Assembly (NCBI RefSeq): GCF_014638275.1
Contig: NZ_BMFJ01000002.1
Coordinates: forward strand, 62,001 to 126,000
Direction of reading: 5' to 3'
DNA length: 64,000 nt
DNA from: Primorskyibacter flagellatus
GTDB taxonomy: Bacteria; Pseudomonadota; Alphaproteobacteria; Rhodobacterales; Rhodobacteraceae
Shown: piece by piece, positions 1-64,000 of the stretch
Layout of the letters: each line of letters begins with the position of its first letter
Position numbering within the stretch: the first letter of the stretch is position 1
Notes under the pieces: model-generated
What the model saw: the letters and a program-made list of their open reading frames with translations, nothing else
Databases searched by the model: none
What the model was told of the DNA's origin: nothing
Position numbers and translations under genes: made by a program

Positions 1-1469
1 GATGACAGATCGCTAATTTTTGCGGCTATAACGTCACGATCTGGAGCGCCTAATTCTTCAGATATATTGAACGCGCGCTCCAAGAGTCGTCTTGCTGCGT
101 CTCGGTCTCCAGCTTTAATTGAGATATCTGCTAGTGCTCCCCACGTCCTGGCAAGCCCACGCCTGTCTCCCAAACTCTCTTGGATCTCAGCTGCCTGACG
201 CAACATAGTCGCTGCTTCGGCGATGTCTCCCCGTGCTTCTGCAACCTTCGCAAGGTTGAACAGAGACGCCGCGCGTCCAGAGCGATCCCCCAACCTATCC
301 TTGATCTCCATGGAGCGCCTGAGGCTTGCCTCTGCTTGATCAAGGTCGCCTCGATCGATGAGCAGTGAAGCGATGTTGTGGAGCGTCCTTGCATAGCCAT
401 ACTGGTCGCCATGGCGCTCTGATATCTCTATCGCTTGGCGAAGCGCACTCTCCGCCTCATCTAAGCGACCACTATGCTCATAAACAGCAGCCAAGTTTGA
501 GAGTGTCGAAGTGTATGTTGGATGATCCTGTCCCAGAAATTGCGCCTGAACTCCAAGCGCTTCTTGAAATAGACTTTCTGCTTTTTCCAAGTCTCCCATC
601 TGGCTCGACAGGTACCCAAGATTCGAGAGACCACTAGCCAGAAGGGTTTTCGAGTCGACTTGCCTCGCAACCTCTATTGCCCTCCTATAGAAATCCTCAG
701 CTCTCTGTAGCTCGCCTTGCGCTTCAAAAACATTTGCAAGATTTATGTAGACTGACGCCTCAGCCTCAGGGTCGTCACTTCTCTTTAATATCTCCGCAGC
801 CTCTTCAAGATTTCTTCTTGCTTTTTCATAGGAGCCTACCTGCTGGTACGTCGTCCCAAGCAGGTTATACGCTTCGGCATGTAAAGTAGAAGGTTTGGAG
901 GGGCGAAGAATCGCCAAGCTATTTTCAAGCAACCTAATCGCCTCCTCAAGGCGACCAGATTTTCTAGATTTTATCGCCCGGCTTATCTCTTTCCTCGCTA
1001 TTTCCTCGCCTTCTTTCTGATCTATCTGGCCAGGTTGATTGATGGATGCGTCACTCCACCTCTGTTCACTACGAATAGTAACCAACGTGTTGTGGATAGA
1101 CTTTCGTAGAGATTTTAAGCCTTCCGAAGAATCCTGGAACCGAATGATATGCATGTGAGAAAGGTCGGAAGGAACATTAGAGTAGTCATCGGTGACAATG
1201 ATCGTGCGTTTGCCCATTCCCTGCGCGATACCAAGTTCGTACAGAACGTTGGGATTGCTTCCAGATATATCAGCTAGAATTAGATCAGCTTTTTTGATGG
1301 CCGACCAGATGGCGGAGGCAAGTTGTTCTCCGAGCTTGACGTCGTCAGCAGAAATCGCAAAAAATCCAGCGCCTTCGACCGCTGGCCTAAGAACAGTTTC
1401 GCTCAGCCTTCGGGCTGCTCCAGTGCGCGAAGCTAAAATGAAGCAGTATTGATGGTCTTCTCTCGGCAT
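1..1469 (-). CDS. NDT/TIR-like domain protein with TPR array (C-terminus cut by window edge)
   Basis: One uninterrupted reading frame of about 489 codons starts at ATG 1469 and leaves the window at base 1 without a stop. Residues 5-95 look like the nucleoside 2-deoxyribosyltransferase/TIR-like Rossmann family: a hydrophobic first strand (YCFILASR), then KKADLILADISG and NPNVLYELGIAQGMGK. E79 in the YELG motif sits where deoxyribosyltransferases carry their nucleophilic Glu. From about residue 158 to the edge come TPR repeats of roughly 40 residues, of the NLG-Y-GD-A-A-FxxAL kinesin-light-chain type. In known families such domains hydrolyse or sense nucleotides and the TPRs bind a trigger or partner, so a stress or immune sensor is plausible, but that is inference. 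The gene is visibly AT-richer (near 48 % GC) than everything to its right, which suggests transfer. No strong ribosome binding site is visible. Confidence 0.8.
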   Translation of the reverse strand, partial: MPREDHQYCFILASRTGAARRLSETVLRPAVEGAGFFAISADDVKLGEQLASAIWSAIKKADLILADISGSNPNVLYELGIAQGMGKRTIIVTDDYSNVPSDLSHMHIIRFQDSSEGLKSLRKSIHNTLVTIRSEQRWSDASINQPGQIDQKEGEEIARKEISRAIKSRKSGRLEEAIRLLENSLAILRPSKPSTLHAEAYNLLGTTYQQVGSYEKARRNLEEAAEILKRSDDPEAEASVYINLANVFEAQGELQRAEDFYRRAIEVARQVDSKTLLASGLSNLGYLSSQMGDLEKAESLFQEALGVQAQFLGQDHPTYTSTLSNLAAVYEHSGRLDEAESALRQAIEISERHGDQYGYARTLHNIASLLIDRGDLDQAEASLRRSMEIKDRLGDRSGRAASLFNLAKVAEARGDIAEAATMLRQAAEIQESLGDRRGLARTWGALADISIKAGDRDAARRLLERAFNISEELGAPDRDVIAAKISDLS

Positions 1470-1959
1470 CGTGTCCGAACTCTTTTGGTCTTGGCGATTA
1501 ACTAGGATGGCTTCACCGATCATTGTCGAACTGCGGCCATCTCGCAATGGCAATGCGAGATTTGGGGCGAGTGCCGGGTCTTGGCCCGGTAGAGACCTGG
1601 GGTTGGAGAACTCTCGGCATGAACCGTACAGGCAAGCCACCGCCACGACTACGCGCTGGCCTGTTCCCGCCCGCCGGCCTGCGCCTCCTGCATGTTCGGT
1701 CTCCGTTCCGCTCGATAGCGATGGAAACAGGGCGCGCAGTTTTGGCGGGATTGCGAGTCAGGCCATTGGAAAAGCGCGAGAATTCTCGACCGAACCGAAA
1801 TCGGAGCGGTTCGCCCGACCAGAGACGAGAGGCCATTCAGAGACAGAAATCGCTGTGTGCCCGCGTCTCAGCTGTTCGCACCCAGCCGGCAAACCCCTTT
1901 GAAAACAGGACAAAATTCGCCTCGGACGGGCGGCATGTACAGGTTCGAAAGGGTGATAG
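1470..1959. other. Intergenic stretch between the island-like gene and tRNA-Ser
   Basis: No convincing gene is seen. Several frames are open, but their translations are Arg/Pro-rich without a recognisable domain. An 8-bp inverted repeat (atctcgca at 1539-1546, tgcgagat at 1554-1561) could be an operator or weak hairpin upstream of the leftward gene. A second short palindrome, ccgggtcttggcccgg, lies near 1575-1591. No integrase remnant was recognised here. Confidence 0.6.
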
Positions 1960-2049
1960 TGGCGGAGACGAAGGGATTCGAACCCTCGAGACGGTTTCCC
2001 GTCTGCACCCTTAGCAGGGGTGTGCCTTCGACCACTCGGCCACGTCTCC
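1960..2049 (-). tRNA. tRNA-Ser (anticodon GCU)
   Basis: Read on the minus strand, the 90-nt sequence begins GGAGACG and ends CGTCTCC plus G and an encoded CCA. It has a D arm (TGGCCGAGTGG), an anticodon stem CACCC/GGGTG closing the loop CTGCTAA (anticodon GCT), a long variable arm typical of class II tRNAs, and the T arm GGGTTCGAATCCC. It decodes AGC and AGU. The AT-rich region lies on its 3' side, the usual side for integration of islands at tRNA genes. Confidence 0.97.
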
Positions 2050-2144
2050 GCCGACCCGTTTAGTGGCCAAGCGGCGCCAGAACAAGGTTGAAATGATGAA
2101 GCGATGTGGTTTTCGCCCGCCCACGCCGCTGCTGCGGGGATGGG

Positions 2145-3104
2145 TCAGCCGGCGCGGCGCATCTCTTCGGAGCGGGAGAGGAACCAGTCGTAGGTTTCGC
2201 GGATGCCCTGCTCCAGCGGGATGCGGGGCTGCCAGCCGAGACGGCGCAGGCGGCTGGCGTCTGTCAGGCGGCGGGGCGCGCCGTCGGGGCGGGTCGTGTC
2301 CATCATCAGCCGGCCGGTAAAGCCGGTCACCTTTGCCACGACCTTCGCAAGATCGCGCACCATCAGGTCGGACCCGGACCCGATGTTGATGTGGCCCTGT
2401 TGTGCCGTCACTTCGCGCGCATGCACCTTCCGGTCGAGATCCAGAACGAACAGCGCCGCCTCCGCCAGATCGTCGACATGCAGGAATTCGCGCAGCGGCT
2501 TGCCGGTGCCCCAGACCGAGACCACCTCCCTCCCCGCCTGCACCGCTTCGTGGAAACGCAGGATCAGGCCCGGCAGGACGTGGGAATGTTCGGGGTGGAA
2601 GCTGTCCCCCGGCCCGTAGACATTGCTCGAAACGACCGAGCGGTAGTCGCGACCGTGCTGGCGGTTGTAGCTCTCGCACATCTTGATACCGGCGATCTTG
2701 GCGATTGCCTGCGGTTCCGTCGTCGGCTCCAGCCGGCCGCTCAACAACGCGGCCTCCTTCATCGGCTGTACCGCCATCTTCGGATAGACCCCGGAGTTGG
2801 CGAGGAACAGCAGGCGCTGCACGCCCGCGTCATGGGCCTGATGGATGACGTTCGCCTCGATCATCAGGTTTTCGTAGATGAAGTCGGCGGGAAAGTTGTC
2901 GTTGGCCTGGATGCCGCCGACCTTCGCCGCGGCGAGGACCACCACGTCGGGCCGTTCCGCGCGCATGAACTGGCGCACCGCAAGCTGGTTGGTCAGGTCC
3001 AGCTGCGCATGGGTCTGCGTCACGACGCGATCCCCGCGCGCCTGCAACCGTCGCAACAGCGCGCCGCCGACCATGCCCGTGTGCCCCGCCAGGAAAACCT
3101 TCAT
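2145..3104 (-). CDS. GDP-L-fucose synthase homologue with altered catalytic residues
   Basis: A 319-residue extended SDR protein, collinear with GDP-L-fucose synthase (GDP-4-keto-6-deoxymannose epimerase/reductase, Fcl), which is about 321 residues in E. coli. The nucleotide-binding loop AGHTGMVGG (6-14), AAAKVGGI, YNRQHGRDYRSV, FHPEHSHV and FLHVDDLAEA are all present. However, the catalytic positions corresponding to E. coli Ser107, Cys109 and Tyr136 are Asn103, Gly105 and Gln132 (EPQAIAK in place of EPYAIAK). Lys136 and His175 are kept. A normal epimerase-reductase reaction is therefore doubtful. The start was chosen at ATG 3104, where MKVFLAGHTG matches the family N-terminus; the frame stays open further upstream. 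It is divergent from a sulfotransferase-like gene, which hints at cell-surface glycan chemistry. Confidence 0.85.
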   Translation of the reverse strand: MKVFLAGHTGMVGGALLRRLQARGDRVVTQTHAQLDLTNQLAVRQFMRAERPDVVVLAAAKVGGIQANDNFPADFIYENLMIEANVIHQAHDAGVQRLLFLANSGVYPKMAVQPMKEAALLSGRLEPTTEPQAIAKIAGIKMCESYNRQHGRDYRSVVSSNVYGPGDSFHPEHSHVLPGLILRFHEAVQAGREVVSVWGTGKPLREFLHVDDLAEAALFVLDLDRKVHAREVTAQQGHINIGSGSDLMVRDLAKVVAKVTGFTGRLMMDTTRPDGAPRRLTDASRLRRLGWQPRIPLEQGIRETYDWFLSRSEEMRRAG

Positions 3105-3250
3105 GACCCGTCCCGTTCCGATGACCTCTTCGGCAGACGGGTGTGACCTTGACCCGGCGCTGCCGCTTATTTTGACCGAACCCCTTGTTCCGGCACCGCC
3201 GCTGCGTCCAGACTGCCGTTCAGTGGATCGGCAGTAGGGGGTATCGGGCC

Positions 3251-3979
3251 ATGATAGTGGCGGAATCGGTCGGATTTGCGGCAACGCACAGCCTGACGGA
3301 AATTCTTCGTGGCCTGCCCGGCTACGAGGTCGCGCACGGATCGCGACATTTCGAGGCAAAGACGCCGATCGGCCAGGACACCCAGACTCCGGAAGAATTC
3401 GTCGCCGCCATGCAGGCGTCTGCCGAGGCCGGCAACCGGCCCGTCGCCCTGCACACGCTGATGCCGCCGCATCAGCTCAAGTCCGCCTGCGAGGCCGCGG
3501 GCGCGGACTACTGGCTGCTGGTGCGCAACCCGGTGGATCAGGTCGACAGCTGCTTTGCCTGGGCCACCGCCCGCGTGATGGAGGGCAACTCCGGCGCCTT
3601 CCTGCAGGTGGTCAATGAATCGCTGGCCGATCTGGTGAACAAGGGGATCGAGGCGACGCTGCCCAACTGCCTCTACACCTTCGCGCTGAAGCATGTGCTG
3701 GGTTACAACTTCTTCGCCCTCGGGCTCGGCACATCCTTTCACAAGACAGAGGACCTTCTGGCCGACGAAGCCGCCTTCCGCACCGCCTTCGCCGTTCCCG
3801 AGGAAGCCGAAATCGCCCATTTCAACGGCGGCTCCGTGCATCGCCGGTCGCATCGTGCCGAAAGTCCCGCCCGCCACATGGCCGACCCCGACCGTGAGAC
3901 ACTGCGCGCGAACATCGCGGTCCGCCTGTCGGAGCGGGACTATTCCATTCAGGACATGAACCTGCTGCTCGGCTACTGA
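3251..3979 (+). CDS. Sulfotransferase-like protein
   Basis: A 242-residue soluble protein with no signal peptide. The N-terminal SVGFAATHSL (6-15) sits where sulfotransferases carry the 5'-phosphosulfate loop, and RNPVDQVDSC (92-101) resembles their 3'-phosphate motif (R-P-D-S). No other domain is apparent. If the assignment is right it would transfer sulfate from PAPS to a carbohydrate or other hydroxyl acceptor. The start at ATG 3251 is supported by an AGGGGG about 10 nt upstream; the open frame extends to 3185 but that part does not look coding. The gene runs divergently from the fucose-synthase-like gene and converges on ychF with a 12-nt gap. Family assignment is tentative because both motifs are degenerate. 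Confidence 0.6.
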   Translation: MIVAESVGFAATHSLTEILRGLPGYEVAHGSRHFEAKTPIGQDTQTPEEFVAAMQASAEAGNRPVALHTLMPPHQLKSACEAAGADYWLLVRNPVDQVDSCFAWATARVMEGNSGAFLQVVNESLADLVNKGIEATLPNCLYTFALKHVLGYNFFALGLGTSFHKTEDLLADEAAFRTAFAVPEEAEIAHFNGGSVHRRSHRAESPARHMADPDRETLRANIAVRLSERDYSIQDMNLLLGY

Positions 3980-3991
3980 AGCAGCAGGACC

Positions 3992-5089
3992 TCAGGCGTT
4001 GAACAGGAAATGCAGGACGTCGCCGTCCTTCACGACATAGCTCTTGCCCTCGGCGCGCAGCTTGCCCGCGTCCCGCGCGCCCGTCTCGCCGTTGAAGGCG
4101 ACGTAGTCGTCGTAGGCTACGGTCTCCGCCCGGATGAAGCCCTTTTCGAAATCTCCGTGGATCACGCCGGCCGCCTGCGGCGCGGGGGTGCCGCGACGGA
4201 TGGTCCAGGCACGCGCCTCCTTGGGGCCGACGGTAAAATAGGTCTCAAGCTGGAGCAGCTCGTACCCCGCACGGATCAGCCGGTCGAGCCCGGGTTCTTC
4301 CAGCCCCATCTCGGACAGGAACATCTCTGCCTCCTCGGCGTCGAGCTGGCTGATCTCCTCCTCGATCCGGGCCGAGATGATGACATGCGCATTGCCCTGT
4401 GACGCGGCCATCTCCGCCACCGCGGCGGAATGGGCGTTGCCGGTCGCGCTTTCATCCTCTGCCACGTTGCAGACATAAAGCACCGGCTTGGTCGTCAGCA
4501 GTTGCAGCATGCGCCAGGCACGCGCGTCCTCCGCATCGACCTCGACCAGCCGCGCCGGCTTGCCCTCTTCCAGCATCGCCTGCGCAGCCGCCAGAAGACG
4601 GTCCTGCTGTGCGGCCTCCTTGTCATTGCCCTTCAGCTTTCGGACAAGGTTGGCGCGACGCTTTTCGATGCTCTCCAGGTCGGCCAGCATCAGCTCCGTC
4701 TCGATGGTCTCCGCATCCGCGACCGGATCGACGCGCCCCTCGACATGGGTCACGTCACCGTCCTCGAAGCAGCGCAGGACATGGGCAATCGCGTCGACCT
4801 CGCGAATGTTGGCGAGGAACTGGTTGCCCAGCCCCTCCCCCTTCGACGCGCCCTTTACGAGACCCGCAATATCCACAAAGGTCATGCGCGTCGGGATGAT
4901 CTCTTTCGACTTCGCGATCCCGGCAAGCGTATCCAGCCGAGCATCGGGCACGGCAACCTCGCCCACGTTCGGTTCGATGGTACAGAACGGAAAGTTCGCC
5001 GCCTGCGCCGCCGCCGTCCGGGTCAGAGCATTGAAAAGTGTGGATTTGCCGACGTTCGGCAGGCCCACGATCCCCATCTTGAATCCCAT
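3992..5089 (-). CDS. ychF: Redox-regulated, ribosome-binding ATPase YchF (Ola1 type)
   Basis: 365 residues, the usual length for YchF (about 363). P-loop GLPNVGKS lies at 9-16. The G3-like [20 protein letters not shown] follows, the protein continues through the family's coiled insert, and NVAEDE replaces the usual NKxD, which is why the family prefers ATP to GTP. The C-terminal TGS domain (about 280-365) ends in [15 protein letters not shown]. YchF associates with ribosomes and is thought to modulate translation under stress. The start [11 protein letters not shown] at 5089 fits the family. It converges with the sulfotransferase-like gene. Confidence 0.97.
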
Positions 5090-5175
5090 GGGATCCCCCT
5101 AGCATCGCCTGTCCCGCGCCTCATACGCCGGGCCGGGTCACACTGCAAGGGAAGGGCCGGGCATCACAGGGTCGA

Positions 5176-5523
5176 TCAGACGTCCCAGTCGTCGGTGCTC
5201 GCCAGTTCGCCGATGGCCATCCAGCCGATCCGCGCCCGTGCGATGCGGGTGTCGCCCCAGGTTCGGAAGACGATGTCGAAACCGCGGTCGTCCACATGTT
5301 CGGCCATGACGTCGGCACGCACGTTGGCGCTGCTGTCCACGTCCCACATGGAGACGGAGCAATGCACCACAGGCTTCTTGTGATAGGCCTCCGAGAAGGT
5401 GATGCGTTGACGACGTTCACGCTGCCCCTCGCCCGTCCACATCTGTCCGCCGTGCTGAAAATCGGAAAACAGGACGGCTTCGCCCTGGTCCACGCCGATC
5501 TTGCGGTTGCTCAGTTTTTCCAT
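5176..5523 (-). CDS. Small H-type lectin domain protein
   Basis: A 115-residue protein made almost only of one H-type lectin domain (about residues 36-105), with ITFSEAYHKKPVV, VSMWDVDSSANVRADVMAEH and FRTWGDTRIARARIGWMAIG in order. This fold, first described in snail agglutinin, binds N-acetylgalactosamine-type sugars as a trimer. There is no signal peptide or membrane segment. The start ATG 5523 was chosen because the upstream extension of the frame is low in coding character. It stands alone, 290 bp from the divergent TRAP operon. Free-standing single-domain H-type lectins recur in marine Rhodobacteraceae; their ligand is not established. Confidence 0.75.
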   Translation of the reverse strand: MEKLSNRKIGVDQGEAVLFSDFQHGGQMWTGEGQRERRQRITFSEAYHKKPVVHCSVSMWDVDSSANVRADVMAEHVDDRGFDIVFRTWGDTRIARARIGWMAIGELASTDDWDV

Positions 5524-5702
5524 AGTCGCGGTCCTCTTCCACCCTTCATGTTTCGCCCCGGAATCCGGCGACAATCGGAGTGGAAAAAAGGAAATATCCG
5601 GGCAAGGCCGACAATTCTGCACCTGCATTACGACCGGCAACCAGGGGAATTTCCCATGAATTTTAGAAACTTAAGAGAAAATTAACCGACCGACGGAAAC
5701 AC

Positions 5703-5731
5703 TTGCTTACTCACAGGTCAAATAATAGACT
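5703..5731 (+). promoter_or_regulatory. Possible sigma-70-type promoter of the TRAP operon
   Basis: ttgctt at 5703-5708, a 17-nt spacer, then tagact at 5726-5731, in the only distinctly AT-rich patch (5655-5735) between the divergent lectin and dctP genes. The -10 match is 4 of 6. dctP itself has a good Shine-Dalgarno (agggagga at 5801-5808) 8 nt before its ATG. Confidence 0.3.
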
Positions 5732-5815
5732 GCGGAAACAGGAGCCGGGCAAACCGGCCCGATCCGCCCCGGCCGGAGGAGCCAGGGGGCACCATGTTCT
5801 AGGGAGGAACACCAT

Positions 5816-6916
5816 ATGACTACCCGATTTGCGCCCGCGGCGGCTCTTGCCGCCGGGCTCTCTCTGGTCGCCGGTGCGACCGCGGCAAAGGAACTGACCT
5901 ACGGCAGCTACACCTCGCCCACGCACACCACCTACGTGAACGGCACCGTCCCCACGATGGAGCGGATCACCGAAGCGACCGGCGGTGAGATCACCTTCGA
6001 AACCTTCACCGGCGGCGCCATGGGCGGACCGAAGGAATTGCTTGGCAACGTCTCCAACAACATCCTCGACAGCGCCTCCGTGGTGGATATCTACGTCAAG
6101 GCGGCGCTGCCAGTATCCTCCATGCTCTCGGGCATGATCGTCGTCGGGGAAAACCCCAAGGTCATGGCCGCCGCGATGAACGAGATGCAGCTTCTGCACT
6201 GCCCCGACTGCGAGAAGGAACGTGAGAAGAACAACGTCGTCGGCCTGTCCTGGTCCGCGACCGGCGCCTACCACGTCATGTGCAAGAGCGACAAGAACGG
6301 CCTTGCCGACCTGCAGGGTCTGAAGATCCGCGCCACCTCCTCGGTCGGACGCGGCATGCAAGAGATCGGCGCCTCCCCCGTGTCGATTACCACGGCGGAG
6401 ATGTACGAAGCCATGCAGCGCGGCCAGATCGAATGCGCCGTCGGCTCGACCGCCTGGCTGAACACCTACAACCTCAAGGACTTCACCAAGCTGGCCTGGT
6501 CCAATTCGCTCGGCTCCTATTTCGGCACGATGAACTTCGCGATCAACAAGGACAGCTGGGAAGACCTGTCGCCCGAACACCAGCAGGTCTTCAAGGACCA
6601 GATGGCCGGCAACGTGGCGGACATCATGTGGGCCTACATCGAGGAAAGCGAAGAGGGCCTGACCTGGCTCAGGGAAAACGGCGGCACGGTCAAAGAGGCC
6701 GATCAGGCCTTTGTCGATGCCTGGACCAAGGTACAGGCCTCTGCCGTCGATGAAACCATCGCGCAGGGCAAGGCGGACGGCGTCGAACACGCCGAGGAGA
6801 TCATCACCACCTTCATGGGCCTCGTCGACAAGTGGACGAAGATCATGGCCGAGATCGGTGAAGACAAGGAAGCCTACAAGCAGAAGCTGCAGGAAGAGAT
6901 CTTCTCCAAGATCTGA
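5816..6916 (+). CDS. dctP: TRAP transporter substrate-binding protein, DctP type
   Basis: 366 residues with a Sec signal peptide (ALAAGLSLVAGATAA, cleavage near residue 24). The periplasmic receptor follows, with TYGSYTSPTHTTYVNGTVP at the N-terminus, the central DLQGLKIRATSSVGRGMQEIGASPV that carries the ligand-clamping Arg of the family, and MNFAINKDSWEDLSPEHQQVF. It delivers a carboxylated solute to the QM membrane unit. It is the first gene of a three-gene unit (dctP-dctQ-dctM). The exact ligand cannot be read from the sequence, and the downstream crotonase does not settle it. Confidence 0.93.
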   Translation: MTTRFAPAAALAAGLSLVAGATAAKELTYGSYTSPTHTTYVNGTVPTMERITEATGGEITFETFTGGAMGGPKELLGNVSNNILDSASVVDIYVKAALPVSSMLSGMIVVGENPKVMAAAMNEMQLLHCPDCEKEREKNNVVGLSWSATGAYHVMCKSDKNGLADLQGLKIRATSSVGRGMQEIGASPVSITTAEMYEAMQRGQIECAVGSTAWLNTYNLKDFTKLAWSNSLGSYFGTMNFAINKDSWEDLSPEHQQVFKDQMAGNVADIMWAYIEESEEGLTWLRENGGTVKEADQAFVDAWTKVQASAVDETIAQGKADGVEHAEEIITTFMGLVDKWTKIMAEIGEDKEAYKQKLQEEIFSKI

Positions 6917-6985
6917 TCCGGCAGGGGTCGCGGCGCTCCCGTTCCGCGGCCCTCCCCTACCCCCACTTTCCGAAGGACCACCGCC

Positions 6986-7609
6986 ATGCGCGCGATCGAA
7001 GCCGTCGCAAGCCGTATTGCAGGGTTCGTCGCCCTGATCGGAGGCGTCGTCATCGTCCTGATGATGCTCCAGGTCTCGGCCGACGTGGCCATGAAGTACA
7101 TCTTCCACAAGCCGATCACCGGCACGCTGGAAATCACCTCGGCCTATTACATGGTCGCGCTTGTCTGGCTGCCCCTTGGCGCCGTCACCCGCGATCACGA
7201 ACATCTGGAGGTCGAACTCTTCACCCAGCACCTCGCGCCCGAACGGCTGGCCTGGTTCAAGCTGTTCGGCTGCGTGGTCGGCGGCATCTACGCCGGGATC
7301 ATGTGCTTCCAGGGGGTCGAGGAAGCGCTGCATCAGACCGAAATCCGCGAGGTCTGGGAAACCGCGACCTTCGACATCCCGGTCTTCGGCGCGCGCTGGT
7401 TTATGCCGCTCGGCACCTTCCTCGCTGCCGTCTATCTGGCGATCTACGCGCTCGACAACCTCAGCTTCGCGACGCGCGGCACCCGGATCGTGCCCGACCA
7501 CAGCCTGCATTCCTCGGTCGAGGCCGCGCTGGCCGAAGCCGAAAAGGCCAACCGCCTCGGCGACGACGGCAACATCGGTGTCGGTCGCGGCGGCGGCGCG
7601 GCGGACTGA
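6986..7609 (+). CDS. dctQ: TRAP transporter small permease subunit, DctQ type
   Basis: 207 residues with four hydrophobic segments (about 12-35, 50-70, 90-115 and 140-160). It carries the family signatures DVAMKYIFHKPITGTLEI and YYMVALVWLPLGAVTRDHEHLEVE. It joins DctM to form the sodium-driven membrane unit. A tail of about 40 charged residues (GNIGVGRGGGAAD end) is cytoplasmic and unusual only in being Gly-rich. aagga at 6973-6977 serves as ribosome binding site; the gap from dctP is 69 nt. Confidence 0.93.
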   Translation: MRAIEAVASRIAGFVALIGGVVIVLMMLQVSADVAMKYIFHKPITGTLEITSAYYMVALVWLPLGAVTRDHEHLEVELFTQHLAPERLAWFKLFGCVVGGIYAGIMCFQGVEEALHQTEIREVWETATFDIPVFGARWFMPLGTFLAAVYLAIYALDNLSFATRGTRIVPDHSLHSSVEAALAEAEKANRLGDDGNIGVGRGGGAAD

Positions 7610-7663
7610 CCTACCCAACAACGACCGGGCGCGAACACCCGGCATCATCAGGGACACTGACAG

Positions 7664-8977
7664 ATGGATTCTCTCTCGATCGGCTTCATGGGCATCGGCG
7701 CCATTCTTGTGCTGCTGGCAGTCCGCGTGCCCATTGCCTTCGCCCTCGGATCGGTCTCGCTGGTCGGGATCATCCTGGTCCGGAACGAACGCGCGGCCTT
7801 CGCGATGCTCGGCTCCCTGCCGCATGAGTTCTCGTCCAGCTGGGAACTGTCGGCGATCCCCATGTTCCTGCTCATGGGCGCCATCGCCTACAAGACCGGA
7901 CTCACCTCCTCCCTCTACGCCGCCGCCCGTGTCTGGCTGAACGGCCTGCCCGGCGGCCTTGCCGTCGCCACCAACTTCACCGCGGCCGGGTTCGCCGCCG
8001 CCTCCGGATCCTCCGTCGCCACCTCCGCCGCTGTCGGGCGTCTCGCCATCCCCGAGATGCTGCGCTACGGCTACGACAAGGCGCTCGCCACCGGCACCGT
8101 CGCCGCCTCCGGCACGCTCGGAGCCCTCATCCCCCCCTCCATCGCCTTCGTGATCTACGGCTTCTTCACCGAACAGTCCGTCGGTCGCCTGCTGATTGCT
8201 GGCCTGATCCCCGGCCTGCTCACCGCCGGCGCCTACACGATCATGATCGTCGCCCGCTGCGCCATCTGGCCCCAGCTTGCCCCCCGCGTCGCGATCGAGG
8301 TGACCTGGGCCGATCGCATCCGCGTCCTCAAGGAGATCTGGCCCCTTCCCCTGCTGATCCTCGGCGTGATCGGCTCCATCTACGCCGGCGTCGCCACCCC
8401 GACCGAGGCCGGCGCGCTCGGCGCGGTCTTCGCTCTGGTCATCGGCCTCGCACAGGGCCGCGCCAACTGGGAGGTGCTGAAAAGCTCCGTCATGGACGCG
8501 CTGCGCACCACCTCCTCGCTGTTCTTCCTCGCCATCGGGGCGGTCCTGCTAACCCGCTTCCTCGCCATGGCGGGCGTGCCGACCTACATCGCCAACATCG
8601 TCGCCAGCTACAACCTCGGGGAAATCGAACTGGTGATCGCGCTTGCCGTCATTTACCTGATCCTCGGCATGTTCCTCGACCCGCTCGGCATCATGCTGCT
8701 GACCCTTCCGGTCTTCCTCCCCGCGTTCGAGGCGCTGGACGTCAACCTGATCTGGATCGGCGTCATCGTGGTCAAGATGATCGAGATCGGGCTGCTCACG
8801 CCACCCGTCGGCCTGAACGTCTATATCGTCAAGAACGTGGTCGGGGATGCCGTGCCCCTGTCAACGATCTTCAAGGGCGTCGGCTGGTTCCTCGTCTGCG
8901 AATTCTTCATCATGTGGGCACTGATCTACAACCAGGGCCTTTCGCTCTGGCTGCCCTCGCTGATGATGGACGGCTGA
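7664..8977 (+). CDS. dctM: TRAP transporter large permease subunit, DctM type
   Basis: 437 residues with about 12 hydrophobic segments, the usual DctM length. Recognisable family stretches are IPMFLLMGAIAYKTGL, AAASGSSVATSAAVGRLAIPEM, GTLGALIPPSIAFVIYGFFT, GVATPTEAGALGAVFALV and LTPPVGLNVYIVKNV. It forms the ion-coupled translocation path with DctQ. The gap from dctQ is 54 nt, so the three genes are very probably co-transcribed; transcription is expected to end at the hairpin just downstream. Confidence 0.95.
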   Translation: MDSLSIGFMGIGAILVLLAVRVPIAFALGSVSLVGIILVRNERAAFAMLGSLPHEFSSSWELSAIPMFLLMGAIAYKTGLTSSLYAAARVWLNGLPGGLAVATNFTAAGFAAASGSSVATSAAVGRLAIPEMLRYGYDKALATGTVAASGTLGALIPPSIAFVIYGFFTEQSVGRLLIAGLIPGLLTAGAYTIMIVARCAIWPQLAPRVAIEVTWADRIRVLKEIWPLPLLILGVIGSIYAGVATPTEAGALGAVFALVIGLAQGRANWEVLKSSVMDALRTTSSLFFLAIGAVLLTRFLAMAGVPTYIANIVASYNLGEIELVIALAVIYLILGMFLDPLGIMLLTLPVFLPAFEALDVNLIWIGVIVVKMIEIGLLTPPVGLNVYIVKNVVGDAVPLSTIFKGVGWFLVCEFFIMWALIYNQGLSLWLPSLMMDG

Positions 8978-8998
8978 CACATTTCCCTGTTAGCCTTC

Positions 8999-9027
8999 AA
9001 CGGCCCGCCCCTCCCGGCGGGCCGTTT
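8999..9027 (+). terminator. Rho-independent terminator after dctM
   Basis: An 11-bp perfect stem (aacggcccgcc at 8999-9009, ggcgggccgtt at 9016-9026) with a 6-nt loop and a short T run. It separates the TRAP operon from the crotonase gene that starts 20 nt later. Confidence 0.75.
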
Positions 9028-9045
9028 CCAATGAAAAGGTGTCCC

Positions 9046-10038
9046 ATGTCCGATCTCGCCCCGCTTGACGCGGCCGGTCTGCGTGCGTCCGCGCGCGTCG
9101 TCCGCCACTGGCCCGAAACCGCAACCCTCTGGGACCTCGGAAATGGCTCCGCGGCGTTCGAGATCGCGCGCCCGGACAACCTCATCTCCCCCGCCGTCGT
9201 CGACGCCCTCGCCGACGCGCATGCTCATGCCTCCGCCGAAGCCGCACACCTGATCCTCACCTCCGACCACCCCGCCAGCTTTGCCCGTGGCGCTTCCGGC
9301 CCCTTCCGCGACGCCATCGTGACGGGGGAAACCGCCGAAACCCTCGCTTTCCTCCTCGACGGCCAGCGCATCCTGCACAGCCTCCGTGCCGACGCCCTGC
9401 CCGTGGTCTGCGCCATCCACGGCCTCGCCTTCTCCGGCGCCTGCGAGGTCGCACTCTTCGCCAACGGCCTCGTGGCGGAGGAGACGGCACCGATCGGGCT
9501 CAAGGAAATCTGGATGGGCTTCATCCCGGGCTGGGGCGGTTTCACCCAGCTCATGCTCCGCCATCAGATCGCCGGCGAAGACCCTCAGACCGCTGCAAAA
9601 ACCGCGCTCACCCTCTGCGCCCGCGGACATATCGCGACCGGAGAGGACGAAGCCCGCGCCACCCTCCTCTTCCGCGACCGCGACCGCACCGTCCCGCACC
9701 GCGCCCTGCTGATCCCCGCCGCACAAACACTCGCCACGGACCTTGCCCGTACCCCCGATCCGCAGGTCCCTCTCCTCCGCCTGCCGGGGTCCCGCGACGC
9801 TGACGCGCTCCGCGCGCATGTCGACACGCTCGACGCCGACCTCACCTTCGCCGAAGCAGAGCGCAGCGCCATGATGACCCTGCTCGACCTCCTCACCGCA
9901 ACCCCGGACGCGGTCCTCTCCGATCTCGACCACATGAGGAACGAGGCACACGCATTCCTCCCCCTCCTGCACCCCCGCGTCGGCCCCCGCGCCCGCCACT
10001 TCGCGGAAACTGGCCAGCGCGCGCCTGCGGACATCTGA
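9046..10038 (+). CDS. Enoyl-CoA hydratase/isomerase (crotonase) family protein
   Basis: 330 residues. The crotonase core is seen in VCAIHGLAFSGACEVALFA (121-139), which provides the oxyanion-hole glycines, and in PIGLKEIWMGFIPGWGGFTQ (149-168). Both glutamates of classical enoyl-CoA hydratases have counterparts (E134 in GACE and E154 in KEI), so hydratase chemistry is possible. The first 45 residues and the long C-terminal helical part (about 230-330) make it longer than a standard hydratase (about 260), closer to 3-hydroxyacyl-CoA dehydrogenase-linked or BadK-like members. ATG 9046 is preferred; ATG 9031 in frame would add five residues. The gene follows a terminator, so it probably has its own promoter or depends on readthrough from dctM. 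Confidence 0.8.
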   Translation: MSDLAPLDAAGLRASARVVRHWPETATLWDLGNGSAAFEIARPDNLISPAVVDALADAHAHASAEAAHLILTSDHPASFARGASGPFRDAIVTGETAETLAFLLDGQRILHSLRADALPVVCAIHGLAFSGACEVALFANGLVAEETAPIGLKEIWMGFIPGWGGFTQLMLRHQIAGEDPQTAAKTALTLCARGHIATGEDEARATLLFRDRDRTVPHRALLIPAAQTLATDLARTPDPQVPLLRLPGSRDADALRAHVDTLDADLTFAEAERSAMMTLLDLLTATPDAVLSDLDHMRNEAHAFLPLLHPRVGPRARHFAETGQRAPADI

Positions 10039-10048
10039 CCGGCCGCGC

Positions 10049-10081
10049 TTTCATCTTGCCCGAAATATCCCCGCCGGAGGC
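10049..10081. repeat. Dispersed gene-end repeat (copy 1)
   Basis: Contains tttcatcttgcccgaaata followed by tccccgccggaggc just after the crotonase stop. Related copies follow the stops of the radical SAM gene (37544-37565) and the DUF1489 gene (53743-53775). Confidence 0.6.
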
Positions 10082-10101
10082 ATCCCGCCCGCCAAACGAA
10101 A

Positions 10102-10126
10102 AGGCCCCGGATCATCTCCGGGGCCT
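10102..10126 (-). terminator. Bidirectional terminator between crotonase gene and atpC
   Basis: A 10-bp perfect stem (aggccccgga at 10102-10111, tccggggcct at 10117-10126) with a 5-nt loop. A-rich bases on its left give a T run on the minus strand, so it should end the atp transcript and probably also the convergent crotonase transcript. Confidence 0.8.
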
Positions 10127-10148
10127 CTTCAAACCGATGCGGGAAGGA

Positions 10149-10568
10149 TCAGAGGTTCGCGACGTTCGGGTCCAGCCCGATATGCGTGCCGACCGCGACC
10201 ATGTCCGCCAGCAGCTTGGCGGCACTGTCCGCCGCGTCGCCGGTGGCCGCGTCGCGGGCCTCTTTCGCCTCTTTCACCCAGTCGTTCATCACGTCCTGGG
10301 TCATCTCTTTCTGGTGCAGCGCGCGCTCGGCCAGAACGGTGACGCCCTCGGCGGAAATCTCCGCGAAGCCGCCGGTCACGACGTAATCGTCGCTGCCGTC
10401 CGGACCTTTCACGCTCAGCACGCCGGGCCGCAGGGTGGTGATGAGGGGCGCATGCCCCGCCATCGCCGTCAGGTCCCCGTCCGCACCCGGAATCTGCACC
10501 TCGGTCGCGGTGCCGGAGGCAAGGCTCCGTTCCGGCGACACAAGGCTGAAGGTGAGGGTTTCTGCCAT
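10149..10568 (-). CDS. atpC: ATP synthase F1 epsilon subunit
   Basis: 139 residues. The N-terminal beta-sandwich includes [25 protein letters not shown] split by short loops, [15 protein letters not shown] and [20 protein letters not shown]. The C-terminal part is helical and Ala-rich, consistent with the inhibitory helix pair. Epsilon links the central stalk to the rotor ring and can inhibit ATP hydrolysis. It is the last gene of atpHAGDC, 11 nt after atpD, followed by a strong terminator. Confidence 0.97.
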
Positions 10569-10579
10569 CTGTCAGACCC

Positions 10580-12022
<1,443 letters not shown>

Positions 12023-12898
12023 TTAGAGCGCTTCCGCGCCCGAAATAATCTCGATCAGTTCGTTGGTGATGACGGCCTGACGCGAACGGTTGAATTCGAT
12101 CGTCAGCTTGTCGATCATCTCCCCCGCGTTGCGGGTCGCGTTGTCCATCGCCGACATCCGGGCACCCTGTTCGGACGCGCCGTTTTCCAGCAGCGCCGCG
12201 AATATCTGGGTCGCCACGCCGCGGGGCAGCAGGTCGGCCAGGATCGTTTCCTCGTCGGGCTCGTAGTCGTAGAGCGTCGCCGCCCCCTCGCCTTCCGTGG
12301 CCTCGAAGGATGCGGGAATGATCTGCTGTGCGGTCGGCACCTGGCTCACGACGTTCTCGAACTTCGCATAGAAGATCGTGGCAACGTCGAATTCGCCCGC
12401 ATCGAACCGGCCCAGCAGGTCCCTGGCGATGTCCTGCGCGTTGGCATAGCCAAGCCGCTTGACCTCGCTCAGGTCCACATGGGCAACCAGCCTGTCGCCG
12501 AAGTCGCGGCGCAGCTGTTCCCGGCCCTTCTTGCCGACGGTGAGGATCTTCACCGTCTTGCCGGCCGCGATCAGCTCACGCGCCTTGGACTTCGCCAGCT
12601 TCACGATGTTGGAGTTGAAGCCGCCGCACAGCCCCCGCTCCGCCGTCATGACGACCAGCAGATGCACGTCGTCCTTGCCCGTGCCGCGCAGCAGCAGCGG
12701 GGCCGAATCCGACCCGCCGACCGACGACGCGAGCTGCCCCAGAACGGCGTTGAACCGTTCCGCGTAGGGACGCGCGCTTTCGGCCGCTTCCTGTGCCCGC
12801 CGCAGTTTCGCGGCGGCCACCATCTGCATGGCCTTGGTGATCTTGCGGGTCGACTTGATCGATTCGATCCGCAGTTTCAGGTCCTTCAGGGAAGGCAT
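12023..12898 (-). CDS. atpG: ATP synthase F1 gamma subunit
   Basis: 291 residues. The N-terminal [20 protein letters not shown], the [10 protein letters not shown] turn and the C-terminal [16 protein letters not shown] with [19 protein letters not shown] are characteristic. It forms the central rotating shaft of F1. Relative to the E. coli protein there is the usual alphaproteobacterial length. It sits 12 nt after atpA. Confidence 0.98.
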
Positions 12899-12910
12899 GG
12901 ACTGTCCCCC

Positions 12911-14448
<1,538 letters not shown>

Positions 14449-14449
<1 letters not shown>

Positions 14450-15009
14450 TATCCGACCTCTTTCATAGCATTCTGAAGGGAAGCGAGCTTGGCCTTGACC
14501 GAGGTGTCGATCATCTTCGAGCCCACTTTGACAACCAATCCGCCGATGAGACTTTCATCGACGGATGAATTCAGTGTGACATCCTTTCCGACCTTTTCGG
14601 AAAGCGCCTTGATAAGCTTGGTTTCCTGCGTCTTCGTCAGGGCCTTGGCGCTGACGACATCCGCGGTGACCTCGCCCTTGTTCTCGGCGATCAGCGCCTG
14701 CAGCTGCCTGACCAGCTGCGGCAGCACGAACAGGCGGCGCTTGTCGGCCATCAGACCCAGACCGTTCTTCAGCACCTCGGGCAGACCCATCTTGGCGGCA
14801 ATGGCGGCAATTGCCTTGCCCTGCGCCTCACGGGAATAGACCGGGGAAGAAATCAGGTCGCGCAGGTCCGCGCTGTCGTCAAGGGCGGAGCCCAGGTCCG
14901 CAACGCCGGATTCCAGCTTTGCGAGGTCTTTGTTGTCACGGGCAATTTCGAAAATCGCGGTGGCATAGCGCGCAGCGATGCCGGAGGAGATCGAAGCTGG
15001 TTCGGACAC
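14449..15009 (-). CDS. atpH: ATP synthase F1 delta subunit (OSCP homologue)
   Basis: 186 residues when started at GTG 15009. No ATG fits: the family N-terminus [22 protein letters not shown] begins right after this GTG, and a ggaagg lies about 6 nt upstream. The delta family pattern continues through [20 protein letters not shown] to the C-terminal [20 protein letters not shown]. Delta attaches F1 to the peripheral stalk. It is the first gene of the operon, with no F0 genes beside it, the standard arrangement in Rhodobacteraceae. Confidence 0.96.
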
Positions 15010-15546
15010 GTCCACCCTTCCGATGTCTTGGCCCCGTTTTGCGCGAGTGCGGCGCAGGCAGGGGGCGTTAGGCCTCGGCCAAGGCCAAAGCGTCAAAATC
15101 GGCGTGGGTGTAGCAGAGGGTTTCCGCCCTATCAACCCGCTTGCGAGTCCCGCCGGAAACCCCTGTTTTACTGGGCCGCCCGCATCCGCCACCACGCCGC
15201 CGCCCCGCCCCGCGCCGCTGTTTGCGCAAACGGGCGTTCACGAAACATTGCGATTCCCCCGTGCCGGAGCGGGCCCGACCCGGCGCCGGACATGGCAGCC
15301 CCCGCCGACCCGGGGGGACAGGCCCAAAAGTAAACCCGTTTGCCACCATTTCGCCGCATTTTGGCGCGCTGCGCCGGCGACCTGTATGCAACCACCCGTT
15401 TTCACGCCGGTTTTCAGGAAACAATGCGTTTCGGTACGTAAAGCACCTAGCCACATTCTCGCCCGAATTGTTAAGGTGACGCGAGTTCGTTCACTTCTTT
15501 GCACGTCGAGTATCGGCGGGCGCATACCGACAGTCCGGGGGCTGCC
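15010..15546. other. Intergenic region between atpH and the 17-residue-repeat gene
   Basis: No gene is supported. On the minus strand ttgacg (complement of 15091-15096) and gcctaa (complement of 15068-15073), 17 nt apart, could form a weak promoter for the atp operon about 60 nt before atpH. The rest is GC-rich and without clear repeats. The short AT-richer patch around 15465-15500 may hold the promoter of the rightward gene. Confidence 0.35.
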
Positions 15547-16971
15547 ATGGGTTTTCTTGCACTTCTTCTTTTCGCGTCTTTCATCGGGCTGATCGCCGAC
15601 TCCGGCGACGACGACACCGCCGCCACGCCCGAGGAACCCTCGGGCGATGATCTCGTCCCCGGCCAGCTGTTCTGGGACGGCACCGAAGGCGACGACACCT
15701 TCGAACACGACGGCACCGGCATCATCCGCGGCCTCGCGGGCAACGACACGCTCGAGGTCAGCAATTACACCCGTGCAGAGGGCGGCGCCGGAGAGGACAA
15801 GATCACCGTCAACGACACCTCCAAGGGCTATGGTGGCTCCGGCGACGACCAGATCACGGTCTACAACGCAGGGGTGGGCCATGGCGACGCCGGCGACGAC
15901 CTGATCAACGCCTTCAACCAGTCCAAGGCCTATGGCGGCGCGGGCACCGACACCATGACCGGCAAGAACTTCGCCGAGATCACCGGCGGCAGCGGCGATG
16001 ACATCCTCACCGTTTCCAACAAGGCCAAGGCCGGGGGCGGCGACGGCGACGACCTCATCACCACCCGCCAGACCGCCCGTGCCTGGGGCGGTGAGGGCAA
16101 TGACACGATGAATGCCTTCGGCGACAGCTCCGTCGTCGGCGGGGCGGGCGACGACATGCTCACCGGCAGCGGCAACGCCTACCTGCGCGGTGTCAGCGGC
16201 GACGACACCCTGATGCTCAGCGGCAATGCCACCGGCTACGGCGAACTCGACGACGACACCCTCACCGCGACCGACACCGCGTCGGCCTACGGCGGGGCCG
16301 GCAACGACTCTCTCACGCTCACCGGCATGGCGAAGGGCTACGGCGGCGCGGGCAACGACGCCCTGACCGCGTCCGGAGACGCAACGGCCGAAGGCGGCGT
16401 GAACAACGACACGCTCACCGGCATGGACCGCGCGGTGCTGGACGGCGGCTCAGGCAAGGACACGCTGATCCTGACCCGCAGCCTCAAGGTCGATCCCGCC
16501 ACCGGGGTCATCGACGGGGTCGAGGCCGGATCGCCCGAAATGATGAACATGACCGCCACCGGCGGCACCGGGGCGGACACTTTCCAGCTTGGCGCCGCCC
16601 TGTTCTTCCCGGATGTCGAATTCGTCGGCGGCGTCGAACCCGCGGCAGGCTCTGCGGCCGAGGCCGACTACCTCGCCACCGCCTTCCCGACCGCGGACGA
16701 CATCGGCACCATCACCGATTTCAACCCCGCCGAGGACACGCTGGTGGTCGAGATCCCCGCCGCCTCGACCGGCTACGAGTTCGACGAACTCACCACCACG
16801 CCGGTTGCCGGTGCGACCGCCATCGACCTCTCCATCGTGATGAAGCACTCGACCGACGCGACCCAGCCCGACCTGGTGCGCACCATCCGGCTCAACGGCC
16901 TGACCACCTTCGACACCTCGACGGTGGTGATGTTGGACGCACCCCCCGCTGTGCCGGCCCCGGCGGTCTGA
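15547..16971 (+). CDS. RTX-related protein with 17-residue tandem repeats
   Basis: 474 residues. An N-terminal hydrophobic stretch (MGFLALLLFASFIGLIA) followed by an acidic Asp/Glu linker acts as anchor or uncleaved signal. Residues 62-299 are fourteen consecutive units of exactly 17 residues, of form GGxGxDxLT plus eight variable residues often ending in AxAY/KGY; a fifteenth begins at 300. GGxGxDxLx is the calcium-binding RTX nonapeptide, but here it alternates with a non-RTX octapeptide. The C-terminal 170 residues (LGAALFFPDVEFVGGVE, ITDFNPAEDTLVVEI) resemble the cap found in roseobacter calcium-binding proteins. Export through a type I system is possible, but no transporter genes adjoin. 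ATG 15547 is chosen over 15499 because the hydrophobic stretch follows at once. Confidence 0.75.
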   Translation: MGFLALLLFASFIGLIADSGDDDTAATPEEPSGDDLVPGQLFWDGTEGDDTFEHDGTGIIRGLAGNDTLEVSNYTRAEGGAGEDKITVNDTSKGYGGSGDDQITVYNAGVGHGDAGDDLINAFNQSKAYGGAGTDTMTGKNFAEITGGSGDDILTVSNKAKAGGGDGDDLITTRQTARAWGGEGNDTMNAFGDSSVVGGAGDDMLTGSGNAYLRGVSGDDTLMLSGNATGYGELDDDTLTATDTASAYGGAGNDSLTLTGMAKGYGGAGNDALTASGDATAEGGVNNDTLTGMDRAVLDGGSGKDTLILTRSLKVDPATGVIDGVEAGSPEMMNMTATGGTGADTFQLGAALFFPDVEFVGGVEPAAGSAAEADYLATAFPTADDIGTITDFNPAEDTLVVEIPAASTGYEFDELTTTPVAGATAIDLSIVMKHSTDATQPDLVRTIRLNGLTTFDTSTVVMLDAPPAVPAPAV

Positions 16972-16989
16972 TCGCCTTCGGAACGACAG

Positions 16990-17018
16990 AAGGCCCTGCC
17001 TGTTGGCGGGGCCTTTTT
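16990..17018 (+). terminator. Rho-independent terminator after the repeat protein gene
   Basis: The stem aaggccctgcc / ggcggggcctt (one mismatch) with loop tgtt is followed by a T run ending at about 17018, 19 nt after the stop codon. Confidence 0.75.
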
Positions 17019-17117
17019 CGTTGGGGCGGTCGGGTCTGGGTGTGTGGGATGGGAAGGGTCAGTTTTGTGGACATTGCTCACATTGCCTGTTCGATCGATT
17101 TGCGGTTTTGTTCGGGG

Positions 17118-17480
17118 ATGACCTCCACTCAGGACATACTTGCAATCGCACTCGCGCAGTTTCCTCTGCCATCAGAAATGTTCCCTCCGGATGGGACATT
17201 CTGGCTGACGCTTTATCTCGTTGGCGACCCTGCCCGCTATGTGATGGCCAGGCCCGCCATCGAAGTGAATGGCTGGAAAAATCTGTGCAATCACGATGAT
17301 TTTGCCGGGTTCTCTTATCCGAAGAAAAAGGTGCGCAACGATGTTGCGGAGGTTCAAGATGTGCTGCAATCGGTGATCGGGACCTGCCACGATATGGACA
17401 TGGGGATCACCCTGATTGACGCCGACACCGCGTTTGACCCGAAGAGATCAATTTTCAGGACGCTATACAAAGCAGGCTAG
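17118..17480 (+). CDS. Hypothetical protein, AT-richer orphan
   Basis: A 120-residue soluble protein with no recognised domain. The composition is balanced and protein-like (WLTLYLVGDPARYVMARPAIE, FSYPKKKVRNDVAEVQDVLQ, MGITLIDADTAFDPKRSIF), and GC is near 52 %, well below its neighbours, which argues for a real gene of foreign origin rather than a shadow frame. The frame is open back to 17040; ATG 17118 was taken because the upstream part is compositionally odd, but no good ribosome binding site supports either start. It lies between a terminator and a gene on the opposite strand and so stands alone. Confidence 0.5.
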   Translation: MTSTQDILAIALAQFPLPSEMFPPDGTFWLTLYLVGDPARYVMARPAIEVNGWKNLCNHDDFAGFSYPKKKVRNDVAEVQDVLQSVIGTCHDMDMGITLIDADTAFDPKRSIFRTLYKAG

Positions 17481-17572
17481 CGACCGCCCGCAATGGACCC
17501 CAAGCCGGCCTCCCCCCTCAGCCCGCGCCCAAACCAGCCGCAACGCCCACCACCCACCTCACCCGCTCCCCC

Positions 17573-18334
17573 TCAAACCCGCCGCGCTGGTTCCACCGCC
17601 GGGGGCTTCGACGTCAGCCCCTCCAGCACCCGCAGGCCTGATCTCTGCCGCTCCTTCACCCCCGGCCCGGCGGGCATGTGGACCCGCTTGGACGCCTCCA
17701 CCATCAGCACCCCCCCGGACAGCACCATGGAGAAGGTCCGCCCGACCCGTTCCCAGAACGGCCCGGTCTTGCGCCAGAACCGGCGGTGTGAGGGCGGCTG
17801 GTACAACGTGTGCACATGCCGCTCCGGCAGGAAGGAGTGGCGTTTCAGTTGCGCCTCCAGCTGGCTCTGCGAATAGGGGCGGCCGTAGCCGAAGGGCGTC
17901 CGGTCCGACCGCGACCACATCCCCGACCGGTGCGGCACGATGAACACCGCCTTGCCACCAGGACCCAGCACGCGCCAGCATTCCTCCAGCAGGTCCGAGG
18001 GGTTCTCCGACGTCTCAAGCCCGTGCAATACCACCAGCCGGTCGACGTGCCCGGTGTCCAGCGGCCAGGCGGTCTCCTCGCTCAGCACCGATATGTTCGG
18101 CATCCCGGCCGGCCAGGGCATGACCCCCTGCGGTCCGGGCATCAGCGCGACCACCCGCTTGGCCTCCGCAAGGTAGGGGCGCAGCAGCGGCACGGCAAAG
18201 CCGAACCCCGCGACCGTCAGCCCCTGCGCCTCGGGCCAGAGCCGGAGGAGTTCGCCCCGCACATGCGTCTGCGCCGCGCGACCCAGGGTCGAACGGTAGT
18301 AGAAATTGCGCAGGTCCTGCACGTCCAGGTGCAT
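17573..18334 (-). CDS. SAM-dependent methyltransferase, class I (type 11-like)
   Basis: 253 residues. A degenerate motif I ([18 protein letters not shown]) lies near residue 55. [40 protein letters not shown] matches motif II through post-motif III of type 11 methyltransferases in spaced blocks. The loop is not the classic GxGxG, so binding of S-adenosylmethionine is likely but the substrate is unknown. The N-terminus [18 protein letters not shown] is typical of this Rhodobacteraceae family, which is regularly found head-to-head with gloB, as here (62-nt divergent gap). Start ATG 18334; an in-frame extension upstream is unlikely. Confidence 0.8.
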
Positions 18335-18396
18335 TGCATCCCGTCCCGATAAGGGGTTCGATACGGAGGACCATAGCAACCGAAAGCCGTTTTGCC

Positions 18397-19158
18397 ATGC
18401 CTCTCGACATCGTCACCGTGCCCTGCCGTTCCGACAACTACGCCTATCTCGTCAAGGGCCCCGACGGAGTCTGCATCATCGACGCCCCCGACGCCGCCCC
18501 GATCATCGCCGCTGCAGAGGCGCGCGGATGGACCCCCGGCGCGCTGCTCATCACCCATCACCACGGCGACCACACCGAAGGCACCGCCGCGTTGAAAGAG
18601 CGTTTCGGCCTTCAGGTCATGGGCCCCAGGGCGGAAGAGGCCAAGCTCCCCCCGCTCGACATGGCGCTGACCGAAGGCATGAACGGCGGCGAGGGCGAGG
18701 CCTATACCGTCCCGCTCGACGTGCCCGGCCACACGCTTGGCCACATGGCGTTCCACTTTCCGCGGGCGGGCGTAATCTTTACCGCCGACAGCCTGATGGC
18801 CTGGGGCTGCGGGCGGGTCTTCGAAGGCACGATGGAGATGATGCACGCCACGCTTCAGAAACTCGCCGCGCTGCCGCCGGAGACCTTGATTTACTCCGGC
18901 CACGAATACACATTGTCGAATATGAAGTTCGCGCTCAGCATCGAGCCGGACAACCCCGACTTGCTGGCGCGTGCCGAAAAGGTGAAGGCGCAGCGGGACC
19001 GGGGAGAAGCCACCGTCCCCGTCTCCCTGGCCGAGGAACTGGCGACCAACCCCTTCCTGCGCTGCCACGTTCCGGAGGTCGCGGAGGCCGTCGGACTGCC
19101 CGGCGCGACACCGAAGGTTGTGTTCGGCGAGGTCCGCAGCCGCAAGGATCGGTTCTGA
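18397..19158 (+). CDS. gloB: Hydroxyacylglutathione hydrolase (glyoxalase II)
   Basis: 253 residues, metallo-beta-lactamase fold. The binuclear metal motif THHHGDH lies at 53-59 (H54, H56, D58, H59). [32 protein letters not shown] and [15 protein letters not shown] supply the remaining metal and glutathione ligands. The enzyme hydrolyses S-lactoylglutathione to lactate and glutathione in methylglyoxal detoxification. ATG 18397 fits the family N-terminus. It is divergent from the methyltransferase and about 170 nt upstream of clpA. Confidence 0.96.
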
Positions 19159-19326
19159 AACGCCACAATCTCGGGCCGGAACCCTGTCAAGTCGATAAAT
19201 GTGATCGGTCTCTCCAAGAAAACCCTTGAAGAACCGCCAGTATCGACCAAACTTTAATACTATGAGGCCATGGTTGACGCCGGGGCCCACCCCCGCGCTC
19301 CAACCCAGATCAAAAGGAGCATGCGA

Positions 19327-21660
19327 GTGCCCTCATTCTCGAATACGCTCGAACAGGCAATCCACGCTGCCCTGGCCCTGGCCAATGCGCGGCGACACGA
19401 ATTCGCAACGCTGGAACATCTGCTTCTGGCCCTGATCGACGAACCCGACGCGGCCCGCGTGATGAAGGCCTGCTCGGTCGATGTCGAAGACCTCCGCAAG
19501 ACCCTCCTCGAATTTGTCGAGGACGATCTGTCCAATCTCGTCACCGATGTCGACGGCTCCGAAGCCGTGCCGACAGCCGCGTTCCAGCGGGTGATCCAGC
19601 GCGCCGCGATCCACGTCCAGTCCTCCGGCCGGACCGAGGTGACTGGCGCCAACGTCCTGGTCGCCATCTTTGCCGAACGCGAAAGCAACGCCGCCTACTT
19701 CCTGCAGGAACAGGACATGACGCGTTACGATGCGGTGAACTTCATCGCCCATGGCGTCGCCAAGGATCCGGCCTACGGGGAAAGCCGCCCCGTCACCGGC
19801 GCCGAGAACCAGGAAGAAAACACCGCCCAGTCCAATGCCGCGGCGCCGGAAGGCGACAGCAAGGACTCCGCGCTCGCCAAGTACTGCGTCGACCTGAACG
19901 CCAAGTCGCGCCACGGCGATGTCGACCCTCTGATCGGCCGCGAGTCCGAGGTGGAGCGCTGCATCCAGGTGCTCTGCCGCCGCCGCAAGAACAACCCGCT
20001 GCTCGTCGGCGACCCCGGTGTCGGCAAGACCGCCATCGCCGAAGGTCTCGCGCGCAAGATCGTATCGGGCGAAACGCCCGAGGTTCTGTCGAACACCACC
20101 ATCTTCTCGCTCGACATGGGCGCGCTGCTGGCCGGCACCCGCTATCGCGGCGACTTCGAGGAACGGCTCAAGGCCGTGGTGACGGAGCTTGAGGAACACG
20201 ACGACGCCGTGCTCTTCATCGACGAAATACACACCGTGATCGGTGCCGGCGCGACCTCCGGCGGGGCGATGGACGCCTCAAACCTCCTGAAGCCCGCACT
20301 TCAGGGCGGCAAGCTGCGCTGCATGGGATCGACCACCTACAAGGAATTCCGCCAGCACTTCGAAAAGGACCGCGCGCTGAGCCGCCGGTTCCAGAAGATC
20401 GACGTGAACGAACCCTCGGTCGAGGACAGCATCAAGATCCTTCAGGGCCTCAAGCCCTATTTCGAGGATCACCACCACATCCGCTACACCGCCGACGCGA
20501 TCAAGACGGCGGTTGAGCTTTCGGCGCGTTACATCAACGACCGCAAGCTGCCCGACAAGGCCATCGACGTGATCGACGAGGCCGGAGCGGCACAGCATCT
20601 GGTTGCGGAGTCCAAGCGCCGCAAGACCATCGGCACGAAGGAAATCGAAGCGGTTGTCGCCAAGATCGCCCGCATCCCGCCGAAGAACGTCACCAAGGAC
20701 GATGCAGAGGTTCTCAAGGACCTCGAAGCCTCGCTCAAGCGCGTGGTCTTCGGTCAGGACGCGGCGATCGAAAGCCTCTCCTCCGCGATCAAGCTGGCCC
20801 GCGCGGGTCTGCGCGAGCCGGAAAAGCCGATCGGCAACTACCTCTTCGCGGGCCCGACCGGCGTCGGCAAGACGGAGGTTGCCAAGCAGCTCGCCGATAC
20901 GCTCGGCGTGGAACTGCTTCGCTTCGACATGTCGGAATACATGGAGAAACATGCGGTCTCCCGCCTGATCGGCGCGCCTCCGGGCTATGTCGGTTTTGAT
21001 CAGGGCGGTCTGCTGACCGATGGCGTGGACCAGCATCCGCACTGCGTGCTCCTCCTCGACGAGATCGAGAAGGCGCATCCGGACGTCTACAACATCCTGC
21101 TTCAGGTGATGGACAACGGCCAACTGACCGACCACAACGGCCGGACGGTGAACTTCCGCAACGTGATCCTCATCATGACATCCAACGCGGGCGCGTCGGA
21201 GCAGGCCAGGGCGGCCATCGGTTTCGGCCGCGACCGCCGCGAGGGCGAGGATACGGCAGCCATCGAACGCACCTTCACGCCTGAATTCCGCAACCGTCTG
21301 GACGCCGTGGTCTCCTTCGCGCCGCTCGGCAAGGAAGTCATCCTTCAGGTCGTCGAAAAGTTCGTGCTGCAACTGGAAGCCCAGCTTCTGGACCGCAACG
21401 TCACCATCGAACTGACCAAGCCGGCGGCCGAATGGCTGGCCGACAAGGGGTATGACGACAAGATGGGCGCGCGTCCTCTGGGCCGCGTGATTCAGGAAAA
21501 CATCAAGAAGCCGCTGGCGGAGGAACTGCTGTTCGGCAAACTCGCCAAGGGCGGTGTGGTGAAGGTCGGGGTCAAGGACAGCAAGATCGACCTGCGCATC
21601 GACGGCATGGACCGCCCGCGCCTGTCGGGCAACAAGCCGCCGCTGCTGACCGCGGACTGA
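19327..21660 (+). CDS. clpA: ATP-dependent Clp protease ATP-binding subunit ClpA
   Basis: 777 residues. There is an N-domain (1-150, SFSNTLEQAIHAALALANAR). AAA-1 has Walker A GDPGVGKTAI and AVLFIDEIHTVIGAGA. AAA-2 has GPTGVGKTEVAKQL and VLLLDEIEKAHPDVYN. The ClpP-contact region of ClpA type is present rather than the ClpB middle coiled coil. It unfolds substrates for ClpP in the cytoplasm. GTG 19327 is chosen: the AGGAG at 19315-19319 is 7 nt away and gives the usual start (M)PSFSNTLEQ, whereas ATG 19321 is only one base from the Shine-Dalgarno. No clpS gene is adjacent. Confidence 0.97.
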   Translation: MPSFSNTLEQAIHAALALANARRHEFATLEHLLLALIDEPDAARVMKACSVDVEDLRKTLLEFVEDDLSNLVTDVDGSEAVPTAAFQRVIQRAAIHVQSSGRTEVTGANVLVAIFAERESNAAYFLQEQDMTRYDAVNFIAHGVAKDPAYGESRPVTGAENQEENTAQSNAAAPEGDSKDSALAKYCVDLNAKSRHGDVDPLIGRESEVERCIQVLCRRRKNNPLLVGDPGVGKTAIAEGLARKIVSGETPEVLSNTTIFSLDMGALLAGTRYRGDFEERLKAVVTELEEHDDAVLFIDEIHTVIGAGATSGGAMDASNLLKPALQGGKLRCMGSTTYKEFRQHFEKDRALSRRFQKIDVNEPSVEDSIKILQGLKPYFEDHHHIRYTADAIKTAVELSARYINDRKLPDKAIDVIDEAGAAQHLVAESKRRKTIGTKEIEAVVAKIARIPPKNVTKDDAEVLKDLEASLKRVVFGQDAAIESLSSAIKLARAGLREPEKPIGNYLFAGPTGVGKTEVAKQLADTLGVELLRFDMSEYMEKHAVSRLIGAPPGYVGFDQGGLLTDGVDQHPHCVLLLDEIEKAHPDVYNILLQVMDNGQLTDHNGRTVNFRNVILIMTSNAGASEQARAAIGFGRDRREGEDTAAIERTFTPEFRNRLDAVVSFAPLGKEVILQVVEKFVLQLEAQLLDRNVTIELTKPAAEWLADKGYDDKMGARPLGRVIQENIKKPLAEELLFGKLAKGGVVKVGVKDSKIDLRIDGMDRPRLSGNKPPLLTAD

Positions 21661-21684
21661 TCCGACACGGCATCGGACATGCAG

Positions 21685-21713
21685 AAAGGCCCGGCCATCG
21701 CGCCGGGCCTTTT
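21685..21713 (+). terminator. Rho-independent terminator after clpA
   Basis: An 11-bp stem (aaaggcccggc at 21685-21695, gccgggccttt at 21702-21712) with a 6-nt loop and trailing T residues. Confidence 0.8.
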
Positions 21714-21868
21714 CCGTTGCGAGCCGGCAGGAACCGCGCCGCCGTTCCCCCGGTTGCGACCTCAGCCGCAACACGCGCCGCCCCGCGAACCGGCGCGTGA
21801 CCGCCATCCGCCCCGAAACCACGGCGATGGCCCCTTGCCTTCCGCCCGCCGGACCGGAAGATGACCAT

Positions 21869-22849
21869 ATGCGCCCCCTCCTCGCCGCCCCGATCCTCTT
21901 CGCCCTCCCCCTCTTCGCCCTGCCCGCCACCCCGCAGGCGCAGCCAACCCTCGCCTTGCCGATCGACTGTACGCCGGGCGACACCTGTTTCCTGCAGAAC
22001 TACGTCGACCATGACCCCGGGCCCGGTTCGCGCGATTTCACCTGCGCGGGACTCAGCTACGACGGACACAAGGGCACCGACTTCGGCCTACCCTCCCTCT
22101 CCGCGATGGAGCACGGAGTGAACGTCCTTGCCTCCGCCGCCGGCACGGTGCGCGGGGTCCGGAACGACATGATCGACCGCGCCTACACACCCGAGGAGGA
22201 CGCCCGCATCGACGGAAAGGACTGCGGCAACGGCGTCGTGATCGACCACGGCGAAGGCTGGGAGACCCAGTATTGCCACATGCGCCGGGGCTCGGTCCGC
22301 GTCCGCAAGGGCCAGCAGGTCGAAGCCGGTGAGGTGCTGGGCCTCGTCGGACTGTCGGGCCGGACACAGTTCCCGCACGTCCATATCTCTGTCCGCCGGA
22401 ACGGAGAGGTCGTGGACCCCTTCACCCCCGATGCCACACCCGACACCTGCGGAGCCGGGGCGGGCCGGACGCTCTGGCAGGACGATCTCGGCTACCAGTC
22501 CGGCGGCGTGATGTCCGCCGGTTTCGCAACCGCCATCCCGGACTATGACAGCGTCAAGGCCGGGACCGCCGGCGTCGCGGCACTGGCATCCGACGCCCCG
22601 GCGCTCGTGATCTGGGGCTTTGCGTTCGGCGGGCGGCAGGGCGATGTGCTCGACCTGCGGATCGACGGGCCCGGGGGCCGGGTTTTCGACACCCGGCAAC
22701 TCATCAAGAAGGATCAGGCCCAGTTCTACCGCGCCGCCGGAAAGAAGCTGCGCGCCCCGCTCCCTGCCGGGCAGTACACCGGCACCGTCCTGCTGATCCG
22801 CGATGGCACGACGATTGGCGAGCGCAGGGTCGAGGCGGTGGTGCAGTAG
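21869..22849 (+). CDS. Secreted M23 (LytM) family peptidase
   Basis: 326 residues with a clear Sec signal peptide (LLAAPILFALPLFALPATPQAQ, spanning residues 4-25). The zinc ligands of the M23 fold are present: H67 and D71 in GHKGTD, and H170/H172 in FPHVHIS. H137 in QYCHM is the likely additional catalytic His, so it should be an active endopeptidase acting on peptidoglycan cross-links in the periplasm, unlike the inactive EnvC type. The C-terminal 110 residues form an extra beta-rich domain of unknown role. Start at ATG 21869 gives the signal peptide directly. Confidence 0.88.
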   Translation: MRPLLAAPILFALPLFALPATPQAQPTLALPIDCTPGDTCFLQNYVDHDPGPGSRDFTCAGLSYDGHKGTDFGLPSLSAMEHGVNVLASAAGTVRGVRNDMIDRAYTPEEDARIDGKDCGNGVVIDHGEGWETQYCHMRRGSVRVRKGQQVEAGEVLGLVGLSGRTQFPHVHISVRRNGEVVDPFTPDATPDTCGAGAGRTLWQDDLGYQSGGVMSAGFATAIPDYDSVKAGTAGVAALASDAPALVIWGFAFGGRQGDVLDLRIDGPGGRVFDTRQLIKKDQAQFYRAAGKKLRAPLPAGQYTGTVLLIRDGTTIGERRVEAVVQ

Positions 22850-23010
22850 CCCCACCCAACTCCCGCCGTCATCTTCGTGCTCGACCCGAGGCTCCCTCCC
22901 CCCGGGACCCTTAGGCCCACCCCGAAGGCGACACCGACCAGACGACAGGTCAACACAACCACCCGCGCTCCCCTCCCCCTGCAGGGGCGGGTCAGGGGGG
23001 CAAAGGGACA

Positions 23011-23080
23011 GTCGGCGAGAGGGTAATGGGAGAGTCGGCGAGGGGGTAATGGGAGAGTCGGCGAGGGGGTAATGGAAGGG
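23011..23080. repeat. 23-bp tandem repeat, about three copies
   Basis: Units begin gtcggcgag at 23011, 23034 and 23057; the first two are 23 nt long and differ at one base, the third is partial and diverges after 23072. It lies in the 257-bp gap between two convergent genes (22850-23106), which otherwise holds no gene. A GC-rich inverted repeat is not evident. Confidence 0.75.
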
Positions 23081-23106
23081 TCAGGGAGCCGGTACGCCCC
23101 TCCCCC

Positions 23107-25644
23107 CTAACGCTCCGTAAACTTCAGCTCGATCCGCCGGTTTGCCGCGCGCGCCGCAGCCGTATCGCCCGCGGCAATCGGCTGATACTGCCCGAACCCG
23201 TTGGCCGACAGCCGCGCCGGCGGGAAGCCAAGGAAATCCGTCATGTAGCGCACGACCGACAGCGCACGGCCCTGGCTCAGCTCCCAGTTGTCGCGGAACT
23301 GACCGGAGCCCGAGAGCGGCACGTCGTCCGTATGTCCGTCGACCCGCAGCACCCAGTCCACGCTGTCCGGGATCTGCCCCGCAAGATCCCGCAGGGTCGC
23401 CGCGATGGAGGCGATCTGCTGCCGCCCCTCCTCCGACAGGTCCGCGCTGCCGGGCGCAAACAGCACCTCTGACGAAAACACGAACCGGTCGCCCACGACC
23501 TGCACGCCTTCCTGCCCGGCGAAGACGTCGCGCAACTGGCCGAAGAACTCGGATTTGTAGCGCTCCAGCCGGTCGCGCTCCTCTTCCAGCCGCTTGCGTT
23601 CGGCTTCCTCGAGCTGGCGCCGCCGCCGCTCCTCCGCCGCCTTCTGGGCAAGCGCCTGGTTCAGGTCGGAGCCGAGGTTCTGGATCTGCACCTGGTTCGC
23701 CGCATCCCGGTCCTTGTAGTCGTCAAGCAGCCCCTGAAGGCTGGCCAGCTGCGCCCGCATCTGGGCGACCTGCTGGTTCAGCAGCGTCGTCCGCCGCGCC
23801 GCCTCGGCCGAGGTCGCCTGCTCCGTCTCAAGCTGCTGGTTGGCCTGCCGCAGCAGGGTCGCACGCTGTTCCGCCGCGCTCATCTGGTCCTTGAGCGCCT
23901 GATCCGCCGCCACCTTCGCCGCGAGCGCCGCCGCCAGCTGGCGCCGCAATTCGTCACGGTCCACGGTCTGCGCCTCTGCCGCCTTCTGCGCCGCCAGCGC
24001 CACCGCCAGACGTTCGCGCAGATCCGCCAGCGCCTCTTCGGACTGCGCCCTGGCCGCATCGCGTTCGGCCGTGGTCCGTTCCACCAGCGCCTCCAGCGTC
24101 GCGATCCGCTGTTCCAGCGTGCCGTCGCGGGTCGCGGCGGCCTCGACCTCCGCGCGCGCCTCTTCCAGCGCGGTCTCCAGCGCGGCCTTGTCCTGTCGCA
24201 GCGCCTCTGCCGTTCCGGTGGCGTCCAGCGCCCCGGCCAGCCGGTCCTGCAATCCCTGCGTTTCCGCCTGCGACCGGGCCAGCGCGGCCTCCAGCGCGAC
24301 GATCCGCAGTTCCGCCTGATCGACAGCGTCGAGCCGCCCGCCAAGCTCCGCCTGCGCAGCAGCCAGCGACGCACGCAGCGTCTCCTCCCTCTCTGCCGCC
24401 TCGGCCCGCGCGCTATCGAGATCGTCTTTCAGCCCGGCCTGCGCCTGCTCCGCCGCCTCCGCCCGCGCCTGCACGGCCGACGTCGCGGCCTTCGCATCCG
24501 ACAGCGCCGCGTTCAGCGTGGCGATCTGCGCCGACAGGTCGCTCTGAAGCCCCTCCCGCTCCGCATCCGCCGTCGCCAGCGCCTTCTCCAGAACGCCGAT
24601 CCGCGCGCCGAGCTCCGCCAGTTTAGCGTCGCGATCCTCCACATCCGACAGCGCCGCCGCGAGATCGGCCTCAAGCCGCGTCAACTGACCGGAGGAGGCC
24701 TCCTGCCCCGCCTCCACCTCTGCCAGACGGGTCCGCGACTGTTCCAGCGCCGCCGCCGTGTCGTCGGCCTTCAGCAGCGCCGCCGCCAGCCGCAGTTCCA
24801 GATCGTCGCCCGCCGTCTCCGCCGCTGCGAGAAGGGTCAGGGTTTCTTCCGCCTTCTTGCGCTGCGCTTCCAGCGCCATGGTCATCGCGGTCAGCTCGCT
24901 GTCCGCCGTTTTCAGCTTTTCCCGCAGGGCCTCCGCCGCCGCGGCCTCGGCAATGCGCGCCTTCTCCTCGTCCGATAGCGTCGTCTCAAGCTCCGCCACC
25001 CGGTCCGACAGGGCCCCGCGCGCTTCCTCGCCCTCCTCCGCCTGCCGGTTCAGGTCCGCGATCAGCGCCTCCAGCGCCTCCCGCCGGGCCGCTGCGAGAC
25101 GCGCCGCCTCCGCGCCCGCGTCGATTTCCTCGCGCGCCTGCGCCAGCGCCAGTTCCAGCGCCTCCTTGTCCGACACCAGCGTATCCCGCTCCGTCGTCAG
25201 CGCCGCGACCGTGCCCTGCGCCTCGTTCCGCTGCGCGAGAAGCGACGCGACCTGCGATTCAAAATCCGTGATCTGCGCCTGCGCCGCCCTCAGCGCATCC
25301 TCCTGCGCCGCCCGTTCCTGCGTCAGCGACGCGATCAGCAGCGACTGCGCGTCGAGGTCCGACTGCGCCTGTTCCAGCGATCGTGACGCCGTGCCAAGCT
25401 GCCCCTCCAGCCGGTCCGCCCGTTCCCGCGACAGGCCCAGAGCCCGCGACAGGGACGCGACCTCGGAGCTCAGCTGGTCCAGCTCGCTCTCCTGCCCCGA
25501 GATCGTCTCGCGCAGGACGAACTGCACGACCATGAAGATCGTCAGCACGAAGGTCAGCACCATCAGCAGGCCGGTCACGGCGTCCACGTAGCCGGGCCAG
25601 ATCGACCCCTGGAACCGGTTGCCTGATCTGCGGGACAGCGCCAT
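23107..25644 (-). CDS. MotB/OmpA-like inner-membrane protein with very long coiled coil
   Basis: 845 residues. A short cytoplasmic N-terminus leads into one membrane helix (about 22-46). Asp21 in GYVDAVTGLLMVLTF matches the proton-carrying Asp of MotB-like stators. About residues 50-700 are almost uninterrupted heptad-rich Ala/Glu/Arg coiled coil. The last 135 residues are an OmpA-like peptidoglycan-binding domain (VLFAPGSADLSEEGRQQ, VDGHTDDVPLSGSG, LSANGFGQYQPI, RAANRRIELKF). With the MotA-like partner it should form a proton-driven complex anchored in the cell wall. The ATG at 25644 is 3 nt after the partner's stop, so the two are coupled. The same pair is conserved in Rhodobacteraceae; its job is not established. 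Confidence 0.85.
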   Translation of the reverse strand: MALSRRSGNRFQGSIWPGYVDAVTGLLMVLTFVLTIFMVVQFVLRETISGQESELDQLSSEVASLSRALGLSRERADRLEGQLGTASRSLEQAQSDLDAQSLLIASLTQERAAQEDALRAAQAQITDFESQVASLLAQRNEAQGTVAALTTERDTLVSDKEALELALAQAREEIDAGAEAARLAAARREALEALIADLNRQAEEGEEARGALSDRVAELETTLSDEEKARIAEAAAAEALREKLKTADSELTAMTMALEAQRKKAEETLTLLAAAETAGDDLELRLAAALLKADDTAAALEQSRTRLAEVEAGQEASSGQLTRLEADLAAALSDVEDRDAKLAELGARIGVLEKALATADAEREGLQSDLSAQIATLNAALSDAKAATSAVQARAEAAEQAQAGLKDDLDSARAEAAEREETLRASLAAAQAELGGRLDAVDQAELRIVALEAALARSQAETQGLQDRLAGALDATGTAEALRQDKAALETALEEARAEVEAAATRDGTLEQRIATLEALVERTTAERDAARAQSEEALADLRERLAVALAAQKAAEAQTVDRDELRRQLAAALAAKVAADQALKDQMSAAEQRATLLRQANQQLETEQATSAEAARRTTLLNQQVAQMRAQLASLQGLLDDYKDRDAANQVQIQNLGSDLNQALAQKAAEERRRRQLEEAERKRLEEERDRLERYKSEFFGQLRDVFAGQEGVQVVGDRFVFSSEVLFAPGSADLSEEGRQQIASIAATLRDLAGQIPDSVDWVLRVDGHTDDVPLSGSGQFRDNWELSQGRALSVVRYMTDFLGFPPARLSANGFGQYQPIAAGDTAAARAANRRIELKFTER

Positions 25645-25647
25645 GGA

Positions 25648-26883
25648 TCAGCCGTCCCGGTCCGTCGGCTTGCGGGGGGAGGCAAAGGGCGCCAGCGGCC
25701 GCTTGTCGCGCGGTGCCGCCGTCGGCGCGGGCCGACCAAGCGCGCGGCCAAGTGCAGCGATGTCGGTGCGCAGTTCCGCCATGGTCTCCTGCCGCCCGGC
25801 CGAAACCTCCTCGAGCAGGCGCAGCATCTGCACGTCGATCGACCGCAGGCGCATCCGGCTTTCCGCGTCCAGCCCCTCGCCCGATGTCTTCTCCTGCAGC
25901 GCCTCGACCAGCGCCTCCTGCCCGCGCGCGACGCGCAACATGGTTTCGCCAAGCGGGCCGCTGTCGCCAAGCCGGTGGAAAAGACGCTCCACGTTGTCGA
26001 CCAGATGACCCATTTTCTCGTCCAGCATGGCGCGGTTCATGTCCGACTGCTGGTACATGACCTGAAGCGCGTCGATCTGGTCGTTCAGCGTGTCCACCAC
26101 GGCCGAGAGCACCTGCGTATCCGTGCCGCCATGCCCGTCGCCTTCGGCGCTGGACAGCCCGATGCGGGTGATGGTCGACAGCCATTCCTCAAGCTCCCGG
26201 TAGAACCGGTTCTGCCCGTGCCCGGCAAACAGCTCCAGCAGGCCCACGACCAGCGACCCAGTCAGGCCGAGGAGCGAGGATCCGAAGGCCACGCCCATCC
26301 CGCCAAGCTGGCTCTCCAGCCCCTTCATCAGCCGGTTGAACACGTCGAGGCTCTGCTCCCCCTCCTGCGGGGCAAGGCTGCGGATCGTGTCGACCACCGC
26401 CGGAACCGTCGTCGCCAGCCCGTAGAACGTACCCAGAAGACCAAGGAAGATCAGAAGGTTGACCAGATAGCGCGTGATCTCCCGCGCCTCGTCCACCCGC
26501 GTCGCCACCGACTCCAGGATCGAAGACGTGGAGGCCGAGGACAGGTGCATCCGCTTGGACCGTGACCTGAGCAGGGTCGCCAGCGGGGCCAGCAACTGCG
26601 GCGCGCTGCGCCCGTCCGCGTCCACGGTGCCCCGCGCGAAGGACTCGATCCACCGGACGGAGGCGACAAGCTGCGCCACCTGCCAGAAACAGGCCACCAC
26701 GCCGACAAGGAAGACAAAGGCGATCAGCCCGTTGAGATACGGGTTCGATTCAAAGATCGGCATCACGCTCGGCGCGGCGAACACCGCGGCGGTCGCCGCC
26801 AGCCCCAGGGCGACGAGCATCAGCACGACCTGGCGGACGGGTTGTGAAAACTGCGGCTCGGCCTCGCGGTCCGGCTGGTCCAT
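25648..26883 (-). CDS. MotA/TolQ/ExbB-like proton channel family protein
   Basis: 411 residues. Four hydrophobic segments lie near 20-42, 50-70, 135-160 and 195-220. The TolQ/ExbB/MotA core is seen in YLVNLLIFLGLLGTFYGLA and GGMGVAFGSSLLGLTGSLV. A cytoplasmic C-terminal region of about 200 residues follows, with helical, coiled-coil-like stretches. It would form the channel around the Asp-bearing helix of the downstream MotB-like protein. ATG 26883 is preferred to an in-frame GTG at 26901 because gggagc lies 8 nt before it. Confidence 0.85.
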   Translation of the reverse strand: MDQPDREAEPQFSQPVRQVVLMLVALGLAATAAVFAAPSVMPIFESNPYLNGLIAFVFLVGVVACFWQVAQLVASVRWIESFARGTVDADGRSAPQLLAPLATLLRSRSKRMHLSSASTSSILESVATRVDEAREITRYLVNLLIFLGLLGTFYGLATTVPAVVDTIRSLAPQEGEQSLDVFNRLMKGLESQLGGMGVAFGSSLLGLTGSLVVGLLELFAGHGQNRFYRELEEWLSTITRIGLSSAEGDGHGGTDTQVLSAVVDTLNDQIDALQVMYQQSDMNRAMLDEKMGHLVDNVERLFHRLGDSGPLGETMLRVARGQEALVEALQEKTSGEGLDAESRMRLRSIDVQMLRLLEEVSAGRQETMAELRTDIAALGRALGRPAPTAAPRDKRPLAPFASPRKPTDRDG

Positions 26884-26937
26884 GCGGACAGCTCCCGACA
26901 CTATTTTAACTGCGGGCAGGCTAGGGGTTTTGCCCCT

Positions 26938-27495
26938 TTAAGCCAAGCGTTTATCCACAATCTCGCGCACCAGTGCAGAGAGGTGATCCAGTTCCGCATC
27001 AGCGATCCCGAGCGCAGAGAGATGTGCCGCCGTCTGCCAGAGGTAATCGTGGTTCGGACCCTTCCCGCCATGCGCGCTTGCGATGATCCGCGCCTGATCC
27101 TCCAGCGTCAGCGACGCGCAATACTGTCGGTGGTCGCGGTCGATGACATAGGCCAGTGCCTCCACCTGCCGGCCGTCGTCCAGCCGCGCGGGCAGGCGCA
27201 CCTCGCGATAGGCCGAAGACACCAGTTCCCGCTCCCTCAGCGCGGCGAGCACTGCCTCCTGCCCCGTATCGGGCAACCGGAACGCCACGCCCCGGCAGAC
27301 GCCGCCCTCTGCCGCGTCCAGCGCCAGCACCAGACCCGGCTCCGCCTCGCTGCCCCGGTGGTGGATCGAGGACATGCAGAAGCTCCGCCGGTAGCCCTCC
27401 ACCGTCGCGATCCCCCGGTCCGCCGGTTCGAACTCCGGGTTCCAGATCAGCGACCCGTATCCGAAGACCCATTCTGCCTTGCCGTTCCCCGACAT
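26938..27495 (-). CDS. ChaC-type gamma-glutamylcyclotransferase
   Basis: 185 residues. The glycine-rich GYGSLIW loop (12-18) that binds the gamma-glutamyl group, FCMSSIHHRGSEAEPGLVLAL and the RERELVSSAYREV segment with the candidate catalytic Glu (88/90) are those of ChaC. The enzyme degrades glutathione to 5-oxoproline and Cys-Gly in the cytoplasm. This window also encodes the 5-oxoprolinase PxpABC that would consume the product, although far away. Start ATG 27495 precedes the core closely. It ends 54 nt from the MotA-like gene on the same strand and may be co-transcribed with it. Confidence 0.9.
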   Translation of the reverse strand: MSGNGKAEWVFGYGSLIWNPEFEPADRGIATVEGYRRSFCMSSIHHRGSEAEPGLVLALDAAEGGVCRGVAFRLPDTGQEAVLAALRERELVSSAYREVRLPARLDDGRQVEALAYVIDRDHRQYCASLTLEDQARIIASAHGGKGPNHDYLWQTAAHLSALGIADAELDHLSALVREIVDKRLA

Positions 27496-27559
27496 CTCTC
27501 TGGTCCTTTTCCCTGCCGGACCTATAACCACCCCGGACCGCTGAAGGAAGGGACGCCCG

Positions 27560-28546
27560 TTGAAACGCCTGCTGATCGTGATCCTCGTCGCTTCGGGCCT
27601 CTGGTTCGGCTACTGGTTCGTCGGCGCCTATACCGCGCGCCAGGGTTTTGCCAACTGGTTCGAAACCCGCCGGGCCGAGGGCTGGGTCGCCGACTACGCC
27701 GACTTCGCCCTGCGCGGCTTCCCCAACCGTTTCGACGCGACCTGGACCGACCTGACCCTCGCCGACCCGGACACCGGGCTGGCCTGGGACCTGCCGCTGT
27801 TCCAGATCCTCGCCCTGTCCTACCGCCCCAACCACGTCATCGCCGTCTGGCCGCACGAGATGCAGATCGCGACGCCCGAGGAAAAGTTCACCCTGACCAG
27901 CGACGCCCTGCGCGCCTCTCTCCGCCTGTCCGGCAGTGCGCTGGAGCTTGAGCGCGCGGTGATGGAAGGGACGGCCCTGCGCCTCTCCGGTGCGGAAACG
28001 GCGGCGATGGAGGACCTCCACCTTGCCGCCGAACGCACCGGCGACGCCACCTACCGTTACGGCATCCGCGCCACCGGCATAACCCCGCCCGCCGCGCGCC
28101 TGTCGCAGCTGGTCGGGACAGAGGCGCTGCCGGAGACGATGCAGCTGCTCTCCCTCGACGCCCATGTCACCTTCGACAAGGCATGGGACCGGACCGCAAT
28201 CGACATCGCCCGCCCGCAGCCCCGCCGGATCGACCTCACCGCGTTCGAGGCCGCCTGGGGTGTCATGCGCATCCGTCTCGCCGGAAAACTGGATGTGGAC
28301 GAGGCAGGCCGCGCCACCGGCGACATCGCCCTGCGCGCCGAGCGCTGGCGGGACATGCTGCAGATCGCACAGGACTCCGGCGCCATCCCCGAAGCCGCTG
28401 CCAGCGCGATCACCGCCTTCCTGGGCATGGGCGCGCAGTCCTCCGGCAATCCCGACGCGCTGGACGTGACGGTCACGCTCAGGAACGGCACCGCCTTTCT
28501 GGGGTTCATCCCGCTTGGCCCGGTGCCGCCGATCCGGCTGCGTTAA
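27560..28546 (+). CDS. DUF2125 domain protein
   Basis: 328 residues. A single N-terminal membrane helix (LLIVILVASGLWFGYWFVGA) is followed by a periplasmic beta-rich domain of the DUF2125 family, including FALRGFPNRFDATWTDLTL and ILALSYRPNHVIAVWPHEM. The start is TTG 27560, supported by ggaaggga at 27545-27552; there is no early in-frame ATG. The function is unknown; related domains resemble bridge-like lipid-transfer or AsmA-type folds, which is only a guess. It converges with the extensin-like gene and their stop codons share three bases (ttaa at 28543-28546). Confidence 0.85.
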   Translation: MKRLLIVILVASGLWFGYWFVGAYTARQGFANWFETRRAEGWVADYADFALRGFPNRFDATWTDLTLADPDTGLAWDLPLFQILALSYRPNHVIAVWPHEMQIATPEEKFTLTSDALRASLRLSGSALELERAVMEGTALRLSGAETAAMEDLHLAAERTGDATYRYGIRATGITPPAARLSQLVGTEALPETMQLLSLDAHVTFDKAWDRTAIDIARPQPRRIDLTAFEAAWGVMRIRLAGKLDVDEAGRATGDIALRAERWRDMLQIAQDSGAIPEAAASAITAFLGMGAQSSGNPDALDVTVTLRNGTAFLGFIPLGPVPPIRLR

Positions 28547-29466
28547 CGGCAGTAGCTGCCCGACCTGTACCGCGCCGTGTCGAAATGGAAATGGTCGCGG
28601 TGGAAGCTGTTGGCATTCGGGCCCAGCACCGTCCCGAAGGGCCCGCAGGCCGCCGCATGAATCTGCCGCAGCGGCTTGGCATCCGCCTTCGCGTTCCACC
28701 CGTCCAGCACCGAAATCCGGCTGCCGTCCTTCATCGTGAAACCCGCGACATCGATCGCCCGGCCCTTCCCGTGTTCGGAAATACGCTCACCCTTCTGGTT
28801 GTTGCGCGTCCGGCAGGCGTAATGCGCCACCACGCGGATCTGCGACACCCCGCCGCCGCGTTTCTTCAGCGCCGGTTTCGCCCCCTTGTCGACCCACCTT
28901 TTCAACGCCTTGGCGGTCGTGCAGTCCATCACCGCATGGGTCGACAGCCCGACGCCCGACACGGAACTGACCCGCACCGCATCCTCCACCCCGCAGCCCG
29001 CGATCGGCCCGGGCACGCGACCGATGGACACGCCCTGTATCTCCACGTCGCCGCAGACCGCACCGCGCGCCCGCGCCGCCGACTTCGCACGCCCCTGCTC
29101 CTCGATCTGCGGGGAGCGCGGCTTGGGACGCAGCGCGCCGAACAGGCGGAATTTCTTCTGGGGCGCGGCATCCGGCGCGACGCCCACATCCTGCGGCCGC
29201 GCCACCGCGCCCGGCACCGCAGGCGGCTGGATCACCGGACGTTCGGGCGGGCGGATCGCGGCGGCCCTGTAGGACGGCTGTGTCGAAGCGGCGGGGGCGG
29301 ACGTATCCGTTCCGGCCGGTTCTGCCTGAACAGCCGGCGGCGCCACGCTGATCGACCCGTCGGGTTCCGCCCGTGCCACCGGTCTCAGCGACTTGGCCGG
29401 AGGCTTTGCCACCGCTGCCCCCGTCACCGCGACGAGGCACAGCAGAAGCGCAGCCAGCCGTCTCAC
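28543..29466 (-). CDS. Extensin-like C-terminal domain protein (putative cell-wall peptidase)
   Basis: 307 residues: signal peptide (LAALLLCLVAVTGAAVA), then a Pro/Ala-rich low-complexity linker (about 22-125), then the extensin-like C-terminal domain (about 135-307). That domain has four or more cysteines and SEHGKGRAIDVAGF plus HRDHFHFD, which resemble the metal-binding motifs of M15/VanY-type peptidases. It is therefore a candidate periplasmic DD- or LD-peptidase. The start GTG 29466 overlaps the tyrC stop as GTGA (4 nt), so it is coupled to the hisC-tyrC pair. The association is odd functionally but the overlap is clear. Confidence 0.85.
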   Translation of the reverse strand: MRRLAALLLCLVAVTGAAVAKPPAKSLRPVARAEPDGSISVAPPAVQAEPAGTDTSAPAASTQPSYRAAAIRPPERPVIQPPAVPGAVARPQDVGVAPDAAPQKKFRLFGALRPKPRSPQIEEQGRAKSAARARGAVCGDVEIQGVSIGRVPGPIAGCGVEDAVRVSSVSGVGLSTHAVMDCTTAKALKRWVDKGAKPALKKRGGGVSQIRVVAHYACRTRNNQKGERISEHGKGRAIDVAGFTMKDGSRISVLDGWNAKADAKPLRQIHAAACGPFGTVLGPNANSFHRDHFHFDTARYRSGSYCR

Positions 29467-30386
29467 CGGGTGCCTTTCGTACGTCCGAAATCCGGAGCCG
29501 AGGTATCCTGCCCCGCCTGGATGATCCCCCGCCGGATCGCGCGGGTTCGGGTGAAATAATCGTGCAGCAGATCGCCGTCACCCGTCCGGATCGCCCGCTG
29601 CAGCGCGAACAGCTCCTCGGTGAACCGGCCGAGGATCTCGAGCGTCGCGTCCTTGTTGGTCAGGAACACGTCGCGCCACATCGTCGGGTCGGAGGCCGCA
29701 ATGCGGGTGAAGTCCCGGAACCCGGCGGCGGAGTACTTGATGACCTCGCTGTCCGTCACCCGCCGCAGGTCGTCCGCCACGCCCACCATCGTGTAGGCAA
29801 TCAGGTGCGGCGTGTGCGAGGTCACGGCCAGCACGAGGTCGTGGTGATCCGGGTCCATCACGTCCACATTCGCGCCCATCCCCTCCCAGAGCGCGCGCAG
29901 ACGCGCCACCGCTTCCGGATCGGCGTCCTCGGCGGCGGGGACGATCAGCAGCCAGCGGTTCTCGAACAGTTCCGCAAAACCCGATTCCGGCCCGGAATGT
30001 TCGGTGCCTGCAAGGGGATGCGCGGGGATGAAGTGGACGCCCTCGGGGATATGCGGCGCCACCGCCTCGATCACCGACTTCTTGACCGACCCGACATCCG
30101 ACACCGTCGCACCCGGCTTGAGGTGCGCACGCATCTCCTCCGCCACCGGCCCCATGGCCCCGACCGGCACGCAGATTACGACGAGATCCGCGCCCTCCAC
30201 CGCCTCGGCCACCGACTCGCAGACCCGGTCGCACAGCCCGATCTTCCGCGCGGTGTCCCGCGTTCCGGCCGACCGCGCATAGCCCGTGACCTCCCCGGCC
30301 AGACCCCCGCGCTTGATTGCCCAGAACATCGACGACGCGATCAGGCCCAGCCCGATCAGGGCAACCCTGTCGTAGACCACACTCAT
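29463..30386 (-). CDS. tyrC: Prephenate/arogenate dehydrogenase
   Basis: 307 residues. The N-terminal dinucleotide fold has [11 protein letters not shown] (GxGxxA in place of GxGxxG). [17 protein letters not shown] and [11 protein letters not shown], with the catalytic His, identify the TyrA/TyrC family. It converts prephenate or arogenate to the tyrosine precursor with NAD(P). No chorismate mutase or ACT domain is fused, as in cyclohexadienyl dehydrogenases of alphaproteobacteria. ATG 30386 overlaps the hisC stop as ATGA. Cofactor and substrate preference cannot be read here. Confidence 0.93.
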
Positions 30387-31471
30387 CGCGCGCCGCCCTT
30401 GAACTGGCCGATGGCATGGGCGACCCGGCGGCAGGCGCTTTCGTCGCCAACCGTGATGCGCAGGCATTTCGGCAGGCCATAACTCGACACGATCCGCACG
30501 ATAAGCCCCTGGGATTTCAGGTAGGCATCGGCGGCCAGCGCCTCCTCCTCGCTTGCGAACCGGGCGAGGATGAAGTTCGCGCAGGACGTGTCGGACGGCA
30601 CGCCATGCTCTGCCAGCGCCTCTGCCATCCAGGCGCGCAGGCGGGTGTTGTTCTCCCGCGATTTCGCCACATGCGCCTGGTCCTTCACCGCCGCCTCGGC
30701 CACCGCAAGTTGCGTGTTGGACAGGTTGAAGGGCTGGCGCACCCGGTTCAGCACATCGATGATCGGACGCGGCCCGTAGCCCCAGCCGATCCGCAGACCG
30801 CCCAGACCGTAGATCTTGGAAAACGTCCGAGTCATCACGACGTTCTGCCGCGCATCGACCAGCCGCGCGCCGCCGTCGTAACCCTCGACATACTCCGCAT
30901 AGGCCCCGTCCAGAACGAGGATCGCCTGCGGCGGCAGGCCGTCCGCCAGCCGCGCGACCTCGTTCCCGCCGATCATCGTGCCGGTCGGGTTGTTCGGATT
31001 GGCCAGATAGACCAGCCGGGTCCTGTCGGTACAGGCGGCGAGGATCGCGTCGACATCGACCACACGCTCCCGTTCGGCCACCTTCACGGGCGTCGCGCCA
31101 ACCATCTGCGCGATGATCGGGTAAAGCGTAAACCCATGTTCGGTATAGACAACCTCGTCGCCCACCCCGGCATAGGCCTGGGCGATCATGGTCAGGATCT
31201 CGTCCGATCCGACGCCGCAGATGATCCGGTCCGCATCCAGCCCGTACTGCGCCGCAAGGGCCAGCCGCAGCGCCGCATGGTCGGTCGAGGGATAGCGGTG
31301 CAGGTCGTGCACGGCGCGCTGGTACGCCTCACGCGCGGCTTCCCCTGCGCCATAGGGGTTTTCGTTCGAGGACAGCTTCACCACGTCGGACTGCCCGGCG
31401 ATATGGCTCGCCCCGCCCTGGTAGAGCGCAATTTCCATGATGCCCGGCTGCGGCGTGATCTGGTCCGTCAT
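30383..31471 (-). CDS. hisC: Histidinol-phosphate/aromatic aminotransferase
   Basis: 362 residues, PLP fold-type [12 protein letters not shown] at the N-terminus, [21 protein letters not shown] and the PLP lysine in [17 protein letters not shown] are diagnostic of HisC. The enzyme acts on histidinol phosphate. Because the gene overlaps tyrC by 4 nt, it may equally serve as the aromatic aminotransferase for phenylalanine and tyrosine, as HisC homologues do in several bacteria; that is inference from context. The other his genes here (hisZ, hisG) are 23 kb away. Confidence 0.93.
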
Positions 31472-31647
31472 GATATCCCCCGTGATCAGGTTCTCTTATC
31501 CCGCGCCTCGCCCCAAGACCAGACGTCCTTTCCCCTGCGCGCCCCCTCCCGGCCTGTCGGATACGCGCGCAACTTTGTCACACCGGCGCAGGACGGACGA
31601 CCTGACTGTATCTTATACCCGTCCACACCACCGGACAGGAGATCCCC

Positions 31648-31947
31648 ATGTACATCGCCCTCGTTGATTTCGGCGTCACCGACCCCGCCGCCGCCGAAGC
31701 CCTGCTGACCCGTGACTGCGCGCAGGCCCGCGCCATGCCCGGCAATATCAACTACCGCGCCCTGCGCGATGTCGAGGATCCCGCGCGCATGGTCATCCTG
31801 CACCGCTGGACCGACAAGGCGGCGTTCGCGGCCTACATGGCCTCCGACCTCTTCGCCGGCCTCGCGCCCGCCATGCGCGGCCTGATGAACGGTGCCCCGA
31901 CCAGTCTCAGGATGACGGCGGAGGAGGACGTGACAGTCGCCGGATAG
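31648..31947 (+). CDS. Putative quinol monooxygenase (ABM domain)
   Basis: 99 residues, the size of a single antibiotic-biosynthesis-monooxygenase (YgiN-like) ferredoxin fold: YIALVDFGV at the first strand, PGNINYRALRDVEDPARMVI in the middle and RWTDKAAFAAYMASD, the typical W-D-A-Y-S helix. Members oxidise quinols or bind haem; the substrate is unknown. It is the first gene of a unit with MAPEG and AraC genes (gap 39 nt to the next). gacaggaga at 31632-31640 is the likely ribosome binding site. Confidence 0.8.
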   Translation: MYIALVDFGVTDPAAAEALLTRDCAQARAMPGNINYRALRDVEDPARMVILHRWTDKAAFAAYMASDLFAGLAPAMRGLMNGAPTSLRMTAEEDVTVAG

Positions 31948-31986
31948 GTACTAAACTCCCGGTATCGCTGAAAAAGGATCGCCGCC

Positions 31987-32376
31987 ATGCTTGTCACCCT
32001 CCTCGCGCTCGCCTGCCTTCTGGGCTTTGTCCACATCTCGGCCGCGATCATGGTCGAAACCCGCATACGGGGTGCCGACTGGAACGCGGGACCGCGGGAC
32101 GAAACCGCGACCGACCTGCCGCCGATTGTCGGACGGCTGCAACGCGCGCAGGCCAACTTCCTGGAAACCTTCCCGTTTTTCGCCGCGCTCCTGCTGGCCT
32201 GCATGATCGCGGGCCAGCCAGACTGGCGCGCGGTGACGGGCGGATGGATTTACCTCATCGCCCGCGCCGTCTACCTGCCGCTCTACGCGAAGGGCACGCC
32301 GAAGGTCCGTTCGCTGGTCTGGATCGTGTCGATCCTTGGCATCCTGCTGATTGGCTGGGCTGCGGTCCTGCCGTGA
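31987..32376 (+). CDS. MAPEG family membrane protein
   Basis: 129 residues with four hydrophobic helices. RLQRAQANFLETFPFFAALLL carries the R-N-E-F-P signature of MAPEG proteins (glutathione S-transferase-like and eicosanoid-metabolising membrane enzymes), and YLIARAVYLPLYAKG is the usual fourth-helix region. It probably conjugates or reduces lipophilic electrophiles. Its TGA stop overlaps the GTG start of the AraC gene by 4 nt (GTGA). Confidence 0.88.
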   Translation: MLVTLLALACLLGFVHISAAIMVETRIRGADWNAGPRDETATDLPPIVGRLQRAQANFLETFPFFAALLLACMIAGQPDWRAVTGGWIYLIARAVYLPLYAKGTPKVRSLVWIVSILGILLIGWAAVLP

Positions 32377-33119
32377 CCGACGCAGGTCAGGACCATGTTA
32401 TTCATGGGAATTTCCCTGCCGGTGGTCCGATCGAATTCTGCTCGGACCACCACTACCTGCTCTACGCCCGCGAGGGTCTGCTGCATCTGGACGACGACGG
32501 TCGGCGGTGGAGCCTGCCGCCCGCCCGCGCCGCCCTGATCGCCGCCGGACGGACCATCACCTTTCGCCTGCCGCGCCCCGTCGTGGCGCTCTCGGTCCTC
32601 TTCACGCCGGACGGCAGGCCGCCCGCGTCCGCCCTGTCGGTCTTTGCGATGCCACCCCTCGCCCGCGCCCTGCTGGAGGAGCTGAGGCAGTGCACCGGCG
32701 GACCCGCGGACCCGCACGAAACCCTTCTGTTCCAGACACTTCGCAGCACGGTCTGGCGTCTTTCCCATGGCCCCGCCCCCTTGCATCGCCCCACGGGCCA
32801 CAGTCCGCTGGTGCGCCGCGCGCTGGACCGGACGGAGGCGACGCTGGCCGAAGACCCCACCTTCGCCGCCCTCGCCCGCGACCTCTCCGTCACCGGACGC
32901 ACGCTCGCCCGTCACATTCTTGCGGAAACCGGCATGACATGGCGGGCCAACCTGCGCCGGATGCGGGTGATGCGGGCGGTCGACCTGCTGGCCGCGGGAC
33001 CCGGGAGCGTGACGGAGATTGCGCTGACCTGCGGCTACACGTCCCTCTCGGCCTTCAACGCGGCCTTCCGGGATCTGACCGGGATGACTCCCTCCGAATA
33101 CCGCGACAGCCTCCGCTAG
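32373..33119 (+). CDS. AraC family transcriptional regulator
   Basis: 248 residues. The N-terminal half is a cupin-like sensor (HYLLYAREGLLHLDDDGRRW, LPPARAALIAAGRTITF). The C-terminal half has the two AraC helix-turn-helices (FAALARDLSVTGRTLARHI and VTEIALTCGYTSLSAFNAAF, then TGMTPSEYR). Start GTG 32373 overlaps the MAPEG stop; the longer open frame upstream is a shadow of the MAPEG gene. It probably regulates the ABM-MAPEG-AraC unit. Confidence 0.9.
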   Translation: MTDAGQDHVIHGNFPAGGPIEFCSDHHYLLYAREGLLHLDDDGRRWSLPPARAALIAAGRTITFRLPRPVVALSVLFTPDGRPPASALSVFAMPPLARALLEELRQCTGGPADPHETLLFQTLRSTVWRLSHGPAPLHRPTGHSPLVRRALDRTEATLAEDPTFAALARDLSVTGRTLARHILAETGMTWRANLRRMRVMRAVDLLAAGPGSVTEIALTCGYTSLSAFNAAFRDLTGMTPSEYRDSLR

Positions 33120-33152
33120 ACCGGCGGCGGATCGCAGGTGTCCGCGGCCAAA

Positions 33153-33182
33153 AAATGACCAGATTGACGAATCTGGTCATTT
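33153..33182. promoter_or_regulatory. 30-bp perfect palindrome, probable TetR operator
   Basis: The 13-bp arms aaatgaccagatt (33153-33165) and aatctggtcattt (33170-33182) match perfectly around gacg. A third half-site, ggtcattt, follows at 33183-33190. It lies 36 nt before the SDR start, where a repressor would block the promoter, and the unit encodes a TetR regulator. It also forms a hairpin that could end the AraC transcript, but no T run follows on the plus strand. Confidence 0.75.
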
Positions 33183-33217
33183 GGTCATTTCTGGGCACAC
33201 CCGGACAGGAGACCTCC

Positions 33218-34108
33218 ATGACCCGACCCCTCACCGTGATGACCGGCGCGACCTCCGGTTTCGGCCGCCACACCGCGCATGCCCTGATCGCCGCCGGCGA
33301 CCGCCTTGTCGCGACCACGCGGGGCGCGCCCGGACCGGAGGGGGCGGAGATGGTGATGCTGGACCTTGCCGATCTCTCCGCTGTCCGTCGCGCGGCAGAG
33401 GAGATCGGCACCCGCGCGGCGGGACAGCCAATCGCACGGCTGCTGCTGAACGCCGGGGGCAACCTGCGGATGGATCCGACCGTCGACGGGTACGAGGCCA
33501 ATTTCGCTGTGAACCACCTGGCCCATTACCTGCTGCTCCGCCTGCTGCTGCCCCGCCTCGCGCCCGGTGCCGTGGTGATCCTGACGACCTCAGGCACCCA
33601 TGACCCGGCGGAGGGCACGCCGATCCCCCCGCCCCGCCATGCCGACGCGATGCGGCTGGCACACCCCGACACCGACCCGGAGCGCGATGCCTCGGTCGGC
33701 AAGGCGACCGGCCGGGCCTATGCTGCCGCCAAGCTGGCCAACCTGATGACCGCCCGTGCCCTGGCTGACCGCCCCGAAGGCCGGGGCCTGCGGGTGATCG
33801 CCTATGCCCCCGGTCCCGTTCCCGGCACCGGGCTGGTAAGCGGGCGCGGCGGGCTGACGGGCGTGATCTGGCGGCGCTGCGGTCCGCTTCTTCGTCTTCT
33901 GCCGGGCACACACAGCCCGGAGCTGGCCGGTGAGACGCTGGCACGGCTTGCGCTTGGCGATGCCACCCCGCCCGAAGGCCGGGTCTATGCCCTGCTGGAG
34001 GGTGGACGGCTGACCTTTCCGGACCCGTCGGTGCTGGCACGCGATGATGACGCGACCCGCAAAATGTGGGAGGACTCGGCCCGTCTGACAGGATGGACCG
34101 ACCCATGA
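33218..34108 (+). CDS. Short-chain dehydrogenase/reductase
   Basis: 296 residues. TGATSGFG (9-16) binds NAD(P), LLLNAGG (76-81) stabilises the fold, and Ser125, Tyr168 and Lys172 (YAAAK) form the catalytic set. The C-terminal extension resembles retinol-dehydrogenase/protochlorophyllide-reductase-like SDRs (SPELAGETLARLAL). The substrate is unknown. ATG 33218 is preceded by acaggaga; the frame is open far upstream but that overlaps the AraC gene. Its stop overlaps the tetR-type gene as ATGA. Confidence 0.9.
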   Translation: MTRPLTVMTGATSGFGRHTAHALIAAGDRLVATTRGAPGPEGAEMVMLDLADLSAVRRAAEEIGTRAAGQPIARLLLNAGGNLRMDPTVDGYEANFAVNHLAHYLLLRLLLPRLAPGAVVILTTSGTHDPAEGTPIPPPRHADAMRLAHPDTDPERDASVGKATGRAYAAAKLANLMTARALADRPEGRGLRVIAYAPGPVPGTGLVSGRGGLTGVIWRRCGPLLRLLPGTHSPELAGETLARLALGDATPPEGRVYALLEGGRLTFPDPSVLARDDDATRKMWEDSARLTGWTDP

Positions 34109-34695
34109 GCGACGCGATCAGAGACACCGACACCGGAATCGGCAGCAAGCCCGACAAGCGCAGCGCGATCCTCGACGCTGCCGCCACCCAGTTCCTGACC
34201 TACGGGTTCCGCCGCACCAATGTCGGCGACATCGCGGACGAGGCCAAGCTGGCCAAGGGCACCATCTACCTGCACTTCCAGTCCAAGGAAGACCTGTTCG
34301 ATGCACTGGCCCGGCACCTGATGGACCGTTTCCTCGTGACCGGGCGGACCGCCCTGCACGGCGAAGGCCCCCCGGCGCGCCGCCTGACCGCCTATCTCGA
34401 CGCGGTGATCGGAGAGCCGGGCCGCCTGCTGGCCGCCAGCCCCCATGCCGCGGAACTGATGGAAAGCAAGCAGGCCCATATCGCGGAGCAGCTGCGCCGT
34501 TACGACCTGACCATCCAGCGCGACGTGCGCATGGTCCTGAACGCCGCGGGGTTGCCTGAGTCCGCCGCCGACCTTGTCATCGCCGCCGCCCATGGCCAGA
34601 AGAAACTGAGCCGCGACCCGCAGGCCTATCGCAGGCAGCTGGACCTGCATCTCTTCTTCCTGCTGGAAGGGCTGACGCGGCGGCCCCGCCCCTGA
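34105..34695 (+). CDS. TetR family transcriptional regulator
   Basis: 196 residues. The N-terminal helix-turn-helix (RSAILDAAATQFLTYGFRRT, VGDIADEAKLAKGTIYLHF, KEDLFDAL) is a textbook TetR DNA-binding domain at about 22-68. The rest is an alpha-helical ligand-binding domain. It overlaps the SDR gene by 4 nt (ATGA) and very likely represses the pair through the palindrome at 33153-33182. The ligand is unknown. Confidence 0.92.
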   Translation: MSDAIRDTDTGIGSKPDKRSAILDAAATQFLTYGFRRTNVGDIADEAKLAKGTIYLHFQSKEDLFDALARHLMDRFLVTGRTALHGEGPPARRLTAYLDAVIGEPGRLLAASPHAAELMESKQAHIAEQLRRYDLTIQRDVRMVLNAAGLPESAADLVIAAAHGQKKLSRDPQAYRRQLDLHLFFLLEGLTRRPRP

Positions 34696-34699
34696 TCGT

Positions 34700-36118
34700 T
34701 CAGGTCAGACGTTCCAGCACGTTCCGGAAGGCCCAGGGGTTCGCTTCGTCCAGATCCTCGGGGAACTGGGTCTGGCGGTCGGTCAGCGGGGTCCAGCTGG
34801 TATAGTGCCCCTCGACCGGGCCGAGGTAGGGGCGCTGCACCTCGAGACACCGGCGGTGGTCCATCTCGTCCGTCTCGACAATCCCGGCCTCGGGGTTTTC
34901 CAGCGCCCAGACCATCCCCGCCAGTACGGCGGAGGTGACCTGAAGGCCGGTGGCGTTCTGGTAGGGCGCGAGCGTCTTCGTCTCCTCGTTCGACAGGCGC
35001 GACCCGTACCAGAGCGCGTTCTTCTCATGCCCGTAGAGCAGCACGCCAAGTTCATCGATGCCGCTTTCGATCTCGTCCACGTCAAGGATGTGATGCGCCT
35101 GCTGGATCTGGTTCGATCCGAACATCTCGTGCAGGGACAACACGGCGGCGGCGCAGGGGTGATAGGCGTAGTGGCAGGTCGGGCGGAACTCCGGCGCGCC
35201 AGGATCGCCGACGGTGTAGTAGTCCGCGATGGAGATCGCCTCGTTATGCGTGACCAAGAAGCCGAACTGCGGCCCCTCTGTCGGGCACCAGGTCCGCACG
35301 CGGGTGTTCGCGCCGGGCTGTTCCATCCAGATCGCCGCGCGGCAGCCGGTGTCGTAGCCATGTGCATTGGCCGGCATCCAGTCCTCTGCCGTGCCCCAGC
35401 CCAGTTCGGCGGGCTGGAAGCCTTCGGCGATGAAGCCCTCAACCGACCATGTGTTGACGAATTGCCCGGGTTCGCGTGGCGCAAGCCGGACCTGGGTGTC
35501 GCGTTCGGCGATATGCACGCCCTTCACGCCAAGCCGCTGCATCAGTGCCGCCCAGTCCTGCCGCGACTGCGGATCCGCCGCGACGCCGATGTCGCGCGCC
35601 AGAACCAGAAGCGCCTCCTTCACGAACCACGAGACCATGCCGGGGTTCGCGCCGCAGCAGGAGACCGCCGTGGTTCCGCCCGGATTGGCGGCCTTCTCGT
35701 CCCGCACCGCCTGCCGCAGGGCATAGTTGGTGCGGGCGGCGTTGTCCTCAGTCCCGAAGTAGTAGCCTGCCCAGGGCTCCACCACCGTGTCGATGTAGAG
35801 CACGCCCATTTCGCGGCAGAAGCGGATGAGATCGAGCGATGAGGTATCCACCGACAGGTTGACCACGAAGCCCTTGCCCGGTTCGATCAGCGACCCGAGC
35901 AGATCGCGGTAATTGTCCTGCGTCACCGCCCGCGGTTCGTGGCGATAGCCGGTCGCGGCGATGTCACCGGCGAGATCCGGGTTCGGTTCGACGATCACCA
36001 GCCTGGACCGGTCGAAATCGAAATGACGCTCGATCAGCGGCAGGGTCCCCCGCCCGATGGAGCCGTAGCCGATCAGCACAACGGGGCCGTCGATCTTCGC
36101 ATAAACGGGGTGGGTCAT
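34700..36118 (-). CDS. hss: Homospermidine synthase
   Basis: 472 residues, close to the 470-480 of bacterial homospermidine synthases. NAD-binding GYGSIGRGTLPLI (18-30) is followed by LVIVEPNPDLA. The family blocks VEPWAGYYFG, SCCGANPGMVSWFVKEALL and YHPCAAAVLSLHEMFGSNQ are present. The enzyme makes homospermidine from putrescine (or spermidine) with NAD as hydride shuttle. ATG 36118 gives the family N-terminus MTHPVYAKIDGPVVLIG; the longer frame to 36454 is not supported. An agmatinase-family gene elsewhere in the window (45106-46062) could supply putrescine. Confidence 0.96.
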   Translation of the reverse strand: MTHPVYAKIDGPVVLIGYGSIGRGTLPLIERHFDFDRSRLVIVEPNPDLAGDIAATGYRHEPRAVTQDNYRDLLGSLIEPGKGFVVNLSVDTSSLDLIRFCREMGVLYIDTVVEPWAGYYFGTEDNAARTNYALRQAVRDEKAANPGGTTAVSCCGANPGMVSWFVKEALLVLARDIGVAADPQSRQDWAALMQRLGVKGVHIAERDTQVRLAPREPGQFVNTWSVEGFIAEGFQPAELGWGTAEDWMPANAHGYDTGCRAAIWMEQPGANTRVRTWCPTEGPQFGFLVTHNEAISIADYYTVGDPGAPEFRPTCHYAYHPCAAAVLSLHEMFGSNQIQQAHHILDVDEIESGIDELGVLLYGHEKNALWYGSRLSNEETKTLAPYQNATGLQVTSAVLAGMVWALENPEAGIVETDEMDHRRCLEVQRPYLGPVEGHYTSWTPLTDRQTQFPEDLDEANPWAFRNVLERLT

Positions 36119-36313
36119 GGCGGGTCTCCTGTCGTTCCGGGCCGGGGGCGCGCGTAAGATATCCGACCGTTCCTGCAACGCCAGCCCCCGCCAGACAAGG
36201 GAGAAGCCGACGAAACCCCGCATTTCCCCGCCCGCGCGGCAAAATCGCGCGGAAGTCATCCAGGTCAACCGCCCCCGCTTGTCCCGGCAAGGGCGCGAAC
36301 ATATCATGAACAC

Positions 36314-37543
36314 ATGCCTCTGTCCCTGTCCGAAAAACTGGCGATCCTGTCCGACGCCGCCCGCTACGACGCCTCCTGTGCCTCCTCCGGCACGTCGCGC
36401 CGCGATTCCCGTTCCGGCGGGCTCGGCTCCACCGAGGGGTCCGGCATCTGCCATGCCTACGCGCCGGACGGGCGCTGCATATCGCTGCTCAAGATCCTGA
36501 TGACCAACTTCTGCATCTACGACTGCGCCTATTGCGTGAACCGCGTGTCATCGAACACCCCGCGCGCCCGGTTCACGCCCGAGGAGGTCGTGACGCTGAC
36601 GCTGGAATTCTACCGTCGCAACTATATCGAGGGGCTGTTCCTGTCTTCTGGCATCATCCGGTCTCCGGACGCGACGATGGAGGCGATGGTGCAGATCGCC
36701 CGGTCGCTGCGGGAGGAACACGGGTTCAAGGGGTACATCCACCTCAAGACCATTCCCGATGCCGCGCCCGAACTGATCGACGCCGCCGGGCTCTACGCCG
36801 ACCGGCTGTCGATCAACGTGGAGCTGCCGACCGAACAGGCGGTGAAGACCTACGCGCCGGAAAAGTCGCCCGAAACCATCCGGTCCGCCATGGCGCGCGT
36901 GAAGACGGCGCGCACCGCCGCGAAGGACCGCACCGCCACCGGAAAGCGCCCGCCGAAATTCGCCCCCGCCGGCCAGTCCACCCAGGTCATCGTCGGCGCG
37001 GACGGATCGACCGACGCGACGATCCTTGGCCAGTCGACGCAGCTCTACGGGGATTACCGCCTGCGCCGCGTCTACTATTCCGCCTTCTCGCCGATCCCCG
37101 AAAGCTCTGCCCTGCTTCCGTTGATCAAGCCGCCGCTGATCCGCGAGCACCGGCTGTATCAGGCCGACTGGCTGATGCGGTTCTACGGGTTCGACGCGGC
37201 AGAGATCACCTCTGCCCGGCCTGACGGCAACCTCGATCTCGACCTCGATCCGAAGCTCGCCTGGGCGCTGGCCAACCGGCACCTGTTTCCGGTGCAGGTG
37301 CAGACGGCGGAGAAACCGCTGCTGCTGCGCGTTCCCGGTTTCGGCACGAAGACCGTGCAGCGCATCCTCACCGCGCGCCGACACCGGACGCTTGCCTGGG
37401 ACGACCTGAAGCGGATCGGCGCGAATCTGAAATCCGCCGCCCCCTTCGTCACCCTGCGCCACTGGTCGCCGGGTGCGCTGACCGACAGCCTCGCCCTCCG
37501 CGCCCGCTTCGCCCCGCCGCCGGAACAGCTTTCGCTCTTCTGA
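36314..37543 (+). CDS. Putative DNA modification/repair radical SAM protein
   Basis: 409 residues. The radical SAM [4Fe-4S] ligands are C67, C71 and C74 (CIYDCAYC); additional cysteines C22, C46 and C55 precede them. The TIM-barrel follows (FLSSGIIRSPDATMEAM, IHLKTIPDA, RLSINVELPTEQ). A helix-hairpin-helix DNA-binding motif lies near 336-355 (LLRVPGFGTKTVQRIL). The last five residues are QLSLF, a canonical sliding-clamp-binding peptide. The family is found beside DUF4130/UDG proteins, as here (36-nt gap). The reaction is not known; a DNA substrate is suggested by the HhH, the clamp peptide and the partner. The start ATG 36314 has no strong Shine-Dalgarno. It is divergent from hss. Confidence 0.9.
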   Translation: MPLSLSEKLAILSDAARYDASCASSGTSRRDSRSGGLGSTEGSGICHAYAPDGRCISLLKILMTNFCIYDCAYCVNRVSSNTPRARFTPEEVVTLTLEFYRRNYIEGLFLSSGIIRSPDATMEAMVQIARSLREEHGFKGYIHLKTIPDAAPELIDAAGLYADRLSINVELPTEQAVKTYAPEKSPETIRSAMARVKTARTAAKDRTATGKRPPKFAPAGQSTQVIVGADGSTDATILGQSTQLYGDYRLRRVYYSAFSPIPESSALLPLIKPPLIREHRLYQADWLMRFYGFDAAEITSARPDGNLDLDLDPKLAWALANRHLFPVQVQTAEKPLLLRVPGFGTKTVQRILTARRHRTLAWDDLKRIGANLKSAAPFVTLRHWSPGALTDSLALRARFAPPPEQLSLF

Positions 37544-37565
37544 CTTCATCTTGCCCGAAATACTC
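37544..37565. repeat. Dispersed gene-end repeat (copy 2, short)
   Basis: cttcatcttgcccgaaatac directly after the radical SAM stop, matching the first half of the copy at 10049-10081. Confidence 0.5.
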
Positions 37566-37579
37566 AACCAAGACCCGCC

Positions 37580-39034
37580 ATGAAGACCGTCCGCCTGCCC
37601 CTGACCGGAACCGACACCGCCTGGCGGGAGGCCGCGCGCGCGCATGTTGCCGCCGGGACGCCGCCGGCGGACCTGCTCTGGACCCGCGGAGAGGCGCCGC
37701 AGTCCGACCTTTTCGCCGCCCCCGACATGGCCCCCGTGAGCGGCGCCGACATCACCGTGCCCAGGGCCTTCGTTGACCTTGCCCGCACGGTCTGCTGGCA
37801 TGCCGACCCGGAGCGCTTCGCCCGGCTCTACGCCTTCCTGTGGCGGCTGCGCGACCGCCCCGCCCTGATGCGCGACACCGCCGACCCGGACCTGACCCGC
37901 CTGCGGGGCATGGAAAAGAACGTGCGCCGCTGCGCCCACAAGATGAAGGCCTTCGTCCGGTTTCGCGACATCGCGCCAGGCGGAACGGGCCGCCGCCGCT
38001 TTGCCGCGTGGTTCGAACCCACCCATTTCACGCTGGAGCCGACCGCGCCCTTCTTTGCCCGCCGCTTTGCCGACATGGACTGGGTCATCGCCACGCCGGA
38101 CCTGACCGCCAGGCACGAGGGCGGCCGCATCACCTTCGCCCCCGGCCAGCCGAAACCGGACCTGCCCGAGGATGCCGCAGAGGGGCTGTGGGAGACCTAC
38201 TTCTGCAACATCTTCAACCCCGCGCGCGTGAAGGTGCAGGCGATGACGTCCGAGATGCCGCGCAAATACTGGAAGAACATGCCCGAGGCGAAGCATATCC
38301 CCGCCCTCATAGCCGGGGCGGAGGCCCGCGTGCGCGAGATGGCCGCCGCCGCCCCCGCGCTTGCCCCCGCCCATGCGGCGCGGGTGCTGGACCGGCTGCA
38401 TGGCCCGGACACGCTGGAAGACCTAAGCTTTGCCGCCCTGCGCGCGCGGGCGGAGGACGAGAGCCGGACCCTGCGCGACGGGTATGGTCGCATCGTTCTG
38501 GGCGAGGGCCCGGAGGATGCCCCACTGATGATCGTCGGCGAACAGCCCGGTGACGAGGAGGACCGGCAGGGCCGCCCCTTCGTCGGCCCCGCCGGCCAGC
38601 TGTTCGACCGGGTCGCGGAAGGCGCAGGGCTGGACCGGCGCGACGCCTACGTGACCAATGCGGTCAAGCAGTTCAGGTACCGGATGAAGGGCAAGCGGCG
38701 GCTGCACATGCCGCCCAACCGGACGGAGATCGAACATGGCAGATGGTGGCTGGAGACGGAGATCCGGCTGGTGACGCCCCGCCTGATCCTGGCCATGGGG
38801 GCCACGGCGGCGCAGGCCCTGACCGGCACGCGCGAAGGGCTTCTGAAGCGGCGCGGCCAGGTGGAGGACACGCCCTACGGGCCGGTCTTCATCACGGTGC
38901 ACCCGGCCTGGATCCTGCGGTTGCGGGACGCGGCGGAGCGGGAGGCGGGAGAGGCGACCCTTCGCGCGGACCTCTCGGCCGTCGCCCGGCTGCACGCGGC
39001 GGCCATCCAGCCGCCGCCGTCGCCGCGCCACTGA
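37580..39034 (+). CDS. DUF4130 plus UdgX-type uracil-DNA glycosylase fusion
   Basis: 484 residues. DUF4130 occupies about 65-250 (MEKNVRRCAHKMKAFVRFRD, WFEPTHFTLEPTAPFFARRF, WETYFCNIFNPARVKVQ). A family-4-like UDG domain occupies about 300-475. Motif A is GEQPGDEEDRQGRPFVGPAG (from 320). KRRLH at 372-376 is the UdgX hallmark loop, whose His forms a covalent bond with the sugar after uracil release. HPAWILR at 441-447 is motif 2. N-terminal QSDLF (41-45) in a flexible linker resembles a sliding-clamp motif. It should bind and cross-link uracil in DNA. The role of DUF4130 and of the radical SAM partner is not established. No obvious strong ribosome binding site; probably co-transcribed with the upstream gene. 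Confidence 0.9.
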   Translation: MKTVRLPLTGTDTAWREAARAHVAAGTPPADLLWTRGEAPQSDLFAAPDMAPVSGADITVPRAFVDLARTVCWHADPERFARLYAFLWRLRDRPALMRDTADPDLTRLRGMEKNVRRCAHKMKAFVRFRDIAPGGTGRRRFAAWFEPTHFTLEPTAPFFARRFADMDWVIATPDLTARHEGGRITFAPGQPKPDLPEDAAEGLWETYFCNIFNPARVKVQAMTSEMPRKYWKNMPEAKHIPALIAGAEARVREMAAAAPALAPAHAARVLDRLHGPDTLEDLSFAALRARAEDESRTLRDGYGRIVLGEGPEDAPLMIVGEQPGDEEDRQGRPFVGPAGQLFDRVAEGAGLDRRDAYVTNAVKQFRYRMKGKRRLHMPPNRTEIEHGRWWLETEIRLVTPRLILAMGATAAQALTGTREGLLKRRGQVEDTPYGPVFITVHPAWILRLRDAAEREAGEATLRADLSAVARLHAAAIQPPPSPRH

Positions 39035-39100
39035 TCCGATTGAACGGCGACGGCATTTGCCGATACGCTGGCCGGAGTTGTGAATTGGGACGAGTCGGGA

Positions 39101-39613
39101 ATGAAACGGGTCTATCTGGTTTTCTCCAAGGAATTCAGCGATGAGCTGGCCGACCGCCCCGGCCGATCGAAATTGGAGAAGGAACGCGCCGCAATTCCGC
39201 GCATGGCGATGGAGCGAATTGCACTGCGCGCGCAATCCGACCTGTATTACAGACCCGGAACCTCCCATCTGCGCGCGGACCTGCTGGAGGAGCCCGTTTC
39301 CACCAGGCAACTGTATCGCCCCGCCAGCCTGTCCGCCCTGCTGATGAGCGTCGACCGGGTTGTCAGGATGCCCCCGGCCAGCCGGTTTCATCGCCTGTCG
39401 CCCGCCGGCTACCTCGCGCAGTTCACCTTTCCGCGCGTCGGATGGTCGGTGCTGGCGGGATATGACGAACCGAAGGAAAAGCCGGTGCTGGTCTTTCTCG
39501 ACACCCATGTCACCGCGGGCATGGCGATGCAGACCGAAGCCGCGGCCCGGAGTCCTGTGGAGTTCGACCGCGCCTATGCCATTGCCCAGGCCATCGCCCG
39601 CCGCGTGCCTTGA
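39101..39613 (+). CDS. Hypothetical protein, first gene of an XRE cluster
   Basis: 170 residues, no recognised domain, no signal peptide or membrane helix. Mixed charged and hydrophobic composition (VYLVFSKEFSDEL at the N-terminus, VGWSVLAGYDEPKEKPVLVFLDTHVT near the C-terminus) suggests an alpha/beta cytoplasmic protein. ATG 39101 is chosen; a GTG at 39080 in frame would add seven residues, and neither has a convincing Shine-Dalgarno. It is followed after 55 nt by an XRE regulator and a small membrane protein, an arrangement like toxin-antitoxin or other addictive modules, but no toxin fold can be named. Confidence 0.6.
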   Translation: MKRVYLVFSKEFSDELADRPGRSKLEKERAAIPRMAMERIALRAQSDLYYRPGTSHLRADLLEEPVSTRQLYRPASLSALLMSVDRVVRMPPASRFHRLSPAGYLAQFTFPRVGWSVLAGYDEPKEKPVLVFLDTHVTAGMAMQTEAAARSPVEFDRAYAIAQAIARRVP

Positions 39614-39634
39614 CTTCCGCCCTCCGCCGCTCTA

Positions 39635-39658
39635 GGTGTTGTTGCAGAGACCAACACC
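39635..39658. promoter_or_regulatory. Inverted repeat before the XRE gene
   Basis: ggtgttg (39635-39641) and caacacc (39652-39658) are perfect inverted arms around a 10-nt centre, ending 10 nt before the XRE start. This is the right place for autoregulation by the encoded HTH protein. Confidence 0.5.
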
Positions 39659-39668
39659 GAGGTGGAAC

Positions 39669-40064
39669 ATGAGTGCCCCCGAAGCAAGCCCGCGCGAAGC
39701 CGGACCGAAGGCCGGTGCCAGCCCCCGGAAGGACCGGCGCAGGAACTGGACATCGCCGGAGCAGCAGGAACCGGCGGACCTGAAGCGCCACGCGGTCGAT
39801 GACCTGAGCCAGGACGCCCGCAAGGCCGTGCTGTCGATGGCCGGGAAGGAGATCGCGTCGCAGCTCGGATCGCGCATCCTGCTTGAGATGCTGGCGGAGT
39901 CGGGGAAATCCATGCGCGCGGTGGCCAAGGAGTCGGGCTTCGACGTGTCGGTTCTGTCCAACATCGCGAACGGCCGCCGGGCGAGCGGGCCGGACCTGTG
40001 GACGCTGGTGGCGCTGGCGGAATCCATGGGCCTTGACCTGCACCTGAGCTTCACCCGGCAATGA
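39669..40064 (+). CDS. XRE family helix-turn-helix protein
   Basis: 131 residues. The first 50 are polar and probably disordered. The HTH_3/XRE fold is at about 68-125 (LLEMLAESGKSMRAVAKESG, FDVSVLSNIANGRRASGPDL). It is a likely DNA-binding repressor or antitoxin-like component. ATG 39669 follows gaggtgg. Its TGA stop overlaps the next gene as ATGA. Confidence 0.8.
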   Translation: MSAPEASPREAGPKAGASPRKDRRRNWTSPEQQEPADLKRHAVDDLSQDARKAVLSMAGKEIASQLGSRILLEMLAESGKSMRAVAKESGFDVSVLSNIANGRRASGPDLWTLVALAESMGLDLHLSFTRQ

Positions 40065-40363
40065 CCACGACCGAGGGCGTGCTGCTGCTGTCGGCGGCGC
40101 TGGTCGCCCTGCCCTCGCTCCGCGGTGCGGGACGTGTCCTGTGGGCGCGCTGGAACGACAGGCGCGCGCTTCGCCTGGAGGCCGGGCTGGACCGGATGAC
40201 CGGCCAGCCCCGGCGGATCGCGGAGGCCCGGATCGCGCATCTGCGAAACCACGCCCACGACCTGATCGAGTTCGGATCGCTTGTGCCGACCTGGGCGGTT
40301 CTGAGCGCCGTCGCGGGCATCGCGCTGAACCTTCTGGCCCGCGCCCTGCCCCTGTTCTGCTGA
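40061..40363 (+). CDS. Small membrane protein, last gene of XRE cluster
   Basis: 100 residues. A hydrophobic helix at the N-terminus (GVLLLSAALVALPSL) and another at the C-terminus (WAVLSAVAGIALNLLARAL) flank a basic, Arg-rich cytoplasmic or periplasmic middle. No family recognised. It overlaps the XRE stop by 4 nt, so the two are translationally coupled. Confidence 0.7.
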   Translation: MTTTEGVLLLSAALVALPSLRGAGRVLWARWNDRRALRLEAGLDRMTGQPRRIAEARIAHLRNHAHDLIEFGSLVPTWAVLSAVAGIALNLLARALPLFC

Positions 40364-40387
40364 TCCGACCTGACGGCCGACCAACGC

Positions 40388-40416
40388 AAAGGGGCCGCAC
40401 CCTGCGGCGCGGCCCC
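40388..40416 (-). terminator. Terminator after rpsD
   Basis: Stem ggggccgc (40391-40398) / gcggcccc (40409-40416); on the minus strand it is followed by three T residues. It also lies just after the convergent small membrane protein gene. Confidence 0.65.
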
Positions 40417-40439
40417 TGCATGCAACCGATCCGGAAGGA

Positions 40440-41060
40440 TCAGTTCTGTGCGTAGTATTCGATAACCAGGTTCGGTTCCATGATGACCGGGTACGGCACG
40501 TCCGACAGGCCCGGCGTGCGCACGAAGGTCGCGGTCATCTTGGAGTGGTCGACTTCCAGGTAATCCGGAACGTCACGCTCGGCCAGCTGGACGGCTTCGA
40601 GCAGGACGGCGAGCTGCTTGGACTTCTCGCGGACCTCGACCACATCGCCTTCCTTCACGCGGTAGGAGGGGATGTTGACGCGCTTGCCGTTCACCAGGAC
40701 ATGGCCGTGGTTCACGAACTGGCGGGCCGCGAAGACGGTCGCGACGAACTTGGCGCGGTAGACGACGGCGTCGAGGCGGCGCTCGAGCAGGCCGATCAGG
40801 TTTTCGCCGGTGTCACCCTTGAAGCGGGCGGCGTCGCCGTAGATGCGCTTGAACTGCTTTTCGGTCAGGTCGCCGTAGTAGCCCTTGAGCTTCTGCTTGG
40901 CGCGAAGCTGCAGGCCGAAGTCGGACATCTTGCCCTTGCGGCGCTGGCCGTGCTGGCCGGGGCCGTATTCGCGGCGGTTGACCGGGGACTTCGGGCGGCC
41001 CCAGATGTTTTCGCCCATGCGGCGGTCGATCTTGTACTTGGCAGACGTGCGTTTGGTCAC
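40440..41060 (-). CDS. rpsD: 30S ribosomal protein S4
   Basis: 206 residues, standard length. [20 protein letters not shown] at the N-terminus is typical for alphaproteobacteria. The S4 RNA-binding domain ([40 protein letters not shown]) and C-terminal [16 protein letters not shown] are intact. It is a primary 16S rRNA-binding protein. The start is GTG 41060 with aaggag upstream; the longer open frame is not real. It stands outside any ribosomal operon, as is usual in this group. Confidence 0.98.
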
Positions 41061-41324
41061 GGCTGATCTCCTTTCAATTCTGGCTCCGCGACTTTTCCGA
41101 AAACCGGTGCCCACTTTTCGGGTCTCGGACGCCTCTGCGACGCCTTTGATCCCCGGTGCGCGGGTCCGGGCCGGATCAGCCTCGGATGGAAAGGGCGTTG
41201 TCCTCTGGGGCGAACCCCCGACAGGCATCCCCTTGCGGGGGCCACCAACACCAATGAAGCCGCGCTTATACGCCCCGCCGGGACGGAGTCAACCACCCGG
41301 TTTGCCCGCCGCGCAAATCCCGGC

Positions 41325-42362
41325 TCAGGCGGCGTGGCGCAGGATCGCGGCTTCGGGCCGCGTCAGGTTGCGGCGGACGAACTGGCCGTAGGAGAAGGGA
41401 TCCGTCTCCAGCCCCGGCAGGCCGGAGAGCAGGCGGGCGCGGTCCCCCTCCGTCAGGGCGGAGAGCGCGGCGTTGGCGGGATGGAAGCTTTCGCATTCGA
41501 CCCGGTTGGCCCAGATCACCTGATGCGCGGGCAGGAGCAGGTGGTGATAGGTCACCTCGCGCAGGGTCATGTCCTGCACCACCGCGCGCCCGTCGGTCAG
41601 GTCGCGCGCCCGCACCAGCACCTCGGGCGTGTTGAACAGCGCCAGCGCCGCCGCCCCCGTCACCAGCAGGCGGTGGCCCGGAGAGACCAGGAGCTCCCCG
41701 TCCGGGCAGTCCGTCCCGAAGGCACCGGCCCGGATGCGTACCGGGCGCAGGTCCGGCTCCGCGAACAGCCTTGCGCCGCTGACATGGCGCGCCCCGGCCC
41801 AGAGCACCGGCTGCGGACCGTTGTCGCGGGTCAGAATGTGGTCGCCCTCGGCCAGGTCCTCGACCGCGACGGGGCCGTAGGCGGTGGCGATGCGGGTGCC
41901 CGGCGTGAAGCAGATCATGCCCGCCCCGGTGTCGGGACGCGCCCGCGCCGCCCGGTGACGCACGATCCAGAGGTCCCGACCCTGCGGCGGCAGATCGTCG
42001 AGGAACATCACCAGCGGCGCCGCACCGTCCAGCGCGATAAGCGTCGCGAGGAAGCGCTGCCGCCCGTCGGTCAGGACAAAGCTGCCATCGGTTTCGGCAT
42101 CCTCCTCCGGTTCCGGCGCGGGGGTGCCGTGCCCGGTTCCGATCAGCCGCCGGACCTTGCGCGCGGCGCGGCGGTGCAGGTCGCGCTCCGCCTCCGCCCG
42201 GTCGAGCCTGAGCACGCCGCTTGGCCCGTCGACCTGCACCGCCTCGCCGTGCCAGGCCCAGGTGGAACCGTTGCGGATCGACTCCGGCCCCGCGCCCGAA
42301 AGCCCGTCCAGTTCCGTCTGCGACCATGAGAGTACGAACGTGCCCAGAAAGCCCGTTGCCAT
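41325..42362 (-). CDS. Hint domain protein (hedgehog/intein-type autoprocessing)
   Basis: 345 residues. Residues 149-300 form a Hint module: the block A cysteine C151 in MICFTPGTRIATAYGPVAVE, DLAEGDHILTRD, and the block B His230 in VSPGHRLLV. There is no C-terminal His-Asn splice junction, so N-terminal autocleavage or transfer rather than protein splicing is expected. The 150 residues before C151 have no recognised domain and would be the released part. No signal peptide. This architecture is widespread and multi-copy in roseobacters; its physiological role is unknown. ATG 42362 is clean. Confidence 0.85.
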   Translation of the reverse strand: MATGFLGTFVLSWSQTELDGLSGAGPESIRNGSTWAWHGEAVQVDGPSGVLRLDRAEAERDLHRRAARKVRRLIGTGHGTPAPEPEEDAETDGSFVLTDGRQRFLATLIALDGAAPLVMFLDDLPPQGRDLWIVRHRAARARPDTGAGMICFTPGTRIATAYGPVAVEDLAEGDHILTRDNGPQPVLWAGARHVSGARLFAEPDLRPVRIRAGAFGTDCPDGELLVSPGHRLLVTGAAALALFNTPEVLVRARDLTDGRAVVQDMTLREVTYHHLLLPAHQVIWANRVECESFHPANAALSALTEGDRARLLSGLPGLETDPFSYGQFVRRNLTRPEAAILRHAA

Positions 42363-42601
42363 GCCTGTGATTGCCTTCCCGCTCGGTGCCCGTGTTGTCC
42401 GGCTCTTGTGGCCGGTTGATTGTTGCCGGGAAGGATAGCAGAGATGCGGCCCTGCGGAAAGGGTCCGGGATCGCGGGGGATTGGTGCCGGCGCCCCGGTG
42501 ATCCGGGGAGGATGAACTGGGGAGGTCGCCCCCGGAGCCGGCACGTCGCCCTTGGCCTCGCCCCGTCGTCAGACCCGCAGGCGCGGCCTCGGCCTCGCGG
42601 C

Positions 42602-42671
42602 GTCATCCGCGGATTTGATCCGGGGATTTCTCCCGGCGGCGGAAGATCCTCGGATCAAGTCCGAGGATGAC
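42602..42671. repeat. Inverted pair of palindromic (REP/BIME-like) repeats
   Basis: The arm 42602-42629 (gtcatccgcggatttgatcc and on) is the imperfect complement of 42644-42671 (agatcctcggatcaagtccg and on). Each arm is itself partly palindromic around ggatcaagtcc. A second pair occurs at 46158-46237. Confidence 0.7.
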
Positions 42672-42772
42672 GGGCCGCAGGATGACAGACCGCAGGGTGA
42701 CGGGCCGCAGGATGACGGGCCGAAGGATGGCGGGGTGCAGGGTGACGGGGTGCAGAAAGACGGGCCGCCTGC
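42668..42772. repeat. 15-bp tandem repeat array
   Basis: Six units plus a seventh divergent one; consensus tgacgggccgcagga, starting at 42668, 42683, 42698, 42713, 42728, 42743 and 42758. It overlaps the end of the palindromic pair, so it probably grew from it, and stops about 50 bp from the 3' end of the LpxR-like gene. There are no spacers, so it is not a CRISPR. Confidence 0.85.
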
Positions 42773-42824
42773 GGGCGGGGGAGGTCGCGGTACCGGCGCC
42801 TCCCGGCCCCGCCACGCCCCCTGC

Positions 42825-43745
42825 TCAGAACCGGAAGTCGATCCGCAGGGCGCCGACGAACTGCCCCTCGCGCTGGCCCTGGAACTCCGGTCCCAGCCAG
42901 GTAAGGCCGTAGAAGCCGCGGAACCGGTCGCCCTGCCAGTGCACCCCGGCCCGCGCCCGCGTCCGAAAATCGGTGAGCCGGTTGGTCGTGGCGGGCAGGT
43001 AGAGGCTGTCCCAGACCTTCGCCACATCCGCGCCGACGACAAAGCTCCACCCGTTGCCGGCCCCGTCGAGCACGCGGTAGCGATGCCCGGTCACCGGATC
43101 GCGCACCAGCAGCTCCCCCCGCCCCGCCGGTCCGGTCGACAGGTCGAAGCCGAGCCGCGCCATGTTCTCCACCCCCGTCCGGATTTCGGCGAAGGGGCGC
43201 AGCACGGCGGGGCCAAGTGCGTATTCGCGCGCCGCCTCGATCACGCCGGAGGCATGGATGCCGTTGCCGACCTGCCCCGCCAGCACCTGCGGCGAGGCCT
43301 CGTGGTCGAAGAAGGTGATGTCGTGCAGGAAGGCCTGGATGTCCGACAGCCCGGTCTGCGGCCCGGTGATGACCGCATCCGCGCCGAGCGCCATCTGCCA
43401 GCCCGCCCGTTCGAAATGCGTGTGCAGGCCAAGCGACCAGGCCCCGACATAGGGCCGGTCCCCCGCATAGGGCAGGTCGAGCCGGATCGGCGCGATCACC
43501 TCTGCCATGATGCGGAATTCCAGCAGCTCCCCCGCCGTGACGGGCAACTGGCCGGTCCAGTCGGGGCCGAAGACATAGCTGCCCACGACCGACCCGGTCC
43601 GCCAGCGGTCGTAGCGATCCCCGAAGACGTCGTTCACCACCAGCCGCCCGTGCCCGAGATAGCGGTAGGGCCCGCCGGGGCCGCGGTCCTCCGCGAGGGT
43701 GGCGGCGGGCAAGACCAGCATCAGGAGAAGGGCGATAAGGCGCAT
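42825..43745 (-). CDS. LpxR-like (DUF2219) outer-membrane lipid A deacylase family protein
   Basis: 306 residues with a signal peptide (MRLIALLLMLVLPAATLA). The mature part is a run of amphipathic beta strands ending in the outer-membrane-type terminal Phe (GALRIDFRF). N38-D39 in VVNDVFGDRYD match the Asn-Asp pair of LpxR. H-bearing FLHDITFFDHEA and GPQTGLSDIQ fit the second catalytic region. LpxR removes the 3'-acyloxyacyl chain of lipid A with calcium. Activity here is inferred; the usual Thr/Ser region reads RWRTGS. ATG 43745. Confidence 0.8.
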   Translation of the reverse strand: MRLIALLLMLVLPAATLAEDRGPGGPYRYLGHGRLVVNDVFGDRYDRWRTGSVVGSYVFGPDWTGQLPVTAGELLEFRIMAEVIAPIRLDLPYAGDRPYVGAWSLGLHTHFERAGWQMALGADAVITGPQTGLSDIQAFLHDITFFDHEASPQVLAGQVGNGIHASGVIEAAREYALGPAVLRPFAEIRTGVENMARLGFDLSTGPAGRGELLVRDPVTGHRYRVLDGAGNGWSFVVGADVAKVWDSLYLPATTNRLTDFRTRARAGVHWQGDRFRGFYGLTWLGPEFQGQREGQFVGALRIDFRF

Positions 43746-44438
43746 GGGCGGGTCCGGGGATAGGGCGTTTGATCCTGAATAACGCCGCCGCGGCTTCCGC
43801 GCCAAGAGGCCGGGCGACACGCGGCGGGGAGTGTCGCAAATAGGGCGCGCCGGCGGACGGGACGCGGGGAGTGAGGGCGCCGGAGCAGGATGGCCCGGTC
43901 CGGAGGGTGTGGGAACGCGGTGTCAGGTGTCGGGCGACCCTCGGGTAGAGCCCGAGGATGACGGGTCGCGGGCGGCGGAGCGGGTGCCGGGGGGATTAGG
44001 GAGCGCGCTTGCGCAGGTATCTACAGGGAGCCTGTCTGGCTAATCCGCCCCCGAAAAGAACGCCGCCACCTTCGGGCTTGGCCCAAGGGCCATCCACGAC
44101 GGAGCGACGCGGCAGAAGATCCTCGGGTCAGGCCCGAGGATGACGCGGAGACCAGGGAGGCGGGTTTGTCGCGGGAAAGGGAGCGCGTTTAAGCGACCGT
44201 CTGCAGGGTGTCCCCCTGGCAGGTCGCCGCACTCACCAAATAACGCCGTCACCCTCGGGTTTGCCCCGAGGGTCTCCCCGGACGGTGTGACACGGCGGGC
44301 GATCCTCGGGTCGAGCCCGAGGGTGGCGGGTGGAGAAGGACGAGCCCGGGAGCCCCGACCCGAACAGCGCTCCACGCACGACGGCAACCGGAGACCGCCA
44401 CGGCGTTTCCGGCCGGGACAGTCCGTCCGTTCCGGCGG
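43746..44438. other. Intergenic region with diverged 180-bp direct repeat and palindromes
   Basis: No gene is supported over 693 bp. Palindromic elements of the ctcgggtcaagcccgag type occur at 43936-43963, 44118-44144, 44248-44272 and 44301-44327. Two copies of a roughly 150-bp block start at 43999 and 44179 (see separate entry). Confidence 0.65.
43999..44335. repeat. Two diverged direct repeats, period 180-183 bp
   Basis: Both blocks begin ggagcgcg (43999 and 44179) and run through a tctRcaggg segment, ctggc, cgccgYcacc, a ccctcggg palindrome and gatcctcgggtc (44118 and 44301). The spacing changes from 180 to 183 bp within the block, so it is an old tandem duplication with indels. Confidence 0.6.
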
Positions 44439-45002
44439 TCAGCCTAACTGCCGGTCCGCCTCCTCCGGCGGGAGGATGTGGAAGGTGTTCAGGGTCAGGG
44501 ACACAAAGCTGTAATACCCCGTCACCCCGACCAGATCGACCAGCCGGTCCTTGCCGAGCACCTTGATCGTCCGGTCATAGAGCGCGTCCGACACCGCCCG
44601 TGCGGTCTGCGCCTCCAGCACGAATTCATGCACGGCGCGCTCGTCCTCCTCTTCGTAGGGCGGCGGGGTGCCGGTGCGCACGGCCTCGATCACCGCGCCC
44701 GAAAGTCCGGCGGCCTCGGCCATCGGCTTGTGGGCGTACCATTCGAATTCCGATTTCCAGACCTTCGCCGTGGTCAGGATCGCAAGCTCCGTCAGCTTGG
44801 GGCGAAGCGAGGTGCCGAAGCGGATGTAGGTGCCGAGGTCCTGCACCGCGCTTGCCAGTTCCGGCCGGTGGATCCAGAGCGCCAGAGGCCCCCGGACCGC
44901 CTTGCGCGGGCTGTTGAGAAAGGCGTTGTGGGCCTTCTGCTGTGCCTCGGAATACTCTGCCGGATCAGGCGGCATCAGCCGCTGTGCGGGCCAGTCTGTC
45001 AT
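44439..45002 (-). CDS. Carboxymuconolactone decarboxylase family protein
   Basis: 187 residues of the helical CMD/AhpD-like fold: LWIHRPELASAVQDLGTYIR, LTELAILTTAKVWKSEFEWY, then AHKPMAEAAGLSGAVIEAV. The CxxC redox pair of AhpD is absent, so it is not a peroxidase partner; EFEWYAH occupies the active-site helix as in the decarboxylase-like branch. The substrate is unknown. ATG 45002 fits the family N-terminus. It lies 103 nt downstream of the agmatinase-family gene on the same strand. Confidence 0.85.
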   Translation of the reverse strand: MTDWPAQRLMPPDPAEYSEAQQKAHNAFLNSPRKAVRGPLALWIHRPELASAVQDLGTYIRFGTSLRPKLTELAILTTAKVWKSEFEWYAHKPMAEAAGLSGAVIEAVRTGTPPPYEEEDERAVHEFVLEAQTARAVSDALYDRTIKVLGKDRLVDLVGVTGYYSFVSLTLNTFHILPPEEADRQLG

Positions 45003-45105
45003 GGTCTCCTCCCTCCGTGATCTGGGGCGGAGGATGCACCCGGCCCGAGGCGGGGTCAACCACGCAGTAAAGACACTGTCCGACGAGTAGAATTCAGGTT
45101 TCCCG

Positions 45106-46062
45106 TCAGGCTTCCCGGTAATGCAGCACCCGTCCGATCACGTTCATCAGCAGCTGCGCGGCGAGGATCGAGGTCACGCCGGCGGGGTCGTGATCGGGCG
45201 CGACCTCGACCAGGTCCATGCCAACGATCTCTCCCTGCTGCGCGAGACCGTCGATCAGTTCGAGCACCTCGTAATAGAGGAACCCGCCATGGCTCGGCGT
45301 GCCGGTGCCGGGCGCGATGGAGGGGTCGAAGGCGTCTATGTCGATGGTCAGGTAGTACCGCTCTCCGGCCGGGATGCGGGACAGCAGTCCGGCGACGCCG
45401 AGCGCCCGCGCCTGCCGCACCGACAGGATGTCCGATCCCATCCCCCGCGCCGCCTCGTACCCGTCCCGCGCGGTGGAGGAGACGTTGCGGATCCCGATCT
45501 GCGTCAGCCCCGACACCCAGGGTTTCTCTGCCGCGCGCCGCATCGGGTTGCCGTGGCCGTAGCGCACCCCGTGGCGTTCGTCGACGAAGTCGAGATGCGC
45601 GTCGATCTGGATCAGGTGGACCGGTTCCTCCCCGTCGAAGGCGTTGATGCAGGGAATGTTGACCGAATGATCCCCGCCGATCACCACCGGCAGCGCCCCC
45701 GCGGCGAGGATCTTGCGCACACCGTGTTCGATGTTGTCGTGGCTTTTCACCATGTCCGTATGGATGATGTCCGCATCCCCGATGTCCACGATGGTCACGC
45801 GGTGCGGTTCGAGGTAGGTCACGTCGTCCTCGTGATCATAGGCCCCGGCGTGACCGAAGGAAAACAGGGTCGAGGCCTCGCGCACCGCCCTCGGCCCCAT
45901 GCGCGCGCCCGACCGCCACTGTGTCCCCATGTCGAGCGGCGCGCCGAGGATCGCGACATCGGCGTCGATGCTGTCCCAGTCCTCCACATGCGGGTACTTG
46001 CCGAAGGTGCAGATGCCGACGAAGGGCAGGTTGAGCCGTCCGCCGTCGTAGCCGTGTTTCAT
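45106..46062 (-). CDS. speB: Agmatinase/ureohydrolase family protein
   Basis: 318 residues. All six manganese ligands of ureohydrolases are visible: H132 (GGDHS), D154, H156, D158 (DAHLD) and D241, D243 (DIDAFDP). The family hydrolyses guanidino compounds to urea plus an amine. Agmatinase is the common assignment, but guanidinobutyrase and related activities share the same motifs, so the substrate is open. If agmatine is used, the product putrescine would feed the homospermidine synthase in this window. Confidence 0.88.
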   Translation of the reverse strand: MKHGYDGGRLNLPFVGICTFGKYPHVEDWDSIDADVAILGAPLDMGTQWRSGARMGPRAVREASTLFSFGHAGAYDHEDDVTYLEPHRVTIVDIGDADIIHTDMVKSHDNIEHGVRKILAAGALPVVIGGDHSVNIPCINAFDGEEPVHLIQIDAHLDFVDERHGVRYGHGNPMRRAAEKPWVSGLTQIGIRNVSSTARDGYEAARGMGSDILSVRQARALGVAGLLSRIPAGERYYLTIDIDAFDPSIAPGTGTPSHGGFLYYEVLELIDGLAQQGEIVGMDLVEVAPDHDPAGVTSILAAQLLMNVIGRVLHYREA

Positions 46063-46530
46063 GGTCCCGTCCCGGTTTCTTGTGGTTTTGGGGTATTAGG
46101 GCACGGATTGCGGGATTTGTCGCGGGCGGAGTGGTGTGGACCGGTTCAGGGGGGGCCGTCATCCCGGACCTGATCCGAGGATCTCCGGTTCAGGGAAGTG
46201 TGGTGACAAGAGATCCTCGGATCAAGTCCGAGGATGACACCACAACGTGGAGCATGACCTTGGCCCTCTGCGGACGCGCAATGTCCCGGGCAGCGCCCGT
46301 CCGCCCCCCCGGACGGGCGCTTCGTCAACGTCAGCGCGACGATTGATCTGACGGCTTCAACGAGACGATGCAGTGACGACCGTAAACAGAGGAGCGCCCC
46401 TCCGCGGACGTGCCCCGCCTTCCGTCCATTGCCCCGCCGCAGCGGCGGTGACATCTGCCGACCTTGTCTCCCCCCTTCCCTCCGGCCCCGAAACCCCTAA
46501 GTTGGTCCCCGTAGACGGATAGGAGAGACC
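46063..46530. other. Intergenic region with an inverted repeat pair
   Basis: No gene is supported over 468 bp. The inverted palindrome pair at 46158-46237 dominates the left half; the right half upstream of the DUF808 gene shows no repeat, with taggagag at 46520-46527 as ribosome binding site. Confidence 0.6.
46158..46237. repeat. Inverted pair of palindromic repeats (second locus)
   Basis: The left arm 46158-46184 (gtcatcccggacctgatccg and on) and right arm 46210-46237 (agatcctcggatcaagtccg and on) are complementary apart from one indel and one mismatch. They could form a stem of about 27 bp with a 25-nt loop. Same family as 42602-42671. Confidence 0.75.
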
Positions 46531-47499
46531 ATGAGCGGACTGATCGCCCTGCTGGACGATGTGGCGGCCATTGCAAAGGTGGCGGCGGCCTCTGTCGACG
46601 ATGTGGTGGGACAGGCGGTCAAGGCCTCCTCCAAGGCGGCGGGGGCGGTCATCGACGATGCCGCGGTGACCCCGAAATACGTCCACGGTTTCGACGCCAG
46701 CCGCGAACTGCCGATCGTCTGGAAGATCGCCCGCGGGTCGATCTTCAACAAGCTGGTGATCCTGCTGCCCGTCGCCCTGGCGCTGTCGGCCTTTGCCCCC
46801 TTCCTGATCTATCCCCTGCTGATGCTGGGCGGCGGCTACCTCTGTTACGAGGGGGCGGAGAAGGTCTGGCACGCCATATCGCCCGCCCATCACGACCAGG
46901 CGGAGGCCGTGGCCAAGAAAGAAGCCACCGGCGCGCACCTGGAGGAGCAGAAGGTCAAGGGCGCCATCAAGACCGACTTCATCCTCTCGGCCGAGATCAT
47001 GACGATCGTGCTCTCCTCACTCCCCGAGGGTCAGCCGGTCTGGATCGAGGCCGCCGCGCTGGCCGTCGCCGGGCTGCTGATCACCGTGGCGGTCTATGGT
47101 GCGGTGGCGCTGATCGTGAAGGCCGACGACCTTGGCCTCGCCATGGCGGATCACGGGCGGCTTGGCCTGACCCGCCGGCTCGGGCGGTTCATCGTCAACG
47201 CGATGCCCTATTTCCTGCAGCTGCTGATCATCGTCGGCACCGCCGCGATGATCTGGGTCGGCGGCTCGATCCTCGTGCACGGGCTGGAGGTGCTGGGATG
47301 GCCCCTGCCCTACGACACGATCCACCACATCGCCGTCGACGTCGCGCATCGCGTACCGGAACGGCTTGAGGGGGCGGTCGAATGGCTGGTGACAGCCGGG
47401 CTGGACGGCGTGATCGGGCTGATCGTCGGCGCGGTGCTGATCCCGCTGGTCTCCGCCGCGTCGGGACTGTTCGGCGGATCGAAGGAAGAGGCGCACTAG
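46531..47499 (+). CDS. DUF808 (YedI-like) inner-membrane protein
   Basis: 322 residues. MSGLIALLDDVAAIAKVAA and KAAGAVIDDAAVTPKYVHGF are the family hallmark, followed by RELPIVWKIARGSIFNK and about five hydrophobic helices (near 70-100, 150-190, 220-255 and 290-315). Function unknown; E. coli YedI is the best-known homologue. It has a good Shine-Dalgarno. The gap to the next gene (47500-47677) holds nothing recognisable. Confidence 0.9.
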   Translation: MSGLIALLDDVAAIAKVAAASVDDVVGQAVKASSKAAGAVIDDAAVTPKYVHGFDASRELPIVWKIARGSIFNKLVILLPVALALSAFAPFLIYPLLMLGGGYLCYEGAEKVWHAISPAHHDQAEAVAKKEATGAHLEEQKVKGAIKTDFILSAEIMTIVLSSLPEGQPVWIEAAALAVAGLLITVAVYGAVALIVKADDLGLAMADHGRLGLTRRLGRFIVNAMPYFLQLLIIVGTAAMIWVGGSILVHGLEVLGWPLPYDTIHHIAVDVAHRVPERLEGAVEWLVTAGLDGVIGLIVGAVLIPLVSAASGLFGGSKEEAH

Positions 47500-47677
47500 G
47501 GCCCGATCGCTCCTCAACCGTATCGGCATGTATCGTTTGTCTGGCTCACGATCCGGAACAGGCACGACGCAGCCGCACCGGGCGGGACGGGTCATCGGCG
47601 TCATGGACGACACCTGTGTGCGTCGTTGAGCAGAGCCCGCGCCTGATCGGCCCCAGGCTCCGAGGCACACGCACGGA

Positions 47678-49285
47678 TCAGCGAACCGCCGGGTCCTCCC
47701 CCGTGTCCTCTGCCAGCCACCCCCGGTAGTGCACCATCCTCTGTCCGGTAAGCGGCGCGTGCAGGTCAACGTCGAAACGGAAAACCCCGTCCGCCGCCTG
47801 TTCCCGCGCCACCGAAACCGGCAGCAGCCAGCGCGGCAACGGCAGCGGCCCGATCCGGCCCGCCGTGACCGGGTAGTGCAGCGCGTGCTCGGTCACGTGG
47901 AGGGCAAGGGCGAAGGAGAACGGGCCGAACCGCTCCTCCATCCCGCCCCGCCGGACGGAGAGGCGGGAGCGGAACCGGCGCCGCCCGAACTGCCGCAACC
48001 ATGTTTCGCCCGCCGCCGTCGCCGTCTTGACGACCTCGACCGGCTGGTCCCGCCCTTCAGGCGGGAAGCCGAACAGCGCGCAGAGCAGGCGCGGCCACAG
48101 CCCGGTTCCCCGCGTGACATCGCAGGTCCCGCTCCAGTGACTGCACTCGGCGGTGAGGTGGGTCCGGCGGACGACATCCGGCAGCCGGTCGAAGGCGTCG
48201 CCCAGCACCCGCCGGAATATCGGATCGACCGGGGCGGAGACGCGCTCCGTCACCACGCGCAGGTCGGACATGGCGGCCTCCGCCTCGGCCAGCGTCACGA
48301 CCGCCACGGCAGGCCCGGCACCCGGTGGCAGCACATCGCGCCGCAGCAGCGCCCGCGCGGCGACACCGGGAATGAAGGGCCCGTCCCCGTCTTCGGCCAG
48401 CAGACGCCAGCTCCGCCGCTCCGTTTCGGTGGTCACGGTGACCGACATCCCCCCGCGCCCGCTGCCGAAGGGGGCCAGTGCCCCGGCGGCGACCTGTGCG
48501 ACGCGCACCAGCCTCGGCGTCACGGGGAACGCCCAGATCCGCCGGAGCGCGGCGAACGCCGCCAGCCCGTAACGCATCACGCCCAGTTCGAGCCCGGCGC
48601 GGAAGATCACCGTCTCTGCCCCGAAATGCGCGGGGAAAAGCCGCTGGTCGGGCACCGCGATCTGCCACCCCTGTCGGATCAGGCCGCCGGGAAGGGTGTA
48701 GTCCTTCGGGTCGGACCACCCCGTCACCCGGCACCACCGGCCACCGCGCCAGACCGGCATCCCCCGCCCCGCCCCCTCCAGAATTGACCGCATGACCGAC
48801 AGGCCGCGCGGTGCCCGGTTGCCCGGCAGGATCGCGGTATCGATGACACGCGGCCGCGCCCCCGCCGACAGGGCGACCACCGCGGCGGAGGAGAGCGCGG
48901 GCACCGACGACAGACCCGACAGCGCGCAGAGCCCGGCCTGCCGTGCCATGGGGTCGAGTTCGGTCAGACCCGCGCAGAAGCCCGCGTCGTCCGAGAGGTC
49001 AAGGTAATGCGCCTCCGCCGCCAGTGCCGCCCGTGCCAGCCGGTAGCGATCCGCGCCGTAGCTGTGGAACGGCCCGGCGGCATCGACCACCACGTCCTGC
49101 CCCGCCAGCGCGTCCAGCGGTCCCTCCCGGTCCAGCACCATCGCCCGGCAGCCGAGCCGGTTCGCCAGCGCCTGCGCGGCCCCCGCGCTGCGCCCGGCAA
49201 CGGTGACGTCATGGCCATCGCGCACCAGAAGCTCGGCCAGTCGCGACCCGAAGACCCCGTAACCGCCAAGCAGCAGGATCCTCAT
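47678..49285 (-). CDS. Saccharopine-reductase-like NAD(P)-binding protein with DUF4166 domain
   Basis: 535 residues. The N-terminal Rossmann domain has LLLGGYGVFGSRLAE (4-18), then VVVDAAGPFHSYG and YLDLSDDAGFCAGL as in saccharopine dehydrogenase/trans-acting enoyl reductase proteins. The last 190 residues (SHWSGTCDVTRGTGLWPRLL, ERFGPFSFALALHVTEHALH) match DUF4166. The substrate is unknown. ATG 49285 overlaps the stop of the upstream DCC-family gene (ATGA). Confidence 0.85.
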   Translation of the reverse strand: MRILLLGGYGVFGSRLAELLVRDGHDVTVAGRSAGAAQALANRLGCRAMVLDREGPLDALAGQDVVVDAAGPFHSYGADRYRLARAALAAEAHYLDLSDDAGFCAGLTELDPMARQAGLCALSGLSSVPALSSAAVVALSAGARPRVIDTAILPGNRAPRGLSVMRSILEGAGRGMPVWRGGRWCRVTGWSDPKDYTLPGGLIRQGWQIAVPDQRLFPAHFGAETVIFRAGLELGVMRYGLAAFAALRRIWAFPVTPRLVRVAQVAAGALAPFGSGRGGMSVTVTTETERRSWRLLAEDGDGPFIPGVAARALLRRDVLPPGAGPAVAVVTLAEAEAAMSDLRVVTERVSAPVDPIFRRVLGDAFDRLPDVVRRTHLTAECSHWSGTCDVTRGTGLWPRLLCALFGFPPEGRDQPVEVVKTATAAGETWLRQFGRRRFRSRLSVRRGGMEERFGPFSFALALHVTEHALHYPVTAGRIGPLPLPRWLLPVSVAREQAADGVFRFDVDLHAPLTGQRMVHYRGWLAEDTGEDPAVR

Positions 49286-49734
49286 CCGATGAGACGCCGC
49301 CTGAACGCCGGGTCGGGCAGCGCGCACATGTCCGCCCGCCCGCATATCGCATAGCGGTTCCGCGCCAGCCGCCGGTAGAGCCAGTCGCGCAGCGGTCTCG
49401 GACAGGCGTGGAGCACGAAGGCCAGCCGCCCCCACCCCCTGAAGCGACGGCAGGCGTGCAGCACCGCTTCGAAATCCTTGTGCGCGACACCCTGATCGAT
49501 GAACAGCCAGCTTTCGGGATCGTCGGGACGCAGCCCGTAATGCCGCATCAGCGCCGCGCCGAGCGGGGACTGCACCGGGCAGATGCGCACCGTGCCGCTG
49601 CCGTCAAGCCGGTGGATCATCCGCGCGCCCCAGCTGCACACCGCACAATCCGCATCCATGACGGCCAGCGGGCCCGCATCGTCGAAGGGCGGCACCTGCG
49701 GGTCGCTGCGGAAGGAATGGGGCGCATGCATCAT
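49282..49734 (-). CDS. DCC family (DUF393) thiol-disulfide-like protein
   Basis: 150 residues. The family motif DADCAVC (27-33, CxxC at 30/33) is followed by RICPVQSPLGAALMRHYGL, WLFIDQGVAHKDFEAVLHA and the C-terminal RNRYAICGRADMC. This is the domain named for its DxxCxxC signature and proposed to be thioredoxin-like. It overlaps the saccharopine-reductase-like gene by 4 nt and probably acts with it. Two ATGs lie back to back at the start (49734 and 49731). Confidence 0.9.
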   Translation of the reverse strand: MMHAPHSFRSDPQVPPFDDAGPLAVMDADCAVCSWGARMIHRLDGSGTVRICPVQSPLGAALMRHYGLRPDDPESWLFIDQGVAHKDFEAVLHACRRFRGWGRLAFVLHACPRPLRDWLYRRLARNRYAICGRADMCALPDPAFRRRLIG

Positions 49735-49908
49735 GGCGCGATCCTCCGCCAGCCGCGCGGCCGGTGCAAGGCGGCACGGTGACGCCACCGCGACACCATG
49801 GGGGCCACGCGATCCGCGTGTCCTGCCCCCTTGCGCCCCGCGCCGAAGATCCGTTCTATCCGCCCCGGCGGAAGCGCGGCGCGGAGACCACGGCAGAAGG
49901 ACGCGGGC

Positions 49909-50901
49909 ATGAGCGACACAACCGGACCCTCGGTCCGCGACAGGCTGGCCCGCATTGCGCCGGGACTGGCGCTCTGCATGGTCGTTGCCGCTGCCGCGCG
50001 GTTCCTCTCGGAACATTACGGCGCCCCGCAGATGCTGTTCGCGCTGCTGCTTGGCATGGCGCTGCACTTCCTGACGGAGGACGCGCGGAGTGCCGCCGGG
50101 ATAGACTTTGCCGCCCGCGTCCTGCTCCGCCTCGGCGTCGCACTGCTTGGCGTGCGCATCACCTTCGACGAAGTCGGGCACCTTGGCGCGGGGGCGGTGG
50201 TCTGGATGGCCGCCGGAGTCGCGCTGACCATCGCGGTCGGAGCGCTGGCCGTGCGGCTGACCGGGCTGGACCGCCGGTTCGGCATCCTGTCGGGCGGCGC
50301 CGTGGCGATCTGCGGGGCCTCTGCCGCCATGGCGATTGCCGCCGTGCTGCCCCGCGACGAACGCAGCGAACGCGACACCATCCTCGTCGTGGTCACGGTG
50401 ACGGCGCTGTCGACGCTGGCGATGATCCTCTACCCGATGATTACCGCGACGCTCGGCCTTGGCGACCGGGCGGCAGGGCTGTTCCTGGGCGGCACGATCC
50501 ACGATGTCGCGCAGGTGGTGGGCGCGGGCTATTCCGTGTCGCCCGAAACCGGGGACACCGCCACCATAGCCAAGCTGTTCCGTGTCGCCATGCTGGTGCC
50601 GGTGGTGCTGCTGATCGGCCTGCGCCACCGCGCCGGAGGCCACCGGGCCCCGCTGCCCCTGTTCGTCGTCGGGTTCGCGGCGCTTGTGGTGCTGAACTCC
50701 GCCGGCGCGGTGCCTGCCGCCGCCGCCGGCTGGCTGACGACCCTGTCGGGCTGGTGCCTCGTCACCGCCATCGCGGCGCTTGGCATCAAGACCTCGCTCC
50801 GGTCGCTGTTCGAGGTCGGCTCGGCCCCGCTCCTGCTGCTGCTTGGCGAAACCGTGGTCCTTGCGCTGTGGATCGGTCTCGGGATCGCCCTGGGCTACTG
50901 A
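49909..50901 (+). CDS. YeiH/UPF0324 family putative exporter
   Basis: 330 residues with about ten membrane helices. ALLLGMALHFL, RLGVALLGVRITFDEV, GGAVAICGASAAMAIAAVL and LGGTIHDVAQVVGAGYSVS are the strongly conserved stretches of the UPF0324 family (YeiH). Members are often called putative sulfate exporters; the ligand is not proven. ATG 49909 has gcagaagga upstream. It is divergent from the DCC gene. Confidence 0.9.
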   Translation: MSDTTGPSVRDRLARIAPGLALCMVVAAAARFLSEHYGAPQMLFALLLGMALHFLTEDARSAAGIDFAARVLLRLGVALLGVRITFDEVGHLGAGAVVWMAAGVALTIAVGALAVRLTGLDRRFGILSGGAVAICGASAAMAIAAVLPRDERSERDTILVVVTVTALSTLAMILYPMITATLGLGDRAAGLFLGGTIHDVAQVVGAGYSVSPETGDTATIAKLFRVAMLVPVVLLIGLRHRAGGHRAPLPLFVVGFAALVVLNSAGAVPAAAAGWLTTLSGWCLVTAIAALGIKTSLRSLFEVGSAPLLLLLGETVVLALWIGLGIALGY

Positions 50902-50923
50902 GGGGCGCGGGTCGCGCCGCCGC

Positions 50924-53194
50924 TCACCCGCATTTCGAATGTCCACAGGAGGTGCAGGTCATGCAGCCCTCGGACATGTGCATGGTGTACTGACCGCAGG
51001 ACGGGCAGGCCTTGCCGCGACCGCCGGTCTCAAGCCCCACGACCTTTGCGGTCGGGTCGGTCTTGAGCCCCTTGCCCTCGCCCTCGATGAAGCCGATGGA
51101 GACGAGATGCGTCTCGATCACCCCGCCGATGGCCGCGAGGATCGAGGGGATGTATTTCCCCCTGATCCACGCCCCGCCGCGCGGATCAAAGACGGCTTTC
51201 AGTTCCTCCACCACGAAACTCACGTCCCCGCCCCGCCGGAACACGGCAGAGATCATCCGGGTCAGCGCCACGGTCCAGGCGAAATGCTCCATGTTCTTGG
51301 AGTTGATGAACACCTCGAACGGCCGCCGCCGCCCGCCAACGATGATATCGTTGATGGTCAGGTAGATGGCATGTTCGCTGTCCGGCCACTTGAGCTTGTA
51401 GGTATTGCCTTCCAGCGTCGTTGGCCGGTCGAGCGGGTCGGACATGTAGACGACCTCGCCCCCTTCGACGGGCATGACGGCCGGAGATTCTTCCTTCTCC
51501 GCCTCCACTGACAGCACCGACCCCGTCACATCGTTCGGGCGGTAGGTCGTGCAGCCCTTGCAGCCCGAATCCCAGGCCGCCATGTAGACGTCCTTGAACG
51601 CCTCGAACGAGATGTCCTCGGGGCAGTTGATGGTCTTCGAGATCGACGAATCCACCCATTTCTGCGCCGCAGCCTGCATCTTCACGTGATCCAGCGGGGC
51701 CAGCGTCTGCGCGTTGACGAAGTGATCGGGCAGAGGCGCGTCGCCCTTCAGCTGCTTCCACAGCTGCACCGCGTAATCGACCACCTTTTCCTCGGTCCGC
51801 GACCCGTCCTTCTGCAGCACTTTACGGGTGTATTCATAGGCAAAGACCGGCTCGATCCCGCTCGACACGTTCCCGGCGTAGAGCGAGATCGTTCCCGTCG
51901 GCGCGATGGAGGTCAGCAGGGCGTTCCGGATGCCGTGCTCCGCCACCGCGGCGCGCACGTCATCGTCCATCGCCATCATCGTGCCAGACGCGAGATAGGC
52001 GTCGCGGTCGAACAGCGGGAACGCCCCCTTTTCCTTGGCCAGGTCGACCGAGGCCAGGTAGGCCGCGCGCGCGATGGCCCGCATCCAGGCCTCCGTCTGC
52101 GAAGCCGCCTCGTCGGAGCCGTAACGCAGCCCGAGCATCAGAAGCGCATCCGCCAGCCCGGTCACGCCCAGCCCGATCCGCCGCTTCGCCTCTGCCTCGC
52201 GCGCCTGCGCCTCGAGCGGGAATTTCGACGCGTCGACGGTGTTGTCCATCATCCGCACGGCCACCCGCACCAGGTCGTCCAGCGCGGAAAGGTCCAGCGC
52301 CGCAGCCTCCGTGAACGGGTCCGACACCAGCCGGGCGAGGTTGACGGAGCCGAGCAGGCAGGCGCCATAGGGCGGCAGAGGCTGTTCCCCGCAGGGGTTC
52401 GTCGCCGCGATCGTCTCGCAATACCTGAGGTTGTTCGCGGCGTTGATGCGGTCGATGAAGATCACGCCCGGCTCCGCATAATCGTAGGTCGCCTGCATGA
52501 TCCGGTTCCACAGGTCGCGCGCCTGCAGCGTGTGATAGACCTTGCCGTCGAACTGCAGCTCCCACGGGCCGTCGGCCTTGACCGCCTCCATGAACGGATC
52601 GGTGACAAGGACGGACATGTTGAACATGCGCAGCCGCGCCGGGTCGGACTTGGCCCCGATGAAGGACTCGATATCCGGGTGGTCACAGCGCATCGTCGCC
52701 ATCATCGCGCCCCGGCGCGATCCCGCCGACATGATCGTGCGGCACATCGCGTCCCAGACATCCATGAAAGACAGCGGGCCGGAGGCATCCGCCGCCACCC
52801 CCGACACCGCCGCCCCCTTGGGCCGGATGGTGGAGAAATCGTAGCCGATTCCGCCGCCCTGCTGCATGGTCAGCGCGGCCTCCTTCAGCATGTCGAAGAT
52901 GCCGCCCATGTCGTCGGGCACCGTGCCCATGACGAAGCAGTTGAACAGCGTGACCTTGCGCCCCGTCCCGGCCCCGGCGGTGATCCGCCCGGCGGGCAGG
53001 TAGCGGAAATCCTCCAGCGCGTGGTAGAACCGGTCCTCCCACGTCGCCGCATCCTCCTCGACCGAAGCCAGCGCCCGCGCGATCCGCCGCCAGCTGTCCT
53101 CGACAGAGCGGTCGACGGGCGTGCCGTCCGCCTGCTTGAGACGGTACTTCATGTCCCAGACCTGTTCGGCAATGGGCGCGGCAAAGCGGGTCAT
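50924..53194 (-). CDS. nrdJ: Adenosylcobalamin-dependent ribonucleotide reductase (class II)
   Basis: 756 residues. The ten-stranded barrel carries NCFVMG (Cys86), the active-site loop NPCGEQPLPPYGACLLGSVN (N266, C268, E270) and ALLTSIAPTGTISLYAGN. The C-terminus is a zinc-ribbon-like tail (CPSCGQ, CMTCTSCGHSKCG), which supplies the reducing cysteines in NrdJ-type enzymes. It makes deoxyribonucleotides using B12 without oxygen dependence. No cobalamin riboswitch is seen in the 113 bp before it. ATG 53194 gives the family N-terminus. Confidence 0.95.
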   Translation of the reverse strand: MTRFAAPIAEQVWDMKYRLKQADGTPVDRSVEDSWRRIARALASVEEDAATWEDRFYHALEDFRYLPAGRITAGAGTGRKVTLFNCFVMGTVPDDMGGIFDMLKEAALTMQQGGGIGYDFSTIRPKGAAVSGVAADASGPLSFMDVWDAMCRTIMSAGSRRGAMMATMRCDHPDIESFIGAKSDPARLRMFNMSVLVTDPFMEAVKADGPWELQFDGKVYHTLQARDLWNRIMQATYDYAEPGVIFIDRINAANNLRYCETIAATNPCGEQPLPPYGACLLGSVNLARLVSDPFTEAAALDLSALDDLVRVAVRMMDNTVDASKFPLEAQAREAEAKRRIGLGVTGLADALLMLGLRYGSDEAASQTEAWMRAIARAAYLASVDLAKEKGAFPLFDRDAYLASGTMMAMDDDVRAAVAEHGIRNALLTSIAPTGTISLYAGNVSSGIEPVFAYEYTRKVLQKDGSRTEEKVVDYAVQLWKQLKGDAPLPDHFVNAQTLAPLDHVKMQAAAQKWVDSSISKTINCPEDISFEAFKDVYMAAWDSGCKGCTTYRPNDVTGSVLSVEAEKEESPAVMPVEGGEVVYMSDPLDRPTTLEGNTYKLKWPDSEHAIYLTINDIIVGGRRRPFEVFINSKNMEHFAWTVALTRMISAVFRRGGDVSFVVEELKAVFDPRGGAWIRGKYIPSILAAIGGVIETHLVSIGFIEGEGKGLKTDPTAKVVGLETGGRGKACPSCGQYTMHMSEGCMTCTSCGHSKCG

Positions 53195-53307
53195 CGGAAT
53201 CACCTCGGGGCAGCTTCGGGAGGGAAGCACCACCCTACACCCCCTGCTTGCGTATGCCAACAATTAGCCTATCCTTGTCACAGACCAACACGATCTTGGG
53301 GGAGACC

Positions 53308-53736
53308 GTGGCCAGATTCGTCAATCTGCTGAAACTTTCCGTCGGCTCCGAGTCGGTCGACACCCTGCGCGCCTGGCAGGCCTCCCGCCGTCCGCTCTAT
53401 GACGACGGCCTGCCCCGGCATGTCACCCGCATGTGGCCCAAGCGCGAGTCAGAGCTTCTCGACGGCGGGTCGATCTACTGGGTCATCAAGGGCCAGATCC
53501 AGGCCCGCCAGCGCGTCGTCCGCCTTGACGAGGTGATGCACGACGGCATCCGCCACTGCGCCCTTGTCCTCGACCCCGAGGTGCACGCAACGGCCACCTC
53601 CCCGCGCCGTCCGTTCCAGGGCTGGCGCTACCTCGACCCGAAGGACGCGCCCCCCGACCTGTCGAAGACCCGCACCGGGGACGACACGCTGCCCGCCGAC
53701 CTGTCCAAGGCGCTGGCGGATATCGGGGTGCTCTGA
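53308..53736 (+). CDS. DUF1489 family protein
   Basis: 142 residues. FVNLLKLSVGSESVDTLRAW, HVTRMWPKRESELLDGGSIY and GWRYLDPKDAPPDL are the family core. It is restricted largely to alphaproteobacteria and has no known function. The start is GTG 53308, with tgggggaga 5-6 nt upstream. It is divergent from nrdJ. Confidence 0.9.
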   Translation: MARFVNLLKLSVGSESVDTLRAWQASRRPLYDDGLPRHVTRMWPKRESELLDGGSIYWVIKGQIQARQRVVRLDEVMHDGIRHCALVLDPEVHATATSPRRPFQGWRYLDPKDAPPDLSKTRTGDDTLPADLSKALADIGVL

Positions 53737-53742
53737 CCGCCC

Positions 53743-53775
53743 TCTTCGGTTTGGGAAATATCCCCGCCGGAGGCC
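53743..53775. repeat. Dispersed gene-end repeat (copy 3)
   Basis: cttcggtttgggaaatatcc then ccgccggaggcc, 6 nt after the DUF1489 stop. It shares gaaatatccccgccggagg with the copy at 10049-10081. Confidence 0.55.
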
Positions 53776-53791
53776 ATCCGGCGCAGCCGGA

Positions 53792-54487
53792 TCAATCCAC
53801 CGCCAGCCGTTCCAGCAACCCGGACAGCACCGCGCGATCCGCATCCGTCATCGCCGCCGAACGCGACCGGTAGAGCGTCGCCTGAGATTTCAGGATCAGC
53901 CCGTCCGCCATGATCTTCAGGTGGTTCGCGCGCAGGGTTTCCCCGGTCGAGGTGATGTCGGCAATCGCCTCCGCCGTTTCGTTCTTCACCGTGCCCTCGG
54001 TTGCGCCCTGGCTGTCGACCAGCTGGTAATCCGCCACCCCCCGGTCGCGCAGGAAGTCGCGCACCAGCCGGTGATACTTCGTCGCGATCCGCAGACGGAA
54101 GCCGTGGCGGTCGCGGAAGGCCGCCGCCGCCGCGTCAAGGTCGTCCAGCACGTCGACATCGGCCCAGCAGGACGGCACCGCAAGCACGAGGTCCGCGTGG
54201 CCGAACCCCAGTTCCGCCAGCATCTCGACCCGCAGGTCCCAGCTCGCCAGCTTCTCCTGCACCAGATCGGTGCCGGTCACGCCCAGATGGATGCGCCCCT
54301 CCGCCAGATCGCGCGGGATCTCGCCGGCGGAAAGCAGCACAAGCTCAACGCCCTCCACGCCGCCGACGCGCCCGGCATATTCGCGTTCCGACCCGGCGCG
54401 TCCCAGTTCGATGCCGCGTTCCCCGAACCAGTCGAAGGTCTTCTCCATCAGCCGGCCCTTGGAGGGCACGCCCAGCTTCACGGTCAT
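53792..54487 (-). CDS. hisG: ATP phosphoribosyltransferase, short form
   Basis: 231 residues, the short HisG form that lacks the C-terminal regulatory domain and needs HisZ. VKLGVPSKGRLMEKTFDWF, HLGVTGTDLVQEK and the PRPP loop ADITSTGETLRANHLKI are present. It catalyses the first step of histidine synthesis. Its ATG overlaps the hisZ stop (ATGA), consistent with a stoichiometric HisG-HisZ complex. Confidence 0.97.
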   Translation of the reverse strand: MTVKLGVPSKGRLMEKTFDWFGERGIELGRAGSEREYAGRVGGVEGVELVLLSAGEIPRDLAEGRIHLGVTGTDLVQEKLASWDLRVEMLAELGFGHADLVLAVPSCWADVDVLDDLDAAAAAFRDRHGFRLRIATKYHRLVRDFLRDRGVADYQLVDSQGATEGTVKNETAEAIADITSTGETLRANHLKIMADGLILKSQATLYRSRSAAMTDADRAVLSGLLERLAVD

Positions 54488-55617
54488 GACTCCCCCCCGA
54501 TTTGGGCCCCGAGTTCGACGACCAGACCGGGGCGCACCACGCCGCCGACGGCCGGTATCCCCTCGGGCCGCCCCGCCGACCGCCCCAGAACCCGCGTCAG
54601 CGCGTCATAACGTCCGCCGCTGGCCACCGGCGGCAGGTCGGGCCGGGCCTCGGCGTAGAAGCCGAAGACGAAACCGTCGTAATATTCCATGTGCGTGCGC
54701 CCGTAGGCTGCCTCGAAGTCGAGCGCGGCGATGTCCACGCCCCGCGTCTCCAGCGCCTGCGCCCGTGCCGCCAGCCCCTCGACCGCCGAAGAGATCGACG
54801 GCATGTCGACGGCGATGTCCCGCAGGTGCTCCAGCGCGAAGGGCAGGGTTTCGCGCACGGCGAGGATCGCGTCGATCAGCGCCACCTCCCGGTCCGAGAC
54901 CGGCGGGGTGTCCGCGTCGGCTTTCAGCGCCGCGATCCGGATCTCGACCTCCTCGCGCGAGCGCAGGCCAAGCTGCGGCCCGGCCGCTGCAAAGGGGTCG
55001 GCCGCCGCAAGCAGGGCCGCGCGGGTCGGCGGCACCTCGGCCCGGCCGGCGAACCGGTCGAGAAGAGAGCGGAACCGCCGGGGCCGCCAGATGTGACGCA
55101 TCAGCGCCGCCTTGCGCGCCTCGGACGTCTGCAGCCCTCCGACCGCAGCCATCAGGATCCCGATGTCCCCGGTGGCCGCCCGCAGCGACAGGCCGGCGGT
55201 CGCCGCACGGATCAGCGCGAACACCTCAGCATCCGCGCCCGCCGGGTCGGCCCCGTCAAAGATCTCCACCCCCGCCTGAAGGTATTCGTTGGCGCGTGCC
55301 TCGTCCTCCTCCTGCCGGCGGAAGACTTCTCCGGCATAGGTGTAGCGCGCCGGTTCCGCGCCGCCGTTCATGTGCATCTGAACCACCGGAACCGTGAAAT
55401 CCGGCCGCATCATCTGCTCTCCCCGGAGCGCGTCCGAGGTGACATAGGCCCGCCCCCGGATGTCCTCTCCGTAGAGGTCCAGCAGGGTCGCGGCGGGCAG
55501 CAGGATCGGGCATTCCACCGGCACCGCGCCGGAGGCTGCGAAACCGTCGCGCAGGCGCGCCGCGCAGGCCCGGACCTGCGCACGCAGCTCGGGTGAGTGG
55601 CCCTGCCAGACGGCCAT
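54484..55617 (-). CDS. hisZ: ATP phosphoribosyltransferase regulatory subunit
   Basis: 377 residues, homologous to the catalytic core of histidyl-tRNA synthetase without the anticodon-binding domain. Motif 2-like RYTYAGEVFRRQEEDEARAN and the C-terminal PPVASGGRYDALTRVLG are visible. It activates the short HisG and binds histidine. ATG 55617 overlaps the hisS TAA stop by one base (TAATG). Confidence 0.95.
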   Translation of the reverse strand: MAVWQGHSPELRAQVRACAARLRDGFAASGAVPVECPILLPAATLLDLYGEDIRGRAYVTSDALRGEQMMRPDFTVPVVQMHMNGGAEPARYTYAGEVFRRQEEDEARANEYLQAGVEIFDGADPAGADAEVFALIRAATAGLSLRAATGDIGILMAAVGGLQTSEARKAALMRHIWRPRRFRSLLDRFAGRAEVPPTRAALLAAADPFAAAGPQLGLRSREEVEIRIAALKADADTPPVSDREVALIDAILAVRETLPFALEHLRDIAVDMPSISSAVEGLAARAQALETRGVDIAALDFEAAYGRTHMEYYDGFVFGFYAEARPDLPPVASGGRYDALTRVLGRSAGRPEGIPAVGGVVRPGLVVELGAQIGGES

Positions 55618-57101
55618 TACACCTCTCCCGCCAGAAGCTTCTGAATATGCTGAACCAGCTCGGCACGGGGGATTTCCGCCTGCGCCTCATGTTCCTTCCA
55701 TTCCTCGAGCGAGGCGCTTTCGGCGATCTTCTTGCCAAGGGCGAGGTCCTTGACCTGCACCACGCCGCGCGCCTTTTCATCCGCGCCCTCGATCACCGCG
55801 GCAGGGGCATTCCGCTTGTCCGCGTATTTCAGCTGGTTGCCGAAGTTCTTCGGATTGCCGAGGTAGACTTCCGCCCGGATACCCGCCGCCCGCAGCTCCG
55901 CCACCATCGCCTGATAATCCGCCATCCGGTCGCGGTCCATCACGGTGACGACCACCGGCCCCGTCGCGTCCCCGCCCATGCGACCCTTTTCCCGCAGCGC
56001 GGCCAGAAGCCGGTCGACGCCGATGGAGACACCGACCGCCGGCACCTTCTGCCCGGTGAACCGCGCCACCAGGTCATCGTAGCGCCCGCCGCCCGCGACG
56101 GAGCCGAACTGGCGCTTGCGCCCCTTTTCGTCAAGGATTTCAAAGGTCAACTCAGCCTCGAAGACCGGGCCGGTGTAGTAGCCGAGACCGCGCACGACGG
56201 AGGGGTCGATGACGATGCGGTCGGGGCCGTAGCCGCCTGCGGCGAGCAGGTCCGCGATCTGGGAGAGTTCGTCGACGCCCTCCGCCCCGACCGGCGCGCT
56301 GCCGACCGCGCTGCGCAGGTTGTCGAGCGTCTCCGCAGCCGTCTCACCCTTCGACGTCAGGAAAGCGATGACCGGTTCCGCCTGCGCGTCGCTTAGCCCG
56401 ACGCCGTCGATATAGGCGCCCGAGGCATCCAGCCGCCCCTTACCGAGCAGTTCCCGGACCCCGGCCTCGCCGACCTTGTCGAACTTGTCGATGGTGCGCA
56501 GGACGTCGGCTTGCACGGCGGGATCGGAAACGCCCATGGCCTCCAGCACCCCGTTCAGAACCTTCCGGTTGTTCACGCGGATCAGGTAGTCGCCACGCGC
56601 GATCCCGACGGCCTCGAGGCAGTCGGCCAGCATCGCGCAGATCTCCGCATCCGCCGCCACGCTCGCCGTCCCGACCGTATCCGCATCGCACTGATAGAAT
56701 TGGCGGAACCGGCCCGGTCCCGGCTTTTCGTTGCGCCAGACGGGCCCCATGGCATAGCGCCGGTAGGGCGTCGGCAGGTCGTTGCGGTGCTGCGCGTAGA
56801 CACGGGCCAGCGGGGCCGTCAGGTCATAGCGCAGCGCCAGCCAGTCCCCCCTGTCGCCGTCATCGGCCTCCTGCCAGGCGAACACGCCTTCGTTCGGGCG
56901 GTCCACGTCGGGCAGGAACTTGCCAAGCGCCTCGACCGTCTCGACCGCGGAACTCTCAAGCGCATCAAAGCCATAGCGATGGTAGACCCCGGCGATGCGA
57001 TGCAGCATCTCCGTCCGCTCGGTCACGTCGGTGCCGAAATAGTCGCGGAAGCCCTTGGGCGTTTCGGCCCTGGGGCGCGGGGTCTTCTTGTCCTTCGCCA
57101 T
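55617..57101 (-). CDS. hisS: Histidyl-tRNA synthetase
   Basis: 494 residues, class II synthetase of the longer alphaproteobacterial type. Motif 1-like [20 protein letters not shown], motif 2 [20 protein letters not shown], the histidine motif [14 protein letters not shown], motif 3 [20 protein letters not shown] and the C-terminal anticodon-binding domain ([20 protein letters not shown]) are intact. It is the first gene of hisS-hisZ-hisG. The start ATG 57101 is chosen over longer frames because [20 protein letters not shown] matches the family. Confidence 0.97.
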
Positions 57102-57215
57102 GGCGGGTCCTCTCAGGTCGCTCGCGGCGCGGTCTAGCCCAAGCCCCCCCGCGCGGCAAGGGCTTGCCCCCGGCAGCTTCGGGCCCCACATTCCGGACGG
57201 GAAAGGAGGACACCG

Positions 57216-57413
57216 ATGGATATGCCCCACGAAGAACGCATTGCACACCTGGAACGGACGGTGGACGACCTGTCCGACATCGTCGCACGGCAGGAGAAGG
57301 AGATCGCCCTGCTCATCCGCCGGGTCCAGATCCTGATGGAACGCGAGGCAGAGCGCGTGCAGGACCTTGGCGGCGGCGTGGTGATCGGCGACGAACGGCC
57401 GCCGCACTACTGA
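57216..57413 (+). CDS. slyX: SlyX family protein
   Basis: 65 residues, one amphipathic coiled coil ([35 protein letters not shown]) ending in the family tail GDERPPHY. Function unknown. An unusually strong Shine-Dalgarno (aaaggagga at 57202-57210) precedes ATG 57216. Confidence 0.92.
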
Positions 57414-57429
57414 AACCTGCGGCGTGGGA

Positions 57430-57453
57430 ACTCCGGGCCTAGCCCGGGGATGA
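57430..57453. repeat. Single palindromic repeat
   Basis: ctccgggcctagcccggggatgac, a shorter relative of the elements at 42602, 43936 and 46158, in the gap between the convergent slyX and dnaE genes; it could help end both transcripts. Confidence 0.5.
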
Positions 57454-57483
57454 CGCCGCGTAGGTTGGCAGGTGGCGAGCTGG

Positions 57484-60400
57484 TCAGATCTCCTCGACCG
57501 CCATCACCCCGTTCAGGCTCTTGATCGCGCCCTTGATCTGCGGCGTCACCGGGTATTCCCGGCCCGTGTCGATTTCGACCTCTCCCGGCAGCCCCGCCCC
57601 CATGAGGCAGAAGCTGACCGGCCCGCGCGCCGTGCGCGCGGCGGCCTGCGCGGCGGAGTCCAGCACCTCTGCCACCGCCGGGATCGCCTCTGCCGCGTCG
57701 ACGAAGATTTTCAGGCCCATGCCGCCAACATCCGCCACCACGGTGTCGAGCGGCGCGATCCCCCGCGCCAGCAGCTTGAGCTGGTCGCTTTCCATCGTCG
57801 CCTCGACCGTGAAGACCACCATGGATCCGGCGTCGAGGTAATCCCGCGCCGCTTCAAGCGTGTCAGAAAAGACAGTACATTCGAAAGCCCCGGTAACGTC
57901 AGAGGCCTGAACGAAGGCGAACCGGTTTCCCCGGGCCGATTTCCGCTCCTGCCGCCCGGCGACGATCCCGGCCATCTTGGCGACGAGCGGACCGCCCTGC
58001 GCCAGCTGCGCGATCTCGTCCAGCGTCTTGATATCCTTGCGTTTCAGCGCCCCGGCGTAGTCGTCCAGAGGGTGTCCGGAGAGATAGAAGCCGATCGCGC
58101 GGAACTCCTCTGCCAGCCGTTCGGCGGGCAGCCAGTCCTGGACCGGAGAAAGGCGCGGCTCAGGCAGATCCTCGCCCGCATCGCCGAAGAGGGACACCTG
58201 ATTGGATTGCTTCTGTTCCCAGATCGCGGCGGAATACTGGACCAGTGCGTCAAGGGAATCGAACACCCGCCGCCGGTTCGGATCAAGCACGTCAAAGGCC
58301 CCGGCCCGCGCCATCATCTCCAGCGGGCGCTTTCCGACCCGCTTCAGCTCCACCCGCCGGGCGAAATCGAACAGCGTCACGAAATCCTTGTCGCCGCGCC
58401 CCTCGACCACCAGCCGCATCGCATCCACGCCGACGTTCTTGAGCGCGCCAAGCGCATAGACGAGCGCCCCGTCCACCACCTTGAACGTCGCACCGGAGCG
58501 GTTCACGCAGGGCGGCACGTAGGGAAGAGACAGCGCCTTCTTCACCTCTTCGAAATAGACGGCGAGCTTTTCGGTCAGGTGAATATCGCAGTTCATCACC
58601 CCGGCCATGAATTCGACCGGATGGTTCGCCTTGAGCCAGGCGGTCTGATAGCTGACCACGGCATATGCGGCGGCGTGGGACTTGTTGAACCCGTAGTTTG
58701 CGAACTTTTCCAAAAGGTCGAAAACTTCTGAAGCTTTCTTCCTGTCGACCCCGTTCTTCGCCGCCCCCTCCTCGAACTTGGGGCGTTCGGCGTCCATCGC
58801 CTCCTTGATCTTCTTGCCCATGGCGCGGCGCAGCAGGTCCGCGCCGCCAAGCGAATAGCCCGCCATGACCTGCGCGATCTGCATCACCTGTTCCTGGTAG
58901 ACGATGATGCCCTGCGTTTCCGCGAGTATGTGGTCGATGGAGGGATGCACGGATTCGATCTGCCGCAGCCCGTTCTTGACCTCGCAATAAGTCGGGATGT
59001 TCTCCATCGGGCCCGGACGGTAGAGCGCGACGAGCGCGACGATGTCCTCGATACAGGTCGGCTTCATCCGCTTGAGCGCGTCCATCATGCCCGAGCTTTC
59101 CACCTGGAACACGGCGACCGTCTGGGCGCGGGAATAGAGGTCGTAGGTCTTTTCGTCGTCCAGCGGGATCAGGTTGATCTGGTTTTCGGCCCCCGGCGCG
59201 GGGTCGTAGATCTGCGTTCCGTCCGCCGCCGTGTGCAGGTTGCGCCCGCCCGCCGCGATCTGTTCCATCGCGTTCTGGATGACGGTCAGGGTCTTCAGCC
59301 CGAGGAAGTCGAACTTCACCAGCCCGGCCTGTTCGACCCACTTCATGTTGAACTGCGTCGCCGGCATGTCCGAGCGGGGGTCCTGATAGAGCGGCACCAG
59401 CCGGTCCAGCGGCCTGTCCCCGATCACCACCCCGGCGGCGTGGGTGGAGGCGTTGCGCAGCAGCCCCTCGACTTCCATCCCGTAATCCAGAAGGCGTTTC
59501 ACGACCTCCTCGTTCTTGGCTTCCGCGCGGAGACGTTCCTCCTGCGCGAGGGCCTGTTCGATGGAGACGGGCTTGACCCCCTCCACCGGGATCATCTTGG
59601 ACAGCCGGTCGACCTGTCCGTAGGGCATCTGCAGCACCCGGCCGATGTCGCGCACCGCCGCCTTGGACAGCAGCGCACCGAAGGTGATGATCTGCCCGAC
59701 CTTGTCGCGGCCGTACTTCTCCTGCACGTAGCGGATCGTTTCCTCGCGTCTGTCCATGCAGAAGTCGATGTCGAAGTCGGGCATGGAGACCCGCTCGGGG
59801 TTCAGGAACCGTTCGAACAGCAGCGAATAGCGCAGCGGATCGAGATCGGTGATCGTCAGCGCATAGGCCACCAGCGACCCTGCACCCGACCCCCGCCCCG
59901 GCCCGACCGGGATGCCGTTGTCCTTGGACCACTGGATGAAGTCCGCAACGATCAGGAAGTACCCGGGAAAGCCCATCCCCTCGATGATGCCGAGTTCAAA
60001 ATCCAGCCGCTCCTGATACTCCTCCGGCGTCACCGCGTGCGGAATGACGGCCAGCCGCGCCTGGAGCCCTTCATTGGCCATGCGCCGCAGTTCCGCGACC
60101 TCGTCATCCGCGAATTTCGGCAGGATCGGGTCGCGGCGATAGGCCATGAAAGCGCAGCGTCTTGCGATCTCGACCGTGTTTTCCAGGGCTTCGGGAAGAT
60201 CGGCAAACAGGGTCGCCATCTCCTCGGGCGTCTTGAAATAGTGCTGAGGGGTGAGGCGGCGGCGCGGCTGCTGCTGATCGACATAGGCACCTTCCGCGAT
60301 GCAGATCAGCGCGTCGTGGGCCTCGTACATCGACTCCTTCGGGAAATAGACGTCGTTGGTCGCCACCAGCGGCAGCTCCATCGCGTAGGCCATTTCGACA

Positions 60401-60984
60401 AAGCCGCGTTCCGTCGTGCGTTCCTTGGCCGGAAGCCCCGACTCCCCCGGATGGCGCTGCAGTTCGACGTAGAGCCGGTCGCCGAAAATCTCTGAAAGCC
60501 GCGTCATCAGCGTCTGCGCCGCCGGACGCTGCCCCCCCTGCAACAGCATCCCCACAGGTCCGTCCGGCCCGCCGGTCAGGCAGATCACACCGTCGGAAAA
60601 CTCCTGAAGCTCCGTCAAGGTCACCTGCGGCAGCTGCCCCGCCTTGTCGATATAGAGGCAGGAGTTCAGCCGCATCAGGTTCTCGTACCCCTGTTCGGAC
60701 TGCGCCAGCAGCACGACCGGTGCAGGCTCCTTCGGCTTCTCGCCGGGCTGGGTTTCCAGATAGGCCAGATCGACCTGACAGCCGATGATCGGCTGAACCC
60801 CCTCGCCCGCTGCGGTCACGGAAAATTCCAGCGCGGCGAACATGTTGTTGGTGTCGGTGACGGCGACCGCAGGCATGCCCGAGGCCCTGCAGAGCCCCGC
60901 CAGCTTTTTCAGCCGGACGGCACCTTCCAGCAGGGAATATTCGGTATGGACGCGGAGATGGATGAATCGGGGGGAGCTGCTCAT
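57484..60984 (-). CDS. dnaE: DNA polymerase III alpha subunit
   Basis: 1166 residues, replicative type (DnaE1). The N-terminal PHP domain has [16 protein letters not shown] and [15 protein letters not shown]. The polymerase active site [12 protein letters not shown] lies near residue 400 with both Asp. The helix-hairpin-helix and OB domains follow ([36 protein letters not shown]). QVSLF near residue 928 is the internal sliding-clamp peptide. It copies the chromosome in the Pol III holoenzyme. ATG 60984. Confidence 0.98.
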
Positions 60985-61080
60985 CCCGCGACGCTAGCGC
61001 GGATTGGCGGGACGGGGAACAGGCGGTTGCAACTCCTCCGCTTTCCTCCGATCCTGCGGGCGAAACGGCGGACCAGACCG

Positions 61081-61824
61081 ATGACCGACACCCTCATGCC
61101 CGAAATCCTGCCCCACGGCCCGGACGGAGTCGTCCTGCGCCTTGGCCTGACCGCGAGGGAACAGACGGTCGGTGCCGTGCAGGCCCTGCGCGCCGCCATC
61201 GAAACCGCCGCTCCGCACGGGGTGGAGGAGATCGCCGGGTCGCTGACCTCCGTCTACCTGCGCTTCGATCCGGCCCGCACCACGCGGGCGGAGGTCGGCG
61301 CAGCGGCAGAGACAATCGCGGCGGCGGCCGATCTGGCAAAGGCGACGCTTCCGGCGGCGAAACGGCGCTGGACCATCCCGGTCGTCATCGGCGGAGAGCA
61401 CGGCCCCCAGTTCGGCGAGATGGCCGGAGCGGCAGGCCTGTCGGAAGCCGCGGCGCGCGAGGCGCTGCTGGCCGCCCGTCTGCGCGTGCTGGCGATCGGC
61501 TTCACCCCCGGCCTGCCCTACATGGGGCTGATGCCGAAGGAATGGGACGTACCGCGCCTGAAGGAGATCACGCCGAACATCCCCCGACGCGCCCTTGTCG
61601 CGGCCGTCCGGCAGCTGATCATCTTCACCAACCCGACGCCGACCGGCTGGCGGCACATCGGCCAGACCGCGTTCCAGGGCTTCGACGTGACGCGCGACCC
61701 GGCGACGGCGCTGATGGCCGGGGACGAGATCCGGTTCGAAGCGATGACCCCGGCGGACCTGACAGGGCTTGAGGCCGACAATGTGGACGGCCTTGGGGGC
61801 GCGACCTGCGAGGCGCTGACATGA
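61081..61824 (+). CDS. pxpB: 5-oxoprolinase subunit PxpB
   Basis: 247 residues, KipI/Ahs1 family. VLRLGLTAREQTVGAVQAL near the N-terminus, then the conserved IGFTPGLPYMGLMP and GWRHIGQTAFQGFDVTRDPA. With PxpC and PxpA it opens 5-oxoproline to glutamate using ATP. Its stop overlaps the pxpC start (ATGA at 61821-61824). ATG 61081. Confidence 0.93.
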   Translation: MTDTLMPEILPHGPDGVVLRLGLTAREQTVGAVQALRAAIETAAPHGVEEIAGSLTSVYLRFDPARTTRAEVGAAAETIAAAADLAKATLPAAKRRWTIPVVIGGEHGPQFGEMAGAAGLSEAAAREALLAARLRVLAIGFTPGLPYMGLMPKEWDVPRLKEITPNIPRRALVAAVRQLIIFTNPTPTGWRHIGQTAFQGFDVTRDPATALMAGDEIRFEAMTPADLTGLEADNVDGLGGATCEALT

Positions 61825-62828
61825 CCCTGACCATCCACCGCACCGGCCCCGCCGCCGTGCAGGACTTGGGCCGCCCGCACCGCCTGGCCGAGGGCCTGTC
61901 GCGCGGGGGGGCCGCCGACCGTCTGGCGTTGCTGGAGGCCGCCGCCCTGCTTGGCCTGAAGACCCCCGTCGCGGGGATCGAGATGGCGTTGATGGGCTGC
62001 GAGGTCACGACCGACACCGCCACCCGCATCGCCCTGACCGGGGCCACGATGCAGGCGAGCCTCGTCGGTCAGCCGGTCGAATGGAACACCTGCCTGACCC
62101 TCGCCCCAGGTGAGGTGCTGAAGATCGGCGCTGCCCGCGCCGGGACCTACGGATACCTCGTCCCCGCAGGCGGCATCCAGACCACCCCCGTGATGGGCTC
62201 CGTCGCCGCGCACCTCACCGCCGGGATCGGTCGTGTTCTGGAACCGGGCGACAGGCTGCCGGCGGGAAAGGATCCGCATCCCGACGCCCCACCCATGGTG
62301 CTGAAGCCCGAGCCGCGCCTGACCGGCGGCGCGATCCGCCTGATGCCCGGCCCGCAGACCGGACTGTTCGATGACGACACACGCGCCCGCTTTTTCGCCA
62401 CCGCCTTCACCCGGTCGCGCACCGGCAACCGTCAGGGCGTCCGGCTCGATTTCGACGGCGCGCCCTTTGCGAGCGGGACCGGCGCGCTCGCGTCCGAGAT
62501 CATGCAGGCGGGCGACGTGCAGATGACCGGCGAGGGGATTCCCTACGTGCTGCTGTCGGAATGCCAGACCATGGGCGGCTACCCCCGCATCGGTACCGTG
62601 ATCCCGCAGGACCTGCCCCGCGTCGCCCAGGCCACGCCGGGCACCGCGCTGACCTTTACCGAGCTGACGGTGGAGGAGGCCGACGCGCTCTGGCGGCCCG
62701 AAGCGGACCTGCTTTCCACCCTGCGCCGCGCCGTCCAGCCGCTCAGGCGCGATCCCCATGACATCCCGGACCTGCTCTCCTATCAGCTGATCGGCGGCGT
62801 GATCCGGGGCGACGAAACGGAGGCCTGA
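61821..62828 (+). CDS. pxpC: 5-oxoprolinase subunit PxpC
   Basis: 335 residues, KipA/Ahs2 (biotin-dependent-carboxylase-like) family. TIHRTGPAAVQDLGRPHR at the N-terminus, SRGGAADRLALLEAAALLGL, then VQMTGEGIPYVLLSECQTMG and GYPRIGTVIPQDLPRVAQ. It partners PxpB in the ATP-dependent step. It overlaps pxpB and is followed directly by pxpA (TGA then ATG). Confidence 0.95.
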   Translation: MTLTIHRTGPAAVQDLGRPHRLAEGLSRGGAADRLALLEAAALLGLKTPVAGIEMALMGCEVTTDTATRIALTGATMQASLVGQPVEWNTCLTLAPGEVLKIGAARAGTYGYLVPAGGIQTTPVMGSVAAHLTAGIGRVLEPGDRLPAGKDPHPDAPPMVLKPEPRLTGGAIRLMPGPQTGLFDDDTRARFFATAFTRSRTGNRQGVRLDFDGAPFASGTGALASEIMQAGDVQMTGEGIPYVLLSECQTMGGYPRIGTVIPQDLPRVAQATPGTALTFTELTVEEADALWRPEADLLSTLRRAVQPLRRDPHDIPDLLSYQLIGGVIRGDETEA

Positions 62829-63587
62829 ATGGCAAAGACGGTCGATCTGAACGCGGACATGGGCGAAAGCTTCGGCCCCTGGGTCATGGGCAACGATGCG
62901 GCGGTGCTGGACATCGTGACCTCGGCCAACATCGCCTGCGGCTTTCACGCGGGCGATGCGGACGTGATGGCCCGCACCTTCCGCATGGCGCTGGAAAAGG
63001 GCGTCGGCGTCGGCGCACACCCCGGTTTCGCTGACGTGCAGGGTTTCGGACGCCGCCGGATTTCGCTTTCGTCAGAGGAGCTTGCCAACCTCGTCACCTA
63101 CCAGCTTGGCGCGGCACAGGCGATGGCCCGCGCTGCGGGCGGTGAGTTGCGGCACCTGAAACTGCACGGCGCGCTGGCCAACATGGCGTCGGAAGATATC
63201 GAAATGGCCCGCACATGCTATGCCGCCGCCGAAAAGGTCCAGCCGGGCATCGTCATCATGACCCTCGCCGGCACCGCTCAGGAGGCCGCGGCAGAGGCGC
63301 TTGGCCTCAACCGCGCCGGAGAGATTTTCGCCGACCGCGCCTATAACGATGACGCCACCCTGGTCGACCGCAAGCTGCCCGGCGCGGTAATCCACGACGC
63401 CGCACTCGCCGGTCCGCGCATCACCGAGATGGTGAAGGAGGGCGCGATCATCACCGCAAACGGAAAGCGCATCCCGACCCGGATCGACACCATCTGCCTG
63501 CACGGCGATACACCCGAAGCCATTGATATTGCCGCCTCTGTCCGTGACAGCCTGACCGCCGCAGGGATTTCGCTGAAAAAACTCTGA
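62829..63587 (+). CDS. pxpA: 5-oxoprolinase subunit PxpA (LamB/YcsF family)
   Basis: 252 residues. VDLNADMGESFGPWVMGNDA, the ANIACGFHAGDADVM metal or substrate loop, GAHPGFADVQGFGRR and HLKLHGALANMA define the family. TRIDTICLHGDTPEAIDIA is the C-terminal block. It completes the pxpBCA set, with an ATG directly after the pxpC stop. The three-gene order here is B-C-A. Confidence 0.96.
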   Translation: MAKTVDLNADMGESFGPWVMGNDAAVLDIVTSANIACGFHAGDADVMARTFRMALEKGVGVGAHPGFADVQGFGRRRISLSSEELANLVTYQLGAAQAMARAAGGELRHLKLHGALANMASEDIEMARTCYAAAEKVQPGIVIMTLAGTAQEAAAEALGLNRAGEIFADRAYNDDATLVDRKLPGAVIHDAALAGPRITEMVKEGAIITANGKRIPTRIDTICLHGDTPEAIDIAASVRDSLTAAGISLKKL

Positions 63588-63746
63588 CGCCGGTTTCGCG
63601 GGCAGAACCGCGCCGCGCCCCGCCTGATTTTTCAGCAAACACTTGCCAAGGCCGTATACACCCGCTTTGCTGGGCGCCGGGACGCCCGCCCGGTTCTACG
63701 CCGCATCGAACCGGGCGCCACGGGCAACGGGTAAGGCGGCGGACTA

Positions 63747-64000
63747 ATGGCCATGACACTCTCCTTTCACCTGAACGGAGACCGGGTCGACCTCACCTCG
63801 GTCGCCCCCACCACCACCCTGCTCGACTGGCTGCGGGCGGAGCGTCGCCTGACCGGCACCAAGGAGGGCTGCAACGAAGGCGACTGCGGCGCCTGTACCG
63901 TGATGGTGACCGACGACAGCGGGGTCCGGGCGCTGAATGCCTGCATCCTGTTCCTGCCGCAGCTGCATGGCAAATCCGTGCGCACGGTCGAAGGCATCGC
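63747..64000 (+). CDS. xdhA: Xanthine dehydrogenase small subunit (C-terminus beyond window)
   Basis: 84 residues are visible. FHLNGDRVDLTSVAPTTTLL and the plant-type [2Fe-2S] motif CNEGDCGACTVM (four-cysteine cluster completed by ACILFLPQ) are typical of the XDH/XdhA N-terminus. It would carry iron-sulfur and FAD domains of a molybdenum hydroxylase for purine degradation; other CoxS-like subunits share the motif, so the exact substrate is open. Two ATGs are possible (63747 and 63753). The 159-bp leader contains a hairpin, cccggttc/gaaccggg, at 63689-63715. Confidence 0.85.
   Translation, partial: MAMTLSFHLNGDRVDLTSVAPTTTLLDWLRAERRLTGTKEGCNEGDCGACTVMVTDDSGVRALNACILFLPQLHGKSVRTVEGI

Follow-up and report, generated by a model that had tools for sequence, protein, structure and literature searches.

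In a 64,000-nucleotide stretch of Primorskyibacter flagellatus DNA, here called the window, two adjacent genes encode a radical SAM (rSAM) protein of the TIGR03916 family and a fusion of DUF4130 with a UdgX domain, and the first of these proteins ends in QLSLF, a conserved predicted motif for binding the beta sliding clamp that recurs in its relatives far above chance. Together with a LexA-type box conserved ahead of the gene, this terminus suggests to us that the rSAM protein is probably an SOS-induced DNA-repair enzyme, with DUF4130 as its near-constant partner, which the beta clamp would deliver to replication sites.

Both open reading frames were recovered on the + strand at the positions given by the preliminary description of this DNA, along with the motifs it had pointed out (CIYDCAYC, terminal QLSLF, GEQPGD, KRRLH and QSDLF; Table 1). 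In profile searches the first reaches 571.7 bits with the TIGR03916 model (cut-off 343.5), a family that NCBIfam names “putative DNA modification/repair radical SAM protein”, and the second scores 201.9 bits against TIGR03915 (DUF4130; cut-off 112.25) and 259.4 bits against TIGR03914 (UdgX; cut-off 189.95), which places the window pair over all three cut-offs of the TIGR03916-TIGR03915-TIGR03914 set. We take the TIGR03916 protein to be the COG4277 of the SOS literature. A passage of PMC8565304 places an operon of COG1573 (uracil-DNA glycosylase) and COG4277 genes in the SOS regulon of Bacteroidetes, under LexA-type motifs comparable to the box in the window, and refers by citation to SOS membership in Verrucomicrobia and Alphaproteobacteria. 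The operon is read in that passage as putative base excision repair, whereas here the constant part is the rSAM-DUF4130 core. The pairing of rSAM and UdgX had been published, as the preliminary description said; the gene set as such is known, as are the chemistry of UdgX and, for some phyla, regulation of these genes by the SOS response. What our analysis suggests as new is the predicted clamp tail on rSAM enzymes: no description of such a tail for this gene set was found in the literature searched, nor any link between radical SAM proteins and the sliding clamp in the open-licence PMC literature, searched mostly by title and abstract.

Table 1. Features of the rSAM and DUF4130-UdgX locus, in window positions
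Feature	Position	Strand	Basis
Sigma-70-like promoter TTGTCC-17-TATCAT	36279..36307	+	1 found, 0.1 expected
LexA (SOS) box GAAC-N7-GAAC, across the -10 element	36297..36311	+	conservation in relatives
TIGR03916 radical SAM protein	36314..37543	+	ORF call, 409 aa; profile score
rSAM cluster motif CIYDCAYC (C67, C71, C74)	36512..36535	+	all three Cys unchanged across 52 aligned proteins
Helix-hairpin-helix region, roughly residues 332-378 (boundaries approximate)	37307..37447	+	ComEA/RuvA profile matches; helices in model
C-terminal QLSLF, predicted beta-clamp-binding peptide, disordered tail	37526..37540	+	conservation; pLDDT
DUF4130-UdgX fusion protein	37580..39034	+	ORF call, 484 aa; TIGR03915 and TIGR03914
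QSDLF in linker; clamp role not supported	37700..37714	+	LF conserved, Q not
DUF4130 domain (Pfam PF13566)	37808..38287	+	Pfam match
UdgX domain (TIGR03914)	38297..38983	+	profile and structure match; catalytic residues intact; predicted Fe-S ligands absent
UdgX motif A GEQPGD	38537..38554	+	alignment
UdgX R-loop KRRLH with cross-linking His	38693..38707	+	alignment; role of His from a passage of PMC10359453

Relatives of the rSAM protein were collected irrespective of their tails, which played no part in the choice. TIGR03916 was over its cut-off in 25 of the 385 genomes searched at the level of the class, 21 of 120 in the family and 84 of 398 in the phylum; up to 30 loci were taken from each search, with 20 further ones from that of the phylum, and these were joined by the top 80 among at least 580 confirmed stretches on named contigs and by relatives from plasmid and phage records. 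The resulting 178 relatives at full score, plus weak ones, yielded 175 loci and 172 proteins unique over their last 150 residues, mostly from Alphaproteobacteria but drawn from several phyla, some of the loci having UdgX and others not. Left out were L023 (missed by the script pattern; it ends in QLALL), L026 (at a contig end), L191 (broken frame), the weak matches L027-L031 and L051, and the window itself (L001 and L004). Two scans of viral contigs gave no confirmed relative, and 10 of 50,697 phage records matched, namely eight unannotated human-gut scaffolds and two Acinetobacter records, one of which was examined and looks chromosomal, with glyQ-glyS as neighbours; given the nature of these records, we make no claim about phages.

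Peptides that bind the beta clamp follow a consensus of the QLxLF or QLxLxL type, with Ser at position 3 and Phe at position 5. A pentapeptide or hexapeptide of this type occurs within the last 40 residues of all 172 unique relatives: the strict form Q[LM]xL[FLIW] in 151, a looser pentapeptide in 7, only a hexapeptide (QLALPL, QLSLGF and QMALAL among others) in 14 and neither in 0, while shuffled tails gave the strict form in 0.9% and any form in 5.9% of cases. Of the 158 pentapeptides, 85 have Ser at position 3 and 93 have Phe at position 5, in each case more than have any other residue there. The clamp-type motif that the preliminary description had recognised at this terminus is therefore conserved across homologues. 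Q405 is invariant in an alignment of 52 proteins, and residues 406-409 of the structural model have pLDDT values below 50, as expected for a disordered tail. The pentapeptide forms the exact C-terminus in 132 of the 172 relatives, and in 26 of 160 proteins the chain continues for 1 to 34 residues past the motif. Outside Pseudomonadota we found QLSLFDSA in Clostridia, QLKLF in Fusobacterium, QLSLW in Gemmatirosa and QLILEF in Phocaeicola, and a relative on a human-gut scaffold ends in QLSFF. Pentapeptide and hexapeptide have replaced each other at least six times on a FastTree tree from which the tail was left out, an interchange more in keeping with a clamp peptide than with a fixed fold.

Neighbouring genes served as a control for this count. 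The strict terminal motif was found in 8 of 912 neighbouring ORFs (the longest non-overlapping ones of at least 200 aa, not all of them real genes), and these eight turned out to be seven TIGR03916 proteins that the detection script had not recognised as members and one rSAM protein of the PA0069 family, which leaves 0 among the remaining 904. Over the whole source genome, the coding pattern Q-L-x-L-F-stop occurs 6 times, against 11 in the reversed control, so that its raw count is not above chance; three of the six end ORFs judged to be genes, and two of these three are radical SAM proteins. This genome has 13 radical SAM matches, of which 2 carry the tail. A pattern search did not see a clamp motif in the genome's own DinB and ImuB, and hence no positive control was found within the genome.

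The partner gene is near-constant as well. With HMMs built for this analysis, DUF4130 was detected next to the rSAM gene in 174 of 175 loci; the loci comprise 135 fusions with UdgX like that of the window, 38 with DUF4130 alone, one at a contig end and one, from Gemmatirosa (L177), with none found. In this sample rSAM and DUF4130 are the constant core of the system and UdgX is optional: the tree implies at least 13 changes of fusion state, with the tail retained throughout. The latter is kept whatever the partner, in 132 of 132 proteins beside a fused UdgX, in 39 of 39 beside a DUF4130 with no UdgX seen (the contig-end locus counted here) and in the one protein without DUF4130. Genomes of 28 of the 38 loci lacking UdgX were searched for this domain elsewhere, and it was over the cut-off in one of them; weaker matches in 24 more are probably other uracil-DNA glycosylases.

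These counts bear on the uracil-centred form of the model in the preliminary description, in which both proteins would be bound to the clamp and uracil would be marked or processed during replication, with UdgX at the centre. The intact catalytic residues of UdgX speak for it, as does the presence of QSDLF in a linker of this copy modelled with fairly low confidence (mean pLDDT of 67 over residues 41-50). The linker keeps its Leu in 98 and its Phe in 94 of 101 aligned partner proteins (99 distinct ones, as the rows include the window and duplicates), but only 9 have the Gln at the matching position, and 11 contain a Q..L[FLWI] pattern in the linker. QSDLF is thus not a second, conserved clamp peptide, and we rule it out as such; a weak contact with the clamp may be made through the linker LF alone. 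Since UdgX is missing from 38 of 175 loci and is found elsewhere in just one of the 28 genomes searched, and since it comes and goes while the tail stays constant, the uracil-centred reading is weakened and we consider it unlikely.

The reading of an SOS-induced enzyme carried by the clamp gains from a second rSAM family. The same genome encodes a protein of the PA0069 family (NF033668; G000 C1:1137663-1138706) that ends in the same type of tail, an observation missing from the preliminary description. Clamp-type tails were found in 54 of 57 unique PA0069 relatives from Pseudomonadota, with a pentapeptide in 52 (40 of them strict), only a hexapeptide in 2 and neither in 3. An alpha-type LexA-like box lies upstream of 28 of 31 PA0069 loci, and a box of the alpha or gamma type in 22 of 27 further loci, one of which (L240) is a gene already counted as L181. 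When the PA0069 protein was compared with that of the window by BLASTP, the best similarity was the tail itself (FAPPP..QLSLF, E 0.037), other pieces being at chance level. Thus, two rSAM families with SOS-type boxes, which BLASTP does not otherwise align, share one terminus; in one locus (L146) their genes stand head to head.

The tail could instead dock the rSAM protein on its DUF4130 partner. Such a role would suit a neighbour present in 174 of 175 loci and carrying an LF-containing linker of its own. However, the tail alternates between both forms of the clamp peptide, the Gemmatirosa protein with no DUF4130 found keeps QLSLW, and the PA0069 proteins bear the same tail with no DUF4130 relative in any of 58 loci, most of them spanning about 1.5 kb per side. 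We regard docking on the partner as unlikely, to the same degree as the uracil-centred model.

Regulation was also absent from the preliminary description, which mentioned neither the promoter nor the LexA-type box (GAACATATCATGAAC) ahead of the rSAM gene. The whole window holds 5 LexA-type boxes where shuffled versions lead one to expect 1.1, which makes a single site weak evidence and leaves it to conservation to carry the SOS claim. An alpha-type box lies within 150 bases of the gene in 141 of 145 alphaproteobacterial loci, with none in L006, L012, L048 and L088; GAACN7GAAC occurs in 131 of the 145 (0.4 expected) and GTTCN7GTTC in 11 (0.2 expected). Of 131 relatives, 81, 79 and 77 have T, T and G, respectively, at positions -18, -17 and -16 relative to the box, and in 56 of the 131 the box ends two bases ahead of the start. 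The remaining 30 loci show a gamma-type CTGTN8ACAG in 17 (0.07 expected), all 17 from non-alpha Pseudomonadota. Finally, GAACN4GTTC is present within 250 bases twice in L175, of Clostridia, twice in L190 and once in L173, and in the first two it is perhaps a third kind of LexA box. In the window, LexA would presumably act at the box of Table 1. The ATG at 36314 is at or next to the predicted +1, and the rSAM transcript is therefore probably leaderless.

With two lineage-specific kinds of LexA-type box, and perhaps a third, the system looks like part of a damage response, which argues against DNA modification, that is, an rSAM enzyme installing or removing a base mark at the fork. The family name given by NCBIfam covers both activities, and attachment to the clamp would go well with marking coupled to replication; even so, we hold modification to be slightly less probable than the two alternatives above. 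The idea that the terminus is a proteolysis tag, clearing the enzyme after the SOS response, would fit an SOS-type gene and a hydrophobic C-terminus that is exactly terminal in most relatives, but a C-end degron should not tolerate the residues that follow the motif in 26 of 160 proteins, nor does it agree with an invariant Gln, and this idea is very improbable.

The rSAM protein itself combines the cluster motif with a helix-hairpin-helix. The latter had been proposed by the preliminary description, and profile searches support it with one match to ComEA (E 5.2e-4, profile 323-368) and a weak one to RuvA (E 0.017). Three more cysteines, C22, C46 and C55, are near-invariant in the 52-protein alignment and could be ligands of another cluster. 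To our knowledge, spore photoproduct lyase (SPL) is the main known case of DNA repair by a radical SAM enzyme. SplB (PMC3765255, PMC8565304) resembles the present protein in being a radical SAM enzyme of DNA repair, here a predicted role, in an SOS-linked context. The window protein differs from it in having no match to the SPL family in profile searches and in its structural neighbours, since HydE is the closest solved structure among the 50 matches listed and SPL is absent from these; a single-sequence search against solved structures returned no match for the rSAM protein, and DUF4130 gave no credible relative among them. For these reasons the rSAM protein is not called an SPL, and this candidate was dropped.

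The sequence itself offers the gene pairing, the LexA-type box, the promoter match, the conserved tail and the helix-hairpin-helix; from them we infer the action of LexA, clamp binding, DNA as the substrate, a lesion, a chemistry and a role for DUF4130, in the following scheme. Upon DNA damage, LexA would leave its box and the promoter would drive a probably leaderless transcript for both proteins. The rSAM protein would grip DNA by its helix-hairpin-helix and dock on the beta clamp by the flexible terminal QLSLF, and these two contacts together would deliver it to sites of replication or repair. There, a 5′-deoxyadenosyl radical would serve to reverse or process the obstacle to copying, either a damaged base or an adduct, and DUF4130 would probably recognise the lesion or complete the reaction. 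The fused UdgX would be an optional extra, acting to capture uracil or abasic sites.

A broader reading, which we offer tentatively and trust less than the scheme for this one enzyme, is that there exists a class of SOS-induced, clamp-riding rSAM enzymes, of at least two families (TIGR03916 with DUF4130, and PA0069), that use radical chemistry to undo replication-blocking lesions at the fork. A clamp-type tail carried by almost every member of two SOS-type rSAM families would put such chemistry at the replisome, and, if clamp docking is true, this would be an unrecognised kind of repair at the copying machine. Two widespread uncharacterised families would thereby gain a testable job, and the question of what TIGR03916 and DUF4130 do becomes accessible to simple experiments.

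The UdgX domain of the window deserves a separate comment, as it appears to have lost its predicted Fe-S ligands, a trait that the preliminary description had missed. We take two N-terminal Cys, the His of VKH and the Cys of CRWWL to be the ligands of the 4Fe-4S cluster of UdgX, an assignment suggested by the joint loss of these same four residues. The model of the window domain matches UdgX of Mycobacterium smegmatis (6ioa) with a TM-score of 0.82 by target length and 43% identity, and both have GEQPG and KRRxH; unlike the latter, the window domain is fused to DUF4130, and its positions for C-x2-C, VKH and CRWWL are all replaced. It keeps motif A, the R-loop His, TNAV and motif B, in line with the catalytic GEQPGD and KRRLH that had been attributed to it, and other residues or a gap occupy the four predicted ligand positions (C, C, H, C), which sets it apart from the usual TIGR03916-TIGR03915-TIGR03914 set. 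As the ligand assignment is of this kind, we label the domain a UdgX-like derivative without predicted Fe-S ligands. According to a passage of PMC10359453, UdgX bears a 4Fe-4S cluster, and its R-loop His is nucleophilic and cross-linking. Among 134 aligned UdgX domains (a count that omits L099 and L127, which have no GExPG), all four predicted ligands are present in 116 and none of the three Cys in 16, and this ligand state (16 of 131 rows) has changed at least six times on the tree.

A second family of radical SAM proteins with a clamp-type tail, the PA0069 family (NF033668), is represented in the same genome by a gene outside the window, whose product ends in QLSLF and at which a LexA-like box is also found; among the members of this family that were looked at, most have both the QLSLF-type end and the box. 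The TIGR03916 gene of one relative is arranged head to head with a gene of the PA0069 family, and therefore these two radical SAM genes with predicted clamp-binding tails may have a common promoter region. Elsewhere in the genome, a 228-aa protein with no match in NCBIfam has QLELF as its C-terminus. Within the window, there are four LexA-type box matches besides that of the TIGR03916 operon (five in total vs 1.1 expected).

In the TIGR03916 protein, the near-invariant residues C22, C46-H47 and C55, N-terminal to the radical SAM motif, are a possible additional metal site, and fall within or adjoining a low-confidence stretch of the structure model. The UdgX domain of the partner protein keeps the catalytic residues and lacks the predicted Fe-S ligands, which show at least six changes among relatives.

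Locations of the features described
Feature	Location
Further LexA-type boxes	window 1694, 6218, 29958, 59800
TIGR03916 protein, residues 22-55	window 36377-36478
UdgX domain	window 38297-38983
177-aa and 142-aa ORFs	window 39080-40064
PA0069-family gene (L181)	G000 C1:1137663-1138706
QLELF protein (L182)	G000 C1:1809346 region
Head-to-head genes	L146:350-2727

Downstream of the gene pair lie an uncharacterised ORF of 177 aa and then one of 142 aa with an XRE-like helix-turn-helix, as judged by eye. At L178, a comparison locus whose record is titled Acinetobacter phage, glyQ-glyS adjoin, and the DNA has the look of a bacterial chromosome.
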